Shown here piece by piece: positions 1 through 64,000 of a stretch of DNA of 64,000 bases (the stretch's first letter is position 1; each line of letters opens with the position of its first letter). A program made the translations under genes and the position numbers. The DNA is from Reichenbachiella sp. 5M10 (lineage in GTDB: Bacteria > Bacteroidota > Bacteroidia > Cytophagales > Cyclobacteriaceae). The stretch is from positions 3,352,501-3,416,500 of the forward strand of contig NZ_MDGR01000007.1 of assembly GCF_002742335.1 (NCBI RefSeq). Reading direction: 5' to 3'. Below the pieces are notes generated by a model. That model did not search any database. It had not been told where the DNA came from and saw only the letters and a program-made list of their open reading frames with translations.

Positions 1-2
1 AG

Positions 3-167
3 CGTCGTGCACAAAGTGTCAAGGATCTCTTGACACAGCAAGGAATCGCCAGTTCTCGTATTCAAGTCATATCTAAAGGAGAGACACAGCTCCTAACCAA
101 TTGTGGCACACAATGCACAGACGAAGAACACAAACATGAAAGAAGAGTTGAAGTCGAAATCAATTAA
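3..167 (+). CDS. OmpA-family outer-membrane/peptidoglycan-binding protein, C-terminal fragment
   Basis: The reading frame is open from the window edge and ends in TAA at 165-167, so only the last 54 residues are present. They match the end of an OmpA C-terminal domain: an RRAQSVKDLL helix, a GIASSRIQV strand, the KGET turn, a Cys-bearing loop (CGTQC) followed by DEEH, and the closing HERRVEVEIN strand, where family members usually have NRRTEF. Such domains bind diaminopimelate of peptidoglycan and tether outer-membrane proteins to the wall. The insert with two cysteines before EEH is common in Bacteroidota versions. The N-terminal part, which would show whether this is a porin, TPR-OmpA or lipoprotein, lies outside the window. 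Confidence 0.8.
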   Translation, partial: RRAQSVKDLLTQQGIASSRIQVISKGETQLLTNCGTQCTDEEHKHERRVEVEIN

Positions 168-185
168 CCTTCCCATTTGCTAAAC

Positions 186-238
186 GATAAATCCGAGTCT
201 CTTGACAGTACGTCCTATTTGGTAGTCTCGGATTTATC
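186..238. repeat. 12-bp perfect inverted repeat at the end of two converging genes
   Basis: GATAAATCCGAG at 186-197 is exactly complementary to CTCGGATTTATC at 227-238, with a 29-base spacer. It lies between the stop of the OmpA-type gene and the convergent VOC gene, and its right arm encodes the end of the VOC protein (DKSE). There is no T-run, so it is a poor classical terminator. It could fold in either transcript as an end-protecting hairpin. Confidence 0.5.
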
Positions 239-637
239 CGCATACTCCTTCGTAAACACCTCGTCAACAGGCTCCCAAAGCTCAATTTTACGCCCTTCTG
301 GATCCATCACCCAAGCAAATTTCCCATACTCGTACTCTTCCATCTCCCCCACTTGCTCTACCCCCTCCTTGATCAGTACCTCCAACAAACCCGTCAAGTT
401 TTCAACTCTATAATTGATCATGAAATCCTGATCTGAAGGAGCATAATAATCAGTTTTTTCGTCCATCGGACTCCACTGCAAATAATTCTCTTTGCTCGGA
501 TCTATTGCATTGCGTGTCTCAAACAAAGCCCCGTACTCGTTGGTCACCAACCCCAAACGGTCCCTATACCATTCTCTCAATTTTTGAGGGTCCTTGCTCT
601 TAAAAAAGACCCCACCAATTCCGCTAACTCTCTTCAT
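215..637 (-). CDS. VOC-superfamily (glyoxalase/bleomycin-resistance fold) protein
   Basis: This is a 140-residue protein with one beta-alpha-beta-beta-beta repeat pair of the vicinal-oxygen-chelate fold: an opening VSGIGGVFFKSKDPQKL strand-helix, WYRDRLGL, then FMINYRVENL, and the closing strand AWVMDPEGRKIELWEP, whose Glu is the usual metal ligand. The first strand lacks the common His. I chose the ATG at 637 because the open frame extending to 718 adds a low-complexity stretch not typical of the family, and the VOC fold begins right after MKRVSG. Proteins of this size are usually uncharacterised glyoxalase-like or ring-cleavage-like enzymes; the substrate cannot be inferred. It converges with the OmpA-type gene and diverges from nqrF. 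Confidence 0.75.
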   Translation of the reverse strand: MKRVSGIGGVFFKSKDPQKLREWYRDRLGLVTNEYGALFETRNAIDPSKENYLQWSPMDEKTDYYAPSDQDFMINYRVENLTGLLEVLIKEGVEQVGEMEEYEYGKFAWVMDPEGRKIELWEPVDEVFTKEYADKSETTK

Positions 638-793
638 ATTCAGATTATTTAATTGATTGAATAAAATAAAAATACATGAAGCATTCGAGACAAATCGCTC
701 TATGCTCAAATAAGACAATTACATTGTCTTAGGATTCACCATTCACTACTTACTTTTAGGATTTATCTCTTAACTATTCGGTATTAATTCATT

Positions 794-801
794 TATATTT
801 G
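794..801 (+). promoter_or_regulatory. Putative Bacteroidota -7 element upstream of nqrF
   Basis: TATATTTG matches the TAnnTTTG -7 consensus of the Bacteroidota primary sigma factor. It ends 40 bases before the nqrF ATG. No convincing TTTG -33 box is visible at the usual spacing. Confidence 0.4.
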
Positions 802-841
802 TGCCCATAAAAATTGTGACGGAAAATTTAATTTACAAACA

Positions 842-2149
842 ATGTCCTTTATCATATTTACCTCAATAGTTGCCTTCACTTTGGTGATCTTGCTATTGGT
901 TTTTATACTACTTTTTGCCCAATCTAAATTGGTGCAGTCGGGTGATGTCAACATCACTATCAACGGTGACACAGCTAACCCAGTGGTCACAGCAGCAGGG
1001 TCTACTCTACTGAGTACACTTTCTGGACAAAAAATATTCCTACCCTCAGCATGTGGTGGAGGTGGTACTTGCGCAATGTGTAAGTGTAAGGTCATCGATG
1101 GTGGAGGAGACGTACTCCCTACAGAAGTCGGTCACCTCAATCGTACGGAGCAAAAAGAGCACGTGAGATTGGCTTGTCAAGTCAAAGTGAAAGAGGACAT
1201 GAACATTGAGATTCCAGAAGAAATCTTCGGCATCAAAAAATGGGAATGTGAGGTAGTCTCTAACTACAACGTAGCAACATTCATCAAGGCATTCATCGTG
1301 AGATTGCCAGAAGGTGAAACCTTGAACTTCGAAGCTGGAGGGTACATCCAAGTAGACGTACCGAAGTGTGAAGTAGACTTCAGCAAGGACATTGACATCT
1401 CTCCCGAACCAAATGATCCTGCAGGACCAGACAAATTCAAAGAAGACTGGGACAAATTTGGAATTTGGGATTTGAAAATGAAAAACGACGAGGAGATATT
1501 CAGAGCCTACTCGATGGCCAACCACCCTGCCGAAGGCAACATCGTGATGCTAACGATCCGTATCGCTACCCCACCATGGGATAGAGCCAAAAACGCATGG
1601 ATGGATGTCAACCCAGGAATCTGTTCTTCTTATGTATTCTCTAGAAAACCAGGTGACAAAGTAACAATCTCTGGACCATATGGTGAATTCTTCATCAAAG
1701 AGACAGAGGCCGAAATGATCTACGTAGGCGGTGGTGCAGGTATGGCTCCAATGAGATCTCACCTTTTCCACCTGTTCCATACCTTGAAAACAGGGAGAAA
1801 AGTAACCTACTGGTACGGTGGACGATCCAAAAGAGAATTATTCTACGAAGAAGACTTCAGAAAGATCGAAAGAGAATTTCCGAACTTCCAATTCGAAATC
1901 GTACTCTCAGACCCTCTACCAGAAGACAACTGGGTAGAGAAAAAAGACATGGATGATACAGAAGGTGATGGTTTCTTAGGGTTTGTTCACAATGCCGTGA
2001 TCGATCAGCAATTGAAGAAACACGAATCTCCAGAAGACATCGAATTCTACTTCTGTGGACCTCCAATGATGAACCAAGCAGTCCTCAAAATGTGTGACGA
2101 CTGGGGGGTGCCAGATGAGAACGTATCTTTTGATGATTTCGGTGGCTAA
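842..2149 (+). CDS. nqrF: Na+-translocating NADH:quinone reductase subunit F
   Basis: NqrF is the electron-entry subunit of the sodium-pumping NADH:ubiquinone oxidoreductase: it oxidises NADH and passes electrons through FAD and a [2Fe-2S] cluster into the membrane complex. The 435-residue protein is full length. Residues 3-26 form one N-terminal membrane helix. The ferredoxin-like domain carries the cluster cysteines C71, C77, C80 and C112. The FAD-binding motif RAYSMAN follows, then the NAD-binding GGGAGMAPMRS motif, and the protein ends in the family-typical DDFGG. Other nqr genes (A-E), usually just upstream in one operon, are absent here: the next gene upstream lies on the other strand. 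A strong terminator follows, so nqrF seems to be transcribed alone. Confidence 0.96.
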   Translation: MSFIIFTSIVAFTLVILLLVFILLFAQSKLVQSGDVNITINGDTANPVVTAAGSTLLSTLSGQKIFLPSACGGGGTCAMCKCKVIDGGGDVLPTEVGHLNRTEQKEHVRLACQVKVKEDMNIEIPEEIFGIKKWECEVVSNYNVATFIKAFIVRLPEGETLNFEAGGYIQVDVPKCEVDFSKDIDISPEPNDPAGPDKFKEDWDKFGIWDLKMKNDEEIFRAYSMANHPAEGNIVMLTIRIATPPWDRAKNAWMDVNPGICSSYVFSRKPGDKVTISGPYGEFFIKETEAEMIYVGGGAGMAPMRSHLFHLFHTLKTGRKVTYWYGGRSKRELFYEEDFRKIEREFPNFQFEIVLSDPLPEDNWVEKKDMDDTEGDGFLGFVHNAVIDQQLKKHESPEDIEFYFCGPPMMNQAVLKMCDDWGVPDENVSFDDFGG

Positions 2150-2170
2150 ACCGATTCTCACAAGATTTTC

Positions 2171-2204
2171 AAAGCCCAGACAATTCGTTGTCTGGGCTTT
2201 TTTT
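2171..2204 (+). terminator. Rho-independent terminator after nqrF
   Basis: A 13-bp perfect stem (AAAGCCCAGACAA and its complement) around a TTCG tetraloop runs into seven T residues, 21 bases after the nqrF stop. Confidence 0.92.
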
Positions 2205-2241
2205 GTAGCTTTGGTTCGCGCAACTTTTATATACTCACCGA

Positions 2242-3396
2242 ATGGATCTAAAACTCTTTTTCAACCCTATTGACGAAAGCCTAACCCCAGAGAGCTTCGA
2301 CAATGACTCCCTCATCCAATCCATCTATATCAACGAAAACAAGATGCCAAGCATCGATGCGATCGATATAGCCATCATCGGACTCAACGAGACCTCTGGC
2401 AACCCAGAAATCACAGACACCGGACTCCGATTCATTCGAAAAAAATTATATAGCCTCAAAAAAGGTGAGGGCAGCTGCAACATCATCGATCTCGGCAACC
2501 TCCGCAATGGCCCTGAACTTGAGGAAACCTATAAACGTATCCAAGCCGTCTGCCACAAGCTCATTTCCAAAGGCATCCTACCCATACTCATCGGAGGGTC
2601 ACACGACCTGGACATAGGACAATACCTATCCTATCAAGAGGAAGAAAAAATGGTCAGCATCGTCAATATTGATTCGCGATTCGACATCAATGAAAAAGGA
2701 ACACAAATTACCAACCAGAACCATTTCCATAAAATATTTACCCACGAACCCAACTACCTATTCAACTACACCCAATTAGGACACCAGTCCTACCTAGTCA
2801 ACCCATCTGCTGACAAAGTACTGACCCAACTAGGCTTCAACAGTCTTCGACTAGGGGCCATCCGTGAGGATTTCCGTCGCGTAGAGCCCTTGATTCGTGA
2901 AGCAGACATGATCACCTTCGATCTCTCCGCCATCCAAAAAATGTATTGCCCAGCAGGTGATCGCAGTGAGGTATTTGGACTGACAGGCGAAGAAGCCTGT
3001 CAAATCATGTGGTATGCTGGCATGAACGATAAATTGAGCTCCGTCGGGATCTATGAATACAATGCAAACAAAGACTCTAACGACCATCAATCAGCCATGG
3101 TCATAGCGACGATGATTTGGTATTTCATTGAAGGGTTCAAAAACAGAAAAGGAGAAAAAGGGTTTCAGACCAACGACTATATCAAATATGTAGTCACACT
3201 GGACGTCAATCCTGAATCCATCGTATTCTACAAAAGTCGCCTGTCAGACAAATGGTGGATGGAAGTACCCAACATAAATCACACAGGCATATATGATCGC
3301 AATTACATCGTCCCCTGTGACTACAACGATTACCAACAAGCAACGAAAGGAGAAGTACCCGAACGATGGATTCAGACCTTCTCCAAGATGGTCTAG
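2242..3396 (+). CDS. Arginase/formimidoylglutamase-fold protein with altered metal ligands
   Basis: The 384-residue protein has the ureohydrolase fold. GGSHDLD (118-124) corresponds to the first Mn-ligand motif, NIDSRFD (D144, D148) to DxHxD, and ITFDLSAI (D227) to the DxD motif. Active arginases, agmatinases and HutG use six ligands. Here the His of DxHxD is Arg146 and the second Asp of DxD is Ser229, so only four of six remain. The length exceeds that of a typical arginase (about 300), with an extra C-terminal region of roughly 80 residues. Bacteroidota often carry such a formimidoylglutamase-like protein outside any hut operon, and none of the histidine-degradation genes is nearby. A dinuclear Mn enzyme is therefore unlikely; a mononuclear or non-catalytic role fits better. 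The gene converges on the chemotaxis gene. Confidence 0.75.
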   Translation: MDLKLFFNPIDESLTPESFDNDSLIQSIYINENKMPSIDAIDIAIIGLNETSGNPEITDTGLRFIRKKLYSLKKGEGSCNIIDLGNLRNGPELEETYKRIQAVCHKLISKGILPILIGGSHDLDIGQYLSYQEEEKMVSIVNIDSRFDINEKGTQITNQNHFHKIFTHEPNYLFNYTQLGHQSYLVNPSADKVLTQLGFNSLRLGAIREDFRRVEPLIREADMITFDLSAIQKMYCPAGDRSEVFGLTGEEACQIMWYAGMNDKLSSVGIYEYNANKDSNDHQSAMVIATMIWYFIEGFKNRKGEKGFQTNDYIKYVVTLDVNPESIVFYKSRLSDKWWMEVPNINHTGIYDRNYIVPCDYNDYQQATKGEVPERWIQTFSKMV

Positions 3397-3405
3397 GTCT
3401 AGTTG

Positions 3406-5190
3406 TTAGGGCTTAGCTTCCGCCTCTATCTCCAACTCCATCATATCGCTTCTAATTTCCGAAGATTCGTCCATTAGCGTAAACCGTTTCAATCCGCTCT
3501 TCAGCTCTTGAGACACGTCGTTGAGCCAATTAGACTTGAGTATATAGTTGTTCATGCCTGCAGATAGTTCGGTTGCCGAACTGGAGACCTCCTCCGTACC
3601 TGCCGCGGTTTGCTCTGCAATGACAACTACCTCTTCAGTAATATTGACAACCTTGCTGATACTCTCTGTTTGAGAGTTGGCTACATCGAGTATCATCTCA
3701 GAAAAGCCTAAGGTCTCCGTAGAAGACAATTCGATATCCTGAAAAACAGAAGCAGCTTTCCCAGAAGCCTCCACACTGGACTTCACTACGCCATTCATCG
3801 CCTCGATGACATCTGCAGCTTCCATTGTATCTCTCTGCACATCCGTCACAAGCTTCTCGATCTCACTAGCCGACTCCCGTGAGCCCTCTGCTAGTTTTCT
3901 AATCTCGTCCGCCACGACAGCAAAACCACGGCCAGCCTCTCCAGCTTGTGCCGCTTCTATCGCTGCATTGAGGGCAAGGAGATTGGTTTGAGCCGCGATA
4001 TCAGTGATCACCCCCAAGACTCTAGAGATTTCCTTGGATCTATCGGTAAGTACACGCATGGAATCAGTCGTTTTACTCGAATACACCGATATTTCGGTCA
4101 CGCGATCCACAACATACTTGGCAATCTTGGCTCCTTCTTCACTGTTTTTCACCCCCTTTTTGGCTACCTCATTGATAGACTGAGACTTCAACCCCATTTC
4201 ACTCGAGTTTTGCATCATCACCTCCACTAATGTAGAAGACTCATCGACACGAGACACCTGCGTTTGCGCCCCGTGACTCATTTGCTCTATCGCACTAGCA
4301 ATCTCCCGCGTATTCGTATTCATTTCTTCTCCAGAGATCAGCATTTCATAGGACGAATCCCCAATATCTTGGGCATTTTTAGCAATTTTCACCAAAAACA
4401 CATTCAAGTTGTCCAAAGCCTTGTTGAGGTTACTTGTCATTTGTAGGATTTGCCCCTTCGCATCGTTCTTGTAGCGCTGAGTCAAGTCACCGTCAGCCAT
4501 TGCATTCACAATTCTGTTGACTTCCAATACAGGAGTAGCGATAGATGATAGGAGCACGTTCACTGAGTTGCTCAAGTCTCTCCACACGCCCTGCTTTTCT
4601 GCCAAATCAATCTTAGCCTCTAGATTCCCTTCACCTCCGGCTTCCTGTACGGCCTGATTCGTTTCAGAAATAACATTCTTGAGTTTTTCGCGCAAGTCTA
4701 TGAGAGACAAACCCAAAACATCTTTGTCACTCAAAGCCTCGAAGGACAGGGACAAGTTCCCTCTCCCCATTTCAGACGCAAAGAGTGATGACTCTCTGAT
4801 TTTCTCCAAGTAGGTATTCAGTGACCTGAAAAAATCTCCTACATCATCTTTCCTGATCAAATCAGAGCGTTGTATATCAATGTCCAGTTCTCCCTCCTTG
4901 AGTTTCATGAACGTACCACTAATCTTTTTCATTGGTGCCTCGACACTACGACTCAATACATAGAAAGCCAGAAAAATGGAAAGCAAGGCAATAGGAACAC
5001 CGTACCACAAGTGCATCAGACCAAAAAAACCAACGATGCTTGACATGATAGACACCGTATAGATAGAGAAGATAATCCCAATTACGGGTTTATAGACAAA
5101 AGATTTACGAAAAATAAAATAATTACACACTAATGCGAAGGGCACACAAAGAAATGTCACCACAGCGGTGAAAATTAAAAAAACTGTCAT
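3406..5190 (-). CDS. Methyl-accepting chemotaxis-type signal transducer
   Basis: The 594-residue protein starts with about three closely spaced membrane helices (roughly 4-24, 34-57, 60-80) with no periplasmic ligand-binding domain between them. A HAMP-like segment follows at about 80-135, a second HAMP near 212-265 ([13 protein letters not shown]), and a long coiled-coil signalling domain. The hairpin tip with [14 protein letters not shown] and [15 protein letters not shown] lies near 395-430; this tip binds CheA/CheW in known receptors. No CheW-binding pentapeptide or methylation-enzyme genes are nearby. Because Bacteroidota of this group glide rather than swim, the output may not be flagellar. 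Sensing through the membrane helices or from inside the cell is an inference from the missing sensor domain. Confidence 0.88.
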
Positions 5191-5557
5191 CTTTCCAGAA
5201 TTGATTGAAATTATAAAATGCTATTGCCAAGCAACAACTAAATTTTAGTACAGATGGATGTAGGACAAATTAACGAATAAATGTAACAATCTATATCCCT
5301 ACTTCTGGGTATTATTTGAAATATCTCGTCTTTTTCTTTCAATTAATTTTCATTAAACCGTTATATGCTATACATTGATATCAAGTTCTATTCACGGCAT
5401 GATAAGCAATTAACTAAGATGTAGCAATTTCTCTCAAGGAGTACAACTACAATACAGTTATACGCAATAATGTAAGATTTTTTACTTAGCATAAAAACAT
5501 TTTCATTATTAAAACACGGAATGTCACCTAATTTTCACTTTATAACACCCAACCCAC
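5191..5557. other. 367-bp AT-rich intergenic region between divergent MCP and PKS genes
   Basis: This region should hold both promoters. I found no exact TAnnTTTG element on either strand, no T-tailed hairpin and no open frame worth calling. Weak dyads such as TAAG...CTTA near 5473-5490 are visible, but the base composition makes them unremarkable. Confidence 0.5.
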
Positions 5558-8500
5558 ATGCAAAAAGAAGATATTGCAATCATTGGCATAGGATGCCACA
5601 CACCAGGTAAAATCCATGGCCCAGAGCAGTTTTGGTCTAAACTCATGAACGGAGTAGATGGAATCTCCGACGTACCCAAAGACCGATGGAATCATGAAGA
5701 ATATTATGATCCAAACCCAAACAAGGCAGGTAAAATAAAAACCAAGAAAGGAGGTTTTATTGAAGGTATTGACCTTTTTGACAATGAGTTTTTCAAGATT
5801 TTTCCGAAAGAAGCAGAACGCATCGATCCACAGCAAAGGCTCCTACTCCAAACTACCTTTGAATCGATAGAGGACTCTGGAGACAAGCTAGAGAACCTTA
5901 GAGGTAGCAATGCCGCCGTATTCATGAGTGTATTTACCAATGACTACTGGGACATGCAGATAGAGCAAGATAGCAAGTATGCCATCAGTCCACATGTCGC
6001 CATGGGATCCTCTCGCACCGCTATCGCCAACCGCATCTCCTACTTCTATGACCTCAAAGGCCCTAGTGTATCCGTCGACACAGCTTGCTCAGGCGCCTTA
6101 GTCGCGGTACATCTGGCCTGTCAGAGCATATGGGACCAATCTGCATCTTGCGCGATGGCGGGTGGAGTCAACCTAATCATCAATCCAGAATCCACAATGA
6201 TGATGTCCAAAGGCAACTTTTTGAGTCCCGATGGATATTGCAAATCCTTTGACGAAAGAGCCAATGGCTATGTCAGAGGAGAAGGAGTTGGTGTCGTATA
6301 TCTCAAACCACTGTCTCAAGCACTAAAAGATGGCAACAAAATCTACGGCCTGATCAAAGCCACGGCATGCAATTCAGATGGACATACTGTCGAAGGATTG
6401 ACCGTCCCCAGTGAAAGCTCACAAACAGCCATGTTGAAAAACGCCTACCGGTTGGCAAACATTGATGTAGATAAGCTACAATACATAGAGGCGCACGGTA
6501 CAGGCACTCCTGTAGGCGACCCTCTCGAAACCAAGTCATTTTCCAACGTATTTGGTGGCCGCAGTACTGACTCACCTCTGATGATAGGCTCTGTCAAAAC
6601 AAACATCGGACACCTCGAAGGTGCCGCTGGTGTAGCTGGACTGATCAAGCTCGCACTATCCATCAAAAACAAAAAAATACCAGGCAACCTCCATTTCAAC
6701 AAAGTCAACCCAAAAATTGATTTGAAAAATTGGAAACTAAAAGTAGTAAGTGAGAACACCGACTGGCCCGAGCAAAAAGATGGCAGCCCACGCATCGGTG
6801 GTGTCAATTCCTTTGGTGCAGGGGGAACAAATGCGCACCTAGTACTAGAAGAATACATTCCCGCGCAAGAAAAAAGCTCCAAAGCAATAGAAGAAAACCT
6901 GTACTTATTTCAAACCAGTGCGGCTACCACCACTTCCCTACACAACCTGCTCAAAGCATACAAAAGCTTCTTGCTCAGCGAGCAGTATTCACTACGAGAC
7001 ATCTGCTACAATGTCGGAAAACACAGGTCGAGCCTAAAGCATCGAATCTCAATTGCTGGCAAGGACAAGACAGACATGATCGACAAGATAGACGCTTTCT
7101 TGGAAGGGAACGTGATCTCTGGTGTGTCAAGTCATGAACTCGAAACACCTGCTCACAAGATTGGATTTGTATTTACAGGCCAAGGACCACAATGGTTTGC
7201 CATGGGACAAGAACTGATCGCTACAGAGCCACTGTTCAAGAGTACAATCCAAAATATTGAAGGCTATTTCAGCCAAATATCAGGTTGGTCACTACTCGAA
7301 GAGATGAACAAGGATGAAGAAAATTCTCGTGTAAATGACACCCGAATTGCTCAACCAGCCATCATGGCCATACAAATTGCCCTAGTCGAACTTTGGAAAA
7401 AACATGGCATCCAACCAGAAGGCGTAGTAGGACACTCGATCGGAGAAGTAGCTGCTGCCTACACTGCTGGCTCCTTGACACTCGAACAAGCCGTACAGGT
7501 AATCTTTCACCGAAGCAGAGGTCAACATGCCGCTACCGGCAAAGGAAAAATGCTAGCCGTCAGCCTCACCTTATCCGCTGCTGAGGAAATCATCAAAGAT
7601 GTCAAAGACACGGTCTCTATCGGTGCAGTGAATGGACCTGAAATGTGCGTTTTGTCCGGCGATGAGGCTCCCCTATTGCAGATTTCCGAAAAACTAACCG
7701 AGCAGGACATTTTCAACAAGTTTTTGAGAGTAACCGTACCCTTCCATTCTCATCACATGGAGCCGCTTAAAGATGAATTGATTCATTCCTTGCGTCAGTT
7801 GAAACCGGCCAAGGCTTCTCTCGACTTGTACTCTACCGTCACAGGTCAAAAAGGCGATGGTCTTCATCTAGTCAGTGAATACTGGTATGACAATGTCCGT
7901 AAGCCTGTGTACTTCGCCAATGCACTGAGCAAAATGGTAGAAGACGGATATGACCTTTTCATCGAAATAGGACCACACCCCGCCCTATCTTCAGGAGCAG
8001 AGGACATCTTTGCTAGCAAAGATTCTCATGCGGTCATCTTCCCATCTATCAAGCGAAAAGAAAATGAAAAACTCCGTTTTCTACATACTCTGGGAAGTCT
8101 ATACACGCATGGCATTGCACTCGACTGGGACTGTATCTACCCTCACAGCAACCGAATCTACACTCTCCCCAAATACACTTGGGATCTCAAATCATATTGG
8201 CACGAAACAGCAAAACACAAAGCGAAACGACTAGCCAAAAAGGTTCATCCTCTCATAAGTGGATTCAACACCTCTGGTCTCAACGACACCCACTTCACCT
8301 TTGATGTATTGCTGGACAGACATACAGACCCCTATATCGATGACCATAGAGTAGATGACGCAATCATTTTCCCAGGGACGGGACATCTAGAAATAGCCAC
8401 ATCTGCTGCACAACAGGCTTTCCAAGACAACTTTGGATTTTTGGAAGACATAAATTTCGAAAGTGCACTCTTTTTGCCAGAAGAAGGAGAACTGGCAGAT

Positions 8501-11500
8501 GTAAAGATAGAAGTCTACTCGGACGAAGAGAAATACTGGATTTTGAGCAAAGACTCGAACAATCCTGATGCAGAATGGATCAAAAACTCCAATGGGAAAA
8601 TGAATGCACTTGGGGATGAGTTCGTTTCTACTCCTATGGATCTGAATGAAATCAAGCTACGTGTCAATGACAGACTGCCTGTGCAACCCATGTACTTGGA
8701 ATTGAAAAAATGTGGCCTGCAATATGGCCCAACATTCAAACTCATCAAGAACCTATGGGTGGTAGAAGATGAAATATTGGCCAAGGTACAGCTACACGAC
8801 TCATTAGTGTATGAAATGGGGCAATACAATCTGCATCCCTCTGTATTGGACGCCTGTCTCCAAAGCATGTTTGCAGCGAAACTAAGTGACGATGATGAAG
8901 AGCGAGGAATCTATTTACCTACACATATCGACCGTTACAAGTTTCACGCAAAACCAACTTCCCCAACGGTCTATAGCTATATCAAAGTCAAAGAAGCGAG
9001 CTCTGAATATCTCCGTGGTGATTTTTGGATCATGGATGAATCAGGCAGTTTGGTTGCAGAGATCCAAGGCATAGATTTCAAATATATCGAAGGCTCTCGC
9101 TCACAAGAAGGGGATGTTTCTTACACCGGGTGCTATGAATTCGAATGGACAGAAATGAAACCGCTAGAATTCACTCCTTCTCACAACACCATACTGGTGA
9201 TTAGAGAAAATGACTTAGTCATCGAACCTCTCAACAAAAAATTGTCTCAGAATAACTCCACCCTGATTCATACTACTATCAGTGACTATTCGGATCGAGA
9301 GGCTGTTCGGCAAGAGCTAAAAAAAGTCATGAAGACAAGCCCAACGCTAAACAGAGCCATCATCACACTACCGATCACGGAAAATCAGGGAGACATAGCC
9401 AACAATTCCATTGAATTGAGTTGGAAAATCCTAAACATTTTCAATGCCATCATTCAAGAAGAATTGCAATTTCCAATTTGGATTCTCAATCAAAACGCTG
9501 AAATCGTTTTAGATACCGATCAAACGATAAACCTGCACCAATCAGTCACTTATGGGCTATCGAGAGTCATGTTCAACGAGTACCCTATGGTGACTTGCAA
9601 AATCGCTGACATTTCCTCCATCGACAATACCGACGAACTTGACAACTTGGCAAACATCATCTCTTCTCCATCCAACGGAGGCCATGAGTCTGACTTTGCT
9701 TTTAGAGGAAAAAGCATCTTTGTAAAGCGACTACAGGCCGTCAAAAAAGAGCAGGTTCAAAAAGACTCATCTGTTCAATTACCAGCAACAGGCTCATATT
9801 ATCAAGCAGTCCTGCAAGAACAAGGTATGCTAGATTCAATAGCCTTTAGACAAATAGAACCTTTGCCTCTCGGTGATCAAGAAGTAGAGATAGACATCAT
9901 CGCCGCTGGTGTCACTCCTAAAGACCTACAGATCATCAATGGCTCCTTAAGTAAGGAAAGCCTCTCAGGAGGATTATGTGGATCTCATATAGGTACAGAG
10001 TGCAGTGGGATAATTGCTAATATTGGTAAAAATGTAAGCAACCTAAAGGTAGGAGATGCTGTACTCGCTTTTGCTCCAAATTGCTTTGCAGGCAAGACGG
10101 TGGCACCACAGCACACGGTAGTACCAAAACCTGAACACCTCTCACACGAAGAAGCAGCAAGCATCTCTGTAGCATACCTGACTGCATACCACAGTCTATT
10201 CAACTTAGGACAGATTGAAGCAGACGAACGTATCTTGATCCACTCCGCAACAGACGAAGTAGGATTAGCAGCCCTCGCCTTAGCCCAGCTAAAAGGCATA
10301 GAAATATTTGCGACTGCTGATACCGTACAGAAAAGAGAACGTCTCAAAAAAATGGGCATTAACCACGTCTATGACAGCAGTTCTACGACTTTCTACAGCG
10401 AGGTGATGGCTGACTCCCAAAGCGAAGGGGTAGATTTAGTTCTCAATTCACTCAATGGAAAATCTATCGTTCAGAGTATAAAATGCCTTAGACCATTTGG
10501 CAGGTTTGTGGAATTGGGTAAAACAGACATCTACAACGACATCAGTATCCACCTGAAGCGATTCGGTGAGAATTTGAGCTATTTCGCAGTAGATATCGAC
10601 AGGCTCATGGCTCAGAAACCACAGAAAGCCCAGAAACTCTTTCAAGATGTCATTCAATTGTTTGAAACCAAGTCCGTACAAGCTACAAGTACTCAGGCAC
10701 TCAAAATTACAGCAATACAAGAAGCTTTTCAACTGCTCTCAAAAGGGGAACAAACCAGTAAAATCGTCTTGTCTATGGCTGATCAAGTCGTGCATGCTCT
10801 TCCTCAAGAGACCATTCATTTCTCTCCAGACAAATCGTACATTTTGACAGGAGGAGCCAGTGGGTTTGGTATAGAAGTAGCCAAGTGGATGGCAAACAAA
10901 GGAGCCAAATATCTCGCTTTAGTCAGCAGGAGTGGTCCAAAGTCAGAGTACGATCACAGTTGGATTGATCAACTCAAAGCTAATGGCATCCATGTGATGG
11001 TTGAAAACCTAGATTTATCCAAGTTGGATGAGGTACAAGCCATGGTCCATAGAGTCGGTAATTGTGCGCCACTTGGTGGTATCATTCATGGTGCAGCTGT
11101 ACTACAGGATGCCACGATTCCGAGAATGGACAAAGCACTATTTAGTAAGGTATTCATACCTAAAGCCATGGGGGCATGGAATCTACATCTTGCGACAGAA
11201 CAAACAGACCTCGATTTCTTCCTAAATTTCTCATCTGTATCTTCCGTCGTAGGTGTACCGGGACAATCCAACTACTCCTCAGCCAACAACTTCCTAGACA
11301 AATTAGTAGACTACAGAGTAGCAAAAGGCCTGAAAGCTCAAAGCATCAACCTCGGAGTACTGGGGCAATATGCGGGAATGACCAAAGAAGGCAGTAGCAG
11401 TAGCGTAATGAATGTGCTAGAAAGTCAAGGCTGGATCCCCTTGACCTTCAAACAAGTCATGAGCAAACTTGAAAAAGTACTCTTGGAAGGAAATCGAGTA

Positions 11501-12724
11501 AGAATGGCGACCAACGTCGATTGGCTGAAATTTAGAGAATTCTTCAACCACTTAAAGAGCGACGGAAAATTCGAACATCTTCTCACCGATGCAGCACTTA
11601 AAGTTGGTTCAGCGAGCAACAAAGGCGAAGGACTAAAAGAGACATTACTAACAGCCAATGGGCAAGCCAGTCAGATCCTTTTGGTCAATCTCAAAAATGC
11701 ATTGGCAAGAATACTGGGAACTACTCCCGACAAGTTAAATGAAAACAAAGCGGTCTCTGCAATAGGTTTAGACTCCTTGATGATGAATCAATTAAGGAAC
11801 TGGATTCTTCAGAAGTTGGAGTTCAACTACCCATTGATGAAACTATCCAAAGGACCTAGCATGGTCGAAATCTCAGAACATATTCTTCACAACCTCAAGC
11901 CGGTGGAATCTGCTCACGAACTGTTGGAAGATGAATCTGGGATCACTTCGGAAGAGGATATTGAGGTAATCAACGAATGGTTCGTTCACAAAAAACATGA
12001 AGCGACTAATTTCGAACAAAAGGCTAAACTCTTCATGTTTCATTCTATGGGCGCAGGTGCATCGATGTATGATCATTTCATATACAATGCCCCAGAAGGC
12101 ACGGATGTATATGCCGTCCAACTACCCGGCCGTGAAAACAGAAAGAATGAGGATCGCTATACAGATTTTGGACAGCTAATAGATGACCTAGAAAGCGCCA
12201 TTGTTCCACTTCTTGACACACCATTCGTCATGTATGGCCACAGTTTTGGAGGAATGGTAGCTTTTGAGCTCTCTCGTCGACTCAGAAACAAATACGGCAA
12301 AGAGCCCCTTCATTTCTTTAGCTCTGCAACCATGGCTCCTCAGATGTCTGTGACCTGGAAGAACCGAGACGTACTGAAACAGTCGGCTATTTCCAGCAAT
12401 TCAGAACAGAAGCTTCTAGGTTTGATGAATTATATCGATGACATCAATTACGTAAAGAAGATTCTCCCTATACTGAGACTTGACATGGTCTTGTTGACAA
12501 CCTATGATTACCAAGTAGAGCAAAAGCTAAACTGTCCAATCACAGTATTTTCAGCAATCGAAGATGAAGTCACCCTACCAGAGGAAATGGCTCCTTGGCA
12601 AGAGCACACTGCATCTGAGTTTAGACAAGAACTCGTGCATGGTGACCACTGGTTCGTGAGTCGAAACAAAGACTTCATTCGCCATCAGATCAGCCAAGAC
12701 CTGAGCCTTTCTTTGCAAGAATAG
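5558..12724 (+). CDS. Single-module reducing type I polyketide synthase (KS-AT-DH-psiKR-ER-KR-ACP-TE)
   Basis: This 2388-residue protein should build a reduced or polyene acyl chain by iterative decarboxylative condensation. KS (1-430) has the complete triad C177 (DTACSGA), H313 (EAHGTGT) and H352 (KTNIGH). AT (about 535-835) has GHSIGE with S627 and a VPFH motif, where Phe suggests malonyl-CoA. DH (about 895-1185) has H930 in HRVDDAIIFP, an Asp replacing the usual Gly, and D1098 in HPSVLDACLQ. A structural KR half lies at about 1190-1410; no methyltransferase is seen. ER (about 1415-1730) carries ATDEVG (1564-1569) where active ERs have a GGVG loop. KR has TGGASGFG (1764-1771), S1893, Y1906, N1910 and an LQD motif. 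ACP has GLDSL with S2073. The C-terminal thioesterase has S2229 (GHSFGG), a candidate Asp at 2336 and H2364; its LPGREN motif resembles type II thioesterases. One module with all these domains implies iterative use. No tailoring genes are adjacent; the product is unknown. Confidence 0.95.
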   Translation: MQKEDIAIIGIGCHTPGKIHGPEQFWSKLMNGVDGISDVPKDRWNHEEYYDPNPNKAGKIKTKKGGFIEGIDLFDNEFFKIFPKEAERIDPQQRLLLQTTFESIEDSGDKLENLRGSNAAVFMSVFTNDYWDMQIEQDSKYAISPHVAMGSSRTAIANRISYFYDLKGPSVSVDTACSGALVAVHLACQSIWDQSASCAMAGGVNLIINPESTMMMSKGNFLSPDGYCKSFDERANGYVRGEGVGVVYLKPLSQALKDGNKIYGLIKATACNSDGHTVEGLTVPSESSQTAMLKNAYRLANIDVDKLQYIEAHGTGTPVGDPLETKSFSNVFGGRSTDSPLMIGSVKTNIGHLEGAAGVAGLIKLALSIKNKKIPGNLHFNKVNPKIDLKNWKLKVVSENTDWPEQKDGSPRIGGVNSFGAGGTNAHLVLEEYIPAQEKSSKAIEENLYLFQTSAATTTSLHNLLKAYKSFLLSEQYSLRDICYNVGKHRSSLKHRISIAGKDKTDMIDKIDAFLEGNVISGVSSHELETPAHKIGFVFTGQGPQWFAMGQELIATEPLFKSTIQNIEGYFSQISGWSLLEEMNKDEENSRVNDTRIAQPAIMAIQIALVELWKKHGIQPEGVVGHSIGEVAAAYTAGSLTLEQAVQVIFHRSRGQHAATGKGKMLAVSLTLSAAEEIIKDVKDTVSIGAVNGPEMCVLSGDEAPLLQISEKLTEQDIFNKFLRVTVPFHSHHMEPLKDELIHSLRQLKPAKASLDLYSTVTGQKGDGLHLVSEYWYDNVRKPVYFANALSKMVEDGYDLFIEIGPHPALSSGAEDIFASKDSHAVIFPSIKRKENEKLRFLHTLGSLYTHGIALDWDCIYPHSNRIYTLPKYTWDLKSYWHETAKHKAKRLAKKVHPLISGFNTSGLNDTHFTFDVLLDRHTDPYIDDHRVDDAIIFPGTGHLEIATSAAQQAFQDNFGFLEDINFESALFLPEEGELADVKIEVYSDEEKYWILSKDSNNPDAEWIKNSNGKMNALGDEFVSTPMDLNEIKLRVNDRLPVQPMYLELKKCGLQYGPTFKLIKNLWVVEDEILAKVQLHDSLVYEMGQYNLHPSVLDACLQSMFAAKLSDDDEERGIYLPTHIDRYKFHAKPTSPTVYSYIKVKEASSEYLRGDFWIMDESGSLVAEIQGIDFKYIEGSRSQEGDVSYTGCYEFEWTEMKPLEFTPSHNTILVIRENDLVIEPLNKKLSQNNSTLIHTTISDYSDREAVRQELKKVMKTSPTLNRAIITLPITENQGDIANNSIELSWKILNIFNAIIQEELQFPIWILNQNAEIVLDTDQTINLHQSVTYGLSRVMFNEYPMVTCKIADISSIDNTDELDNLANIISSPSNGGHESDFAFRGKSIFVKRLQAVKKEQVQKDSSVQLPATGSYYQAVLQEQGMLDSIAFRQIEPLPLGDQEVEIDIIAAGVTPKDLQIINGSLSKESLSGGLCGSHIGTECSGIIANIGKNVSNLKVGDAVLAFAPNCFAGKTVAPQHTVVPKPEHLSHEEAASISVAYLTAYHSLFNLGQIEADERILIHSATDEVGLAALALAQLKGIEIFATADTVQKRERLKKMGINHVYDSSSTTFYSEVMADSQSEGVDLVLNSLNGKSIVQSIKCLRPFGRFVELGKTDIYNDISIHLKRFGENLSYFAVDIDRLMAQKPQKAQKLFQDVIQLFETKSVQATSTQALKITAIQEAFQLLSKGEQTSKIVLSMADQVVHALPQETIHFSPDKSYILTGGASGFGIEVAKWMANKGAKYLALVSRSGPKSEYDHSWIDQLKANGIHVMVENLDLSKLDEVQAMVHRVGNCAPLGGIIHGAAVLQDATIPRMDKALFSKVFIPKAMGAWNLHLATEQTDLDFFLNFSSVSSVVGVPGQSNYSSANNFLDKLVDYRVAKGLKAQSINLGVLGQYAGMTKEGSSSSVMNVLESQGWIPLTFKQVMSKLEKVLLEGNRVRMATNVDWLKFREFFNHLKSDGKFEHLLTDAALKVGSASNKGEGLKETLLTANGQASQILLVNLKNALARILGTTPDKLNENKAVSAIGLDSLMMNQLRNWILQKLEFNYPLMKLSKGPSMVEISEHILHNLKPVESAHELLEDESGITSEEDIEVINEWFVHKKHEATNFEQKAKLFMFHSMGAGASMYDHFIYNAPEGTDVYAVQLPGRENRKNEDRYTDFGQLIDDLESAIVPLLDTPFVMYGHSFGGMVAFELSRRLRNKYGKEPLHFFSSATMAPQMSVTWKNRDVLKQSAISSNSEQKLLGLMNYIDDINYVKKILPILRLDMVLLTTYDYQVEQKLNCPITVFSAIEDEVTLPEEMAPWQEHTASEFRQELVHGDHWFVSRNKDFIRHQISQDLSLSLQE

Positions 12725-12771
12725 CTAGGCATCAGCTAGCGACCCTTTTAAAACCAACCCTATTTACCCTT

Positions 12772-12805
12772 GGGCTCTCTCTATTGTCTCAATAGATGAG
12801 AGCCC
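12772..12805 (+). other. Strong hairpin between the PKS and PPTase genes
   Basis: GGGCTCTC plus TCTATTG pairs with CAATAGA plus GAGAGCCC across a 3-base loop, with one bulged T: 15 base pairs in all. No T-run follows, so it is not a normal terminator. It ends 19 bases before the PPTase ATG, where it could slow ribosomes, protect the PKS mRNA end, or attenuate PPTase expression. Confidence 0.7.
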
Positions 12806-12824
12806 ATACTTACCAGCTATTTCG

Positions 12825-13547
12825 ATGATCCACCTTCACTTACCCGAAGGACTATATTCCTGCTTTTCTGACTTATCTCACTCGTCAGAGGTCCTGTTTG
12901 AAACAGAAAAAAACATAGCAACAGCCTATGAACCCAAAAGACTCATGGAGTTTTGTAGTGGGAGATACTGTGCACACCTGTCTCTCAAGAAGCTGGGAGT
13001 GGACGCTCCCATACTCAAGACAGAGGAAGGAGCCCCTCTCTGGCCCAAGGGCATCACCGGATCCATCAGTCACTCTACCCAGACAGCCGGATCTATCGTC
13101 GCATCGACTGACAGGATACAATCCATTGGTCTAGATATTGAAACCATGGGTCGAATATCTCCAGACATGTGGTCCATCCTTTTCACTCCGAATGAAATCA
13201 ACATGCTCATGCATTCTAAACCAGCAGAGATTGACTTTTTGAGTACACTACTTTTTTCGATGAAGGAATCTTTTTACAAAATGCAATTTCCAATCAGCCA
13301 ACACTTCATGGATTTTCAAGATTGTGAAGTCACCTATAGCAATGAAAAATGTCATATCCAGCCACATGTTAGTTTGAGCGCTCCTCTCAACAACCCAGCT
13401 CAATATGACATAAAATTTCTTAGGTTAGAAACAGAAATCATCACCTACATTATCCTTCACAGACCGGACTCATCATTCAGGCATGATAAACCAAAGCACC
13501 AAGTATACAATCACCCCAGGAAACCCTATCGACATGAAAGACAATAA
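12825..13547 (+). CDS. 4'-phosphopantetheinyl transferase, EntD/Sfp type
   Basis: The enzyme moves the phosphopantetheine arm of CoA onto the conserved Ser of carrier proteins, here presumably S2073 of the PKS immediately upstream. The 240-residue protein shows the EntD-like N-terminal pattern EFCSGRYCAHLSLKKLG, then GAPLWPKGITGSISHS, the Mg-binding IGLDIE, and the second catalytic motif FSMKESFYK. Starting at ATG 12825 includes the whole domain. It lies 100 bp after the PKS on the same strand, with a hairpin between, so co-transcription is likely. The last 25 codons overlap the 3' end of the opposing PspC gene, and the corresponding tail, rich in His, Arg and Pro, looks unlike a folded domain. 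It may also serve other carrier proteins in the cell. Confidence 0.93.
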   Translation: MIHLHLPEGLYSCFSDLSHSSEVLFETEKNIATAYEPKRLMEFCSGRYCAHLSLKKLGVDAPILKTEEGAPLWPKGITGSISHSTQTAGSIVASTDRIQSIGLDIETMGRISPDMWSILFTPNEINMLMHSKPAEIDFLSTLLFSMKESFYKMQFPISQHFMDFQDCEVTYSNEKCHIQPHVSLSAPLNNPAQYDIKFLRLETEIITYIILHRPDSSFRHDKPKHQVYNHPRKPYRHERQ

Positions 13548-13655
13548 GACATAGGCCAATCGAACCAATGTATAATCCCATCCAAAGTAGTCAGCTATGC
13601 CTCCCAATACACCTCCTATTACTCTATCGCTTGATTTTTTCAAAATTCTTGTCAT
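13473..13655 (-). CDS. PspC-domain small membrane protein
   Basis: The 60-residue protein is a complete PspC domain: RILKKSSDRVIGGVLGGIADYFGWDYTLVRLAYVLL is the family's typical first half, quoted here only as the span 3-38, and the remainder is a membrane helix ending in YLVLWFIMPE. PspC proteins sit in the inner membrane; in enterobacteria PspC is part of the phage-shock envelope-stress response, but the stand-alone Bacteroidota versions have no proven role. The gene is 4 bp downstream of another small membrane-protein gene. Its last 75 bp are antisense to the PPTase 3' end. Confidence 0.9.
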   Translation of the reverse strand: MTRILKKSSDRVIGGVLGGIADYFGWDYTLVRLAYVLLSFMSIGFPGVIVYLVLWFIMPE

Positions 13656-13659
13656 TTTC

Positions 13660-13887
13660 TTATAGTTTTAAAGTTAATAATGAATTGACAGAATCCCCGA
13701 TGACTTGCATCATGAATTGCAGTTGAAGATGGGGATGACGACTTGACACTAGCAAATCTTGGTTACTTGATAGCTGTGGTTCCCAATGCACGGGACTGGC
13801 ATGTGTACTAAAACCAATCACAATCGCCGCGATTACGCCAAGTAAAATCAGCAGCACTCTTTTGTCATGTATCTTCCACCTATTCAT
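13660..13887 (-). CDS. Small single-pass membrane protein, unknown function
   Basis: This 75-residue frame begins MNRWKIHDKRVLLILLGVIA and has one strongly hydrophobic segment at about 11-26 after a basic start, so it should be membrane-anchored with a short outer tail rich in Gln, Ser and His. I recognise no family. The main support for it being a gene is its position 4 bp upstream of the PspC gene on the same strand, giving a small two-gene unit. It could instead be non-coding leader sequence for that gene. Confidence 0.5.
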   Translation of the reverse strand: MNRWKIHDKRVLLILLGVIAAIVIGFSTHASPVHWEPQLSSNQDLLVSSRHPHLQLQFMMQVIGDSVNSLLTLKL

Positions 13888-14009
13888 AGGACTCTGGGTT
13901 TGGTTTGTTTTACCTTACACCCTACATGGACAAAGCGTATGCCAATAGACACAATAGCACTGAAAAACAGCAAGTTACATTAAAAACCCTATAGCAAAAC
14001 AGAATAAAA

Positions 14010-14028
14010 GTGTAACGATATCGTACAC
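14010..14028. promoter_or_regulatory. 19-bp near-palindrome upstream of the small membrane-protein/PspC pair
   Basis: GTGTAACGATATCGTACAC is nearly its own reverse complement: the core CGATATCG and outer GTGTA/TACAC arms match, with a one-base offset. It lies between the ABC-F stop and the divergently read end of the next unit, about 120 bp upstream of the minus-strand start at 13887. It could be an operator; no regulator gene is adjacent. Confidence 0.3.
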
Positions 14029-14052
14029 TCCATAAAACAAAAGTGTCCGCTA

Positions 14053-15948
14053 TCAATCAGCGGATTCTGACAATTCCAACCACCGCAGCTCCTTCTCATC
14101 GATACTGTCATTGATCTGCTGGAGCTCATTGGACCACTCAGTCAGTATGACGTGATCCGACTCTCCTGAGTTCATCAATTCTTCAAGCTCAGACTTTCGG
14201 GCATTCAGTTTTTCGACGTCCTTTTCGATCGATTCAAACTCCTGCATCTCCTTATAAGACAGCTTCTTCTTTTCCACCGTCTTCTGCTTGTTCGTATTCT
14301 CCTTGGCAGTGGATTTGGCATCCTCTTTGGCCTTGGATCTATCCGACTTCTCTTCTTCTAGTGTATACCTATAGTCCGTATAGTTACCAGGAAAGTCACG
14401 GATTTCATCTGTCTGATCAAACACAAATAAGTGATCCACCAACTTGTCCATGAAGTACCGATCGTGAGACACTACGAGCAGACACCCTGGAAAATTGTCC
14501 AAATAGTCCTCCAACACATTTAGCGTCACAATATCCAAATCATTGGTCGGTTCATCGAGAATCAAAAAATTCGGATTAGTGATCAATACTTTGAGCAATT
14601 GCAACCGTCTTTTCTCCCCTCCACTCAATTTAGCAACATGGGAGTACTGGGTCTTGGGAGGAAACAAAAACTGATTGAGCAACTGCGAGGCAGTGATGAC
14701 ACTGCCATCATCGAGATGAATAGCATCAGCGACATCAGACACTACATCGATGACACGCTTGCCGGGATCTTCCTCGATCGACTGCTGGCGGTAGTAGCCA
14801 AAGACGGTATTTAACCCTTGATCCAATGTCCCCGAATCTGCTTCGATGCTTCCCGTCAGCACATTCAAAAAAGTCGACTTACCAGTTCCATTGTGTCCGA
14901 CGACTCCTATTTTTTCTCCACGTGCAAACACATGAGAGAAGTTGGAAAACACCGTAGAGTCTCCCCATGACTTGCTGATTTTGTTCAGCTCTAAGATTTT
15001 TTTACCTTGGCGCCTACCAGACAATTTGATCTCCATCTGCTGTCGACTCAGATCTACATTGGCCTTGTCTTTCGTCTCATAAAAAGCATCCACACGATAT
15101 TTCGCCTTGGTTCCTCGGGCTTTAGGCTGTCGACGCATCCACTCCAGCTCACGGCTTAGCAGGTTTCTCGCTTTATCCTTTTCTGCCTGCTGGATTTCTT
15201 CTTGCTCCGACTTCTTTTCTAGATAATAGGCATAGTTCCCTTTGTATCGAAAGAGCTGTCCTCGATCTATCTCTATAATCTCCGTACACACTCGATCCAA
15301 AAAATACCGGTCATGCGTCACCATCAATATGGATAGATTCTGTGAAGCAAGGTACTCTTCGAGCCATTCGATGATATCTAAATCCAAGTGGTTGGTAGGT
15401 TCATCCAGAATAAGAAAATCTGGTTCGTCAAGCAGTGCCTTGGCTAGAGCGATTCGCTTTTGCTGTCCCCCAGACATACTCTTGATGGACTGCTCTAGGT
15501 CGTTGATCCCAAGCTTACCCAAAATCTCCTTCAAGCGATATTCATAGTCCCAAGCATTCTTCGCATCTATTTCTGTGATGAGGTATTCGATTCTTGACTG
15601 GTCCTTGTCCGTAGGTTCTTCCTTATCTACCAGTTTCCAATATTCACTGAGCAACTTGGACTCAGGATGATTGGCATCAAAAATAGAATCCAATACGGTC
15701 TCAAAACCATCCAAATCAGGTGCTTGATCCAAGTAGGACACTTTGATATCACGTTGAAACGACACTCCGCCTGTATCCTGCTGTTCCTTTCCTGAAATGA
15801 TATTGAGCAAGGTAGATTTACCACACCCATTCACACCTACCAAAGCGACCTTTTGCCCTTGCTCGATACCAAAGGTGATGTCATCAAACAATTGCTTGTC
15901 ATTGAAGCTTTTGGTGAGTTTTTCTACAGAAACAGCTATTGGAGGCAT
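14053..15948 (-). CDS. uup: ABC-F family ATPase, Uup-like
   Basis: ABC-F proteins lack membrane segments and act on ribosomes or structured nucleic acids. The 631-residue protein has two ABC domains. The first has Walker A GVNGCGKST near residue 38, signature SGGQQKR and LDEPTNHLD; the second has GHNGTGKST, signature LSGGEKRR and LDEPTNDLD. A linker with many Arg and Lys residues separates them. The C-terminal 80 or so residues (about 550-631) form a highly charged coiled coil, the feature that separates Uup from EttA-type members. It has no obvious operon partner. A resistance role (as in Vga or Msr proteins) is less likely given the standard Uup layout. Confidence 0.9.
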   Translation of the reverse strand: MPPIAVSVEKLTKSFNDKQLFDDITFGIEQGQKVALVGVNGCGKSTLLNIISGKEQQDTGGVSFQRDIKVSYLDQAPDLDGFETVLDSIFDANHPESKLLSEYWKLVDKEEPTDKDQSRIEYLITEIDAKNAWDYEYRLKEILGKLGINDLEQSIKSMSGGQQKRIALAKALLDEPDFLILDEPTNHLDLDIIEWLEEYLASQNLSILMVTHDRYFLDRVCTEIIEIDRGQLFRYKGNYAYYLEKKSEQEEIQQAEKDKARNLLSRELEWMRRQPKARGTKAKYRVDAFYETKDKANVDLSRQQMEIKLSGRRQGKKILELNKISKSWGDSTVFSNFSHVFARGEKIGVVGHNGTGKSTFLNVLTGSIEADSGTLDQGLNTVFGYYRQQSIEEDPGKRVIDVVSDVADAIHLDDGSVITASQLLNQFLFPPKTQYSHVAKLSGGEKRRLQLLKVLITNPNFLILDEPTNDLDIVTLNVLEDYLDNFPGCLLVVSHDRYFMDKLVDHLFVFDQTDEIRDFPGNYTDYRYTLEEEKSDRSKAKEDAKSTAKENTNKQKTVEKKKLSYKEMQEFESIEKDVEKLNARKSELEELMNSGESDHVILTEWSNELQQINDSIDEKELRWLELSESAD

Positions 15949-16060
15949 ATAAACAGATTTTTAATCCAAAGTACATCGAGCCATACACAGCTCTAGATTG
16001 GACAGACAAATCTATGACAAGTTGCGAAGAGCTTCAGACAATCTCTCCACTATTTCTTGG

Positions 16061-16342
16061 TTAGCCCTTTTTCTTGAAAGCCGCCTCTGCAGCTTGCTTG
16101 ATTTCATCTGCGGCAGAAGACAAATGATTCTTGATCTCTTCCCATTTACCTTCATTCTTATGTTTGAACTCCGAATATTCCGTTTCCAACTTCTCCTTTT
16201 TCTCCTTGAGAGCTGCTATTTTCACTTCTACATCATCCCTGATATCGTCTTTGGCTCCTTTGGCGTCTACGATCAACTGATCAATTTTATGACCCAACTC
16301 TTTTAGGATTTTCTCGACTTGACCTTGATGTTCTACACTCAT
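16061..16342 (-). CDS. Small charged coiled-coil protein
   Basis: The 93-residue protein is almost entirely helical and highly charged, with heptad-like spacing from about 5 to 90 (IDQLIVDAKGAKDDIRDDVE, then ALKEKKEKLETEYSEFKHK). It has no signal peptide, Cys or enzyme motif. Similar apolipoprotein-like or Sll1863-like stress proteins occur widely, but the resemblance is only in composition. It is flanked by the ABC-F gene downstream and the divergent uridine kinase upstream, with no apparent operon. Function unknown. Confidence 0.75.
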   Translation of the reverse strand: MSVEHQGQVEKILKELGHKIDQLIVDAKGAKDDIRDDVEVKIAALKEKKEKLETEYSEFKHKNEGKWEEIKNHLSSAADEIKQAAEAAFKKKG

Positions 16343-16468
16343 GATGTTTATGGTTTTTATTAGTTTGACTAAAGATATAAAGTTACCTTCAGTTAATTAT
16401 TACGAACACAAAGCATTCTCGTTATAGAAGTTTACTTTTACGGCATCAAAAGTCAACCCGATTACGAT

Positions 16469-17095
16469 TTGAAGCATTCAAACAACAACCCATATGTAAT
16501 AGGCATCTGTGGCGGCAGTGCCTCTGGCAAAACCAAATTCCTTTGCGACCTCAAAAACTCGTTTTCTTCGGATCAGATGAGTGTTCTCTCCTTGGACAAT
16601 TACTATCGACCCTACAAGGACCAGTTTATTGACGCAAACGGCGTAGAGAATTTCGATATCCCAAGTTCTATCGACCTGCTAGAGTTCGCAAGTGACCTAG
16701 CCAAACTCCGAAATGGAGAAACCATCTCCAAAGAAGAATACACCTTCAACAACCCTAATGTCGTCCCCAAACAAATCATCACCAAACCAGCTCCTATCAT
16801 CCTCATCGAAGGCCTTTTTGTGTTTCATCAAAAAGAAATCGCAGAACAACTGGACCTTAGAATTTTTGTAGAAGCCAAAGCACACTTGATGATCAAAAGA
16901 CGCATCAAACGAGATGCCATAGAACGCAACTACGACATGAACGATGTCCTGTATCGATTTGAATACCACGTCATGCCTGCGTACGAAAAATTCATCCTCC
17001 CCCACCGGGACACTGCAGACATCGTCATACCCAACAACGGCACGACCTTCGAAAAAGGCCTTCAAGTAGTCAAAGCCTACCTACAACAGATTTAG
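16469..17095 (+). CDS. udk: Uridine kinase-family protein
   Basis: Uridine kinase phosphorylates uridine and cytidine to UMP and CMP in pyrimidine salvage. The 208-residue protein has the P-loop GGSASGKT near residue 15, the SLDNYYRP motif of the family, a FDIPSSIDL segment matching the usual FDHPDAFD, IILIEGLFVF for Walker B, and an R-rich lid (IKRRIKRDAIERN). Length fits the family. The frame starts with TTG at 16469; no ATG fits before the P-loop, and the frame stays open further upstream without a better start. The FDIPSS variant departs from canonical Udk, so a related nucleoside or phosphoribulokinase-like substrate is possible. Confidence 0.85.
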   Translation: MKHSNNNPYVIGICGGSASGKTKFLCDLKNSFSSDQMSVLSLDNYYRPYKDQFIDANGVENFDIPSSIDLLEFASDLAKLRNGETISKEEYTFNNPNVVPKQIITKPAPIILIEGLFVFHQKEIAEQLDLRIFVEAKAHLMIKRRIKRDAIERNYDMNDVLYRFEYHVMPAYEKFILPHRDTADIVIPNNGTTFEKGLQVVKAYLQQI

Positions 17096-17375
17096 ACCTA
17101 CATTCCTCTTGCTTCAGTGGCGTTGGGGCAAGAGAAATACCGTGAGAAATGAGGTCAGTCCAAAAATTGGAAGTGAAATTCAATATTTTAATCATCCAAA
17201 ACCATATTCATTATTCCAACATTACCTCAAGGGCTTGCAATTAGGGAGCGTCTCAAAAAAAACAATTACAATCAATGAATCTTACATCACGAAGTGGTCT
17301 TTGATCTCTCCCTCAGAAACATGGGATGGTCCGAGATGCGGATTCATTCATTTGGTCCAATACATCCAAGGCACA
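17096..17375. other. Intergenic stretch between udk and the tRNA terminator
   Basis: A 101-codon frame crosses this stretch (17109-17414), but it runs through the tRNA terminator, has no recognisable domain and has a composition unlike its neighbours. I see no supported gene or site. Confidence 0.5.
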
Positions 17376-17412
17376 AAAAAAGCAGTAACATTTTTCAACG
17401 TTACTGCTTTTT
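17376..17412 (-). terminator. Terminator downstream of tRNA-His
   Basis: AAAAAGCAGTAAC and its complement form a 13-bp stem around a 10-base loop. Read on the minus strand it directly follows the tRNA and ends in a T-run. Confidence 0.85.
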
Positions 17413-17416
17413 GAAG

Positions 17417-17491
17417 GGTGGATGACCGGGTTCGAACCGGCGACCCTTGGTACCACAAACCAATACTCTAACCAGCTGAGCTACAACCACC
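17417..17491 (-). tRNA. tRNA-His (GTG anticodon)
   Basis: On the minus strand the gene folds into a cloverleaf: D-arm AGCTCAGCTGGTTAGAG, anticodon stem TTGGT/ACCAA with loop TTGTGGT giving anticodon GTG, and T-arm GCCGG-TTCGAAC-CCGGT. The acceptor GTGGTTG pairs with CATCCAC with one T-T mismatch. An extra 5' G opposite discriminator C73 is the tRNA-His identity element. CCA is not encoded (CTT follows). A terminator lies just downstream. Confidence 0.95.
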
Positions 17492-17563
17492 GTGTATTCC
17501 CGTTTGTTTTCGGGAGTGCAAAAATAGAAAAGAGATGATCACTTTTCAAAACAAAATACCGAA

Positions 17564-18904
17564 TTATTTTCTGTCAAATAAAAGTCGCTCTCCTTGCTGC
17601 GATTCATCGAAGCTCCCGTACTGATAAGCCAAGTGGCCTGACACAAAAGTATGTGTAACCTTGGAACGGAAACGCTGCCCCTCAAATGGGCTCCATCCAC
17701 ATTTGGAAAGCACATTATCTTTATTGACAACCCATTGATCCTCTGTATCCACTAAAACTAGGTCAGCAAAATAGCCTTCTCTTATATAACCTCTTTTTTC
17801 AACTTCAAAAAGAATCGCTGGATTATGCGACATTTTTTCCACGATGCGTTCGATAGAAATCTTCCCGTTGAGGTGGTGCTCTAACATCGCCGGCAAGGCA
17901 TGTTGCACTAGTGGACCACCAGATGGGCAATTGAGATATCCATTATTCTTTTCTTCCATTGTATGGGGAGCATGATCTGTCGCTATCACATCGATCTTAT
18001 CGTCCAGCATGGCCTGAAACACTACATCCCGATCATATGCCGTTTTCACTGCAGGGTTCCATTTGATATTCCCGCCTTTGGTAAGGTAATCCTCATCGCT
18101 AAACCACATGTGATGGATACACGCCTCAGCAGTCACTAGCTTATCCTTGAGAGGCACATCATTGTCAAATAACTCCGTCTCCTTGCCCGTCGAAATATGC
18201 AAAACATGAAACTTGGTCCCATTTTTTCTCGCTAACGCCACTGCCTTCGAGGACGAGATGTAGCATGCCTCCTCACTACGAATCAACGGATGCGCCGTAA
18301 ATGGAATACCCTCCCCGTAACGCTCTTGATAGATTTCCATATTTTTACGAATTGTGCTTTCATCTTCACAATGCGCCGCGACGAGCATCTCTGCTCTCGA
18401 AAACAGGTCATTGAGAGTCTGCTCATCATCCACTAGCATATTGCCCGTCGATGACCCCATAAAGACCTTTATACCACAGACATTCCTCCGACTCGTCTTG
18501 AGAACTTCTTCCAAATTATCATTGGATGCTCCCATAAAAAAAGAATAATTCGCTAATGACTTTTGCGCAGCGATATCATACTTATCCTGTAGCAATTCCT
18601 GCGTCAACGTATTAGGTACAGTATTGGGCATCTCCATAAACGACGTGATTCCTCCCGCTACGGCAGCCCTACTCTCTGTATATATCTCCGCTTTGTGTGT
18701 CAGTCCTGGCTCCCTAAAATGCACCTGATCATCGATCACCCCCGGCAAGAGAAACTGCCCTTTCGCATCGATAACCGTCGCTGTATCGTGACTCAAATCA
18801 TAACCAATTTTATCAATCATTTGATCTTTGATCAATACATCATGTGCCAACATAGTGCCTTCATTGACCAACTTTGCATTTTTTATCAAGGTATATTTTG
18901 CCAT
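17564..18904 (-). CDS. pyrC: Dihydroorotase
   Basis: The enzyme cyclises N-carbamoyl-aspartate to dihydroorotate, the third step of pyrimidine synthesis. The 446-residue protein is an amidohydrolase with the metal motif DDQVHFREPG, the carboxylated-lysine segment GIKVFMGSSTGNM, AHCEDE, HVLHIST and ATDHAPH. The length and HFREPG motif place it with the long type I dihydroorotases or related cyclic amidases. I chose ATG 18904; the frame also has a TTG two codons earlier. No other pyrimidine genes are adjacent. It is divergent from the DEAD-box helicase gene, with 68 bp between the starts. Confidence 0.93.
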   Translation of the reverse strand: MAKYTLIKNAKLVNEGTMLAHDVLIKDQMIDKIGYDLSHDTATVIDAKGQFLLPGVIDDQVHFREPGLTHKAEIYTESRAAVAGGITSFMEMPNTVPNTLTQELLQDKYDIAAQKSLANYSFFMGASNDNLEEVLKTSRRNVCGIKVFMGSSTGNMLVDDEQTLNDLFSRAEMLVAAHCEDESTIRKNMEIYQERYGEGIPFTAHPLIRSEEACYISSSKAVALARKNGTKFHVLHISTGKETELFDNDVPLKDKLVTAEACIHHMWFSDEDYLTKGGNIKWNPAVKTAYDRDVVFQAMLDDKIDVIATDHAPHTMEEKNNGYLNCPSGGPLVQHALPAMLEHHLNGKISIERIVEKMSHNPAILFEVEKRGYIREGYFADLVLVDTEDQWVVNKDNVLSKCGWSPFEGQRFRSKVTHTFVSGHLAYQYGSFDESQQGERLLFDRK

Positions 18905-18936
18905 TTTCAACCGTTTTTATTTCCTAAATTGCAACA

Positions 18937-18944
18937 CAAAAGTA
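18937..18944 (-). promoter_or_regulatory. Putative -7 element for pyrC
   Basis: On the minus strand TACTTTTG matches TAnnTTTG and ends 32 bases before the pyrC ATG. No clear -33 box. Confidence 0.4.
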
Positions 18945-18972
18945 ACTGGATCAAGCATCTAATAAATCATTC

Positions 18973-20256
18973 ATGGCGGATATCGTAGAAAGTTTTTCAG
19001 AATTGAAATTGAACAAGCAGATTCAGAATGCGATCAGCGAAGCGGGATATGAAAAACCAACCCCTATTCAACAAAGTGCCATTCCGCTCATCACAGCAGG
19101 TCATGACATCATGGGGATTGCACAAACAGGAACAGGCAAAACTGCTGCCTTTGTACTCCCGCTACTCATGAAGCTCAAATATGCACAGGGCACTGACCCT
19201 CGAGCCTTGATCCTCGCTCCTACTCGAGAATTAGCCATTCAAATCCATGAAAATGTCAAAAAGTACGCAACCTATTTAGACATCAGACATACGTCCATTT
19301 ATGGTGGGTCGGGAACCAAAGTACAAATAGAATCTTTTGCTAACGGCATTGACCTATTGATTGCCACTCCGGGACGCTTCATGGAGCTCTACCGAAGGAG
19401 AGTATTTGGTACCAAACTCATCAAAACCCTCATCATCGATGAAGCTGACAAAATGATGGATATGGGGTTCATGCCTCAAATCCGCCAAATCCTAGAGATC
19501 ATCCCGGTCAAAAGACAAAATCTTCTATTTTCGGCAACCATGTCTGATTTTGTCATCAAGCTTTCAGAAGAATTCCTAGAGTTCCCAGAAAAGGTGGAAG
19601 TCACACCACAAGCGTCTACCGTGGACACTATCGACCAAACTTTATACGAAGTACCCAACTTTAAAACCAAAATCAACATGCTTGACCACCTACTTTCCAA
19701 TGAGGACTTTAGTAGAGTGATTATTTTTGTCAAGACCAAAACCAACGCTGACAATATTTTCAAATTCATTGACCGCAAGATTACCAAGTCTGTCAAAGTC
19801 ATCCACGGCAACAAGGCACAAAACACGCGACTTAATTCGATTGACTCTTTCAAAAATGGAGACACCCGAATCCTCGTAGCTACAGACGTGGCAGCTCGAG
19901 GACTTGATGTCTCCTTAGTCTCGCACGTCATCAACTTCGATGTACCTCTCATCTACGAAGATTATGTTCATCGAATCGGCCGAACAGGACGGGCAAACAA
20001 CAAAGGCATAGCGATCACTTTTAGCAACAAAGCCGAGTTATACCACATAGAGAAAATTGAAAAATTAATCGGCAGAAAAATAGAAGCTCAAAAAACTCCC
20101 GCAGATGTCAAGATAGAAAAGACCCCTTTCGAAGAACAACAAACCATGCTGCGCGAACTAGACTACCTACGCAAGAAGGACGACCCAGAGTACAAAGGTG
20201 CATTTCATGAGAAAAAACATAAAAAACCACCCCACAAGAAGAAGCGCTCTCGGTAG
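18973..20256 (+). CDS. DEAD-box RNA helicase, RhlE-like
   Basis: ATP-dependent RNA helicases of this type remodel rRNA and mRNA. The 427-residue protein has the Q-motif (PTPIQQSAIP), motif I AQTGTGKT, PTRELAIQ, TPGR, motif II DEAD (IIDEADKMMD), SAT, then the second RecA domain with ARGLDV and HRIGRTGR. The tail, from about 395, is Lys-rich (HEKKHKKPPHKKKRSR), typical of RhlE-type RNA-binding extensions. It has no operon partner; its start lies 68 bp from that of the divergent pyrC. Confidence 0.93.
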   Translation: MADIVESFSELKLNKQIQNAISEAGYEKPTPIQQSAIPLITAGHDIMGIAQTGTGKTAAFVLPLLMKLKYAQGTDPRALILAPTRELAIQIHENVKKYATYLDIRHTSIYGGSGTKVQIESFANGIDLLIATPGRFMELYRRRVFGTKLIKTLIIDEADKMMDMGFMPQIRQILEIIPVKRQNLLFSATMSDFVIKLSEEFLEFPEKVEVTPQASTVDTIDQTLYEVPNFKTKINMLDHLLSNEDFSRVIIFVKTKTNADNIFKFIDRKITKSVKVIHGNKAQNTRLNSIDSFKNGDTRILVATDVAARGLDVSLVSHVINFDVPLIYEDYVHRIGRTGRANNKGIAITFSNKAELYHIEKIEKLIGRKIEAQKTPADVKIEKTPFEEQQTMLRELDYLRKKDDPEYKGAFHEKKHKKPPHKKKRSR

Positions 20257-20404
20257 AAAATAGTGTTCGTCTACGAATACCCTACGTTCATCGAAAATAA
20301 AACCCTCTTCATCCAAATTAATACCTCAAGACCATCAAAGAGCTTATTATTGTGTCAGAAAGATGGATTAAAAAGTCTTTCTTTCCATAGCTGGTTGAAA
20401 AGAT

Positions 20405-20443
20405 CTTGTGGGGGCTAGGTACAACGGTACCTAATCCCACAAG
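20405..20443 (+). other. Long imperfect hairpin in the rhlE-gcvP intergenic region
   Basis: In the 344-bp gap, CTTGTGGG pairs with CCCACAAG and TAGGTAC-type inner arms pair around an AACG loop, with a small internal loop. No T-run follows. It lies 150 bp after rhlE and upstream of the likely gcvP promoter, so it may be a 3' end structure of the helicase mRNA or part of a small RNA. The rest of the gap shows nothing else I can name. Confidence 0.5.
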
Positions 20444-20549
20444 TATCGACTTCCCTTCTTGTTCAACCCTTCCCTCCCTCTCTATTTTCTTCCTTACAAT
20501 TTCTTAAGATTTAAATATTTCTTGGTCAATTAATTATTGTTTTTCAACC

Positions 20550-20557
20550 TAAATTTG
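20550..20557 (+). promoter_or_regulatory. Putative -7 element for gcvP
   Basis: TAAATTTG is an exact TAnnTTTG match, ending 43 bases before the gcvP ATG. A TTGG at 20523 could be the -33 box but the spacing (23) is long. Confidence 0.5.
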
Positions 20558-20600
20558 CCGCCATTACATTTTAGAAAACAATAAACACCCAATTCTAGAA

Positions 20601-23501
20601 ATGACAGCAAATCTGAATGAAAGAACCCACTTCCAGAACCGCCACAACGGCCCCTCACTTACGGATGTAGAAGAAATGATTCAAACTATCGGCGTAAGCT
20701 CACTAGAGCAGTTGATAGACGAGACAATCCCCCAAAATATCCGAAGAAAGGAGAAACTAGACCTTCCTCCGGCCCTGGATGAGTTCAGCTACTTTCATTC
20801 AATGAAAGAAACCGCTGCACAAAACAAGGTATTCAAATCATTCATCGGCATGGGATACCACGGATGCGTCACTCCCGCTGTGATCCAACGAAACATTCTC
20901 GAAAACCCAGGATGGTACACGGCATACACCCCCTACCAAGCTGAAATCGCACAGGGAAGACTCGAAGCTCTCATCAATTTCCAAACCATGGTCAGTGACC
21001 TCACGGGCATGGAAATCGCCAATGCCTCCCTATTAGATGAAGGTACAGCAGCGGCAGAAGCCATGACGATGCTTTTTGCGCTACGAAAAAAGGACAAAAA
21101 GAAAGCCCAAAAATACTTTGTGGATCAACACATCTTGCCACAAACACTTGATGTACTCAAAACCCGAGCGACACCACTTAGTATCCAACTCGTCATTGGC
21201 GATATATCGACACTTGACCTAACAGACCCTGAGTACTTTGGCATGATGGTCCAATACCCCAACGCTCATGGTCAAGTCACGGATTACTCAGCGCTCTTTG
21301 CTACAGCTCAGACACAAGATATCAAAATCGTAGCAGCGGCAGACTTGCTAAGCTTGACACTATTGACCCCTCCAGGAGAATGGGGAGCTGATGTCGTAGT
21401 AGGTACCACACAGCGATTTGGCGTACCTATGGGCTTTGGCGGTCCTCACGCTGGGTTTTTCGCGACACGCGAAGAGTTTAAAAGGCAACTACCAGGCCGT
21501 ATCATCGGTGTATCTATGGACCGCCATGGCAACAAGGCCTACCGTATGGCTCTACAAACGAGAGAGCAACACATTCGACGAGAAAAAGCCACCTCTAATA
21601 TCTGTACTGCTCAAGTGCTTCTCGCCGTAATGGCTGGAGCATACGCCGTGTACCATGGGCCTACTGGTCTCCAACGCATATCCAAGCGAATACATGGTCT
21701 CGCTTTGTTAGCGGACAAATACATTCAAAAACTTGGATTCAAACAAAGCAACACCATCTTCTTTGATACGCTGAATTTCGAAGTGGAACATGGGCTAATC
21801 GAAAAAATCAAAATAGAAGCCGAGTCGAAGAAAATCAATTTCAACTTCTTTGTTGAAAACCATATCCTCATCGCCTTTGACGAGACACACACGGTACAAG
21901 ATCTCCTAGACATACTTGCTGTATTCCAAAAATACAGCGATGCTGAAATCAACCCTGAAGAGGTCGTGAGAGAAGCAGATCAAGTAGTAGTATCCTATCA
22001 AAATGGCTATGCTCGTCAATCCGACTACATGACGCATGAAGTTTTTCAAAAATATCACTCAGAGCACGAGATGCTCCGCTATTTAAAGCACTTGGAAAAC
22101 AAAGACCTCTCACTGGCTCACTCCATGATCTCCTTAGGGTCTTGCACCATGAAACTCAACGCCACATCTGAGATGACCCCAATCACATGGCCCGAATTTG
22201 CCATGATTCACCCTTTCGCTCCAGCCTTTCAAACAAGAGGCTATGCGGACATCATCGATAACTTGACAAAATGGCTTTCGGAAATCACTGACTTTCATAC
22301 GGTTTCTTTGCAACCCAATTCCGGTGCACAAGGAGAGTACGCGGGCTTGTTGGTCATCAAAGCATACCAAGCATCCATTGGACAGGACCATCGCGACGTG
22401 ACAATCATCCCATCGTCAGCACACGGCACTAACCCTGCAAGTGCTGTCATGGCAGGCAATCAAGTCGTCATCGTACGATGTGACGAACAAGGCAATATAG
22501 ACGTCACTGACCTCAAAGAAAAAGCAGAGAAATACAAGGAAAACTTGTCTTCACTCATGATCACATACCCCTCGACCCACGGGGTATTCGAAGAAAGTGT
22601 AGTAGAAATCTGCGATATCATACACCAATGCGGCGGACAGGTATACATGGATGGAGCCAACATGAATGCTCAAGTTGGCTTGACCAGCCCAGGCATCATA
22701 GGAGCAGACGTTTGTCATCTCAATCTACACAAAACCTTTGCGATTCCTCACGGAGGAGGAGGTCCAGGTATTGGTCCGATTGGAGTAGCGGAGCATTTGG
22801 CACCCTTCTTACCAGGCAACCCTCTCATAGACATGGCTGAACCACAAGCGATCACTGCTATCTCTAGTGCGCCATTTGGCAGTGCTGGCGTACTCGCCAT
22901 CTCCTATGCATATATCGCTATGATGGGAGCAGATGGTCTCGAAAACGCCACAAAACTTGCCATACTCAACGCCAACTACATCAAAGCAAGGCTTGAGAGC
23001 GAGTTCAACATCCTCTATAGTGGAAAAAACGATCGATGCGCGCACGAAATGATAGTCGACTGTAGAGCCTTCAAAGAATCTGGCGTAGAAGTAGAGGACA
23101 TCGCCAAACGCCTCATGGATTATGGTTTTCATGCCCCTACGGTCTCGTTTCCTGTAGCAGGTACGTTGATGATCGAACCTACTGAAAGTGAGTCCAAAGA
23201 AGAGCTAGACAGGTTCTGTGACGCTCTCCTGAGTATCCGTGAAGAGATCAGAGCGATCGAAACTGGACAAATCGACAAGCAGGACAATGTACTCAAAAAT
23301 GCTCCACACACGGCCAATCACAGTCTAGCCGACACATGGGAACACCCGTACAGTCGCTCATCTGCAGTCTACCCACTCCCTTATGTACGAGCCAACAAAT
23401 TTTGGCCCTCAGTAGGCCGAGTAGACAATGCTTATGGTGACAGAAATCTATACTGTAGCTGTATTCCTACGGATGCTTACGAAACAACCGAAGAAGCCTG
23501 A
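20601..23501 (+). CDS. gcvP: Glycine dehydrogenase (decarboxylating), P-protein
   Basis: This PLP enzyme decarboxylates glycine and loads the aminomethyl group onto GcvH. At 966 residues it is the fused, full-length form (many bacteria split it in two). N-terminal signs are RHNGPS and [15 protein letters not shown]. The PLP lysine is K711 in [16 protein letters not shown]. The C-terminal half carries [10 protein letters not shown] and [11 protein letters not shown]. gcvT, gcvH and lpd are not nearby, as is common in this phylum. glyA, which works with the cleavage system in one-carbon metabolism, is elsewhere in the window but not linked. Confidence 0.97.
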
Positions 23502-23593
23502 GGAGCATAAGCAACCAAGACAAGCAAAAGAACATTCTCTCATTGATACTTGGAATAGTATTTGCTTGTCTTGGACAAACATCAACCTTTGAT

Positions 23594-23986
23594 ATGAAAA
23601 AAAATTACTTACTACTCCTTTTTCTTTTCCTCCTCACCTTTGCTCCTTTTGCGCAGGACTTGGTTGACAACAAAGAGAATGCTCTCGATTACTCTCGAAA
23701 TGTCGAAAAACACCTCAACTACAACAAAAGTCTCTCCCCATCTCATCTAGATTACAACATAGAACCGATTGGAGAAGGCAAGTTCAAGTTGATTTTTGTC
23801 AATCAACCTTCTGACCAGGTCAATATCAAAATCTACGATATCATAGGGAACCTTATATTGACAGAGGAAAAAAACTACATGATCAATTCTGAACTCGAGT
23901 ACAATTTCAACGAAACCAACAACAAGATCTATGTAGTCAAAGTCACCTCTGGTGACGAAAACCTGACCAAAAAGGTTAATTTCTAA
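23594..23986 (+). CDS. Small secreted protein with T9SS-type C-terminal sorting domain
   Basis: The 130-residue protein begins with a clear signal peptide (MKKNYLLLLFLFLLTF, cleavage after FAQ). After about 45 residues without a recognisable fold, the last 70 or so residues match the type A sorting domain of the type IX secretion system: VNIKIYDIIGNLI strand, then IYVVKVTSGDENLTKKVNF ending. Normally this domain is the tail of large exported enzymes or adhesins; here it is nearly the whole protein. I chose ATG 23594 over the upstream frame opening at 23543 because the signal peptide starts there. Its partners are unknown; gcvP upstream is unrelated. Confidence 0.75.
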   Translation: MKKNYLLLLFLFLLTFAPFAQDLVDNKENALDYSRNVEKHLNYNKSLSPSHLDYNIEPIGEGKFKLIFVNQPSDQVNIKIYDIIGNLILTEEKNYMINSELEYNFNETNNKIYVVKVTSGDENLTKKVNF

Positions 23987-24040
23987 TCTAGCTTTTAATC
24001 CTCCATTCTCCACATATATCCCTAAACATTGCGTAAATTA

Positions 24041-24070
24041 TGTCCGATTTTGAGACACATTTCTGTCCGA
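24041..24070. promoter_or_regulatory. Candidate activator-binding repeats upstream of the sigma54 regulator gene
   Basis: TGTCCGA occurs twice (24041-24047 and 24064-24070), and the first copy also forms TGTC-N9-GACA with 24054-24057. This lies about 95 bp upstream of the putative sigma54 promoter, the usual distance for an NtrC-type enhancer. Binding is inferred only. Confidence 0.3.
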
Positions 24071-24140
24071 AATAGGTCAATAGTTCACCTACCTTCTCTA
24101 GAAAAACGTCTCCATTTCGCTGTATTCGCTCCTTTGTGTT

Positions 24141-24157
24141 TTGGCACAAAAACTGAA
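24141..24157 (+). promoter_or_regulatory. Putative sigma54 promoter of the two-component operon
   Basis: TTGGCACAAAAACTGAA resembles the -24/-12 consensus TGGCAC-N5-TTGCA: the -24 box is exact, the -12 box has CTGAA. It would start transcription about 12 bases before the ATG of an NtrC-family activator, suggesting self-activation. Confidence 0.45.
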
Positions 24158-24179
24158 GTATAAAACCTAAAATACAACC

Positions 24180-25559
24180 ATGGAAAAAGAACTAGGAAAG
24201 ATATTGATCATAGATGACGATGAAGACGTGCTCTTTGCAGCCAAAATGCTGCTCAAAAAACACGCGCAAGAGGTCATCATCGAAAAGAACCCTAAAAAAA
24301 TCCCCTTTCTGCTCAACAACGACAGCTACGATGTGATCCTCTTGGACATGAATTTCAGCCAAGATACCACTAGTGGTAAAGAGGGGTTCTACTGGCTGGA
24401 TCAAATTCTTGAGCGAGACCCCAAAGCTGTTGTTATACTCATTACCGCATTTGGTGATGTAGAAATGGCCGTCAAAGCCCTCAAAGAAGGCGCTACAGAC
24501 TTCGTACTCAAACCGTGGCAGAACGAAAAATTACTCGCTACACTTTCTACTGCCGTCAAACTCAAACAATCCTACAAAGAAGTCGACCAACTCAAAACCG
24601 CAAAAAAACAACTGGAAGAAGAAATCAACCAACCCTTCAAAGACATCATTGGCGAAAGCGATGCGATCAAAAGCGTATTCAAAATAATAGACAAAGTAGC
24701 TCAAACAGACGCCAATGTCTTGATATTGGGTGAAAACGGTACTGGCAAAGAACTCATTTCACGAGCCATTCATCTCAAATCCATGAGACGTGACAATGTG
24801 TTTGTAGGAGTAGACATGGGAGCTATCACAGAGACCCTCTTCGAAAGCGAACTCTTTGGGCATAAAAAAGGGTCCTTTACAGATGCCAAAGATGACCGCA
24901 AGGGGCGATTTGAAATCGCCAACAAAGGCACGCTATTTTTAGATGAAATAGGCAATCTAGGCATGCCTCTCCAATCCAAACTTTTGACAGCCATACAAAA
25001 TCGTCAAATCACCCCTATAGGAGCCAACAAAGTCCAAGATGTCGACATTCGCTTGATCTGCGCAACCAACATGCCCCTCTATGAAATGGTAGAAGACACC
25101 ACATTCAGACAAGATCTACTCTATCGTATCAATACCGTCGAGATTAAATTACCCGCGTTACGGGAAAGAATTGAGGACATCCCCATGCTCGCCGATCATT
25201 TCATCAAAACTTACAGCAAGAAGTACAGAAAAACGAACAAAAAAATAGCCGCTGCGACGCTCAAAAAACTACAAAAGTATCACTGGCCAGGCAACATTCG
25301 GGAACTCCAACATGCCATCGAACGAGCCGTAATCATGAGTGACGACAACACCTTGGTTCCTGAAGATTTCTTTTTCCTCAGCCAAAAAAACAAAGACAAT
25401 GGAAATTCCCTTGAAGAAACATTCAACTTGGATGAAGTGGAAAAAAACATCATCCAAAAAGCCATAGACCGAAACCAAGGAAACATCTCTCAAGCAGCCA
25501 AAGAACTGGGACTCACAAGAGCATCATTGTATAGACGTCTCGAAAAACATGGGCTTTAA
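24180..25559 (+). CDS. NtrC-family sigma54-dependent response regulator
   Basis: The 459-residue protein has three domains. The receiver (1-125) has the phosphoryl-accepting D56 (ILLDMN). The AAA+ domain (about 150-385) has Walker A GENGTGKE, the sigma54-contact loop GSFTDA in place of the canonical GAFTGA, and Walker B TLFLDEIG, with an R-finger region RQDLLYRIN. The Fis-type DNA-binding helix-turn-helix ends the protein (NISQAAKELGLTRASLYRRL). Asp in the loop is frequent in Bacteroidota regulators. The gene overlaps the histidine-kinase gene by 11 bp, so the two surely form one signalling pair. A sigma54-like promoter precedes it. Targets are unknown, possibly including this operon. Confidence 0.95.
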   Translation: MEKELGKILIIDDDEDVLFAAKMLLKKHAQEVIIEKNPKKIPFLLNNDSYDVILLDMNFSQDTTSGKEGFYWLDQILERDPKAVVILITAFGDVEMAVKALKEGATDFVLKPWQNEKLLATLSTAVKLKQSYKEVDQLKTAKKQLEEEINQPFKDIIGESDAIKSVFKIIDKVAQTDANVLILGENGTGKELISRAIHLKSMRRDNVFVGVDMGAITETLFESELFGHKKGSFTDAKDDRKGRFEIANKGTLFLDEIGNLGMPLQSKLLTAIQNRQITPIGANKVQDVDIRLICATNMPLYEMVEDTTFRQDLLYRINTVEIKLPALRERIEDIPMLADHFIKTYSKKYRKTNKKIAAATLKKLQKYHWPGNIRELQHAIERAVIMSDDNTLVPEDFFFLSQKNKDNGNSLEETFNLDEVEKNIIQKAIDRNQGNISQAAKELGLTRASLYRRLEKHGL

Positions 25560-26925
25560 CAACAACCTCAAGCTATCCATCGCCCTGCGTGTAGGGTTCA
25601 TCTTATTGACAAGTATTCTACTCGTCAATGCTTTCTATTCCAATTCGTATGCCTTGACCAAACTAGTCCTAGGTATTGCACTAAGTCTACAAGGCTACGC
25701 ACTTGTCAAGTATCTAGACAAGTCAAACATGGAGTTCGTCCATTTCCTGGATTCGATCAAGTATGACGACTTCACACAAACCTACAGTAGCAAACAAACA
25801 GGCACCAGTCAAGATTTGCTCTACGATCGTTTCAACACTGTCATCCGGATGTTTCGTGAAATCAGGGCGGAAAAAGAAGCCCAATACCAGTACCTCCGTA
25901 CCATTGTACAACATGTAGGTATTGGTATCATCACATTCAACAAACAAGGACACATTCAAATCATCAATGCAGCAGCCAAATCCCTCCTTGACATAGATCA
26001 CATCAAAAATGTAGATGACTTATCAGCACTCAATCCTGAGCTAGTCAACAGCCTCAAAGATCTCCAAACTGGAGGAAGGGACTTATTGAAAATAGAAAAG
26101 AAAGGTGAAGAAATTCAGCTATCAATCTATGCCATCCAATTGATACGAAGAGAAGAAGAATTCAAACTCATTTCCATTCAAAACATCAAAAGTGAACTAG
26201 ATGAAAAGGAAATGGACGCTTGGCAAAACCTCATCAGCGTACTGACTCATGAAATCATGAATTCCGTCACTCCTATCTCTTCACTCGCAGCAACCGTCGA
26301 GTCCAATCTAGAAGAAGTAATCGATACAGAATTCAATGTCAAAGACATTTCAAAAGAAGAGATTGAAGATTTTCATTTGGCCGTCCAGACTATCCATAGA
26401 CGCAGCGAAAGTCTAATCAAATTTGTCAGTGACTTCAGAAACCTCACCCGAATCCCCATACCAAAGAAGTCCACCATTGAGGTGCGTGAGTTATTTCACA
26501 CCCTACTCGCTCTACTCAAGTATGATCTAGACAACCAGCAGATTCACTTACAAGTAGACATAGAGCCAGACGACCTCACGATATACGCGGACAAGGAGCA
26601 AATTGAGCAAGTACTAATCAACCTCATCAAAAACGCCATGCAAGCTCTCGAAGAGAATCCAGAAAAAGGAAAAGCTAAAAAACTACATATCTCTGCCAAA
26701 CGAAACACCCCCAACCGCATCTCTCTTACTATCGGAGACAATGGCACAGGGATAGACGAAGACGCGGTACACAAAGTATTTATCCCCTTCTTCACCACCA
26801 AAAAATCCGGATCTGGTATTGGCCTGAGTCTATCCAAACAAATCATGCGAAAACACGGCGGCAACATCAGTGTAACAACCCAAATGGGTATAGGCACAGA
26901 GTTTTCCTTGGCATTCAATCAATAG
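25549..26925 (+). CDS. Membrane sensor histidine kinase, NtrB/NtrY-like
   Basis: The 458-residue kinase starts with two membrane helices (about 10-30 and 34-54) with almost no periplasmic loop. A PAS-like domain (about 110-215, YLRTIVQHVGIGIITFNKQGHIQIIN is its opening, residues 104-129 approximately) follows. The H-box is THEIMNSVTP with H234. The ATP-binding domain has NLIKNAMQAL (N box), GDNGTGID (G1), FFTTKKSGSGIGLSLS (F and G2). It overlaps the regulator gene by 11 bp and should phosphorylate D56 of that protein. With no outer sensor domain, the signal is likely cytoplasmic or within the membrane. Confidence 0.94.
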   Translation: MGFNNNLKLSIALRVGFILLTSILLVNAFYSNSYALTKLVLGIALSLQGYALVKYLDKSNMEFVHFLDSIKYDDFTQTYSSKQTGTSQDLLYDRFNTVIRMFREIRAEKEAQYQYLRTIVQHVGIGIITFNKQGHIQIINAAAKSLLDIDHIKNVDDLSALNPELVNSLKDLQTGGRDLLKIEKKGEEIQLSIYAIQLIRREEEFKLISIQNIKSELDEKEMDAWQNLISVLTHEIMNSVTPISSLAATVESNLEEVIDTEFNVKDISKEEIEDFHLAVQTIHRRSESLIKFVSDFRNLTRIPIPKKSTIEVRELFHTLLALLKYDLDNQQIHLQVDIEPDDLTIYADKEQIEQVLINLIKNAMQALEENPEKGKAKKLHISAKRNTPNRISLTIGDNGTGIDEDAVHKVFIPFFTTKKSGSGIGLSLSKQIMRKHGGNISVTTQMGIGTEFSLAFNQ

Positions 26926-26976
26926 CGCATACCAATACTAAACTATCGTAGTATATTAGCTGACTAAGTTTCTATC

Positions 26977-28017
26977 ATGGCACTAATCAGTAAAAAAAAG
27001 ATCCCCTTCAAGGTCAGTCCTCTACTCCTCAAGTATCTTCAAAAATACCAGCGGTCCATCAATGTACCCATCGAGTACTCCGACCTCCTACGATACGACA
27101 ATTCCATCCCTCTCTATGACAAAGAGGGGAAAGACACACTGTGGGAGACCGTTTTTTACCCACAGTCAGACATGCAGATGATCTACCACAATCTTAAAAA
27201 AATCTATGCTGTCATCAAATCGGACGGAGACCTGAGCGTCATAGACCACCTGGTAATCGACCGTGTTGATATCTGTCAGTATGGCAACACCAAGCCATTT
27301 CGGGTCCGGATAGTCAATCAAATCAACGACAATTTTGACTACTTCTACATCAAAAATGCAGATGCTTCGAGAATTTACGGTCTCGAATTGGAGCATCTTC
27401 TCTCCCCCAACCGCATCAGTTATGGTGCTTACAAACACACTCTCATCGAAGAACATATTGCTGGAATCCCAGGAGATCAATTCATCAAAAACAACCTAAA
27501 AGACAAAGGACTAAACGAAACAAGATTGGCCAAAGAATTTGTCAAGTTCAACGAACGCTGCTTTGTACAGCTCCTGGGAGACATGCACTCTAGCAACTTC
27601 GTTATCAACATTACACCTGATTTCGAAGAAATATCCTACCGCATCAAAGCCATTGACTTTGACCAGCAATCCTATGAAGGGCGTCGTAGTATATACCTCC
27701 CACAGTACTTCAAACAAAACAATCCCTTGATTGAAATCGGACTCAAGCACATGACTCCCGAGACAGTACGACAGTACCAAAAAGAAGAACGTGCCCTAAT
27801 CACTAATAGACTCAAAGTAGAAAGATACCGTATCGCCGACCTTTTAAGAGTCATGACCAAAGACACTATTTCCTTTCCTGAGAACGTCAAGACTCTCAAA
27901 CAAGACTTAGCAGAATTCTACGACGACAATCGCTTTCTAACCTGTAAAAATATGGGAGAAATCGTAAAAGTCAGTCTCTGGATGCTCATCAAGAAACCAG
28001 ATTTATACAATTTGTGA
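26977..28017 (+). CDS. Conserved-looking protein with APH/HipA-like kinase motifs, unknown substrate
   Basis: I do not recognise this 346-residue protein as a named family. Its core resembles small-molecule kinases of the aminoglycoside-phosphotransferase type: GDMHSSN (201-207) matches the catalytic HGDLHxxN loop with D202 as base and N207 as metal ligand, and IDFD (226-229) matches the metal-binding ID(F/W)(D/E) motif at normal spacing. Upstream, YFYIKNADASRIYGLELEHLL could supply the ATP-site Lys, and IEEHIAGIPGD could be the hinge. No membrane segment or signal is seen. It follows the sensor kinase by 51 bp on the same strand, so it may be part of that operon. Kinase activity is an inference from motifs only. 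Confidence 0.6.
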   Translation: MALISKKKIPFKVSPLLLKYLQKYQRSINVPIEYSDLLRYDNSIPLYDKEGKDTLWETVFYPQSDMQMIYHNLKKIYAVIKSDGDLSVIDHLVIDRVDICQYGNTKPFRVRIVNQINDNFDYFYIKNADASRIYGLELEHLLSPNRISYGAYKHTLIEEHIAGIPGDQFIKNNLKDKGLNETRLAKEFVKFNERCFVQLLGDMHSSNFVINITPDFEEISYRIKAIDFDQQSYEGRRSIYLPQYFKQNNPLIEIGLKHMTPETVRQYQKEERALITNRLKVERYRIADLLRVMTKDTISFPENVKTLKQDLAEFYDDNRFLTCKNMGEIVKVSLWMLIKKPDLYNL

Positions 28018-28047
28018 TATCTTTCCATACACAAACGATTGTCACTC

Positions 28048-28809
28048 ATGAAAAGCCACTACATCCTGTTCATACTTGCCCTGCTCCTAGGTGCTTGTCG
28101 CAAAACAGATCAAACGACAAGTACAGATGAAGCCATGATCGAAGACATCAATGACCCTGTCAATGGCTTTAATATTGAAGAATCAGACCCCACAGCAGTC
28201 TTCATTGCTGACAAGGTCATGACTGCCATGGGTGGACGCAAAGCTTGGGATGAAACGCGCTATATACAGTGGCACGTTGGAAACAATCGCTACACATGGG
28301 CCAAATACATTGACAGTTTGCGCATCGATATTCTACCCAATAATGATGTTATTTTGATGGATTTGAAAAAAAAGACTGGAAAAGCTAAAATTGACCAGCA
28401 AGAAGTCAACAACCCAGATTCCTTGGCAAAGTATTTGACACAAGCAAACGAAACATGGAACACTGATTCCTATGCACTATTTATGCCTTACAAACTAAAA
28501 GATAACGGAGTGACACTATACTATCTCGGGGAAGAAACTACAGGCGACGGACGAGATGCTCAAAAAATTCAAATTGAGTTTACAAATGCCCTGCCTCTCT
28601 ACGATATATGGGTAGATGCCGAAACCAACTTGATTAGCCAAACAGCATACTACCCTACAACATCCTACCCCGAACCCACCGACACTTTGATTTGGAACGA
28701 TTACCACCGTTACGGAAAAATCCTACTATCTACAGACGGGGCATCTCACCCCATATCAGACATTAGAACATTAACGAACGTACCTTCTGGTACATTCACT
28801 ACATTATAA
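28048..28809 (+). CDS. Predicted lipoprotein with LolA/LppX-like features
   Basis: The 253-residue protein begins with a lipoprotein signal ending in LLLGAC, so the mature protein should be lipidated at that Cys and sit in the outer or inner membrane facing the periplasm. The body is beta-rich with a repeated Trp/Tyr pattern (RYIQWHVGNNRYTW, LPLYDIWVDAETNLISQ) seen in outer-membrane lipoprotein-carrier-like folds, but no family is certain. I use ATG 28048; a TTG nine bases earlier is also in frame. It lies 30 bp after the kinase-like gene and 13 bp before the next secreted protein gene, forming one transcription unit. Confidence 0.65.
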   Translation: MKSHYILFILALLLGACRKTDQTTSTDEAMIEDINDPVNGFNIEESDPTAVFIADKVMTAMGGRKAWDETRYIQWHVGNNRYTWAKYIDSLRIDILPNNDVILMDLKKKTGKAKIDQQEVNNPDSLAKYLTQANETWNTDSYALFMPYKLKDNGVTLYYLGEETTGDGRDAQKIQIEFTNALPLYDIWVDAETNLISQTAYYPTTSYPEPTDTLIWNDYHRYGKILLSTDGASHPISDIRTLTNVPSGTFTTL

Positions 28810-28822
28810 ATTTGACATCTTC

Positions 28823-29635
28823 ATGAAATCACTTTTCAAAACCATATTATTCATCGCCACAATCACCCTGTCTCTCAAAGGACTTGCTTCCGATGGCGTC
28901 TTGATCACATCCAAGTCGAAGGACTTATCCACGAACCAAATCACAACCTCCAACATCTACTTGACTGACTCCAAACTTCAAATCACAAATTCAGGTGCAG
29001 ACAATAGCAGCATGATTTTCGATGCGCAAACAGAGGTTTTTACCTTCATAGACAACCGAAAAAGGGAGTATTATCAGTTTGACAAGCCCACTCTAAAACA
29101 ACTAAAGGAGCAACTGATGATGATGATACAGATGATGAAACAATTTGCTAGCCAAATGCCCGAGGACCAACAAGAGAAAATTGACAAAATGCTCAACCCC
29201 AACAGTGGTACCATCATCGCCTACAAAGAAATTGGCACATCTCGCACGGGCTCATGGAATACCACCAACTACCAAGGCACATCCGACAATCAAAAAGTTC
29301 TAGAACTCAACATAGCTTCATTTCAAAACCTCGGTATAGCTGAATCTAAGTTCACCGTCATGAAAAGTCTGGTAGAGTTCTTCAAAGAAAACCTCCAAGA
29401 AGTAGCTGCCATGCTGCCTACCAATCAAGCCATGTCTACCATTAGCTTCGACGAAAACAGCCCTGTGCTCAAAGAAGGGATTCCCATCAAAACCACATCG
29501 TATGAAAGCGGCAATTCGCAAAGCGAGACGACAGTTGAAAAAATAACAGAAACAAATATCCCTGAAAGTCAATTTGCAATCCCTAGTGGATATGTACGTA
29601 AAACCATCAATATGCAAAAAGCATTTGAAAGGTGA
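28823..29635 (+). CDS. Secreted DUF4412-like protein
   Basis: The 270-residue protein has a signal peptide (MKSLFKTILFIATITLSLKG, cleavage near ASD). The body shows the DUF4412-like pattern: beta strands describing a salt- or metal-like 'dump' of residues (IYLTDSKLQITNSG, MIFDAQTEVFTFIDNRKREYYQ), then a Met-rich helix (LMMMIQMMKQFASQMPEDQQ) and a closing IPSGYVRKTINMQK segment. The match is by eye and the function of the family is unknown. It ends the cluster that starts with the two-component genes; a strong bidirectional terminator follows. Confidence 0.6.
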   Translation: MKSLFKTILFIATITLSLKGLASDGVLITSKSKDLSTNQITTSNIYLTDSKLQITNSGADNSSMIFDAQTEVFTFIDNRKREYYQFDKPTLKQLKEQLMMMIQMMKQFASQMPEDQQEKIDKMLNPNSGTIIAYKEIGTSRTGSWNTTNYQGTSDNQKVLELNIASFQNLGIAESKFTVMKSLVEFFKENLQEVAAMLPTNQAMSTISFDENSPVLKEGIPIKTTSYESGNSQSETTVEKITETNIPESQFAIPSGYVRKTINMQKAFER

Positions 29636-29656
29636 TTTTCACTACATACTCAAATA

Positions 29657-29698
29657 CAAAAAAAGGTCTGTCAGCATTGCTGACAGACCTTTTAATTT
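29657..29698. terminator. Bidirectional terminator between the DUF4412-like gene and hpf
   Basis: A 15-bp perfect stem (AAAAGGTCTGTCAGC and complement) with an ATT loop has an A-run on the left and a T-run on the right, serving both converging transcripts. Confidence 0.93.
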
Positions 29699-29712
29699 AT
29701 GGATAATTAGCA

Positions 29713-30015
29713 CTAAGCGTGTGCCGCCATTTTCTCCTTCCTCTTTTTTAATTGGCGTCTCAACGATTCTATTACTTCATCTGCTCCTGCCTCAAAGGAC
29801 TTAGATTGCTTTTTGGCAAACAGCTGAGCACCTGGAATATTAAGTTTCACCTCTATAATCTTATTCTCCCTTGAGTCCACATTTTCTACCTTCATAATCA
29901 CCTCCCCGTCAATAATGCGGTCGTAAAATGTTTCTAATTTGTCCGCTTTCTTTTGGATGAAATTGACCAATTTTTGATCTGCGTCAAAATGGATGGAATG
30001 CATTTGTAACTTCAT
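29713..30015 (-). CDS. hpf: Ribosome hibernation-promoting factor (short form)
   Basis: HPF/RaiA proteins bind the 30S decoding site of idle ribosomes. The 100-residue protein has the beta-alpha-beta layout MQMHSIHFDAD, LVNFIQKKADKLETFYDRI, VKLNIPGAQLFAKKQSKSFEAGADEVIESLRRQLKKRKEK, described here by residues 4-95. It is the short form without a dimerising tail. I chose ATG 30015 because the domain starts with MKLQ; the frame extends upstream into the xerC end, which would add non-domain residues. It ends the rpsU-xerC-hpf unit typical of this phylum. Confidence 0.92.
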   Translation of the reverse strand: MKLQMHSIHFDADQKLVNFIQKKADKLETFYDRIIDGEVIMKVENVDSRENKIIEVKLNIPGAQLFAKKQSKSFEAGADEVIESLRRQLKKRKEKMAAHA

Positions 30016-30043
30016 AAGATTAATTTTTAAATTAAACAATAAT

Positions 30044-30913
30044 TTATGCCTTTGGATGAGCTTGGTCAAAGGCTGACTTTAGCTTCTCCATAGAATTGTG
30101 AGTATAGACTTGAGTTGCTGCCAAGCTAGTATGTCCTAGCAGGTCTTTTACAGCATTCAAATCCGCCCCATTATCAAGAATATGTGTTGCAAAAGTATGA
30201 CGCAACACATGTGGACTTTTCTTATAAACTTTAGAGATTAAACTGAGATACTTCTTCACCAATCTATTCATCATCATCGGATAACACTGCTTCCCAGTAT
30301 CTGTCAATAGCAAATATTGACTTGAAAAGCCCGCCTGTTCCTTGTACTGTATATACGTATCGATGAGTCCCATGTTACTCGGAGAGATAGGTATTACCCG
30401 CTCTTTATTTCTCTTTCCCAAGACTTTTACAGACAACTTGAACCGATCCACATCCAGTTCTTTGAGATGGATCAATTCGGACAAACGCATGCCTGTCCCA
30501 TAAAGTAACTCCAAGGCCACTTTATCACGAAAACCAGAAAAATTTGGAGAGAAATCGACTTGATCGAGTAGCGAGTTCATTTCCTTTTTCTGAACAAACT
30601 CGGGCAACGCTTTAGCGACCTTCAATGGACGCAAACTATTTGCAGGACTATCCGCTATTAGTTCTCGCTTGAGCAAAAATTTGTAATAAGATCTAAGGGA
30701 CGCAATTTTCCTATTGACGGTACGAGGACTTATATCAGATTCTATCAACGACACAACCCATGCTCTCAGCATCTTGCTAGAAGCAGTGACCGGTTGTTCA
30801 CCAAAATCCTTAAGGAAATTTTGAAATTGAAGAAGATCAATTTCATAAGATTGTACAGTGTGCTTACTGTAACGTCTCTCGTTGAGAAGGTATTTTGTAA
30901 AGGGTTCTATCAT
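30044..30913 (-). CDS. xerC: Tyrosine recombinase, XerC/XerD type
   Basis: Xer recombinases resolve chromosome dimers at dif. The 289-residue protein has the N-terminal SAM-like core-binding domain (TKYLLNERRYSKHTVQSY) and catalytic domain with GTGMRLSEL (first Arg), the HVLRHTFATH box (His and second Arg), LGHTSLAATQVYTH (His, then nucleophile Tyr). It lacks the marks of an integrase or conjugative-element protein, and its place between rpsU and hpf is the conserved host position. Whether it is XerC or XerD cannot be decided here. Confidence 0.93.
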   Translation of the reverse strand: MIEPFTKYLLNERRYSKHTVQSYEIDLLQFQNFLKDFGEQPVTASSKMLRAWVVSLIESDISPRTVNRKIASLRSYYKFLLKRELIADSPANSLRPLKVAKALPEFVQKKEMNSLLDQVDFSPNFSGFRDKVALELLYGTGMRLSELIHLKELDVDRFKLSVKVLGKRNKERVIPISPSNMGLIDTYIQYKEQAGFSSQYLLLTDTGKQCYPMMMNRLVKKYLSLISKVYKKSPHVLRHTFATHILDNGADLNAVKDLLGHTSLAATQVYTHNSMEKLKSAFDQAHPKA

Positions 30914-30975
30914 TAGTATTACCTTAGATTAAGGTAATACTAACTTATCAAAAACCCATTAGAATTACTACTAGC

Positions 30976-31170
30976 TTAGTAGTTTTCTTGTGCGTACATT
31001 TTCTGCTTGTACGCAGCTCTTATTTTTTGAGTTCTGTTAGTCACAGATGGTTTCTCAAAATGTGTTCTAGATCTAAGCTCTTTCAAAACGCCAGTTTTTT
31101 CAAACTTCTTTTTGAATCTTTTCAATGCTTTGTCTATCGACTCGTTTTCTTTAACGTTTATAATTAACAT
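30976..31170 (-). CDS. rpsU: 30S ribosomal protein S21
   Basis: The 64-residue basic protein has the S21 pattern: [20 protein letters not shown] at the start, [20 protein letters not shown], and a basic tail ([13 protein letters not shown]). It sits on the small subunit near the anti-Shine-Dalgarno region. It is first in the rpsU-xerC-hpf unit and preceded by a strong promoter-like pair. Confidence 0.96.
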
Positions 31171-31194
31171 AACTTCTTGTTTTCAAAGGGAGCG

Positions 31195-31226
31195 CAAATT
31201 TATACTGCTATTTAACAAATACCAAA
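31195..31226 (-). promoter_or_regulatory. Promoter of rpsU-xerC-hpf
   Basis: On the minus strand TTTG (31226-31223), 20 bases, then TAAATTTG (31202-31195) matches the full Bacteroidota -33/-7 pair. It ends 24 bases before the rpsU ATG. Confidence 0.7.
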
Positions 31227-31255
31227 GGCCTATCCTTTAATTTAATTAGAACCAT

Positions 31256-32422
31256 CTAAATTTTATCAAAAAGGGATCTGGAAATCACCAATTTCTGAAT
31301 CTCGGAAGTACCTTCACCAATCGTACACAGTTTAGCATCTCTATAAAACTTCTCTACTGGATAATCTTTGACATACCCATAGCCCCCAAACACCTGTACA
31401 GCATCATTCGCCACAGAAACAGCCGTTTCAGAGGCATGCAACTTCGCCATAGCGGACTCTTGATTCACACTCAACCCTTTATTTTTAAGCTCAGCAGCAT
31501 CTTGAATAAGCAAACGAGAAGCCTTTACCTGAGTAGCCATATCTGCAATTTTGAATGCCACACCTTGAAATTTTGCAATCTCTTGATTAAACTGCCTCCT
31601 CTCTTGTGCATAGGCAACTGCGGCATCCAAAGCCCCTTGAGCAATCCCGAGTCCCAAGGCAGCAATCGAAATACGTCCTCCATCTAGTATCTTCAACGCT
31701 TGCACAAACCCTTCCCCCACTTCTCCTAGTATATTGTCATGAGGCACTCGGCAATCCTCAAAAATCATCTCTGCTGTTTCCGAAGCACGCATACCCAACT
31801 TATTCTCCTTCTTCCCTCCACGAAACCCCTGTGTCCCACGCTCCACGACAAAAGCTGTCATCCCATGTGAATCACCGGGCTCCCCGGTCCGGGTCATCAC
31901 AACGGCCACATCCCCACTCAGTCCATGGGTGATGAAATTCTTCGTCCCATTGATCACCCAGTCATTTCCTTCACGCCTAGCCGTAGTCTGCATATTGCCT
32001 GCATCAGAACCTGTGTTCGGCTCTGTCAAGCCCCAAGCCCCAATCCATTGACCACTAGCCAACATAGGTAGCCATTTTTGCTTTTGACTATCATTGCCAA
32101 ATTGCAAAATATGCCCTGTACACAGAGAATTGTGTGCAGCAACCGACAAAGCAATACTACCATCAACCTTGCCTAGTTCCGACACCACAGTCACATACTC
32201 ATGATACCCCATCCCAGCCCCTCCATACGCCTCCGGTACCAATACTCCCATAAGCCCTAACTCTCCCATCTTATGAAACAGTTGCTTTGGGAATTCCTGA
32301 GACTCATCCCACTCCATAACATTAGGTCTAATCTCCTTCTCACAAAAGTCATGAATCATTTTCGTGATCAACTCACAATTATCCCGAATCATCTCAGGCG
32401 TATTTTCGCTAATATTCTTCAT
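31256..32422 (-). CDS. Acyl-CoA dehydrogenase
   Basis: The 388-residue flavoenzyme makes 2-enoyl-CoA from acyl-CoA and feeds electrons to ETF. Family marks are [27 protein letters not shown], the RMQFNQ-like [14 protein letters not shown] and [17 protein letters not shown]. The catalytic Glu is E370 in GEGTSEIQ near the C terminus, the position used by short/medium-chain, isobutyryl and most butyryl-type enzymes. It is a soluble full-length member. Chain-length preference cannot be read. It stands alone between rpsU and the sugar-nucleotide genes. Confidence 0.93.
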
Positions 32423-32472
32423 ACATTATATTGATTATCAGTTATTAACAATAAACATACTCAACTTTTTCG

Positions 32473-32480
32473 CAAAAGTA
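32473..32480 (-). promoter_or_regulatory. Putative -7 element for the acyl-CoA dehydrogenase gene
   Basis: Minus-strand TACTTTTG, 50 bases before the ATG. A TTTG lies 15 bases further upstream, shorter than the usual spacing. Confidence 0.4.
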
Positions 32481-32587
32481 ACAGACTTACATTACCAAAA
32501 AAACAATAAATTCTCCTCACCTAGATATACCCATTTATAGGCAGGTATATTTTTACAAAAAACAAGACTCATTTTGATCGTAAACCT

Positions 32588-32595
32588 TAGATTTG
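32588..32595 (+). promoter_or_regulatory. Putative -7 element for the ugd-galE-rfbB operon
   Basis: TAGATTTG matches TAnnTTTG and ends 32 bases before the ugd ATG. No -33 box at the expected spacing. Confidence 0.45.
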
Positions 32596-32627
32596 CAGCG
32601 TTTAAAATGAACTTATCTTAAATAAAT

Positions 32628-33941
32628 ATGAAAATAGCTGTAGTAGGAACAGGATACGTCGGATTGGTAACGGGTACTTGCTTTGCCGAAACAGGCAATC
32701 ATGTAACCTGTGTTGATATAGATGTAAAAAAAGTTGAAAAACTAAAAAACAAGATCATCCCTATCTATGAACCTGGTTTAGATGTATTGTTTGATCGAAA
32801 CATAAAACAAGGAAGACTTGATTTTACAACTGACCTCAAAGAAGGCATCAAAGATGCTAAAATCATCTTTTTGGCACTACCCACCCCTCCAGGTGAAGAC
32901 GGATCTGCGGATCTCAGTTACATTCTCAAAGTAGCAGAAGATCTCGGCCCACTATTAGATAAGTATACGGTCATCGTCGACAAAAGCACTGTACCTGTAG
33001 GTACTGCAGAAAAGGTTTCCGCTAAAATTGCTGCAAACGCCAAAGTAGAATTCAGCGTGGTTTCCAACCCAGAATTCTTAAGAGAAGGTGTGGCTGTAGA
33101 AGATTTCATGAAACCAGACCGAGTAGTAATCGGCACCAGCTCTCCCAAAGCACAAAAAATCATGGAAGAGCTTTACGCACCTCTCGTCAGACAAGGCAAC
33201 CCAATCATCACCATGGATGAAAAATCTGCCGAATTGACAAAATATGCCGCAAACTCTTTCCTTGCAACTAAAATCACTTTCATGAACGAAATTGCCAACA
33301 TGTGCGAGCTCGTTGGTGCTGACGTAGACATGGTCAGAAAAGGGGTAGGAACCGACTCAAGAATTGGAAAAAGGTTCTTGTTTGCAGGCATTGGGTACGG
33401 CGGAAGTTGTTTCCCAAAAGACGTGCAGGCATTGGCTAAATCAGCCAAGGAAGTCAACTACAACTTTGAGATCCTCAATGCTGTAATGTCCAAAAATGAG
33501 AGCCAAAAAACAAAACTCATCGCTAGAATGAAAGAACACTATGGCAATGACCTAAGTGGGAAAACCATTGCTATTTGGGGGCTCGCATTCAAACCTTACA
33601 CTGATGACATCAGAGAGGCTCCCGCCTTGGTCAATATCAAAATGCTACTGGAAGAAGGAGTAAAAATTAAGACTTACGATCCTGAGGCGATGGAAAACGT
33701 ACAAGAATTACTAGGAGATTCCATCGAATTCTGCAAAGATGAGTACGATGCAGCCAATGGTGCAGATGCACTATTGATCATGACTGAATGGCCTGTATTC
33801 AGAACTCCTGATTTTGACAAGGTCAAAACTACACTGAAAGACAAAGTCATCTTCGATGGGAGAAACCTGTACAACACCGAAACAATGGCTGAGCTCGGAC
33901 TTACCTATTACAGCATAGGTCGAGCCACTGTAAAAAGTTAA
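32628..33941 (+). CDS. ugd: UDP-glucose 6-dehydrogenase
   Basis: The enzyme oxidises UDP-glucose to UDP-glucuronate using two NAD+. The 437-residue protein has the N-terminal Rossmann motif GTGYVGLVTGTCFAETG, the substrate-domain segment NPEFLREGVAVEDF, the catalytic C261 in GGSCFPKD, and the C-terminal FKPYTDDIREAP with IMTEWPVF. It is full length. galE follows after 2 bp, so the two are translationally close, and rfbB overlaps galE. The operon supplies precursors for capsule, exopolysaccharide or O-antigen; no glycosyltransferase or polymerase is in the window. Confidence 0.97.
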   Translation: MKIAVVGTGYVGLVTGTCFAETGNHVTCVDIDVKKVEKLKNKIIPIYEPGLDVLFDRNIKQGRLDFTTDLKEGIKDAKIIFLALPTPPGEDGSADLSYILKVAEDLGPLLDKYTVIVDKSTVPVGTAEKVSAKIAANAKVEFSVVSNPEFLREGVAVEDFMKPDRVVIGTSSPKAQKIMEELYAPLVRQGNPIITMDEKSAELTKYAANSFLATKITFMNEIANMCELVGADVDMVRKGVGTDSRIGKRFLFAGIGYGGSCFPKDVQALAKSAKEVNYNFEILNAVMSKNESQKTKLIARMKEHYGNDLSGKTIAIWGLAFKPYTDDIREAPALVNIKMLLEEGVKIKTYDPEAMENVQELLGDSIEFCKDEYDAANGADALLIMTEWPVFRTPDFDKVKTTLKDKVIFDGRNLYNTETMAELGLTYYSIGRATVKS

Positions 33942-33943
33942 AT

Positions 33944-34957
33944 ATGAAAAAGATATTAGTGACCGGAGGTATGGGATACATTGGATCCCATACCTGCGTG
34001 GAACTAAGTCAAGCCGGATACCTACCTATCATTGTAGACAACCTCGAAAATTCTAAAATCTGGATCAAAGATAGACTTTTAGAAATCACAGGTGTCGATA
34101 TCCCATTCTACCAGGCAGATTGCGCTGACTCAGTTGTCCTAAACCAAATATTCGAAGAGCATCACATCGAAGGTGTAATCCATTTTGCTGCGAACAAAGC
34201 GGTTGGAGAATCTGTACAAAACCCTCTCAAGTACTACCATAATAATATCAACAGTCTACTCACGGTACTGGAGGTCTCAGAAAAACACAATTGTCAGAAC
34301 CTCGTATTCTCATCCTCATGCACGGTCTATGGAGAACCAGACACCCTACCCGTAGACGAGTCTGCTACGATCAAAAAAGCGGAATCTCCTTATGGTTCTA
34401 CCAAAATATTTTGTGAAACAATCATCGAGGACTTCATTCGGTCATCCAACGTATACAAAAGCGTTCTTCTCCGATACTTTAACCCTATAGGAGCCCACCA
34501 CTCTTCATTGATTGGCGAACTACCTCTAGGCGTCCCTAGCAATCTCGTACCCTTCATTACGCAAACTGCGGCAGGCCTTAGAGACAGCTTGGTAGTATTT
34601 GGAAATAACTACAACACTGCAGATGGCAGTTGTATAAGAGATTTCATCCACGTCTCTGATCTAGCTCAAGCACATGTCAAGGCCTTCGAATTTTTATTCG
34701 CACAAAGTCAAAGCACATGCACAGCGATAAATATTGGCACAGGACAAGGGTACAGCGTATTGCAACTTATTCAAGATTTTGAGAAGACAACTGGTGTCAA
34801 ACTAAACTACACCATAGGCCCAAAGCGAGCTGGTGATGTGGAAGCGGTCTACGCTGATGCGCGCAAAGCCAAAGAAACACTCCAATGGGAGGCCAAGCGT
34901 AGTATAAAGGACTCTTTGCGAGATGCTTGGAACTGGGAAAAAACACTACTAAAATGA
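33944..34957 (+). CDS. galE: UDP-glucose 4-epimerase
   Basis: GalE interconverts UDP-glucose and UDP-galactose. The 337-residue short-chain dehydrogenase has GGMGYIGSHT, HFAANKAVGES, SSSCTVYG, the catalytic YGSTK (Tyr and Lys), and the substrate-site segments RYFNPIGAH and DFIHVSDLA. The C terminus is normal. It starts 2 bp after ugd and its stop overlaps the rfbB ATG (ATGA). Confidence 0.96.
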   Translation: MKKILVTGGMGYIGSHTCVELSQAGYLPIIVDNLENSKIWIKDRLLEITGVDIPFYQADCADSVVLNQIFEEHHIEGVIHFAANKAVGESVQNPLKYYHNNINSLLTVLEVSEKHNCQNLVFSSSCTVYGEPDTLPVDESATIKKAESPYGSTKIFCETIIEDFIRSSNVYKSVLLRYFNPIGAHHSSLIGELPLGVPSNLVPFITQTAAGLRDSLVVFGNNYNTADGSCIRDFIHVSDLAQAHVKAFEFLFAQSQSTCTAINIGTGQGYSVLQLIQDFEKTTGVKLNYTIGPKRAGDVEAVYADARKAKETLQWEAKRSIKDSLRDAWNWEKTLLK

Positions 34958-35985
34958 AGGGAAACAAAACCATCTTAATCACAGGAGGCGCAGGATTCAT
35001 CGGGTCTCACGTTGTACGCTACTTCGTAGAAAAATACCCAAACTATTCAATCCTCAACCTGGACAAACTAACCTACGCGGGCAACAAGGAGAACATCCAA
35101 GACATCACAGCTCCCAACTATCGTTTTATACAAGGTGACATCTGTGATGCAGACTTTCTTTCTACTTTGTTTGCTGAGGAAACCATCGAAGCAGTCATCC
35201 ATCTCGCAGCTGAGTCACACGTGGACCGTTCGATAGAAAACCCATTGGAGTTTGTACACACCAACGTCATCGGCACGGTCAACTTACTCAATGCCGCCAA
35301 AAAGCAGTGGAACCACGACATGACAGACAAGTTGTTTTACCATGTTTCTACAGACGAAGTATATGGTTCCTTGGCTGAAGGGGAATTTTTCTTAGAAACA
35401 ACCTCGTACGATCCGCAATCCCCGTACTCTGCTTCCAAAGCAAGTTCAGACCACTTTGTAAGGGCGTATCACAACACGTACAAACTCCCAATCGTACTAT
35501 CCAACTGTTCGAACAACTACGGTCCCAATCAATTCCCTGAGAAATTGATCCCAGTATGCATTCAAAACATCGTAGATAACAAAGCACTACCCATATACGG
35601 CCAAGGTGTCAATGTGCGTGACTGGCTGTTTGTATTTGATCACGTCACCGCGATAGACAAAGTTTTCCACGAAGGAAAAATTGGCGAGACATACAATATC
35701 GGAGGGTTCAACGAATGGAAAAACATCGACTTGGTCAAAACTCTATGTAAGATCATGGATAAAAAACTGGATCGAGAAGAAGGCTCCTCTGAAAAATTGA
35801 TTACCTATGTCACAGACAGAGCAGGGCATGATATGCGCTATGCGATAGACTCGACCAAAATCTCACAAGAGCTCAATTGGAAACCTTCGGTACAGTTTGA
35901 AGAAGGTCTAGAAAAAACAGTAGACTGGTACTTGGCCAACTCCACATGGTTAGACAATATCAAGACAGGTAACTATAGAAAATAG
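34954..35985 (+). CDS. rfbB: dTDP-glucose 4,6-dehydratase
   Basis: RfbB makes dTDP-4-keto-6-deoxyglucose, the branch point to rhamnose and other deoxysugars. The 343-residue protein has TGGAGFIGSH, HLAAESHVDRSI, STDEVYG, YSASKA with the catalytic Tyr and Lys, and NCSNNYGPNQFPEKL with the dehydratase-specific Asn/Glu region. I chose ATG 34954, which overlaps the galE stop as ATGA and puts the Rossmann motif near the N terminus; the longer frame from 34927 adds nine unlikely residues. rfbA, rfbC and rfbD are not adjacent. Confidence 0.95.
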   Translation: MKGNKTILITGGAGFIGSHVVRYFVEKYPNYSILNLDKLTYAGNKENIQDITAPNYRFIQGDICDADFLSTLFAEETIEAVIHLAAESHVDRSIENPLEFVHTNVIGTVNLLNAAKKQWNHDMTDKLFYHVSTDEVYGSLAEGEFFLETTSYDPQSPYSASKASSDHFVRAYHNTYKLPIVLSNCSNNYGPNQFPEKLIPVCIQNIVDNKALPIYGQGVNVRDWLFVFDHVTAIDKVFHEGKIGETYNIGGFNEWKNIDLVKTLCKIMDKKLDREEGSSEKLITYVTDRAGHDMRYAIDSTKISQELNWKPSVQFEEGLEKTVDWYLANSTWLDNIKTGNYRK

Positions 35986-36022
35986 TATTCTATAATTACC
36001 TTCGCGATCAATACTTTTTGCT

Positions 36023-37048
36023 ATGGTTATTTCATCAGAAGTCGTACTCAAACATTTGGTCATCCACCGTCTCGCTGAAGAAGGCCTCATCACATCCGTA
36101 GGCACTATCAACTCTCTAGACGATGATCTCAATCAACTTTTAGTCAATTACTTCTTCAAATCATTCAAAGAAGAAGAACGGTACCATTTCGAACATGAAA
36201 TAGAAGGAGAGGCAAACCTTGCCTTTCAATACGTCACGGAGATATTCGATGAGCCCAACACACTGCACGAACACTCCGTAGACCTAGCCAAACTTCTAGC
36301 AAGTCAATCCCAAAGTCAAAATATCAAAGACGGAGACTTTATCGTCTGCCACTTTGAGGATTGTGTCTTGGATGATGAGGTTACAGATGTAATTGGCATG
36401 TTCAAGGTCGAAAACAAAGAGACCTACATCAAGATCCTTGGGCAAGGGAATGAATTTAACATCGTTTCCGATGAGGGTATCAGTATCAATAAACTCGACA
36501 AAGGAGTATTGATATTCAACACTCAGCAAGAAGAGGGCTACCAAGTCCTCATGGTAGACATCACCAACAAAAACAATAGTGCACAATACTGGCAAAAAAG
36601 TTTTTTGGGTGTGGAAAAAACCATAGATGAGTACTATCAGACACAGAACCTAATCAACAACATTCAAGAGTTTGCTCAGGGTTCTTTTGAACAAGACGAG
36701 AAACCTGAAAAACTGGCTTTTGTCAACCAATCCATTGATTACCTCAAACAGAATCCGTTTTTCAACAAACAAGATTACGAAGAAAAAATACTACAAAGCC
36801 CAGAACTAATTGACCGTTTTGAGCATTTTCAAGAGAAAAAACAGGAAGAAAACCCAGAGCTAGATTTCAATCAATTTGACATTTCAAAACCGGCAATCAA
36901 GAACACAAAGAGATTTATCCGGTCGATCATCAAGCTCGATAAAAACTTCCATGTCTACGTACATGGCAACAAAGACCAAATTACACGAGGGTTTGATCCA
37001 GAAAAGAAAATGAACTATTACACACTGTATTTTAGCGAAGAATCCTAA
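36023..37048 (+). CDS. Nucleoid-associated protein, NdpA/YejK family
   Basis: The 341-residue protein matches the 37-kDa nucleoid-associated family: KHLVIHRLAEEG at the start, the GDFIVCHFEDCVLDD strand, LGIFKVENKETY-like GMFKVENKETYIKIL, and the C-terminal region with EKLAFVNQSIDYLKQNPFF and a KLDKNFHVYVHG segment. Such proteins bind DNA without known sequence preference. It has no operon partner and converges on the receiver gene. The segment TACTTTTTG just before its ATG (36023) is a spaced variant of the promoter element. Confidence 0.85.
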   Translation: MVISSEVVLKHLVIHRLAEEGLITSVGTINSLDDDLNQLLVNYFFKSFKEEERYHFEHEIEGEANLAFQYVTEIFDEPNTLHEHSVDLAKLLASQSQSQNIKDGDFIVCHFEDCVLDDEVTDVIGMFKVENKETYIKILGQGNEFNIVSDEGISINKLDKGVLIFNTQQEEGYQVLMVDITNKNNSAQYWQKSFLGVEKTIDEYYQTQNLINNIQEFAQGSFEQDEKPEKLAFVNQSIDYLKQNPFFNKQDYEEKILQSPELIDRFEHFQEKKQEENPELDFNQFDISKPAIKNTKRFIRSIIKLDKNFHVYVHGNKDQITRGFDPEKKMNYYTLYFSEES

Positions 37049-37060
37049 TCTCCCTGCATT

Positions 37061-37453
37061 TTAAGCGAATACTTCCTCCAGCTTTTCATTGGTAATGGGT
37101 TTGCTGACAAATGAAATGATATTCTCATTGTCATTAGCCTTGTCAATATCAGATTGAATCACAGAGGAAGTCACCATATACAGGCTGATTTTTTTTCTCA
37201 TCTCAGCAGGTAGCGTTTGGTAATCCTGCAAAAAATCCCATCCATTTTTGACAGGCATATTCACATCCAACATCACCAAATCTGGCAATTTCTCCGCATC
37301 ATCTGCATTCGCCTTAAAGAAGTCGAATGCCTCCTGACCATTGTAAAAACTGAGTATCTCACAATCGAAATTCTTCATTTCAATCTGCTTCTTGATGATC
37401 AATTGGAAGACCTGATCATCATCTATTACTGCTACCTTTCTTGTCTTACTCAT
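37061..37453 (-). CDS. Single-domain response regulator
   Basis: The 130-residue protein is only a receiver: acidic pocket DDD (11-13), phosphorylation site D63 (LVMLDVNMP), Thr/Ser switch (MVTSS) and the conserved KP Lys (SKPIT). It has no output domain. It is 19 bp downstream of a multi-PAS kinase on the same strand, the likely phosphodonor. Such stand-alone receivers usually act by binding partner proteins. Confidence 0.92.
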   Translation of the reverse strand: MSKTRKVAVIDDDQVFQLIIKKQIEMKNFDCEILSFYNGQEAFDFFKANADDAEKLPDLVMLDVNMPVKNGWDFLQDYQTLPAEMRKKISLYMVTSSVIQSDIDKANDNENIISFVSKPITNEKLEEVFA

Positions 37454-37472
37454 ATTTCGATTCTAATATAAA

Positions 37473-39833
37473 TTAATGGTCTGTACTTGTCAACTTTAAT
37501 GTTCCGAAATCGACAATAAACTTAGTACCTTTCCCTTCTTCACTTTCTATCTGTATGTTCCCACCGAGAGATTCTATCTGTGCCTTGGTAATAAACAAGC
37601 CCACTCCCCTAGCATCAGGATTGGTATGAAACGTCTTTCTCAACCCAAAAACCTTCGCTCCATGTTGCTTGAGATCAAGCCCTAACCCATTATCCTCAAT
37701 GGACAAGAAGCCTCTTCCATTCTTTTGCCAGCTGCGCAACTTTATGAATGCACTTTCACTTGATTTTTTATACTTGATCGCATTGGTTACCAGGTTCTGG
37801 ATGATACTCTCCAAGTAAATCTTGGGGTAAAAAATGGTCGGCATCTCAAATTTGATATCAAACTCAGCATCGGCCTGTGCAATCTGATCAACGATACTGT
37901 TGAGTATTTTTTCGAGAACCTCTTGAAAATACAAGGTTTTTCTCTGCTTGTCTAGCTCCCAGGATGTCTTGACCACATCATTGAGTTCAATAATGGTCTC
38001 ATCCAAATTTCGAATGGTCTTCCCTATATTCTCCCAGACGAATTGCTGTGTCGCTTCAGAAGGATCTATTTCCCTAATTTTGATCAACGAAAGCATATTT
38101 GTAATCGGCGCCCTCAGGTTGTGTGATGCGATATGAGCAAACTCCTCCAGCTGATTATTTTGTCTAGCGAGGTTTTCGTTGAGCGTCTTCAACTCCTTGT
38201 CACTTGCCAGTATTTTTCGTTCGGCAAGCTTTCGATCTGAGATGTCGTAAAAAGCAATCTGAATGGAGGGCTTCCCGTCATAATCAATTAGGGTCCCCAT
38301 TGCTTCTACCTCGATCACCGAACCGTCAACGCACAAAAATTTCTGCTCATTACGGTGAGCCCTTTTCGTCTTAAATATTTTATCAATCCTTTTCTTAGCG
38401 ACTTTCTTCGACTCTGGATGTACGAAACTCATTGCCTTTTTACCAATGAAATCATAAATACTATTGCCCTTCGCCAAATTTACCGTTTCGGTATTCACAT
38501 GTTTGATCACTCCATCGGTATGGATAATAATCCCCACAGGAGAGTTATCAAACAACAGCTGGTACCGGTTAGCGGCTTGAATCACCCGCTCTTCACTCTC
38601 ACGCAAATCACGCTCGACCCGACGAAGCAAGGTCACGTCGTTGAGGTTCATTATATGCTTGATCACTTGACCTTTCTTGTCTTTGATCATCGTCGCAGAC
38701 AGCATCACTTCAATGACATCTCCATTTTTCTTGACAAATTTCAATGCGATATCCTTGCAATAGCCTTTTTTTAGAAACAACGGCAAGACCTTGCGAATCG
38801 TAAAGGATCGACTATCCAAAGTCAAAAAATCAATGGCACGACGGCCGATCACATCCTTGCGCGAATAACCCGTACGTTCCAAAAAATAATCTCCCACTTC
38901 TATGATTACCCCCGACTGGTTCGTCGAGCTAAAAAATGCTGGAGTATTGTTGTAAAGTGCTTTGAATCGCTCCTCACTGTATTCGAGCTTACGCTGATTT
39001 TCTATCCTCTCAAGTTCTGCTGCTGCTCTTGCAGAAAATATTTGCAGTATCTTTTCATTGTGCTTGCCATAAGTGATAGGTTGCTCATAGAGGGCAAACA
39101 TGAATCCAATAGGCTTACCGAAAATCTGGTTATTATATAGTGGCACGCCAATAAACCCATTAAAGACCTGGATTTTATTGAGTTCAAACAAAGGAAACCT
39201 ATTTCTGAACCCTTGAGCAATCTCAAAATAACTATTGACGACTACCTCTTCGAATGGAGACCCTTCAACCTCCCACACTGTATTTTCTCTAATCTTTCCT
39301 TTGTGACAAACTGAGACCGACTCTAGATTGTCCTCGCGGTGATCGATCACGCATATCGCTGTATAGTCTGCTTTGAGTGCCTTTGACAATTGCAAAGTAA
39401 GTTGATCCAGATAGTCACGACCGGTAGACGAAGAAGTACCTTCGTAGATACTTTGAATCAAGTTGTAATACTCCAACAACTCATTTTCACGTTGCCTCTT
39501 CAGCGTAATTTCTTTGATAATCGCTAATACCTCATCTGGCTCATCTGGCTCCAAGAGTACTTCATAGTGCTTTTTCTGTCCTAAATAGTTGAGCGAAAAA
39601 TAAGCCACCTGTGACTCCTGCATATCCAAGCAGAGCTCAACCGACTCCACCACATCCACGAGATAATCCTGAGACTTGAGGTTGACACCATCCAAATCGA
39701 GCATCTGCAAAGCAGGGTCCGACTCAGGGTGACGATAACATTCCTTGACCCATCCATCACGACGGACCCGCAAGATGGGGTCTTTGACGATCTTTAACAA
39801 TCCGTATTTTGCCTCTGTAGGGGTCATATCCAT
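37473..39833 (-). CDS. Soluble multi-PAS/GAF hybrid-less sensor histidine kinase
   Basis: The 786-residue kinase has no membrane segment. In order: an N-terminal PAS-like segment (about 5-125), a GAF domain (about 145-290, GVPLYNNQIFGKPIGFMFAL), two PAS domains (about 305-415 and 425-550; each followed by a PAC-type strand such as EVMLSATMIKDKKGQVIKHI), then the HisKA dimerisation helix with H571 (HIASHNLRAPI) and the ATP-binding domain (NAIKYK, EDNGLGLD, GVGLFITKAQIESLGG). The input is cytoplasmic and unknown. It should pass phosphate to the receiver protein encoded just downstream. Confidence 0.92.
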   Translation of the reverse strand: MDMTPTEAKYGLLKIVKDPILRVRRDGWVKECYRHPESDPALQMLDLDGVNLKSQDYLVDVVESVELCLDMQESQVAYFSLNYLGQKKHYEVLLEPDEPDEVLAIIKEITLKRQRENELLEYYNLIQSIYEGTSSSTGRDYLDQLTLQLSKALKADYTAICVIDHREDNLESVSVCHKGKIRENTVWEVEGSPFEEVVVNSYFEIAQGFRNRFPLFELNKIQVFNGFIGVPLYNNQIFGKPIGFMFALYEQPITYGKHNEKILQIFSARAAAELERIENQRKLEYSEERFKALYNNTPAFFSSTNQSGVIIEVGDYFLERTGYSRKDVIGRRAIDFLTLDSRSFTIRKVLPLFLKKGYCKDIALKFVKKNGDVIEVMLSATMIKDKKGQVIKHIMNLNDVTLLRRVERDLRESEERVIQAANRYQLLFDNSPVGIIIHTDGVIKHVNTETVNLAKGNSIYDFIGKKAMSFVHPESKKVAKKRIDKIFKTKRAHRNEQKFLCVDGSVIEVEAMGTLIDYDGKPSIQIAFYDISDRKLAERKILASDKELKTLNENLARQNNQLEEFAHIASHNLRAPITNMLSLIKIREIDPSEATQQFVWENIGKTIRNLDETIIELNDVVKTSWELDKQRKTLYFQEVLEKILNSIVDQIAQADAEFDIKFEMPTIFYPKIYLESIIQNLVTNAIKYKKSSESAFIKLRSWQKNGRGFLSIEDNGLGLDLKQHGAKVFGLRKTFHTNPDARGVGLFITKAQIESLGGNIQIESEEGKGTKFIVDFGTLKLTSTDH

Positions 39834-40036
39834 ATATACCTAACCATCATCTTCCTACTCCGCAAACCCTAGGTGACACACTGTGAGAGTCATAGCTGAT
39901 CAACTTTTCTCGAAATGATTATTGTGCTACTTCACTTTTTAAAAATGTACCATAAGACTAAACTATAAATCCTAGATTCACAACTACGCCCTCAAATATT
40001 TCTCCCGCCTTTTTTCCACTCCGTTCTCAGCATTTC

Positions 40037-40068
40037 TTTGCTTAATAAGAGGGCATCTTCTAAATTTG
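40037..40068 (+). promoter_or_regulatory. Promoter of glyA-tatC-rpiB
   Basis: TTTG (40037-40040), 20 bases, then TAAATTTG (40061-40068) is a complete Bacteroidota promoter. It ends 23 bases before the glyA ATG and supports that start over the longer frame beginning at 40038. Confidence 0.75.
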
Positions 40069-40091
40069 CGCCTCATAGAAACCATTATATC

Positions 40092-41381
40092 ATGCAGAGA
40101 GATCTTGACGTATTCAACCTAATCGAAAAAGAAAGAGAGAGACAAGAAAGTGGAATAGAACTTATTGCTTCTGAGAACTTTGTGTCACCACAAGTGATGG
40201 AGGCCGCTGGGACGGTACTCACCAACAAATACGCCGAAGGTCTACCAGGCAAAAGATACTATGGTGGCTGTGAAGTCGTAGATCAAATCGAAGATATCGC
40301 TAGAAACAGAGCCAAAGAACTGTTCGGTGCAGAATGGGTCAACGTGCAGCCACACTCAGGTGCACAAGCGAATGCAGCGGTATTCTTGGCATGTTTGAAA
40401 CCAGGGGATGCAGTATTAGGTTTTGACTTGTCGCACGGCGGTCACCTCTCGCACGGTTCGCCCGTCAATATCTCAGGAAAATACTTTGACGCCAACTTCT
40501 ACGGCGTAGAAAAAGAAACAGGACTCATCGACATGGACAAAGTCGAGGAGAAAGCCAAAGCTGTAAAACCTAAATTAATCATCTGCGGAGCATCTGCTTA
40601 TTCTAGAGATTGGGATTACGCACGATTCAGAGCGATCGCTGATTCGGTCGGTGCTTTGCTATTGGCTGACATCTCTCACCCGTCTGGACTGATCGCCAAG
40701 GGTCTCTTAGAGGATCCTATGCCGCACTGTCACATAGTGACCACCACCACCCACAAAACACTCAGAGGACCAAGAGGCGGGATGATTTTGATGGGCGAAG
40801 ACTTTGAAAACCCATGGGGATTGAAAACACCAAAAGGCATCACTCGCATGATGTCGTCTGTTTTGGATTCGGGTGTATTCCCAGGTACACAAGGAGGGCC
40901 TCTAGAGCACATCATCGCAGCAAAAGCCATCGCGTTTGGCGAAGCGCTAACAGATGATTACATGCACTACGCACTCCAAGTCAAGAAAAACGCAGAGGTA
41001 ATGGCTGAGTCTTTCGTCAAAAGAGGCTACAACCTGATCTCAGGTGGCACAGACAACCACCTCATGCTGATCGATCTCGGTTCAAAAGGCATTACAGGAA
41101 AGGATGCTGAAAATGGGCTCGTTAGAGCTGAAATCACCGTCAACAAAAACATGGTACCATTTGATGAGCGTTCTCCGTTCGTCACCTCAGGTATCCGTGT
41201 AGGTACTGCCGCCATCACTTCTCGCCACATGAAAGATGGCGACATGGATCGCGTGGTAGAATTGATCGATACGGTATTGATGAACCTCGACAATGACGCT
41301 AAAATCAACGAAGTGAAAAACGATGTAAACACATGGATGAAAGACTTCCCTCTTTACACACAACTTGCTTCTTTGGTATAA
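40092..41381 (+). CDS. glyA: Serine hydroxymethyltransferase
   Basis: GlyA converts serine and tetrahydrofolate to glycine and methylene-tetrahydrofolate, the main one-carbon source. The 429-residue protein has [39 protein letters not shown] and the PLP lysine K222 in [14 protein letters not shown] 40092 starts the conserved domain; the 54 bp before it hold the promoter. tatC follows after 3 bp. Confidence 0.97.
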
Positions 41382-41384
41382 ACT

Positions 41385-42233
41385 ATGAGTAACCTCCCCT
41401 TGGATCAAATGGATCCAGACGAACACGAAACAAACGAAATGTCGTTTCTTGATCATCTGGAAGAACTCCGGTGGCACATCATCAGAGCATTTATTGCGAT
41501 CGCTGTATTCACCGTCGGAGCATTTGCGTCCAAGGAGCTAGTTTTTGGCACTATCATTCTAGGGCCATCCAAAACGGACTTCTGGACCTATCGCTGGCTC
41601 TGTCAGTTAGGCGACCTCCTACAGACGCAAGCCATTTGCATCGATACACTGCCTTTTATCCTGCAAAGCAGACAGATGACAGGGCAGTTTACGATGCACA
41701 TCGCATCCTCCTTTGCGGTGGGACTCACCTGCGCTTTCCCTTATGCTTTTTGGGAGATTTGGAGATTTATCAGCCCAGGACTGTATATCAACGAAAAGAA
41801 AGTAGCCCGCGGAGCGGTCTTTTGGGTCAGCTTTCTATTTATGATAGGTGTGGCCTTTGGCTATCTGATCTTGACACCTCTCAGTGTCAATTTCCTGTCC
41901 AACTACCAGATCGACCCCTCGATTCTCAACGAGTTTGACATCATCTCGTATGTATCGACAGTGACCACACTGGTATTGGCTTGTGGATTGTTGTTTCAAC
42001 TCCCGATGGTGGTACTCTTCCTCACCAAAGCAGGAATCATCACTCCTGCAATCATGAAAGCCTACCGCAAGCACGGTATAGTGGTCATATTCTTTTTGGG
42101 AGCTTTGCTGACCCCTCCGGATCCGTTTAGCCAAGTATTGATAGCAATACCCCTCATTGGGCTCTATCAGATTAGCATCACAGTATCCAAAAGAGCCTTT
42201 AAGAATAGAGAAAAAGAATTAATTCAATTGTAA
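41385..42233 (+). CDS. tatC: Twin-arginine translocase subunit TatC
   Basis: TatC recognises the twin-arginine signal of folded exported proteins. The 282-residue protein has the conserved MSFLDHLEELRWHII start (the L-x-E-L-R signal-binding motif), then about six membrane helices, including FWEIWRFISPGLYINEKK and the TPPDPFSQVLIAIPLIGLYQ region. It has a longer first periplasmic loop with two Cys residues, as in other Bacteroidota TatC proteins. tatA/B are not nearby. Its operon with glyA and rpiB is 3 and 11 bp spaced. Confidence 0.95.
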   Translation: MSNLPLDQMDPDEHETNEMSFLDHLEELRWHIIRAFIAIAVFTVGAFASKELVFGTIILGPSKTDFWTYRWLCQLGDLLQTQAICIDTLPFILQSRQMTGQFTMHIASSFAVGLTCAFPYAFWEIWRFISPGLYINEKKVARGAVFWVSFLFMIGVAFGYLILTPLSVNFLSNYQIDPSILNEFDIISYVSTVTTLVLACGLLFQLPMVVLFLTKAGIITPAIMKAYRKHGIVVIFFLGALLTPPDPFSQVLIAIPLIGLYQISITVSKRAFKNREKELIQL

Positions 42234-42244
42234 ATAACAGCAAG

Positions 42245-42676
42245 ATGAAAATAGCAATAGGCGGTGATCATGCCGGATTTGAATACAAAAAAGACATCAT
42301 CACTCACTTACAAAAGTTAGGGCATGAGGTAGAAGATTTCGGACCAAATACTGCCGATTCGGTAGACTACCCCGATCATGTGCACCCTGTAGCTGACTCC
42401 ATCGAAGGTGGCAAAAACGAGCTAGGCATCTTGATCTGTGGTAGTGCCAATGGAGTAGCCATGACCGCCAACAAGCACCAAGACATCCGCGCAGGCCTCT
42501 GCTGGGAAGTAGAAGTAGCTGAACTCATTCGTCAGCACAATGACGCCAACATCATCTGTCTCCCCGCTCGTTTTGTCTCGCTGGACAAAGCCCTCGCAAT
42601 GGTAGACAAATTCGTCACCACGGAGTTCGAAGGTGGTAGACACCAGACCAGAGTCGATAAGATTCGTTGTGTTTGA
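42245..42676 (+). CDS. rpiB: Ribose-5-phosphate isomerase B
   Basis: RpiB interconverts ribose-5-P and ribulose-5-P in the pentose-phosphate pathway. The 143-residue protein has GGDHAGFEYK, DYPDHVHPVAD, the active-site Cys in ILICGSANGVAMTANKH, and IRAGLCWEVEVAELIRQHNDANIICLPARF, described by span (about 80-115). It is full length and last in the glyA-tatC-rpiB operon; a very long terminator follows. Confidence 0.93.
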   Translation: MKIAIGGDHAGFEYKKDIITHLQKLGHEVEDFGPNTADSVDYPDHVHPVADSIEGGKNELGILICGSANGVAMTANKHQDIRAGLCWEVEVAELIRQHNDANIICLPARFVSLDKALAMVDKFVTTEFEGGRHQTRVDKIRCV

Positions 42677-42686
42677 GTGACCATTT

Positions 42687-42747
42687 AGAAGATTGAATAA
42701 AAAGAAAGCACAACAGTTTGTTGTGCTTTCTTTTTATTCAATCTTCT
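42687..42747. terminator. Exceptionally long perfect terminator hairpin
   Basis: A 29-bp uninterrupted stem with only a 3-base loop separates rpiB from the convergent membrane-protein gene. It contains AAAAAG and its complement CTTTTT, so it can end transcripts from both sides. Confidence 0.93.
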
Positions 42748-42769
42748 TGCTCGTCAGAAAAACCGAACA

Positions 42770-44185
42770 TTAATCCAATAGCACATATACCCCCTCATGT
42801 ACTGGGTGCTCACGATACTGTGCAGCAATTGTAGGCATCATCTCAAACAGTTCTGGGACAACCTGCTTCTCATCGATGATCACTTCTGGCAATTCAGCAT
42901 TCAACTGTCGAAACACCTCCGCACTGTTGTCATAATAATCCAAATTACTCAGAAGCTCCTTAGACAACCTCCATTCCAAATAAGGTGTAGCTATGCTCGC
43001 CCGCTGATAATGTCTTAAACCCTCTCCAATTACCAGAATTTTCTTCCCTTCAGTCAACGTAGCATACTCGCTCTCTTGCACGATTAACTCATCAAACCCA
43101 ATGATTCTATCTACATACATCCACCCTTTGAGCGGAAAAAAAAAGTTGGACAACAACAACACAAGCACCAATAGAAAGCTAGCTTCTGCCAAAATCCAAT
43201 TCCTGATCAGCAGCAAATAATGCGTGATAAAAAATGCCCAAACTGGCACAAAATAAATAAACTGAAACGTAGACCTTTCTTTGAGTATGGTAAATGCAAA
43301 CAAGCCTGAAACCAAGAACATAAGCATCACACTCTGTATACGGCTTTGGAAATTGACAAACTTACCCATTTTATATACTTTGAATAAGCTAAAACCCAAT
43401 ATCGCTCCTGGCACCATGAGCATCAACAAAAAACCTTTGACTGACAAGTAATTATAAGCTCCAATCGACCACAGTGACTTGTATACATGGTGATAAAACA
43501 CCGAAAACCCATCGTTCCAATAAAAAAACAGAGCAGTCAATACCAAGACCATCAAAAACCCATAAAACAACAGCAGCATTCTCCTAAAGATAGATCCTGT
43601 ATACAGTAGAAGGGCTATCAGTGTCACCAAGACATAAAAAATAGAAGGAAGATAAAACATGGTTGCCACCCCCAAATAGATCCCTGTAAAAATGAATAAT
43701 TCGTCCTGCGTATGGTTGTCCATCCGCTTGAAGAGATTGTTGAGAGCCAGCAAAATAAACGTCATTGCCATCAATACTGGAGACAGTGTCATGAAATCAA
43801 AACAGAAGTTCATCGTGATCACATAAATCAGCGCCGGCACATACGAATTGGTATTATAGGCTTTATTTTTCAACATGATATTATTGAAAATCATGGCCTG
43901 AAATGCCACCAAAAGCATAGACATCAATTGATAACTGAGTCGGGATTTACCAAATAAAATATGGAGCCATTTGTACACAAACACTGATAGCGGCGCAGTA
44001 TAATCCCACACATCTCTATACATCAGCATCCCATCCTGACTCAACCTCTCCCCTAAGAGAAGCCACTTGAGTTCAGGCATTATAGGTGGCACTCCACTCA
44101 CGATGACAGACACTCTGATCAGGAGAAGAAGCAAGAAAGCTCCGAGCAATCTATAGGGATCATTGGCCTTGAAATAAGAAAGCAA
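42770..44185 (-). CDS. Polytopic membrane protein, GT-C/DUF6427-like
   Basis: The 471-residue protein has about eleven membrane helices up to residue 360, then a soluble C-terminal domain of about 110 residues. The N terminus MLSYFKANDPYRLLG and the loop GMLMYRDVWDYTAPLSVFVYKW resemble the first loop of GT-C-type lipid-linked sugar transferases, where an Asp is catalytic. The resemblance is limited and the enzyme role is only a suggestion. It is divergent from rbfA and shares no operon. It may be involved in envelope glycan transfer. Confidence 0.6.
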   Translation of the reverse strand: MLSYFKANDPYRLLGAFLLLLLIRVSVIVSGVPPIMPELKWLLLGERLSQDGMLMYRDVWDYTAPLSVFVYKWLHILFGKSRLSYQLMSMLLVAFQAMIFNNIMLKNKAYNTNSYVPALIYVITMNFCFDFMTLSPVLMAMTFILLALNNLFKRMDNHTQDELFIFTGIYLGVATMFYLPSIFYVLVTLIALLLYTGSIFRRMLLLFYGFLMVLVLTALFFYWNDGFSVFYHHVYKSLWSIGAYNYLSVKGFLLMLMVPGAILGFSLFKVYKMGKFVNFQSRIQSVMLMFLVSGLFAFTILKERSTFQFIYFVPVWAFFITHYLLLIRNWILAEASFLLVLVLLLSNFFFPLKGWMYVDRIIGFDELIVQESEYATLTEGKKILVIGEGLRHYQRASIATPYLEWRLSKELLSNLDYYDNSAEVFRQLNAELPEVIIDEKQVVPELFEMMPTIAAQYREHPVHEGVYVLLD

Positions 44186-44276
44186 TAAAGTAGCGGTTTA
44201 ATCTGACGTGATTCGAAAGACGAAAATACCTTTTTATTAAATATAATGTAAATTAATAGGGATATTTGCAGGAAAT

Positions 44277-44660
44277 ATGAGCGGAACAAGACAACTAAAA
44301 TATGCGGGGCTAATACAGAAAGACCTCAGCGAGATTTTCCAAAGAGATTCCAGACACTGGTTTGGCAAGGCATTTATCACGATTACAGAGGTACAGGTGA
44401 GTCCTGACTTGAGTTTTGCTAAGGTCTTCGTGAGCCTCATGATGGTAGATGATCCCGAAGGGTTCATCGAACAAATGGCTCAAAAGAAGCCCGAAATACG
44501 AAAGGCACTCGGCCTTAAAATTGGCAAACAAGTACGTATCGTACCCGAGTTGCATTTTGTCCTTGACAACACACAAGAACATGCACAAAACATTGAAGGC
44601 ATTCTCTCTCGACTACAGATTCCAAAAGAAAAACCAGAAGAGGACGGTTCAGAGGATTAA
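44277..44660 (+). CDS. rbfA: Ribosome-binding factor A
   Basis: RbfA assists maturation of the 16S rRNA 5' end. The 127-residue protein has the family start RQLKYAGLIQKDLSEIF, ITITEVQVSPDLSFAKVFVS and KQVRIVPELHFVLDNT. It is first in a tight run: the following permease ATG abuts its stop with no gap. Confidence 0.94.
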   Translation: MSGTRQLKYAGLIQKDLSEIFQRDSRHWFGKAFITITEVQVSPDLSFAKVFVSLMMVDDPEGFIEQMAQKKPEIRKALGLKIGKQVRIVPELHFVLDNTQEHAQNIEGILSRLQIPKEKPEEDGSED

Positions 44661-45887
44661 ATGAGCTTGCCCCTGTTCATATCTCGACGTTACTTTTTCT
44701 CCAAAAAGAAAAAGAATTTCATCAACATCATCGCGATCATATCGATGCTCGTCGTGTCGATCGGTACCGCTGCGCTCATTATTGTACTGTCGGTATTCAA
44801 TGGGATGGAAGACTTACTCCGATCGATATATGGTGAATTTGACGCACCGATACAGGTCATGCCTCGTCAGGGAAAATCCTTCGAACTCACAGATGACATC
44901 AAATTCGAGATCAACTCCATCGACGGTGTGATGGGCATCACCGAAGTAATCGAAGACAATGCACTCCTCAAATACAACCACTCGCAAATGGTAGTCAAGA
45001 TCAAGGGGTTCAGCAAGGATTTCATTGAGATGGGCCGCATGAAAGAAGCAATCCGTCACGGAGAACTCTCCTTCGGAAGCGAGACACAGCCCTTAGCCAT
45101 CGTCGGACGAGGGATACAGTTCAAACTAGGGATCTCCCTGCGCAACGAATACACCCCCTTGGAGTTTTTCTACCCAAAAAATGTACGCCCAGGGCAAATC
45201 AACCCCTCCAGCTACTACACTCATACACGCATTCTACCGGGCGCGGTATTCGCACTCGAACAACACTATGACGACAACTATGTCTTTGTCCCGATTGCCT
45301 TCACCGAACAACTACTTGACTACAAAGGCAAACGCACCTCTGTCGAAATCTTAATCGAAGATCCTAGCCAAGCCGATAAAATCCAAGATCAACTCACTCA
45401 AGCTCTCGGCGATCAGTTCGTTGTTAGAAACGCCGATCAACAACACGAAGACCTATACAAAACCCTGCAAATCGAAAAACTATTTGTATTCATCACACTC
45501 TCTCTAGTTGTCGCGATCGCCTCGATCAACATCTTCTTTTCTCTCTCAATGCTCGTCACCGAGAAAAAATCAGACATCAGCCTCCTATACGCTATGGGAG
45601 CCACTCCTGCCATGATTCGTAAGATCTTCTTGACTGAGGGAGCCATCATTGCTTTCATTGGAGCAGGCAGTGGACTGCTCCTTGGTTTTATCATCGTATG
45701 GATACAAGAGAATTTCGGGGTTGTATCAATGGGGGTAGAATCCGCTGTAATGCAAGCTTATCCCGTCAAACTCATCGCTACAGACTTCTTCTATAGTGCA
45801 ATCAGTATCATTCTCATTACCTTTTTGGCAGCCATTCAGCCCTCTCTTCGTGCCTCCAACCAATCCAAATTTCTGCGTATCAAGTAG
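44661..45887 (+). CDS. LolC/LolE-type ABC-transporter permease (FtsX family)
   Basis: The 408-residue permease has the LolC/E layout: an N-terminal membrane helix (about 20-45, IIAIISMLVVSIGTAALIIVLSVFNG), a large periplasmic MacB-like domain to about 265, then three helices near the C terminus (ITLSLVVAIASINIFFSLSMLV and two more). In proteobacteria LolCDE pulls lipoproteins from the inner membrane; Bacteroidota often have a single LolC/E-like protein next to rbfA. The ATPase partner is not adjacent. It starts directly after rbfA. Confidence 0.88.
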   Translation: MSLPLFISRRYFFSKKKKNFINIIAIISMLVVSIGTAALIIVLSVFNGMEDLLRSIYGEFDAPIQVMPRQGKSFELTDDIKFEINSIDGVMGITEVIEDNALLKYNHSQMVVKIKGFSKDFIEMGRMKEAIRHGELSFGSETQPLAIVGRGIQFKLGISLRNEYTPLEFFYPKNVRPGQINPSSYYTHTRILPGAVFALEQHYDDNYVFVPIAFTEQLLDYKGKRTSVEILIEDPSQADKIQDQLTQALGDQFVVRNADQQHEDLYKTLQIEKLFVFITLSLVVAIASINIFFSLSMLVTEKKSDISLLYAMGATPAMIRKIFLTEGAIIAFIGAGSGLLLGFIIVWIQENFGVVSMGVESAVMQAYPVKLIATDFFYSAISIILITFLAAIQPSLRASNQSKFLRIK

Positions 45888-45925
45888 AAGTTTCGTTTGA
45901 CAGTGATTCTCATTAATTTGGCTTT

Positions 45926-46432
45926 ATGAATAAAATCATCCTCCTCATCGATAGGCTGACAGAGCGGACAGGACAAGGAGTCTCATATCTCAGCCTCATG
46001 CTTGTAATCCTGATAGGCATAGATGTAATGCTACGCTACCTTTTCAACTGGAACAGTTCAGCCAATCAAGAGCTCGAATGGCATCTCTTCGCTGCACTCT
46101 TCTTACTGGGAGCAGCCTATACTCTAAAGCACGACAAACATGTACGGGTAGACGTCTTTTATTCCAACTTCTCCCCTCTCACCAAATCTTGGATCAATCT
46201 GATTGGCACACTTCTTTTTCTGATCCCCTTTTGTGTAGTCCTCCTCATGACTTCAATCCCTTTCGTGATGGATGCTTGGCACATCAACGAATCAAGCGCC
46301 GAACCCGGTGGTTTGCCTCACCGATTCATCATCAAATCTACCATTCCGATGTGTGCACTTTTGCTTCTACTACAAGGTATCGCTATACTCCTGCATTCGA
46401 TATCCCAAATCCTCAACCCTACCACCACATGA
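45926..46432 (+). CDS. TRAP transporter small permease (DctQ)
   Basis: DctQ and DctM form the membrane part of TRAP transporters, secondary carriers for organic acids. The 168-residue protein has four membrane helices, with the family motif RYLFNWNSSANQELEWHLFAALFLLGAAYTLKHDKHVRVDVF in residues 33-75. The DctM ATG overlaps its stop. No periplasmic binding protein (DctP) gene lies on either side. Confidence 0.9.
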   Translation: MNKIILLIDRLTERTGQGVSYLSLMLVILIGIDVMLRYLFNWNSSANQELEWHLFAALFLLGAAYTLKHDKHVRVDVFYSNFSPLTKSWINLIGTLLFLIPFCVVLLMTSIPFVMDAWHINESSAEPGGLPHRFIIKSTIPMCALLLLLQGIAILLHSISQILNPTTT

Positions 46433-47748
46433 TTACCGACTACCTCCCTTTACTCCTCTTTGCGCTGGTATTCATTCTCATCCTGTTTGGGTACCCCGTC
46501 GCCTTTACCTTGGGTGGGTTGTCGATCTTGGCAGGAGTGATCATGTATGACATGGACTTTTTTTATCTCCTCTCTCTGCGAATCTACGGGACCATGCACA
46601 ACTTTGTCTTAGTAGCTGTCCCGCTCTTTGTATTTATGGGTATCATGCTGGAAAAGTCCGGTTTGGCCGAAAGTCTCTTAGAAACCATGTCACACCTCTT
46701 CGGTAAACTCAAAGGTGGACTAGCACTCTCGGTAGTCATCGTAGGGGCTATGCTCGCTGCATCGACGGGGATAGTAGGAGCGACCGTCATCACGATGGGA
46801 CTCATCAGTCTACCCACCATGCTCAAAAAAGGCTACTCGCCCGAACTTGCTACAGGCACGATCGCTTCGGCTGGGACTCTAGGTCAGATCATCCCTCCCT
46901 CCATTGTGCTGGTTCTACTCGCCAGTGTCCTCAACATCTCTGTAGGTGATCTATTCACTGCAGCATTGATCCCTGGGCTACTCCTCGTAAGCCTATACAT
47001 ACTCTACATCCTCGTCATCGCCCAGCTACGCCCTCAATCTGCCCCCGCCATCACTGCAGCCGAAAGCGCTGCATTCTGGTCAACAGGTAGCCGAAAAAGA
47101 ATCATTCAAGCATTTGTTCTGCCCTTTGCCCTGATCCTGCTCGTATTAGGCTCCATCTTTGCAGGAGTAGCCTCCCCTACCGAAGCAGCTGCTGTCGGAG
47201 CATTGGGAGCTATTGCACTCACTGCTTCTCAAAAAAAACTCAGCTTTCGCATTCTTAAAGAGGTAATGAAAGACACCACCTTTTTGACATGTATGGTATT
47301 CATGATATTGATCGGAGCGACCTCATTTTCGTTGGTATTTAGAGCCATGGGAGGGGACAAAATACTTGCAGAAACCATCACTCAAGCTGGGCTCTCTCCT
47401 GATTTGTTTCTGATTGCCGTATTGTTGGTAGTATTTGTCGCTGGCTTTTTTATCGACTTCATCGAAATCATCTTCATCATCGTCCCCGTTGCTGCACCGA
47501 TATTCACCGCCATGGGTATTGATTTGATATGGATAGGCATCCTCATTGCCCTCAACCTACAAACCTCCTTTTTGACCCCTCCTTTTGGTTTTTCTCTCTT
47601 CTACCTCAAAGGAGTAGCGCCACCAGAAATCAAAACAGGTCATTTGTATCGTGGAATTATTCCTTTTGTGATAATTCAAGTAGTTTTATTGGTATTGGTG
47701 ATCGTTTTCCCTGAAATCGTCACATTTCTTCCCTATTTAAACAAATAA
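46429..47748 (+). CDS. TRAP transporter large permease (DctM)
   Basis: The 439-residue protein has about 12 membrane helices and the DctM pattern: [64 protein letters not shown], described by span (about 105-160), and [17 protein letters not shown] at the end. I start it at ATG 46429, overlapping the dctQ stop; an open frame continues upstream inside dctQ but is a shadow. The substrate is likely a carboxylate, not determined. Confidence 0.92.
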
Positions 47749-47759
47749 CCCCTCACACC

Positions 47760-47987
47760 ATGTGGTACGAAAAAGACAATCAACTCGTCAAGATCTTTAC
47801 TTTCAAAAACTTCACTGAGGCTTTTGGCTTCATGACCAAAGTCGCTATTGTTGCAGAAAAAATGGATCATCATCCCAATTGGTCCAATGTATACAACAAA
47901 GTCACGATTCAGCTCTGCACCCATGACGCTGGCAATGTAATCACAGACAAAGACAAAGCCTTGGCTGAGGCCATTGATCAATTATAA
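47760..47987 (+). CDS. Pterin-4a-carbinolamine dehydratase
   Basis: The enzyme regenerates quinonoid dihydropterin after aromatic-amino-acid hydroxylation. The 75-residue protein has [27 protein letters not shown] with the catalytic HHP and the VYNKVTIQL and [14 protein letters not shown] strands. It lies 11 bp after dctM and 1 bp before rsmI. No phenylalanine hydroxylase is nearby. Confidence 0.92.
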
Positions 47988-47988
47988 T

Positions 47989-48666
47989 ATGACTTTAGAC
48001 TCGTCTCTCTATCTGGTCCCGACACCAATCGGCAACCTTCAAGACATCACACTACGTGCCCTCGAAACCCTAAAAAGTGTCGATGTGATACTAGCCGAAG
48101 ACACTCGCACTTCAGGGGTCTTGCTCAAGCATTTTGACATCAAAAAGCCCCTCAAGAGTTATCATATCTTCAACGAGCACAAACAAGTCGAGCAGATCGC
48201 CGAGAACCTAAAGCAGGGACAAAAGATGGCTTTGATATCCGATGCAGGAACACCTGCCATCAGTGACCCCGGGTTTCTTCTAGTCAGAGAATGTATCAAA
48301 CAGGACATCCGTATCGAGTGTCTTCCTGGAGCAACTGCTTTCGTTCCAGCGTTGGTCAACTCTGGACTCCCCTCTGACCGCTTTGTATTCGAAGGATTCC
48401 TCCCTCAAAAAAAAGGAAGACAGACCAAATTAGAATCCCTCAAAGAGGAATCTCGAACGATGGTCTTTTACGAATCTCCACATCGTCTCGTCAAAGCACT
48501 AGGACAATTTGCAGAAGTATTTGGTCCAGACCGACAAGCCTCTGTCAGTCGAGAAATCACCAAAATACACGAAGAAACGATACGAGGATCTCTCCGTGAG
48601 ATCATCATCTACTACGGTGAGAAAAAAGTAAAAGGAGAAATCGTCATCGTCATATCTGGTCTATGA
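47989..48666 (+). CDS. rsmI: 16S rRNA (cytidine-1402-2'-O)-methyltransferase
   Basis: RsmI methylates the 2'-O of C1402 in the ribosomal P site using SAM. The 225-residue protein has LYLVPTPIGNLQDITLRALETL, AEDTRTSGVLLKHF, SDAGTPAISDPG and the C-terminal GEIVIVISG. ATG 47989 directly follows the dehydratase stop. Its own stop overlaps the next ATG (ATGA). Confidence 0.95.
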   Translation: MTLDSSLYLVPTPIGNLQDITLRALETLKSVDVILAEDTRTSGVLLKHFDIKKPLKSYHIFNEHKQVEQIAENLKQGQKMALISDAGTPAISDPGFLLVRECIKQDIRIECLPGATAFVPALVNSGLPSDRFVFEGFLPQKKGRQTKLESLKEESRTMVFYESPHRLVKALGQFAEVFGPDRQASVSREITKIHEETIRGSLREIIIYYGEKKVKGEIVIVISGL

Positions 48667-49448
48667 ATCTAAAACACATCACCCAAGAAGTCGTCCAACT
48701 CGCCACCGAATGTGGGGGATTCATCCAACAAGAAAGAGCACATTTCACTCTTGAGCACATCGAGGTAAAAGGCAAAAATGTTCTCGTTTCTTACGTGGAC
48801 AAGGAGGCTGAAAAAATGATCGTTCATAGGCTCAAAGAGATTTTACCAGAAGCAGGGTTTATCACTGAAGAAAACACCATCGAAGAAGATAATCGAGCGC
48901 TCAAATGGATCATTGATCCACTAGACGGTACGACTAACTTTATCCATGGGGTACCCTGCTACTCGACCAGCATCGCTTTAGCTCGTGGTGAGGAGTTGCT
49001 CATTGGTGTGATCTACGATATAGGACAAAGCGATTGCTTTCATGCCTATCAAGGTGGAGGTGCCTACCAAAACCATGAAAAGATATCCATCTCCCCCATC
49101 ACCAAACTATCTGAAAGCCTCCTTGCTACAGGCTTCCCTTATTGCAACTTTGATAACATGGAGCGCTACCTCGCTATACTGAATCAACTGATGCAAAACT
49201 CCCACGGAATCAGACGAATGGGAAGTGCTGCTATAGACTTGGTGTATACCGCCATGGGCCGATTCGAAGGTTTCTTCGAGTACAATCTCAATGCCTATGA
49301 TGTCGCTGCAGGAGCACTCATCGTACAAGAAGCAGGTGGACTGGTGAGTAATTTTTCGGGTGGAAAAGACTTCCTTTTCAAACGCGAAATAGTTGCTACA
49401 TGTGGCATCCAGCAAGAGCTTTTGGACGTTATAAAAAAACATTGGTAA
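48663..49448 (+). CDS. Inositol monophosphatase-family phosphatase
   Basis: The Li-sensitive phosphatase family uses Mg to hydrolyse inositol-1-phosphate and similar sugar phosphates. The 261-residue protein has ITEEN (metal), IDPLDGTTNFIHG (metal, active site) and AYDVAAGALIVQEAGG (metal Asp). It overlaps rsmI by 4 bp. Substrate could also be 3'-phosphoadenosine-type or histidinol phosphate; the motifs do not decide. Confidence 0.92.
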   Translation: MNLKHITQEVVQLATECGGFIQQERAHFTLEHIEVKGKNVLVSYVDKEAEKMIVHRLKEILPEAGFITEENTIEEDNRALKWIIDPLDGTTNFIHGVPCYSTSIALARGEELLIGVIYDIGQSDCFHAYQGGGAYQNHEKISISPITKLSESLLATGFPYCNFDNMERYLAILNQLMQNSHGIRRMGSAAIDLVYTAMGRFEGFFEYNLNAYDVAAGALIVQEAGGLVSNFSGGKDFLFKREIVATCGIQQELLDVIKKHW

Positions 49449-49457
49449 CCTCACATC

Positions 49458-49604
49458 ATGATACAAGAGCTCATAATATTCTTATTATTCGGAACCGCCA
49501 GTTGGTTTCTCTTTAAAAAAATTTTCGGATCATCACGAAACAACAGCTCCTGTGCAGGAGGATGTGACAAATGTCATTCCACAGAGAACGAACAAAAGGC
49601 TTGA
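49458..49604 (+). CDS. Small Cys-rich membrane protein (FeoB-associated type)
   Basis: This 48-residue gene is easy to miss. It has one membrane helix (IQELIIFLLFGTASWFLF), a short basic stretch, then CAGGCDKCH (C32, C36, C39, H40) and a charged tail. The shape fits the small FeoB-associated Cys-rich membrane proteins, probable metal-handling partners of the iron(II) transporter. No feoA or feoB is in the window. It starts 9 bp after the phosphatase stop, in the same operon. Confidence 0.75.
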   Translation: MIQELIIFLLFGTASWFLFKKIFGSSRNNSSCAGGCDKCHSTENEQKA

Positions 49605-49630
49605 TTAATCGAGGCTTGTTCTTACTTTTG
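49601..49630 (+). promoter_or_regulatory. Promoter of the PaaE-like reductase gene
   Basis: TTG (49601-49603), 19 bases, then TACTTTTG (49623-49630) fits the -33/-7 pattern. It overlaps the last codon of the Cys-rich gene and ends 28 bases before the ATG. Confidence 0.55.
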
Positions 49631-49658
49631 TCCCCGCAAGTAAAAAAACCGCAAGTAT

Positions 49659-50753
49659 ATGTTTGGCTTATTCAAAAAAAACAAAGACAAGAAGAGTACT
49701 ATAGACTCAACAAATCTACACCTCACCATCAAAGAAGTCATTCAAGAGACCAAAGATGCTGTTAGTATTGTTTTTGAAGAGCCAATTACGGGGGCGATCT
49801 CCTATCAACCCGGTCAATACCTGACATTGATATCCACAGTCAATGGTAAAAAAATCAGAAGAGCCTACTCTCTATCCAGTAGTTCCGCATTCGATGACAG
49901 CCCTACCGTCACCATCAAAAGAGTGGAAGGAGGGTTGATGTCCAATCACGTTAGTGATCATTTTAAAGCAGGAGACATCATTGAAGTGATGGCTCCTATG
50001 GGGTCCTTCGTGTTAGAAATCAAACCTAGCAACAGCAAGCACGTTTTTTTGTTTGGGGGAGGCAGTGGTATCACTCCACTACTCTCGATCACCAAAACCT
50101 TGCTCAAAGTAGAACCTGATAGCAAAGTCACACTACTCTATGCCAATAGGGATCAAGAATCCATCATCTTCAAAGACAAACTAGACGAACTGATGGCTCA
50201 TTATCCTAAACAACTAGAAGTCATCCATGCACTAGAAAATGCTCCAGCTGACTGGATAGGCCACACAGGATACCTGACCAAAGAATTTATCATCCAAACC
50301 CTCAAAAACACTCAAGACGAGTCCTACCAAGAGATACGCTACATGACATGTGGACCTGAGCCCATGATGGACATTGTGCTCGATACACTCTCTAGCCTCT
50401 CAATACCTAGTGAACTCATACACAAGGAAAGCTTCACCCCAGCACCCGTACAAGAAGCGTCTCCTACTGATGACAAGTCTGACAAAAAGGTGATCATACA
50501 TCTCGATGGGGAAGAGCATGAAGTGATGGTGCCACCGACTAAAAGTATATTGGATGCAGGACTGGATCAAGGTCTCGACATGCCCTACTCTTGCCAAAGT
50601 GGACTATGTACTGCCTGTCGCGCCAAACTAGTCAAAGGAGACATCGACCGAGGCAACGCCGATGGATTGACAGATGCCGAAAAAGAGGAAGGTTACGTAT
50701 TGCTCTGTGTCGCGCATGCCCAATCCCAAGACATAGAAGTGGAGATTGGATAA
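49659..50753 (+). CDS. PaaE-like flavin/[2Fe-2S] reductase
   Basis: The 364-residue protein joins an FAD/NAD(P)-binding oxidoreductase module to a C-terminal plant-type ferredoxin. FAD motif RAYSLSSS is near residue 69, the NAD(P) site GGGSGITPLLS near 131, CGPEPMM near 230, and the ferredoxin Cys pattern CQSGLCTAC plus a final Cys (YVLLCVAHA) binds [2Fe-2S]. This is the architecture of PaaE, the phenylacetyl-CoA epoxidase reductase. paaABCD are absent here, so it probably supplies electrons to another oxygenase or desaturase. Confidence 0.88.
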   Translation: MFGLFKKNKDKKSTIDSTNLHLTIKEVIQETKDAVSIVFEEPITGAISYQPGQYLTLISTVNGKKIRRAYSLSSSSAFDDSPTVTIKRVEGGLMSNHVSDHFKAGDIIEVMAPMGSFVLEIKPSNSKHVFLFGGGSGITPLLSITKTLLKVEPDSKVTLLYANRDQESIIFKDKLDELMAHYPKQLEVIHALENAPADWIGHTGYLTKEFIIQTLKNTQDESYQEIRYMTCGPEPMMDIVLDTLSSLSIPSELIHKESFTPAPVQEASPTDDKSDKKVIIHLDGEEHEVMVPPTKSILDAGLDQGLDMPYSCQSGLCTACRAKLVKGDIDRGNADGLTDAEKEEGYVLLCVAHAQSQDIEVEIG

Positions 50754-50755
50754 CT

Positions 50756-51763
50756 CTATTCCTCTACAGCAAGGGTATTCAACAATTCCATCTCTGCCCC
50801 TAGGTACCCAAAGGACTGCCAATAGGGACTATTCATCATGTGCTTGAAGACCTCCATCGCGTCATCTGTTTTACCATTGTAGTAGTACCAGTTGCCTACT
50901 CCATAGCCTGTCGTGAGTTGTGCGATTGTCTGATCCGCCGTCTCTACATCGTACAAACTATGGGGTTGAATTTCCCCCTTATACATCAGTAACAATTCAT
51001 GGTATTGAAAATTCTCCATGATATTCATGTCCTTGTGAATCGGCTCCAAAAGCGCTACGGCAGCCTCCACGTTACCTATTTTACGATAAGTCATATACAA
51101 CCAATTGGATGCCGAGACCAACATATCATGATTATCTGCCACCAAAAGGCATTTCTTATAAGCTGAGACAGCCTTGTCAAAATTCCCTTTAATGTAATAT
51201 GCCAACCCCAAGTGATACCAGATATTGAACTGTACGGTACTACGTGGCACGTTGCTATCATTGGGGATTCCGTCTGGTTCTAACTCTAATGGAACTTTCC
51301 GAATAAAAAACGCGGCACGTTCCAAATCAGCAATTGCCTCATCCATTTTACGAATCGTCAGATAACGATGTCCCCTATGTCGGTACAATTGATACGAATT
51401 GGGGTTGGCCAGCAAAGCACTACTGTAAACGTTGATCGCCTCATGGTAACGATAGAGATAACTGAGTCTACGTCCATACCAGATGATCATATCCACGCTA
51501 TCAGGATAAGTCTGATAATCCTCAAAAGCCTCTTCCAGCTGGTTTTCTCGCTTGAGCCGTGTCCACCGATCCAAATCAGGCTCTGTCAAGACCCTACCAC
51601 CAAGTGAAGTATACGGCGCATTGACATCCTCTATCCGAACAAGATGAGATATTGTATCTGACTCCAATACCACCCCATCATTAGTACCAGCATTTTCGAT
51701 CTTCAGGCAGGACTGAAAAACCAACGCACACAGCACAAAAAAAAGAGTAGATTTATTCATCAA
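50756..51763 (-). CDS. TPR-repeat lipoprotein
   Basis: The 335-residue protein starts with a lipoprotein signal (LVFQSC), so it is lipidated and periplasmic or surface-exposed. The middle (about 100-280) is a series of TPR helix pairs, for instance RYHEAINVYSSALLANPNSYQLY, HLGLAYYIKGNFDKAVSAYKKCL and IGNVEAAVALLEPI, with a final TDDAMEVFKHMMN repeat. TPRs hold protein complexes together. No family beyond this is recognised. It converges with the PaaE-like gene, 2 bp apart. Confidence 0.85.
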   Translation of the reverse strand: MMNKSTLFFVLCALVFQSCLKIENAGTNDGVVLESDTISHLVRIEDVNAPYTSLGGRVLTEPDLDRWTRLKRENQLEEAFEDYQTYPDSVDMIIWYGRRLSYLYRYHEAINVYSSALLANPNSYQLYRHRGHRYLTIRKMDEAIADLERAAFFIRKVPLELEPDGIPNDSNVPRSTVQFNIWYHLGLAYYIKGNFDKAVSAYKKCLLVADNHDMLVSASNWLYMTYRKIGNVEAAVALLEPIHKDMNIMENFQYHELLLMYKGEIQPHSLYDVETADQTIAQLTTGYGVGNWYYYNGKTDDAMEVFKHMMNSPYWQSFGYLGAEMELLNTLAVEE

Positions 51764-51782
51764 ATATTTATTCTCGTATAGT

Positions 51783-51790
51783 CAAATGTA
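51783..51790 (-). promoter_or_regulatory. Putative -7 element for the TPR lipoprotein gene
   Basis: Minus-strand TACATTTG matches TAnnTTTG and ends 19 bases before the ATG. No -33 box at normal spacing. Confidence 0.35.
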
Positions 51791-51977
51791 AATATTATGG
51801 GTGAAATCACCCTTAGAGCCAAAGACCAATTCCATAGAGCTTTGACAAAAAGTATGCCCATCCAGTATGGATCATGTTATTTTTTTGACACAATACCCCT
51901 AGGATAACGCATTCTCCAATATATTTATTCCTAATTGTTAAAAACTTAATTCTCACCCCACCAAAACCTCGACAAAT

Positions 51978-52889
51978 ATGAGTGAAGGACTAATCAATTT
52001 TCTCACAGCATGGCAAAACACCATGTACATCTTAGCTCCATCAGCTGTTGCACTAGGTATCATCATACTGGTCGTATTCAAACTACTACTCGGTAGCAAA
52101 AAAGAATTGAAGTCCAAATATGATTTCGTCAGCAAGTTCGAGTACAACTTCTTGTTTGCGACACATGCATCCATCGCTCTAGGCATATTCTTCATCTGCA
52201 ATACCTATAAACAAGAAACTGTCCTTCTTAGTTTCATTTGGTTCTTCATTCGCATCTTCATCTCACTATGTATAGGAGTGCTCTACGGGTACATTGCACA
52301 GCTGATGCTGAAGTACTACTACCCAGGAGTTCAAGCCAAAAAGCTACACAAATACAGGTACACACCTCGAACCAACCCTAACAATGGAAATGAAATGAAG
52401 TTGCTCAGTGAAGAAGAGGAAGATGTATATCTCGACGAAGGTATGCAAGCAGAAGAGGATGTATTCTCGGTCGACTATGATGTATGGATTGATACAGAAA
52501 CGGGAGATACCAAAATAGAAAAATATGAAGGTAGACTCAGCGCCCTCAAATGTGATCGATGTGGGTTCCAAACCCTCAAATTAGAAAAAGAAGAAGTAAT
52601 CAAAGACGCCAGTACAGAACAGGAAGGAGAACTGATCAAACACTACAAGTGTTCCTACTGCAAGCGTATCAAGCGCAAGAATGTCAAGCTGTCGATGGGA
52701 AAAACGGAAAGTGACTACATACTCACTGAGCAATCCCAGTTTGTCAACCTCTCCAACAGTAAAAAAGTCATCCTCATCAAAGTCGCTATACACAGCAACG
52801 AAGGAGAAATCAAAAATTACGAATTCCAAAATCTCAACGAAGCACAAAAATTTCTACGTGAATTCAGCTTTAAGAAATCAATTGAATAA
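51978..52889 (+). CDS. Membrane protein with zinc-ribbon domain, unknown function
   Basis: The 303-residue protein has three membrane helices (about 15-37, 55-75, 81-105). Then an acidic linker (SEEEEDVYLDEGMQAEEDVF), and a cytoplasmic zinc-ribbon: CDRCGF and CSYCKR Cys pairs separated by about 34 residues. The C-terminal 60 residues are charged and without clear motif. I recognise no named family. The zinc-ribbon suggests protein or nucleic-acid contact. It is alone between the divergent TPR gene and a terminator. Confidence 0.65.
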   Translation: MSEGLINFLTAWQNTMYILAPSAVALGIIILVVFKLLLGSKKELKSKYDFVSKFEYNFLFATHASIALGIFFICNTYKQETVLLSFIWFFIRIFISLCIGVLYGYIAQLMLKYYYPGVQAKKLHKYRYTPRTNPNNGNEMKLLSEEEEDVYLDEGMQAEEDVFSVDYDVWIDTETGDTKIEKYEGRLSALKCDRCGFQTLKLEKEEVIKDASTEQEGELIKHYKCSYCKRIKRKNVKLSMGKTESDYILTEQSQFVNLSNSKKVILIKVAIHSNEGEIKNYEFQNLNEAQKFLREFSFKKSIE

Positions 52890-52920
52890 GATGGTCTTAC
52901 CTCTTATAGCTTCCACCTAC

Positions 52921-52958
52921 AAAAAAGGCCGATTAGTCATAGACTAATCGGCCTTTTT
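52921..52958. terminator. Bidirectional terminator between the zinc-ribbon gene and rpmA
   Basis: A 17-bp perfect stem (AAAAAGGCCGATTAGTC and complement) with a 3-base loop is flanked by A- and T-runs. Confidence 0.93.
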
Positions 52959-52980
52959 CAAATATCCTAACGTACGAAAC

Positions 52981-53250
52981 TTACGCCTGTACGCCATCTA
53001 CAGACACTACAGAGACATAAGATCTGTTTTGTCTTCCTTTTCTGAATTCTACTACACCGTCTGTCAAAGCAAACAATGTATGATCCTTACCAATACCAAC
53101 ATTCACGCCAGGATGGTGCTTTGTTCCTCTTTGTCTCACGATGATGTTACCAGCTATGATTTTCTCACCGCCAAAGATTTTCACCCCTAGTCGTTTACTA
53201 TGTGATTCTCTTCCGTTTTTAGAACTACCTGCTCCTTTCTTATGTGCCAT
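52981..53250 (-). CDS. rpmA: 50S ribosomal protein L27
   Basis: L27 sits at the peptidyl-transferase centre. The 89-residue protein begins [21 protein letters not shown] after Met (family-typical), with [18 protein letters not shown] and [17 protein letters not shown]. It is a short, unprocessed N terminus with no leader. It follows rplU by 9 bp. Confidence 0.97.
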
Positions 53251-53259
53251 GGTGTTATA

Positions 53260-53568
53260 TTATTTTATGGTCTCAATCAATATTTTTGTCAAGGCTTGTC
53301 TGTGCCCATTCTTCTTCTTGTAACCTTTTCTTCTTTTCTTCTTGAAAACGATCACTTTGTCGTCCTTCAAGTGAGAAAGGATTTTTGCTGTTACTTTAGC
53401 ACCCTTTACTGTTGGAGTACCTACGTTGACTTTACCGTCGTTATCTACTAACAACACATTGTCAAACTCTACGGAAGCGCCCTCTTCACCATCCAATGCT
53501 GGAGCATAGATGAATTGGTCTTGCGTTACTTTGAACTGCTTTCCTGCTATATCTACTATTGCGTACAT
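53260..53568 (-). CDS. rplU: 50S ribosomal protein L21
   Basis: L21 is a 23S-binding protein. The 102-residue protein has YAIVDIAGKQFKV at the start, VEFDNVLLVDNDGKVNVGTP, and the basic end FKKKRRKGYKKKNGHRQ. It is first in the rplU-rpmA operon. Confidence 0.96.
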   Translation of the reverse strand: MYAIVDIAGKQFKVTQDQFIYAPALDGEEGASVEFDNVLLVDNDGKVNVGTPTVKGAKVTAKILSHLKDDKVIVFKKKRRKGYKKKNGHRQALTKILIETIK

Positions 53569-53603
53569 AATTTATTTAATATACCTTTTAAAAATTCGGA
53601 TTG

Positions 53604-53635
53604 CAAAGCTAATAATATTACACAGTATATACAAC
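53604..53635 (-). promoter_or_regulatory. Promoter of rplU-rpmA
   Basis: On the minus strand GTTG (53635-53632), 20 bases, then TAGCTTTG (53611-53604) fits the -33/-7 pair, 35 bases before the rplU ATG. Confidence 0.55.
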
Positions 53636-54038
53636 CGATCATTTAGCATTTTATACGAACTAAAAAAATATTTTTTTTATCACTTTTTTTCACCCCTCAA
53701 AAACACCATTCAGAGGGTAAAGTACAAGTTCGTAAAATCCAATCATTGATATGTATATCAAGCACTTAAACACTTTTTTCATACTCATCAAAAGCCCTCC
53801 TTTCATACACTTGTTGGGATTGATTTTTTGATGCCTTTTTTTCATATTTGTACTACTTGTTCGAAGGACCCAGCACACCAAAAGAACAAGTCATCCTATA
53901 GAATAACGTATGAACACCATTGAATCGCTTTTCAGCTCCACCCAGCGGCTGAACGATTTCATTTTTTGGTGTCTCCATATTCTATTGGGGTTCAATTAAT
54001 GTCAGTAACCAATAAATAAAGAGTGTAACCAAATAAAA
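53636..54038. other. Intergenic region upstream of nrdB
   Basis: About 400 bp with no supported gene. CATATTTG at 53843 is one base off the promoter element. A 29-codon frame (53910-53999) has no recognisable content. No NrdR-box pair is visible. Confidence 0.5.
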
Positions 54039-55028
54039 ATGGCAAATCCTAGCATCGAAAACGAACCAATATTGAGAGAAAACAAAGACCGGTTCGTTTT
54101 GTTCCCTATCGAGAAGAATGACATCTGGCAGTTTTACAAGAAAGCTGAAGCTAGTTTTTGGACAGCCGAAGAAATTGACCTCAGCCAAGACCTAAAAGAC
54201 TGGAACAATTTAAATGATGGAGAAAGACATTTTATCACGCACGTTTTAGCGTTCTTTGCAGCTAGTGATGGGATCGTCAATGAGAACCTCGCCGAGAACT
54301 TTGTCTCCGAAGTACAGTACACCGAAGCAAAATTCTTTTATGGGTTTCAAATTGCGATTGAAAACATACACTCCGAAACCTATTCTTTGTTGATTGACAC
54401 CTATGTCAAAGACAACAAGGAGAAGGATAAACTATTTCACGCAGTGGAGACTATCCCTTGCGTAAAGAAAAAAGCAGACTGGGCACTCCGATGGATCGAC
54501 AATGGTTCTTTTGCTGAGCGCCTGATTGCTTTTGCTGCAGTAGAAGGTATCTTCTTCTCTGGTTCGTTCTGTTCTATCTTTTGGCTAAAAAAGAGAGGAT
54601 TGATGCCAGGATTGACTTTTTCAAACGAGTTGATCTCTAGAGACGAAGGATTGCACTGCGATTTTGCTTGTTTGTTGTACAACGACCATTTGGTCAACAA
54701 ACTTTCTGAGGAAACCATCAAAGAAATCATCTGTGATGCCGTAACCATAGAGAAAGAGTTTGTCACTGACGCCATCCCTGTCAAATTGATCGGAATGAAC
54801 TCAGAGCTGATGTGTCAGTACATCGAGTTTGTTGCAGACAGATTGCTCATGGAGCTCAACTGTGACAAAGTATACAACGCTACCAACCCCTTTGATTTCA
54901 TGGAGATGATCTCATTGCAGGGCAAGACCAATTTCTTTGAAAAAAGAGTGGCAGAATACCAAAAAGCGGGAGTCATGAACGATGGCAATGATGACTCTCC
55001 AAAATTTAGTTTAGACGAAGACTTTTAA
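54039..55028 (+). CDS. nrdB: Ribonucleoside-diphosphate reductase beta subunit
   Basis: NrdB holds the diiron-tyrosyl radical cofactor for making deoxynucleotides. The 329-residue protein has the iron ligands in [41 protein letters not shown], described by span (about 105-130), including Glu, His and the radical-site Tyr, and [13 protein letters not shown]. The sequence is closer in style to eukaryotic R2 than to E. coli NrdB. The C-terminal tail (FSLDEDF) contacts NrdA. nrdA follows by 36 bp. Confidence 0.96.
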
Positions 55029-55064
55029 TATAATATTAGATAACCCCTTATTCCCTATCGCCTT

Positions 55065-57416
55065 ATGTTAGTAATAAAAAGAGATGGTCGCCGCGAATCT
55101 GTGAAGTTCGATAAAGTGACTGCCCGAATCGAAAAACTCTGCTACGGCCTCAACACCTCCTTCATTGAGCCTATTGATATCGCTAAAAAAGTAATCAATG
55201 GTATCTATGACGGTGTAACGACTGTAGAACTAGACAATTTAGCTGCTGAGACCGCTGCTGCTTTGACAACTGTCCACCCGGATTTTGCCAAACTTGCTGC
55301 TCGTATTGCTATATCTAACCTACACAAGACTACAAGCAAATCATTCTCTAACACGATGAAGAGAATGTATACCTACATAGATCCTAAAACTGGCGAGAAT
55401 GCTTCGCTGATCGCAAAGGATGTATATGGTATCATCAAAGAAAACGCAGCGCTACTAGACTCTTCTATCATCTACGATAGAGATTTTGGGTATGACTACT
55501 TTGGGTTCAAAACACTCGAAAGATCATATCTCATGAAACTAGACGGCCAGATCGTAGAGAGACCACAGCACATGCTCATGAGAGTAGCAGTAGGCATTCA
55601 CAAAGAAGATATCCCAGCGGCTATCGAGACCTACAACTTGCTTTCTGAAAAGTGGTTTACACACGCTACTCCTACGTTGTTCAACGCGGGAACACCGAAA
55701 CCACAGTTGTCTTCTTGTTTTCTGCTAACAATGAAAGATGACAGTATCGATGGGATCTACGACACACTGAAACAAACCGCTAAAATATCTCAATCTGCAG
55801 GGGGAATCGGATTGAGCATTCACAACGTAAGAGCGACTGGATCATATATTAAAGGAACTAACGGCGTATCCAATGGTATCGTACCGATGTTGAGAAACTT
55901 CGACATGACGGCTAGATACGTAGACCAAGGCGGGGGAAAAAGAAAAGGAAGCTTTGCGATCTATCTAGAGCCATGGCATGCGGATATTTTTGATTTCTTG
56001 GACTTGAAAAAGAACCACGGTAAAGAAGAGTTGAGAGCAAGAGATTTGTTCTACGCACTTTGGACACCAGACTTGTTCATGCAGAGAGTCAAAGAAAACG
56101 GCGAGTGGACCCTCATGTGTCCACACGAATGCCCTGGACTAGCAGAAGTACACGGTGAGGAGTTTGAAAAGCTATACACCAAGTACGAATCAGAAGGTAG
56201 AGGCAGAAAAACCATCAAGGCACAAGACCTATGGTTCGAGATTCTTGAATCTCAAATCGAGACAGGTACGCCATACATGCTCTTCAAAGATGCTGCCAAC
56301 AAGAAGTCGAATCAGAAGAACTTAGGTACGATCAAGTCTAGTAACTTGTGTACAGAGATCATCGAATACACTTCTCCTGACGAGGTAGCGGTATGTAACC
56401 TAGCTTCTATCGCATTGCCGATGTACATCAACGAGAACAACGAGTTTGATCATCAGAAGCTATATGACATCACTTATGTGATCACCAAGAACTTGAACAA
56501 AGTGATTGACGTGAATTACTACCCAGTACCAGAGGCTAAGAACTCAAATATGAGACACAGACCTATCGGTATCGGCGTACAAGGATTGGCGGATACATTC
56601 ATGAAATTGAGAATGCCATTCGACTCTCCTGAAGCAAGAAGGCTCAATAGCGAAATATTCGAAACCATCTATTTCGCATCGATGACCGCTTCTAAGGATA
56701 TCGCCAAAGTAGAAGGTGCTTACGAAACATTCAAAGGCTCTCCAGTATCCAAAGGAATATTCCAATACGACATGTGGAATGTAACTCCGACAGATCGATG
56801 GGATTGGACTAGCTTGAAACAAGAAGTAAAAAAGCACGGGGTGAGAAACTCATTGCTATTGGCTCCTATGCCTACAGCATCGACTTCACAAATCCTAGGC
56901 AACAATGAATGCTTCGAGCCCTACACTTCCAACATGTACTTGAGAAGAGTACTATCAGGTGAATTCACGGTAGTAAACAAGCACTTGATGAACGACCTCA
57001 TCGAGCTTGGCATCTGGGATGACAGCATGAAAAACAGAATCATGAACGCAAACGGTTCTATTCAAAATATCGCTGAGATACCACAGGAGATCAAAGACAT
57101 CTACAAGACCGTGTGGGAGATATCGCAAAAAGCGATCATCGACATGTCGGCTGATAGAGGGGCGTTCATTTGCCAAAGTCAGAGTTTGAACATCCACTTG
57201 CAGGAGCCTAACTTCGGAAAAATGACTTCTATGCACTTCTATGCGTGGGAGAAAGGATTGAAAACAGGCATGTACTACTTGAGAACGAAAGCTGCAGCTG
57301 ACGCCATCAAGTTTACACTCACCAAAGATAAAAATGTAGAGTCTGAAGCGGCAAAACTGACCGACAGAGCAGGTCAAGCCAATTCAGATTTCGAATGCGT
57401 AGGATGCGGTAGCTAA
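55065..57416 (+). CDS. nrdA: Ribonucleoside-diphosphate reductase alpha subunit
   Basis: NrdA reduces ribonucleoside diphosphates. The 783-residue protein has an N-terminal ATP-cone ([16 protein letters not shown]), so it is allosterically regulated by ATP/dATP. Catalytic parts are [16 protein letters not shown] (redox Cys), SNLCTEI and VAVCNLASI (radical and redox Cys, with Asn and Glu), [17 protein letters not shown], and the C-terminal CVGCGS pair that shuttles electrons from thioredoxin. Size and motifs fit the eukaryote-like class Ia type. Confidence 0.97.
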
Positions 57417-57436
57417 ACTACTTACTTACAGAACAC

Positions 57437-57474
57437 AAAAAGGCCCTAACAATTTGATTGCTAGGGCCTTTTTT
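57437..57474. terminator. Bidirectional terminator after nrdA
   Basis: AAAAAGGCCCTAACAA pairs with TTGCTAGGGCCTTTTT apart from one mismatch, with A- and T-runs at either end. It separates nrdA from the convergent methyltransferase gene. Confidence 0.9.
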
Positions 57475-57480
57475 ATTCCC

Positions 57481-58386
57481 TTAGATTTTCTCAAATACCA
57501 AACGGTAATGATCCATGATCTCTTCTTCAAAACACACTCGGTTTGGACTGACTTTGAAAACAGCCACTTGATGTCTAAATTCTTTGTTGGTCAATAGCTT
57601 AGGCACCAAACTAAGGTAGAGCCAATATTTCTTGAGATTAAACTTCCTGAACCTTTTTCTCCATTGACCTATCGTCTCGATATAATCCAATCGACCACTG
57701 CTCTGTGAAATCAACTTGAAATATGGTTTGGCACAGTCGATCACCATTTCAGGGCCGTAGGGCAACCAAGACCCTGGAAACTCCTTGATCATCAAGGCTA
57801 AAACATGTGAAGCAGAACCTGGCTCTGCATTGATATCAATATCCTCAAAAGGCAACATGTTCTTGCTAAACGTCATCGTTTGCATATAGTATCTACCTCC
57901 TACTGGCAGCAAATCATAAAGCACCTTGAAAAAATCCTTGTAGACCTGTTCCTGTTTGCCAGCCTGCCACTCCTCCACTGAACAAAAATGCTCCAGGCCT
58001 CCGATGCATGTAATGGCATCAAACGTACCATAATCTTCCGGCTTCACCGTACGGCAATCTCTCACGATGACATTAAACCCATTCTTTTGACAGGCATCCG
58101 CTTGACCCTGTGATAGTGTCAGACCCATGCTAGTTGCTCCTCGCTCTTTGACTATGTATCTCGTAAACGGTGCCCAGCCACAAGCCATGTCCAACACTTT
58201 GCTTCCTTCCTTGATATTGAGACTGTCTGCGATGAATTTATGTTTTGCTTTTTGAGCATCTTCCAATGTCATGGAAAAATCTCCATCGTATTTGGCACCA
58301 CTGTAATCCCCGGTTTCCCCCATACTTAGGCGAAAAATCTTGTCTATCGTAGTGTAAGTAAAATCTAGGTCTGCTTGTTGAGCCAC
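57481..58386 (-). CDS. Cyclopropane-fatty-acid-synthase-like methyltransferase
   Basis: The 301-residue SAM-dependent enzyme resembles the catalytic part of cyclopropane fatty acid and mycolic-acid synthases: KVLDMACGWAPFTRYI for SAM binding, GLTLSQGQ, then CIGGLEHF, where the Glu-His pair corresponds to the EH of the CFA family, and a hydrophobic C terminus. It lacks the N-terminal domain of E. coli Cfa. Substrate is probably a lipid or fatty acyl chain, but other C-methylations are possible. It is not linked to the PKS, 45 kb away. Confidence 0.75.
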   Translation of the reverse strand: MAQQADLDFTYTTIDKIFRLSMGETGDYSGAKYDGDFSMTLEDAQKAKHKFIADSLNIKEGSKVLDMACGWAPFTRYIVKERGATSMGLTLSQGQADACQKNGFNVIVRDCRTVKPEDYGTFDAITCIGGLEHFCSVEEWQAGKQEQVYKDFFKVLYDLLPVGGRYYMQTMTFSKNMLPFEDIDINAEPGSASHVLALMIKEFPGSWLPYGPEMVIDCAKPYFKLISQSSGRLDYIETIGQWRKRFRKFNLKKYWLYLSLVPKLLTNKEFRHQVAVFKVSPNRVCFEEEIMDHYRLVFEKI

Positions 58387-58496
58387 TGCTTATTATTTAG
58401 AAGGTGTAAGTAGTGGCGATCGCCGCTACACAGGTAGTAAGATATAAATAATATATGGTGCGCTACCCGATCCTACCAAATATGTAAGAAAAAGGA

Positions 58497-59537
58497 TCAA
58501 CGCACTTGATGGGCTCGAAAAATCACAAGTTTATCCTCCTCGATATCTTGAGAGGACAATTGATCTCCTATCAATCTTGGAGCCAGTATTCCTTTCTTGA
58601 AATTACTTTCGGAAATAAAAACGCGTGCTTCGTTCCACAAACCCTGCTCTATGAATGCATGCAAAACCGCACTGCCCCCTTCAACAATCAGAGACTGAAC
58701 CTTGCGCTTTGCAAGGTCCGTAAGTACTGCACTCATGCCATCGCTAGCATCCAACTTCACATACTCAAGATTGTCTGACTTTGAAGACCGAAGGGTGTTG
58801 TAACAAATCGTAGGAATCGACTGATCCATGATCTTGTAGCCCGACCCCAACTCCAAGTTGCGATCCATGAATACACGCAATGGATCTCTCCCCACCCAAT
58901 CTCTCACATTGAGTGTAGGGTTGTCGTACATTACAGTGTTTTTCCCTACCAAGATTGCATCTTCTTCCGCCCTCCAGCGGTGAACGAGCTGACGGGAGTA
59001 TCCATTACTGATCCACCTTGAGTCGTAGTTTTCCCGAGCCACAAAACCATCAGCAGTCTGCGCCCATTTGAGAATAACATAAGGTCGCTGATATCGAACG
59101 AAGTGAAAAAAACGGCAATTGAGCTCTTCTCCTACCTCTTCCAATATTCCGACTTGTACTTCGATACCCGCATGAGTGAGTTTATCAATCCCCCCCCCAT
59201 TGACCAATGGAAACGGATCCTGATTCGCTATCACCACTCGTTTAACTTGATGCTTTATGAGCAAATCCGCACAAGGTGGTGTTTTACCTTGATGAGCACA
59301 AGGTTCCAAAGTCACATACACCGTGGATTGAGACAAAAGAGATTTCTTATCCACGCTATTTACAGCATTGACCTCTGCATGTTCTTCTCCATATTTTTGA
59401 TGCCAGCCTTCGCCTATGATGCGTCCCTCATATACGATCACACAGCCCACCATAGGGTTGGGACTCACACTTCCTCTACCCTTTTCGGCCAATTCAAAAG
59501 CCCGCTGCATAAAATATTGATCCGAGGTTTTATTCAT
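58497..59537 (-). CDS. ribD: Bifunctional riboflavin biosynthesis deaminase/reductase
   Basis: RibD performs deamination then reduction of the early pyrimidine intermediate of riboflavin. The 346-residue protein has the deaminase zinc ligands HAEVNAV and EPCAHQGKTPPCADLL, then the reductase domain from about 150 (RPYVILKWAQTADGFVA, the segment SRWISNGYSRQLVHRWRAEEDAILVGKNTVMYDNPTLNVR by span, and VEGGSAVLHAFIEQGLWNEARVF). It is full length. It diverges from prmC with 36 bp between starts. Confidence 0.96.
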   Translation of the reverse strand: MNKTSDQYFMQRAFELAEKGRGSVSPNPMVGCVIVYEGRIIGEGWHQKYGEEHAEVNAVNSVDKKSLLSQSTVYVTLEPCAHQGKTPPCADLLIKHQVKRVVIANQDPFPLVNGGGIDKLTHAGIEVQVGILEEVGEELNCRFFHFVRYQRPYVILKWAQTADGFVARENYDSRWISNGYSRQLVHRWRAEEDAILVGKNTVMYDNPTLNVRDWVGRDPLRVFMDRNLELGSGYKIMDQSIPTICYNTLRSSKSDNLEYVKLDASDGMSAVLTDLAKRKVQSLIVEGGSAVLHAFIEQGLWNEARVFISESNFKKGILAPRLIGDQLSSQDIEEDKLVIFRAHQVR

Positions 59538-59561
59538 CGGCTAAAGATACTTTTCTTTCCA

Positions 59562-59569
59562 TATTTTTG
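59562..59569 (+). promoter_or_regulatory. -7 element immediately before prmC
   Basis: TATTTTTG matches TAnnTTTG and ends only 4 bases before the prmC ATG. If used, transcription would begin at or near the start codon, giving a leaderless mRNA. Confidence 0.45.
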
Positions 59570-59573
59570 CCGT

Positions 59574-60431
59574 ATGAAGGTCATCTTTCCCAAAGAAACT
59601 CAACAATCCATACTCGCCATTCTCTCCCTCTCGTACGACATTGCTGAGGCCTCCTCGCTCTCATTCCTACTTGTAGAGCACGTATTTGGGTGGACACGTA
59701 CGAGTATCATCATCAACTCAGCACATACTCCGACACTAGCTCAACAAAATCTACTGGATTCCTGTCTGGTTAGATTACAAAACCAGGAGCCTATTCAGTA
59801 CATTATTGGTATGGCAGACTTTTATGGCCGGACGTTTCATGTCAATGAGTACACCTTGATCCCGCGACAAGAAACTGAGTCCCTGATCCAATACATCAAA
59901 GCATACCAAGCTTGGTCCCAGCCTAAAATAGCAGATATCGGTACAGGATCAGGTTGCATCCCATGTACCTTGAGTCTCGAAATGGCCACATCTGAAGTAC
60001 ATGCCTACGACATTAGCGAAGAAGCGCTCTCTGTAGCAACCCAAAATGCCCAAGCACTCGGCTGTTCTTCCATCCAGTTTCACTCCATTGACATATTGCA
60101 CGATTCTCTCGCCGAATCTGGTTTTGACTTGATTGTCAGCAACCCTCCCTATGTACTCCAATCAGAAAAAAACACCATGCACGCCAATGTTTTGGAGCAC
60201 GAACCTCACTTGGCCTTATTCGTCGAAGATGACAACCCGCTCGTTTTTTACAAGGTCATCGCCCGCCAAGCCAAGACAGCGCTAAAACCTGGAGGTGTTC
60301 TATTTTTTGAAATCAACGAACAATACGGCAACCCAACAGAAGGTCTCCTGCTGAGTCTAGGCTATCATCACACGCAAATCCACCTAGACATCCACGGCAA
60401 GGACCGCTTCGTCTCTGCTCAATGGGGTTAA
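59574..60431 (+). CDS. prmC: Peptide chain release factor N5-glutamine methyltransferase
   Basis: PrmC methylates the GGQ glutamine of release factors. The 285-residue protein has an N-terminal helical domain, QEPIQYIIGMADFYG, LIPRQETE, IADIGTGSGCIPCTLSLE (SAM), and the substrate-binding NPPY motif (VSNPPYVL). I start at ATG 59574; the open frame continues 470 bases upstream, antisense to ribD, and is a shadow. It ends 4 bp into the opposing acyltransferase gene. Confidence 0.94.
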   Translation: MKVIFPKETQQSILAILSLSYDIAEASSLSFLLVEHVFGWTRTSIIINSAHTPTLAQQNLLDSCLVRLQNQEPIQYIIGMADFYGRTFHVNEYTLIPRQETESLIQYIKAYQAWSQPKIADIGTGSGCIPCTLSLEMATSEVHAYDISEEALSVATQNAQALGCSSIQFHSIDILHDSLAESGFDLIVSNPPYVLQSEKNTMHANVLEHEPHLALFVEDDNPLVFYKVIARQAKTALKPGGVLFFEINEQYGNPTEGLLLSLGYHHTQIHLDIHGKDRFVSAQWG

Positions 60432-61672
60432 TTTGCGTATGCTTTTAATCGCTCGACGAGGCTTACAAACTGCTTGTAGGTGGCTTTGAGTTTTTCCGAT
60501 TTTCTAAACACCATATTCTGGCGATAGACATACCACGCTTTATTGAATCGCCCCAAAAGCAACAAACTAATTGGCAATCCCATCAATACAACCAAGCTGA
60601 TCAACCAAGACCCTGACAAACTATAAGTAAGCCAAGTATACCCTCCCCAAACGAATGGCAACCCGACGAGTCCAATACCAAAATAAATCGTATCTGCGAA
60701 AACCTTGTCCTTGATCCCTTTCATGATCTTCCAAGGAAGAATGATCACTGGTAGATTGGCCAAAAAGCCTATCAACGCAAAAGGGCTCAACACTGTCAAG
60801 AGCAAAACAACCAGTCCAGGAGATTTCCGGTATTCAAAAGGAAAGTTCAAACCACCTTGTTCCAATTCCCGAGCCAATGTCAACACTTCTTGCTTTTCTT
60901 GAGAGCTTGCCTTCACGTCCAAGATTCTAGATTGAGCGTTGATCACCTGATAGTCCAAGATCAACTTTCGGGGATTCTGATCATGAAAATATACTTTTTC
61001 CAAATACTCATATCCCTCTACGGGTAGAGCAGCATGGTACTTTTTCAATTCCTCCTCAAAACGGTTCTTCAGCGCATCGATATTGTCCGCACTTTCTTCT
61101 TGCTTCTCCACTTTGATCGCCTCCCCATAATGCAACACGACAGATGATCTAAACTTCTTCTGTCCCGAATATGTCAACCCAATCGGTACTAGATACAGAG
61201 CCTCCGGTGAGTCTGGCTCACTCACTCCCCCCAAGGCAATCCTCGCGATTCCTTTTTTCATGGGTTTCTCTACATATCGTTCGTCATGCGTCGCTTCAGG
61301 AAACAACATCAGCGATTCTCCTGCTTTGAAAGCATCGAAACACGCCCGAAAAATCTCTTGATTAGCCTTGATTGAATTGACCCCATCTCTGGCTCTATAC
61401 ACTGGCATCAAGTTCAACGAATTCAAAAACCGCTTTACCAGTGGGTTCTTAAACACATCGGCACGTACCAAATAGTGTGTCATCTGATAGACATGAGTAG
61501 TCATCAGCAAAGGATCTATCAAGGCATTTTGATGGTTTGCCCCAAAAATTACAGGCACTCCTTTGGGTACATTTTCGTACCCGATCACTTTGATTTTTTT
61601 GTAATAAAAATGAAGGCTAAGACGGACAAATATCCAAAAGGAATAGTACCACAGGTAACGTATTATTTGCAT
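60428..61672 (-). CDS. PlsC-like acyltransferase with C-terminal membrane domain
   Basis: Acyltransferases of this fold add acyl chains to glycerol-3-phosphate or lysophospholipids. The 414-residue protein has an N-terminal membrane-associated segment, the catalytic motif NHQNALID (His and Asp separated by five residues, one more than the usual HX4D), VYRARDG, then LFPEATHDER in place of FPEGTR. C-terminal helices lie at about 280-360. ATG 61672 overlaps the rluD stop as TAATG, so the two are translationally coupled. Substrate is unclear. Confidence 0.82.
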   Translation of the reverse strand: MQIIRYLWYYSFWIFVRLSLHFYYKKIKVIGYENVPKGVPVIFGANHQNALIDPLLMTTHVYQMTHYLVRADVFKNPLVKRFLNSLNLMPVYRARDGVNSIKANQEIFRACFDAFKAGESLMLFPEATHDERYVEKPMKKGIARIALGGVSEPDSPEALYLVPIGLTYSGQKKFRSSVVLHYGEAIKVEKQEESADNIDALKNRFEEELKKYHAALPVEGYEYLEKVYFHDQNPRKLILDYQVINAQSRILDVKASSQEKQEVLTLARELEQGGLNFPFEYRKSPGLVVLLLTVLSPFALIGFLANLPVIILPWKIMKGIKDKVFADTIYFGIGLVGLPFVWGGYTWLTYSLSGSWLISLVVLMGLPISLLLLGRFNKAWYVYRQNMVFRKSEKLKATYKQFVSLVERLKAYAN

Positions 61673-62694
61673 TAGTCGACAGTGTTTACATAATTCTCCC
61701 ATTTCTCAATCGCAGATTGAAAATCGGCAGGTAGCTCAGAATCAAATTGTACAAATTCATTGGTTGACGGATGCACGAAACCAAGTGACTTGGCGTGCAA
61801 TGCTTGTCGAGGTATAATTTTAAAGCAATTATCTACAAATTGCTTGTATTTCGTAAAGGTCGTACCCTTCAATATTCGATCTCCCCCATAAGTCGCGTCG
61901 TTGAACAGCGGGTGACCAATGTATTTGAGGTGGGCCCTGATTTGATGCGTACGTCCAGTTTCAAGATTACACTTGATCAAAGAGACATAGCGTAGATTCT
62001 TAAGCACTTGATAGTGCGTGATGGCCTTTCGTCCGAAATCTCCCTCAGGAAAAGGCGCTGTAATCCTACGGTCCTTTAAACTCCGTCCCAGATTCACATC
62101 GATGGTTCCTTTGTCCTCTATAGGCTCCCCCCACACGATAGCGTAGTATGTACGCTCGATACTATGGTCGAAAAACTGCTTTGCAAGACTTGTCATGGCC
62201 TTTTCATTTTTGGCAATCACAAGCAATCCAGACGTATCCTTATCGATACGATGCACCAACCCTGGGCGACCATCATTATTAGGCATGGTGGGCAAGTTTT
62301 GAAAATGCCACGTCAACGCATTCACCAAAGTTCCGGACCAGTTTTGATAAGCAGGGTGTACTACCATACCCGGCTCCTTATTGACCACTAAGATATCCTC
62401 ATCTTCATACACGATATTGAGCGGGATATTTTCGGGGACAATCTCCGTGTCGCTTGGTGGCTCTGGGAGCTCTACCGTGAGTACATCTCCAGGACGCACC
62501 TTATAGTTGGGCTTTACACTTTCATCGTTTACTTTGATAAATCCGTCTTTGATCCCATCTTGTACTTTGTTTCTTGTGACGTTGGGCAGCTTGTCCATCA
62601 AGAATTTATCCACCCGGAGCAACTCTTGTTTTGGATCAGCTACAATCCTATGATGTTCGAACAACTCGCCTTCTTCTATATATGCTTCATCCAT
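61672..62694 (-). CDS. rluD: Ribosomal large-subunit pseudouridine synthase, RluD-like
   Basis: RluD makes pseudouridines in 23S rRNA helix 69. The 340-residue protein has an S4 RNA-binding domain (LLRVDKFLMDKLPNVTRNKVQDGI by span, about 25-50), the catalytic Asp in LVHRIDKDTSGLLVIAK, and GRTHQIRAHL. I chose ATG 62694; a TTG nine bases earlier is also in frame. Its stop overlaps the acyltransferase start. Confidence 0.93.
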   Translation of the reverse strand: MDEAYIEEGELFEHHRIVADPKQELLRVDKFLMDKLPNVTRNKVQDGIKDGFIKVNDESVKPNYKVRPGDVLTVELPEPPSDTEIVPENIPLNIVYEDEDILVVNKEPGMVVHPAYQNWSGTLVNALTWHFQNLPTMPNNDGRPGLVHRIDKDTSGLLVIAKNEKAMTSLAKQFFDHSIERTYYAIVWGEPIEDKGTIDVNLGRSLKDRRITAPFPEGDFGRKAITHYQVLKNLRYVSLIKCNLETGRTHQIRAHLKYIGHPLFNDATYGGDRILKGTTFTKYKQFVDNCFKIIPRQALHAKSLGFVHPSTNEFVQFDSELPADFQSAIEKWENYVNTVD

Positions 62695-62700
62695 GTTTGG

Positions 62701-62708
62701 CAAATTTA
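62701..62708 (-). promoter_or_regulatory. -7 element immediately before rluD
   Basis: On the minus strand TAAATTTG ends 6 bases before the rluD ATG, again suggesting a leaderless or nearly leaderless transcript. Confidence 0.5.
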
Positions 62709-62870
62709 GTCTTTCGCTAGCTTATATCGAATAGGATTATCCATGGAACTTGCTCTAAAATAACTGGATAGTCAACTGTTGATACATACAATTCATCGAA
62801 TTAGTTTTGTAATCAAATTGGCAGCTCATATCTTGGAATCAATTAAATAATCTAATTAAAATTATCAATC

Positions 62871-63527
62871 ATGAAAACTAGAAACTTATACGCACTGAGC
62901 GTTGTGTTCGCCCTTTTTATTGCGTTTTCTGCACAAGCGCAGCAGGACAAAAAAGAAATCAAAGCACTGAGAAAAGAGCTGAATGACAAGGCTATAAAAG
63001 ATGCTAGAAAAGAAGCCAAAAGTATAGAAAAAGCCGATTGGTTTACCCAACCAGGTACTATGCCCCTCGAGAAACAAATCGAAAGAGCATGGATGAAAGA
63101 GGTAGAAGTAGACGATGATGGTTACCCAAAATACTTCGTAGGTACGGGTAGTTCACTTGCAGGCACCCAATCTGCTGCAAAACTTCAAGCCTCAACTATC
63201 GCCAAGCAAGATCTCGCAGGCCGTATCAGCTCAAGCATCGCCTCTATCATAGAGACCAATATCTCTACCGAGCAATTGACTGCTGAAGATGCTGCCACGA
63301 TTCAGCAAACCGTATCTGCATCGACAGAGGTGATTTCTCAAAAATTGGCTCGTGTGATTCCTTTGACAGAATTGTATAGAAAAAATGGCAAAAACTACGA
63401 GTGCCAAATCCGAATCGCTTACAGTCAGGAGCTGGCTCAAGAAGCGGCCAAAGAAGTGATCAAGCAGGAGCTAGAAGACAAAACCAACGTGACTAGAGAA
63501 AAATTAGACAAATTGATGAATTTCTAG
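62871..63527 (+). CDS. Secreted LPP20-like protein
   Basis: The 218-residue protein has a signal peptide (SVVFALFIAFSAQAQ). The first mature part is a charged helix (KKEIKALRKELNDKAIKDARKEAKSIEKAD by span, about 27-56). The domain after it (GTGSSLAGTQSAAKLQASTIAKQDLAGRIS by span) has the pattern of LPP20-type envelope proteins: a Gly-Ser strand, an Ala-rich helix with DLAGRI, then a pair of strands ending QIRIAYSQE. The role is unknown. It is followed 70 bp later by a second gene with related features. Confidence 0.6.
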   Translation: MKTRNLYALSVVFALFIAFSAQAQQDKKEIKALRKELNDKAIKDARKEAKSIEKADWFTQPGTMPLEKQIERAWMKEVEVDDDGYPKYFVGTGSSLAGTQSAAKLQASTIAKQDLAGRISSSIASIIETNISTEQLTAEDAATIQQTVSASTEVISQKLARVIPLTELYRKNGKNYECQIRIAYSQELAQEAAKEVIKQELEDKTNVTREKLDKLMNF

Positions 63528-63597
63528 TAGCTAAGATTATTTAAGTGGGTTGGGGAGAATTACCTTCTTTCCAACCCTTTACTACCCCAGCACTACA

Positions 63598-64000
63598 ATG
63601 AATAAAAAATCGATACTTTCCCTTCTATTTGCTCTTTCGTGCCTTACCGCATGGTGTCAAACCCCAGCATGGGTCAGCTATGCTGACCGAACCATCAACT
63701 ATCCAGAGTCAGAATATTTGATGGGGTTCATGTCGGAGCACAACCTCAACGACGAACCCGAAGAAGAACTCATCGCTCGACTCAGGGGATATAGCAAAGA
63801 CCAAGTCGTCGAGAGTATCCTCATTGACATCAACAGCATCAGTACCCTCAACATCCACAACGTCAATGCAGACACTCATGAAGAGTACAAACGGGCCAGT
63901 AGCACCGTCAGCAACGCATCAATCGCCGGACTCAAGACCGAAAGCTACTACGACAAACGTAAGAAAATAGGGTATGCATTTTCCTACGCACGAAAGGAAG
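63598..64000 (+). CDS. Secreted LPP20-like protein, 5' part (cut by the window)
   Basis: The frame opens at ATG 63598 and runs off the window after 134 codons. It has a signal peptide (SILSLLFALSCLTAWC), then WVSYADRTINYPESEYLMGF, a YSKDQVVESILIDINSIS helix, and GLKTESYYDKRKKIGYAFSYARKE, all features of LPP20-like domains. It is likely a distant relative and operon partner of the gene 70 bp upstream. The signal ends in Cys-Gln, so whether it is lipidated is not certain. Confidence 0.65.
   Translation, partial: MNKKSILSLLFALSCLTAWCQTPAWVSYADRTINYPESEYLMGFMSEHNLNDEPEEELIARLRGYSKDQVVESILIDINSISTLNIHNVNADTHEEYKRASSTVSNASIAGLKTESYYDKRKKIGYAFSYARKE

Follow-up and report, generated by a model that had tools for sequence, protein, structure and literature searches.

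The window analysed here, a stretch of 64,000 nucleotides from the genome of Reichenbachiella sp. 5M10, contains a mono-modular iterative polyketide synthase (PKS) variant whose parts are ordinary and whose combination is unusual: a single reducing module that ends in a thioesterase (TE), accompanied by its own 4'-phosphopantetheinyl transferase (PPTase) and a membrane sensor gene, and carrying an enoylreductase (ER) that, judged by its motifs, is very probably dead. Our favoured reading, which we hold to be probable and by no means secure, is that the locus is a stand-alone iterative PKS making a conjugated polyene fatty acid, with the working steps proposed below. Both the on/off pattern of the ER across this PKS family and the linkage of the PKS to sensor genes are apparently previously unreported.

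The PKS gene lies at 5558..12724 and the PPTase gene at 12825..13547, both on the forward strand, and the two open reading frames, of 2388 and 240 residues, coincide exactly with the ends given in the original prediction. Pfam profiles and an alignment with 28 other family members yield the layout KS-AT-DH-psiKR-ER0-KR-ACP-TE. The predicted order of domains in one chain thus stands, with psiKR placed by a gap free of Pfam hits, whereas the predicted working ER is not supported, its NADPH loop and other signatures having been lost.

The individual domains, all on the forward strand, are otherwise well preserved. The KS (5567..6865, Pfam E 3e-86) has intact DTACSG, EAHGTGT and KTNIGH motifs, its HGTGT being accompanied by DPQQR. 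The AT (7166..8116, E 9e-75) displays GHSIGE and PFHSHH, motif forms that would suit a malonyl-type domain. In the DH (8246..9103), found by Pfam as N and C halves, the His and Asp/Gln motifs are present; the former reads HRVDDAIIFP, with D at the place where the usual DH motif has G, and its H and P stand nine apart in every aligned row. A probable structural pseudo-KR region follows (9155..9817): residues ~1190-1420 give no Pfam hit at all, the position fits a pseudo-KR, and the region is the fastest-evolving part among those tested, with a tree length of 20.7 against 8.3 for the rest. Next come the ER, recognised by Pfam ADH_N and ADH_zinc_N and predicted inactive from its lost signatures in the alignment (9845..10777), a KR with TGGASGFG and the S-Y-N residues (10820..11392, E 7e-57), and the only ACP stretch detected by Pfam in this PKS, with GLDSLMM (11690..11884). 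The chain closes with a type-II-like thioesterase (12026..12703, E 4e-29) bearing GHSFGG and GDHWF. Among solved structures it comes closest to RifR (87 bits), followed by a medium-chain FAS thioesterase (86 bits); release of the chain by hydrolysis, as a free acid, would agree with this. Pfam finds no MT domain. The window protein has the motifs of KS, AT, DH, KR, ACP and TE, as do the 28 other aligned members wherever the reading frame covers them, with one exception in the KS, where L090 and L091 have the variant NTACSS with the Cys kept; the gaps in L052, L053 and L092 are those of broken or cut frames.

With KS, AT, DH, KR and ACP in one chain and no partner modules, the protein is a mono-modular reducing type I PKS. 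It is also the sole multidomain KS gene of the 4.6-Mb genome, in which the other seven of eight KS matches fall in frames of 369-436 residues. That it lacks partner modules and carries a thioesterase leads us to infer iterative use of the module. A self-contained single enzyme that makes and releases its chain had been predicted, and the domain set, TE included, together with the lack of any other multidomain KS gene, supports this.

The gene that follows encodes, as had also been predicted, a PPTase of the Sfp/EntD type (Pfam 4PPT_N, 1e-19, and ACPS), and begins 100 bp downstream of the PKS. To see how far this arrangement extends, we covered the surroundings of 30 loci, 20 from the host family and 10 from outside it, and judged 28 of them, G453 and G053 having been dropped because they reach contig ends. 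The PPTase was beside or near the PKS in all 28, across five family codes, and the two-gene synteny is therefore conserved; one small reading frame intervenes in L051 and L053 and two in L050, and the short match in G471 (162 residues) was scored as present. PPTase-family matches number three in each of four PKS-carrying congeners and one or two in four congeners without the PKS. By these counts the PPTase of the locus is an extra copy in its genome.

The case against the window ER rests on three signatures. Its NADPH loop reads ATDEVG, with DEVG in place of GG(V/L)G, and the codons at positions 10253-10258 stand where relatives encode GG; VTPKD replaces LNFKD; and SS replaces the conserved SR, so that the Arg is lost. 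The catalytic-type Lys (K1592) is retained. It is the loss of GGVG, LNFKD and the conserved Arg that leads us to predict an inactive domain. The same features were compared across the family in an alignment and tree of 29 rows including the window, from which G471 was left out because of its broken frame. Loop, LNFKD and SR are all intact in 18 of the 29 members. In the remaining 11, loop and LNFKD have been lost together, and SR as well except in L003; the ER frame is nevertheless without stops in all 11. On the best tree, built without the ER columns, the ER state changes six times, a count that depends in part on branches with support of 86-93 (for example, L014 versus the window and L013), so that five changes are possible.

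Evolutionary rates point in the same direction. When the end branches of the ER are compared with those of the remaining protein, the median ratio is 2.72 for the ER-minus rows (n=7) as against 0.94 for the ER-plus rows (n=16, among them L022, which lies outside the family), with p=8e-5; this test drops L052, L053, L055 and L056 and then all rows with an end branch <=0.02. The same end-branch test, which covered KS, AT, DH, pseudo-KR and KR, revealed no significant rate shift in any of these domains of the ER-minus rows. One ER-minus row, L021, shows no acceleration specific to the ER (ratio 1.05). A comparison of dN/dS by domain was uninformative, since the Reichenbachiella copies are saturated at synonymous sites. 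Taken together, these data suggest that within the family the ER was turned off on about six occasions, with the other domains retained. L022 and L055 both lie outside the family; L055 has an adjoining PPTase, and the 20 kb of L022 contain no PPTase.

The main competitor of the polyene reading holds that the enzyme is FAS-like and fully reducing and produces an envelope lipid, either saturated or methyl-branched, as MAS and Pks2 do in mycobacteria, with an ER that either works or is helped in trans. Mycocerosic acid synthase is indeed the best full-length match among solved structures (920 bits), the ER motifs persist in 18 of the 29 family rows, and the window ER has an open frame and its Lys. 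Against this stand the DE that replaces the GG of the NADPH loop, the two further lost signatures and an acceleration confined to the ER. Moreover, a tblastn search with an intact ER matched nothing but the PKS itself in the whole 64-kb window, and hence no trans-acting ER beside it, and the same was true of the available pieces of the 10 other ER-minus loci; a trans-acting ER could be encoded elsewhere in the genome. The NCBIfam cut-offs are also missed by far, with 1154 of 2400 bits for Pks2 and 752 of 2100 for Pks13. We therefore regard a fully reducing enzyme as unlikely. Still less likely is a PKS decaying towards a pseudogene, with the ER lost first. Such a scenario would be suited by ER decay in several lineages and by three relatives, L052 (the second copy of G201), L053 (G152) and L094 (G471), in which stops or shifts interrupt the PKS frame, but the other active sites are intact, and KS, AT, DH and KR are not significantly faster in ER-minus rows.

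Returning to the conjugated polyene acid, we propose the following sequence of steps. The PPTase encoded next door would load the ACP. KS and AT would then lengthen a short starter with malonyl units, and each round would use KR and DH; with the ER dead, the double bonds would be left in place and a conjugated polyenoate would grow until the C-terminal thioesterase freed the chain by hydrolysis. The prediction of a conjugated polyene acid follows from the layout, which is that of the fungal synthase LpaA minus MT. In the 18 of 29 members with an intact ER, the product should be more saturated. Several points speak against the polyene reading: the window ER retains the Lys lost by LpaA, the ER frame is open in all 11 ER-minus rows, an ER might act in trans, and L021 lacks the acceleration. 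The free lipid might possibly act on, or be monitored by, a neighbouring membrane sensor, a role that we consider possible because the PKS usually adjoins a membrane-embedded sensor.

Such a sensor is encoded immediately upstream. The gene at 3406..5190 on the reverse strand, divergent from the PKS, specifies a methyl-accepting chemotaxis protein (MCP) with HAMP and MCP signalling domains, identified by Pfam and by the linkage of its orthologues; hydropathy gives it three TM helices, all within residues 3-79. The original prediction had seen no regulator beside the PKS and only housekeeping genes, a view that this receptor contradicts in part. The other near neighbours in the window encode NqrF, a HutG-like arginase-family protein, an ABC-F ATPase, uridine kinase and dihydroorotase. 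A membrane signalling gene adjoins the PKS-PPTase pair in 22 of the 28 judged loci: a chemoreceptor in six (the window, G001, G004, G007, G187 and G224) and a multi-TM GAF protein in 16. The other six loci (G023, G141, G078, G174, G417 and G354) have no linked sensor. Representatives were called by Pfam domains and the rest by BLAST to probes, and the MCP of G001, split over two frames, was scored as present. By hydropathy, both kinds of sensor have TM helices only at the N-terminus, two or three in intact MCPs and mostly five or six in the GAF proteins, among which one has four and one a stray seventh; on this hydropathy evidence, a large extracytoplasmic domain is not expected in either kind. 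A single-sequence structure prediction for the linked GAF protein of L003 had a mean pLDDT of 50.9 and was set aside. Between PKS and PPTase in L051 (6231-6929) and L053 (13940-14557) we noted stand-alone multi-TM reading frames that resemble the membrane part of the GAF protein only.

The type of sensor differs between lineages, and MCP and GAF genes both belong to many-copy families. For the MCP, the receptor of L001 used as a query scored 709 bits with the window receptor and 436 bits with the next paralogue of the window genome. Its orthologue lies beside the pair in all six close PKS-carrying genomes, and across two genera it is present in 6/6 genomes with the PKS versus 1/5 without (Fisher p=0.015). 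The one PKS-minus genome that has it is G002, where the receptor occupies the same chromosomal site in the absence of the PKS; G003, G005, G006 and G014 lack it. In three PKS-minus congeners, G002, G003 and G005, the site between the HutG-like and ABC-F genes holds an M19 dipeptidase in place of PKS and PPTase (G006, with the two marker genes on different contigs, was left out of this comparison). The dipeptidase genes lie at 11860-13095 in L058, 4846-6084 in L066 and 5269-6507 in L067, and tblastn detected no match to this dipeptidase in the 64-kb window.

For the GAF proteins, 13 of the 18 linked copies found at the 16 loci form one clade (support 98) together with three unlinked copies, and the other five, from G036, G017 and three in G009, sit on other branches. 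The unlinked copies in this tree all come from PKS-plus genomes, and the tree is accordingly silent on co-occurrence. A close GAF orthologue (E<=1e-120, a cut picked after viewing the list) occurs in 8 of 295 host-family genomes, and seven of these eight are among the 19 that carry the PKS (p=1e-8); the eighth, G126, has a close GAF copy and no PKS. A looser cut of 1e-95 admits 25 genomes, of which seven carry the PKS (p=3e-4).

The neighbouring sensor may hint, from gene order, that the product is a signal. In its full form this idea describes a polyketide signalling system in which the PKS would make a diffusible or membrane-dissolved lipid signal, the PPTase would activate the PKS and the adjacent receptor would read the product; repeated death of the ER would alter the saturation of the signal and so give rise to lineage dialects. 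The evidence for it is gene linkage, and we put it forward as speculation that is more probably wrong than right by a wide measure. Were it true, polyketides would join the lipid signals of Bacteroidota. That the product might instead be an acyl group anchoring a capsule or a polysaccharide, in the manner of RkpA and WcbR, whose capsule clusters are served by single PKS genes according to the available text of PMC3908369, is highly improbable, because clustering of 16 pieces and probe matches, with flanks partly annotated by Pfam, disclosed no shared polysaccharide or export gene beside the family loci, and because the terminal thioesterase should release a free acid.

The family itself is narrowly distributed. 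Among 295 host-family genomes, 51 match the PKS at E<=1e-200, many of them partially or without the TE part, and 19 have a full-length orthologue, with two in G201. In a survey of the order (390 genomes), 15 pass 1e-250, ten of which represent an orthologue outside the host family, from five other family codes; among these ten, G453 is cut by a contig end and G471 has a broken frame. A sample of the phylum (395 genomes) added one other passing match, G895, which is without the TE part. As far as these samples go, the PKS-PPTase pair is, by sequence similarity, an orthologous family of one order, Cytophagales. Within the genus Reichenbachiella the PKS occurs in four of the eight genomes compared. 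The copies of Persicobacter psychrovividus and Aureibacter tunicatorum sit on records of a plasmid collection. In a phage collection, 62 records gave weak matches, none covering 80% and none a close relative, and a viral collection contained no matching viral contig.

Several individual copies deserve mention. Beside the broken PKS of L052, L053 and L094, the PPTase and GAF genes are open reading frames, apart from the short PPTase match of G471, and the breaks may be either assembly error or decay. The PKSs of L001 and L047 are 78% identical in the TE (residues 2155-2382) and 96-98% identical in the other catalytic domains, a divergence that might possibly stem from recombination or relaxed constraint. 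L057 (G118) and L056 (G065) encode TE-less single-module PKSs of 2092-2114 residues that are 35-36% identical, and one of the two shares its genome with a member of the PKS family. The metagenome-assembled genome of L004 (PBTY01000038.1) is titled Rickettsiales, probably wrongly; the gene order of its PKS locus resembles that of Marinoscillum.

In conclusion, natural pairs of ER-plus and ER-minus enzymes make testable how an iterative PKS sets its level of reduction, and they do so in a single-gene bacterial system from culturable marine species, where the sensor next door suggests what an orphan PKS may do biologically. Known systems resemble this one in part. The layout had been likened to that of fungal highly reducing PKSs, a likeness that is not specific: animal FAS arranges its domains in this order too, pseudo-KR and TE among them, and the bit scores of the window KS point to no special closeness to fungal highly reducing PKSs, the 353 bits with LovB being not above the values of bacterial PKSs such as CurL (424), Pks16 (370) and MAS (367). 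Animal FAS scores 264-268 bits, and its six rows are the bottom six among the 60 KS matches listed, other chains having 277 and up; on the KS score alone, membership of the window PKS in animal FAS is unlikely. MAS and Pks2 share the single-module reducing design and have a working ER and methyl-branched products. The MAS match covers residues 5-1947 of the query and stops before the ACP-TE part of the window protein, and membership in this group was rejected on the Pks2 score given above. The best-scoring NCBIfam model, PKS_plus_SDR, likewise fell below its cut-off (1180 of 1740 bits). PUFA synthases carry tandem ACPs; PfaA reached 379.5 of 1010 bits, a score on which membership in the PUFA synthases was rejected, and the window PKS has one ACP stretch.

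No close characterised homologue, which would have spoken against the original prediction, emerged from the NCBIfam equivalogs, all far under their cut-offs, or from a literature search, and the stretches around the family loci contain no full modular cluster. Among the matches listed in that search, no paper reported a product, an ER pattern or a PKS-sensor link for this family. PMC10764717 deals with FAS-like PKSs of animals and does not contain the string 'Bacteroid'. Table 2 of PMC10752948 records, for three Reichenbachiella strains, antiSMASH regions of Type I PKS to which no known cluster is similar, and none for three other strains; its coordinates correspond, within 3 bases, to the copies of G004, G001 and G007 extended by 20 kb in both directions. 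As far as the available text goes, each is a table row only, without ER state, sensor linkage or product. By coordinates, the ER-minus copies include those of R. ulvae ABR2-5 and R. agarivorans BKB1-1, and the copy of R. agariperforans DSM 26134 is ER-plus. Swf, an orphan single-module KS-AT-DH-ER-KR-ACP PKS/FAS of sponge symbionts, has, in the available text of PMC3908369, HATGT and a changed DPQQR in its KS and a reductase/sulphotransferase as partner. The window enzyme differs in its HGTGT, DPQQR, TE and PPTase, and with HATGT and the changed DPQQR absent from its KS it was not assigned to Swf.

The closest counterparts are the fungal polyene synthases. According to the available text of PMC7473843, LpaA (KS-AT-DH-MT-ER0-KR-ACP-TE) is the sole enzyme needed for polyene acids in Aspergillus. 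With LpaA and the basidiomycete polyene synthase PPS1, as far as these are described there, the window enzyme shares the mono-modular KS-AT-DH-(MT)-ER0-KR-ACP-TE layout, whereas it is bacterial, lacks MT and has its own PPTase and sensor gene. Its ER, like that of LpaA, lacks catalytic or cofactor signatures, as motif loss and ER-only acceleration indicate; the window ER keeps the Lys and loses the NADPH loop, while the LpaA ER lost the Lys. The window PKS thus has neither the MT nor the replaced ER Lys of an LpaA-like enzyme and is not filed as a member of that group; by analogy, it should nonetheless work like LpaA.
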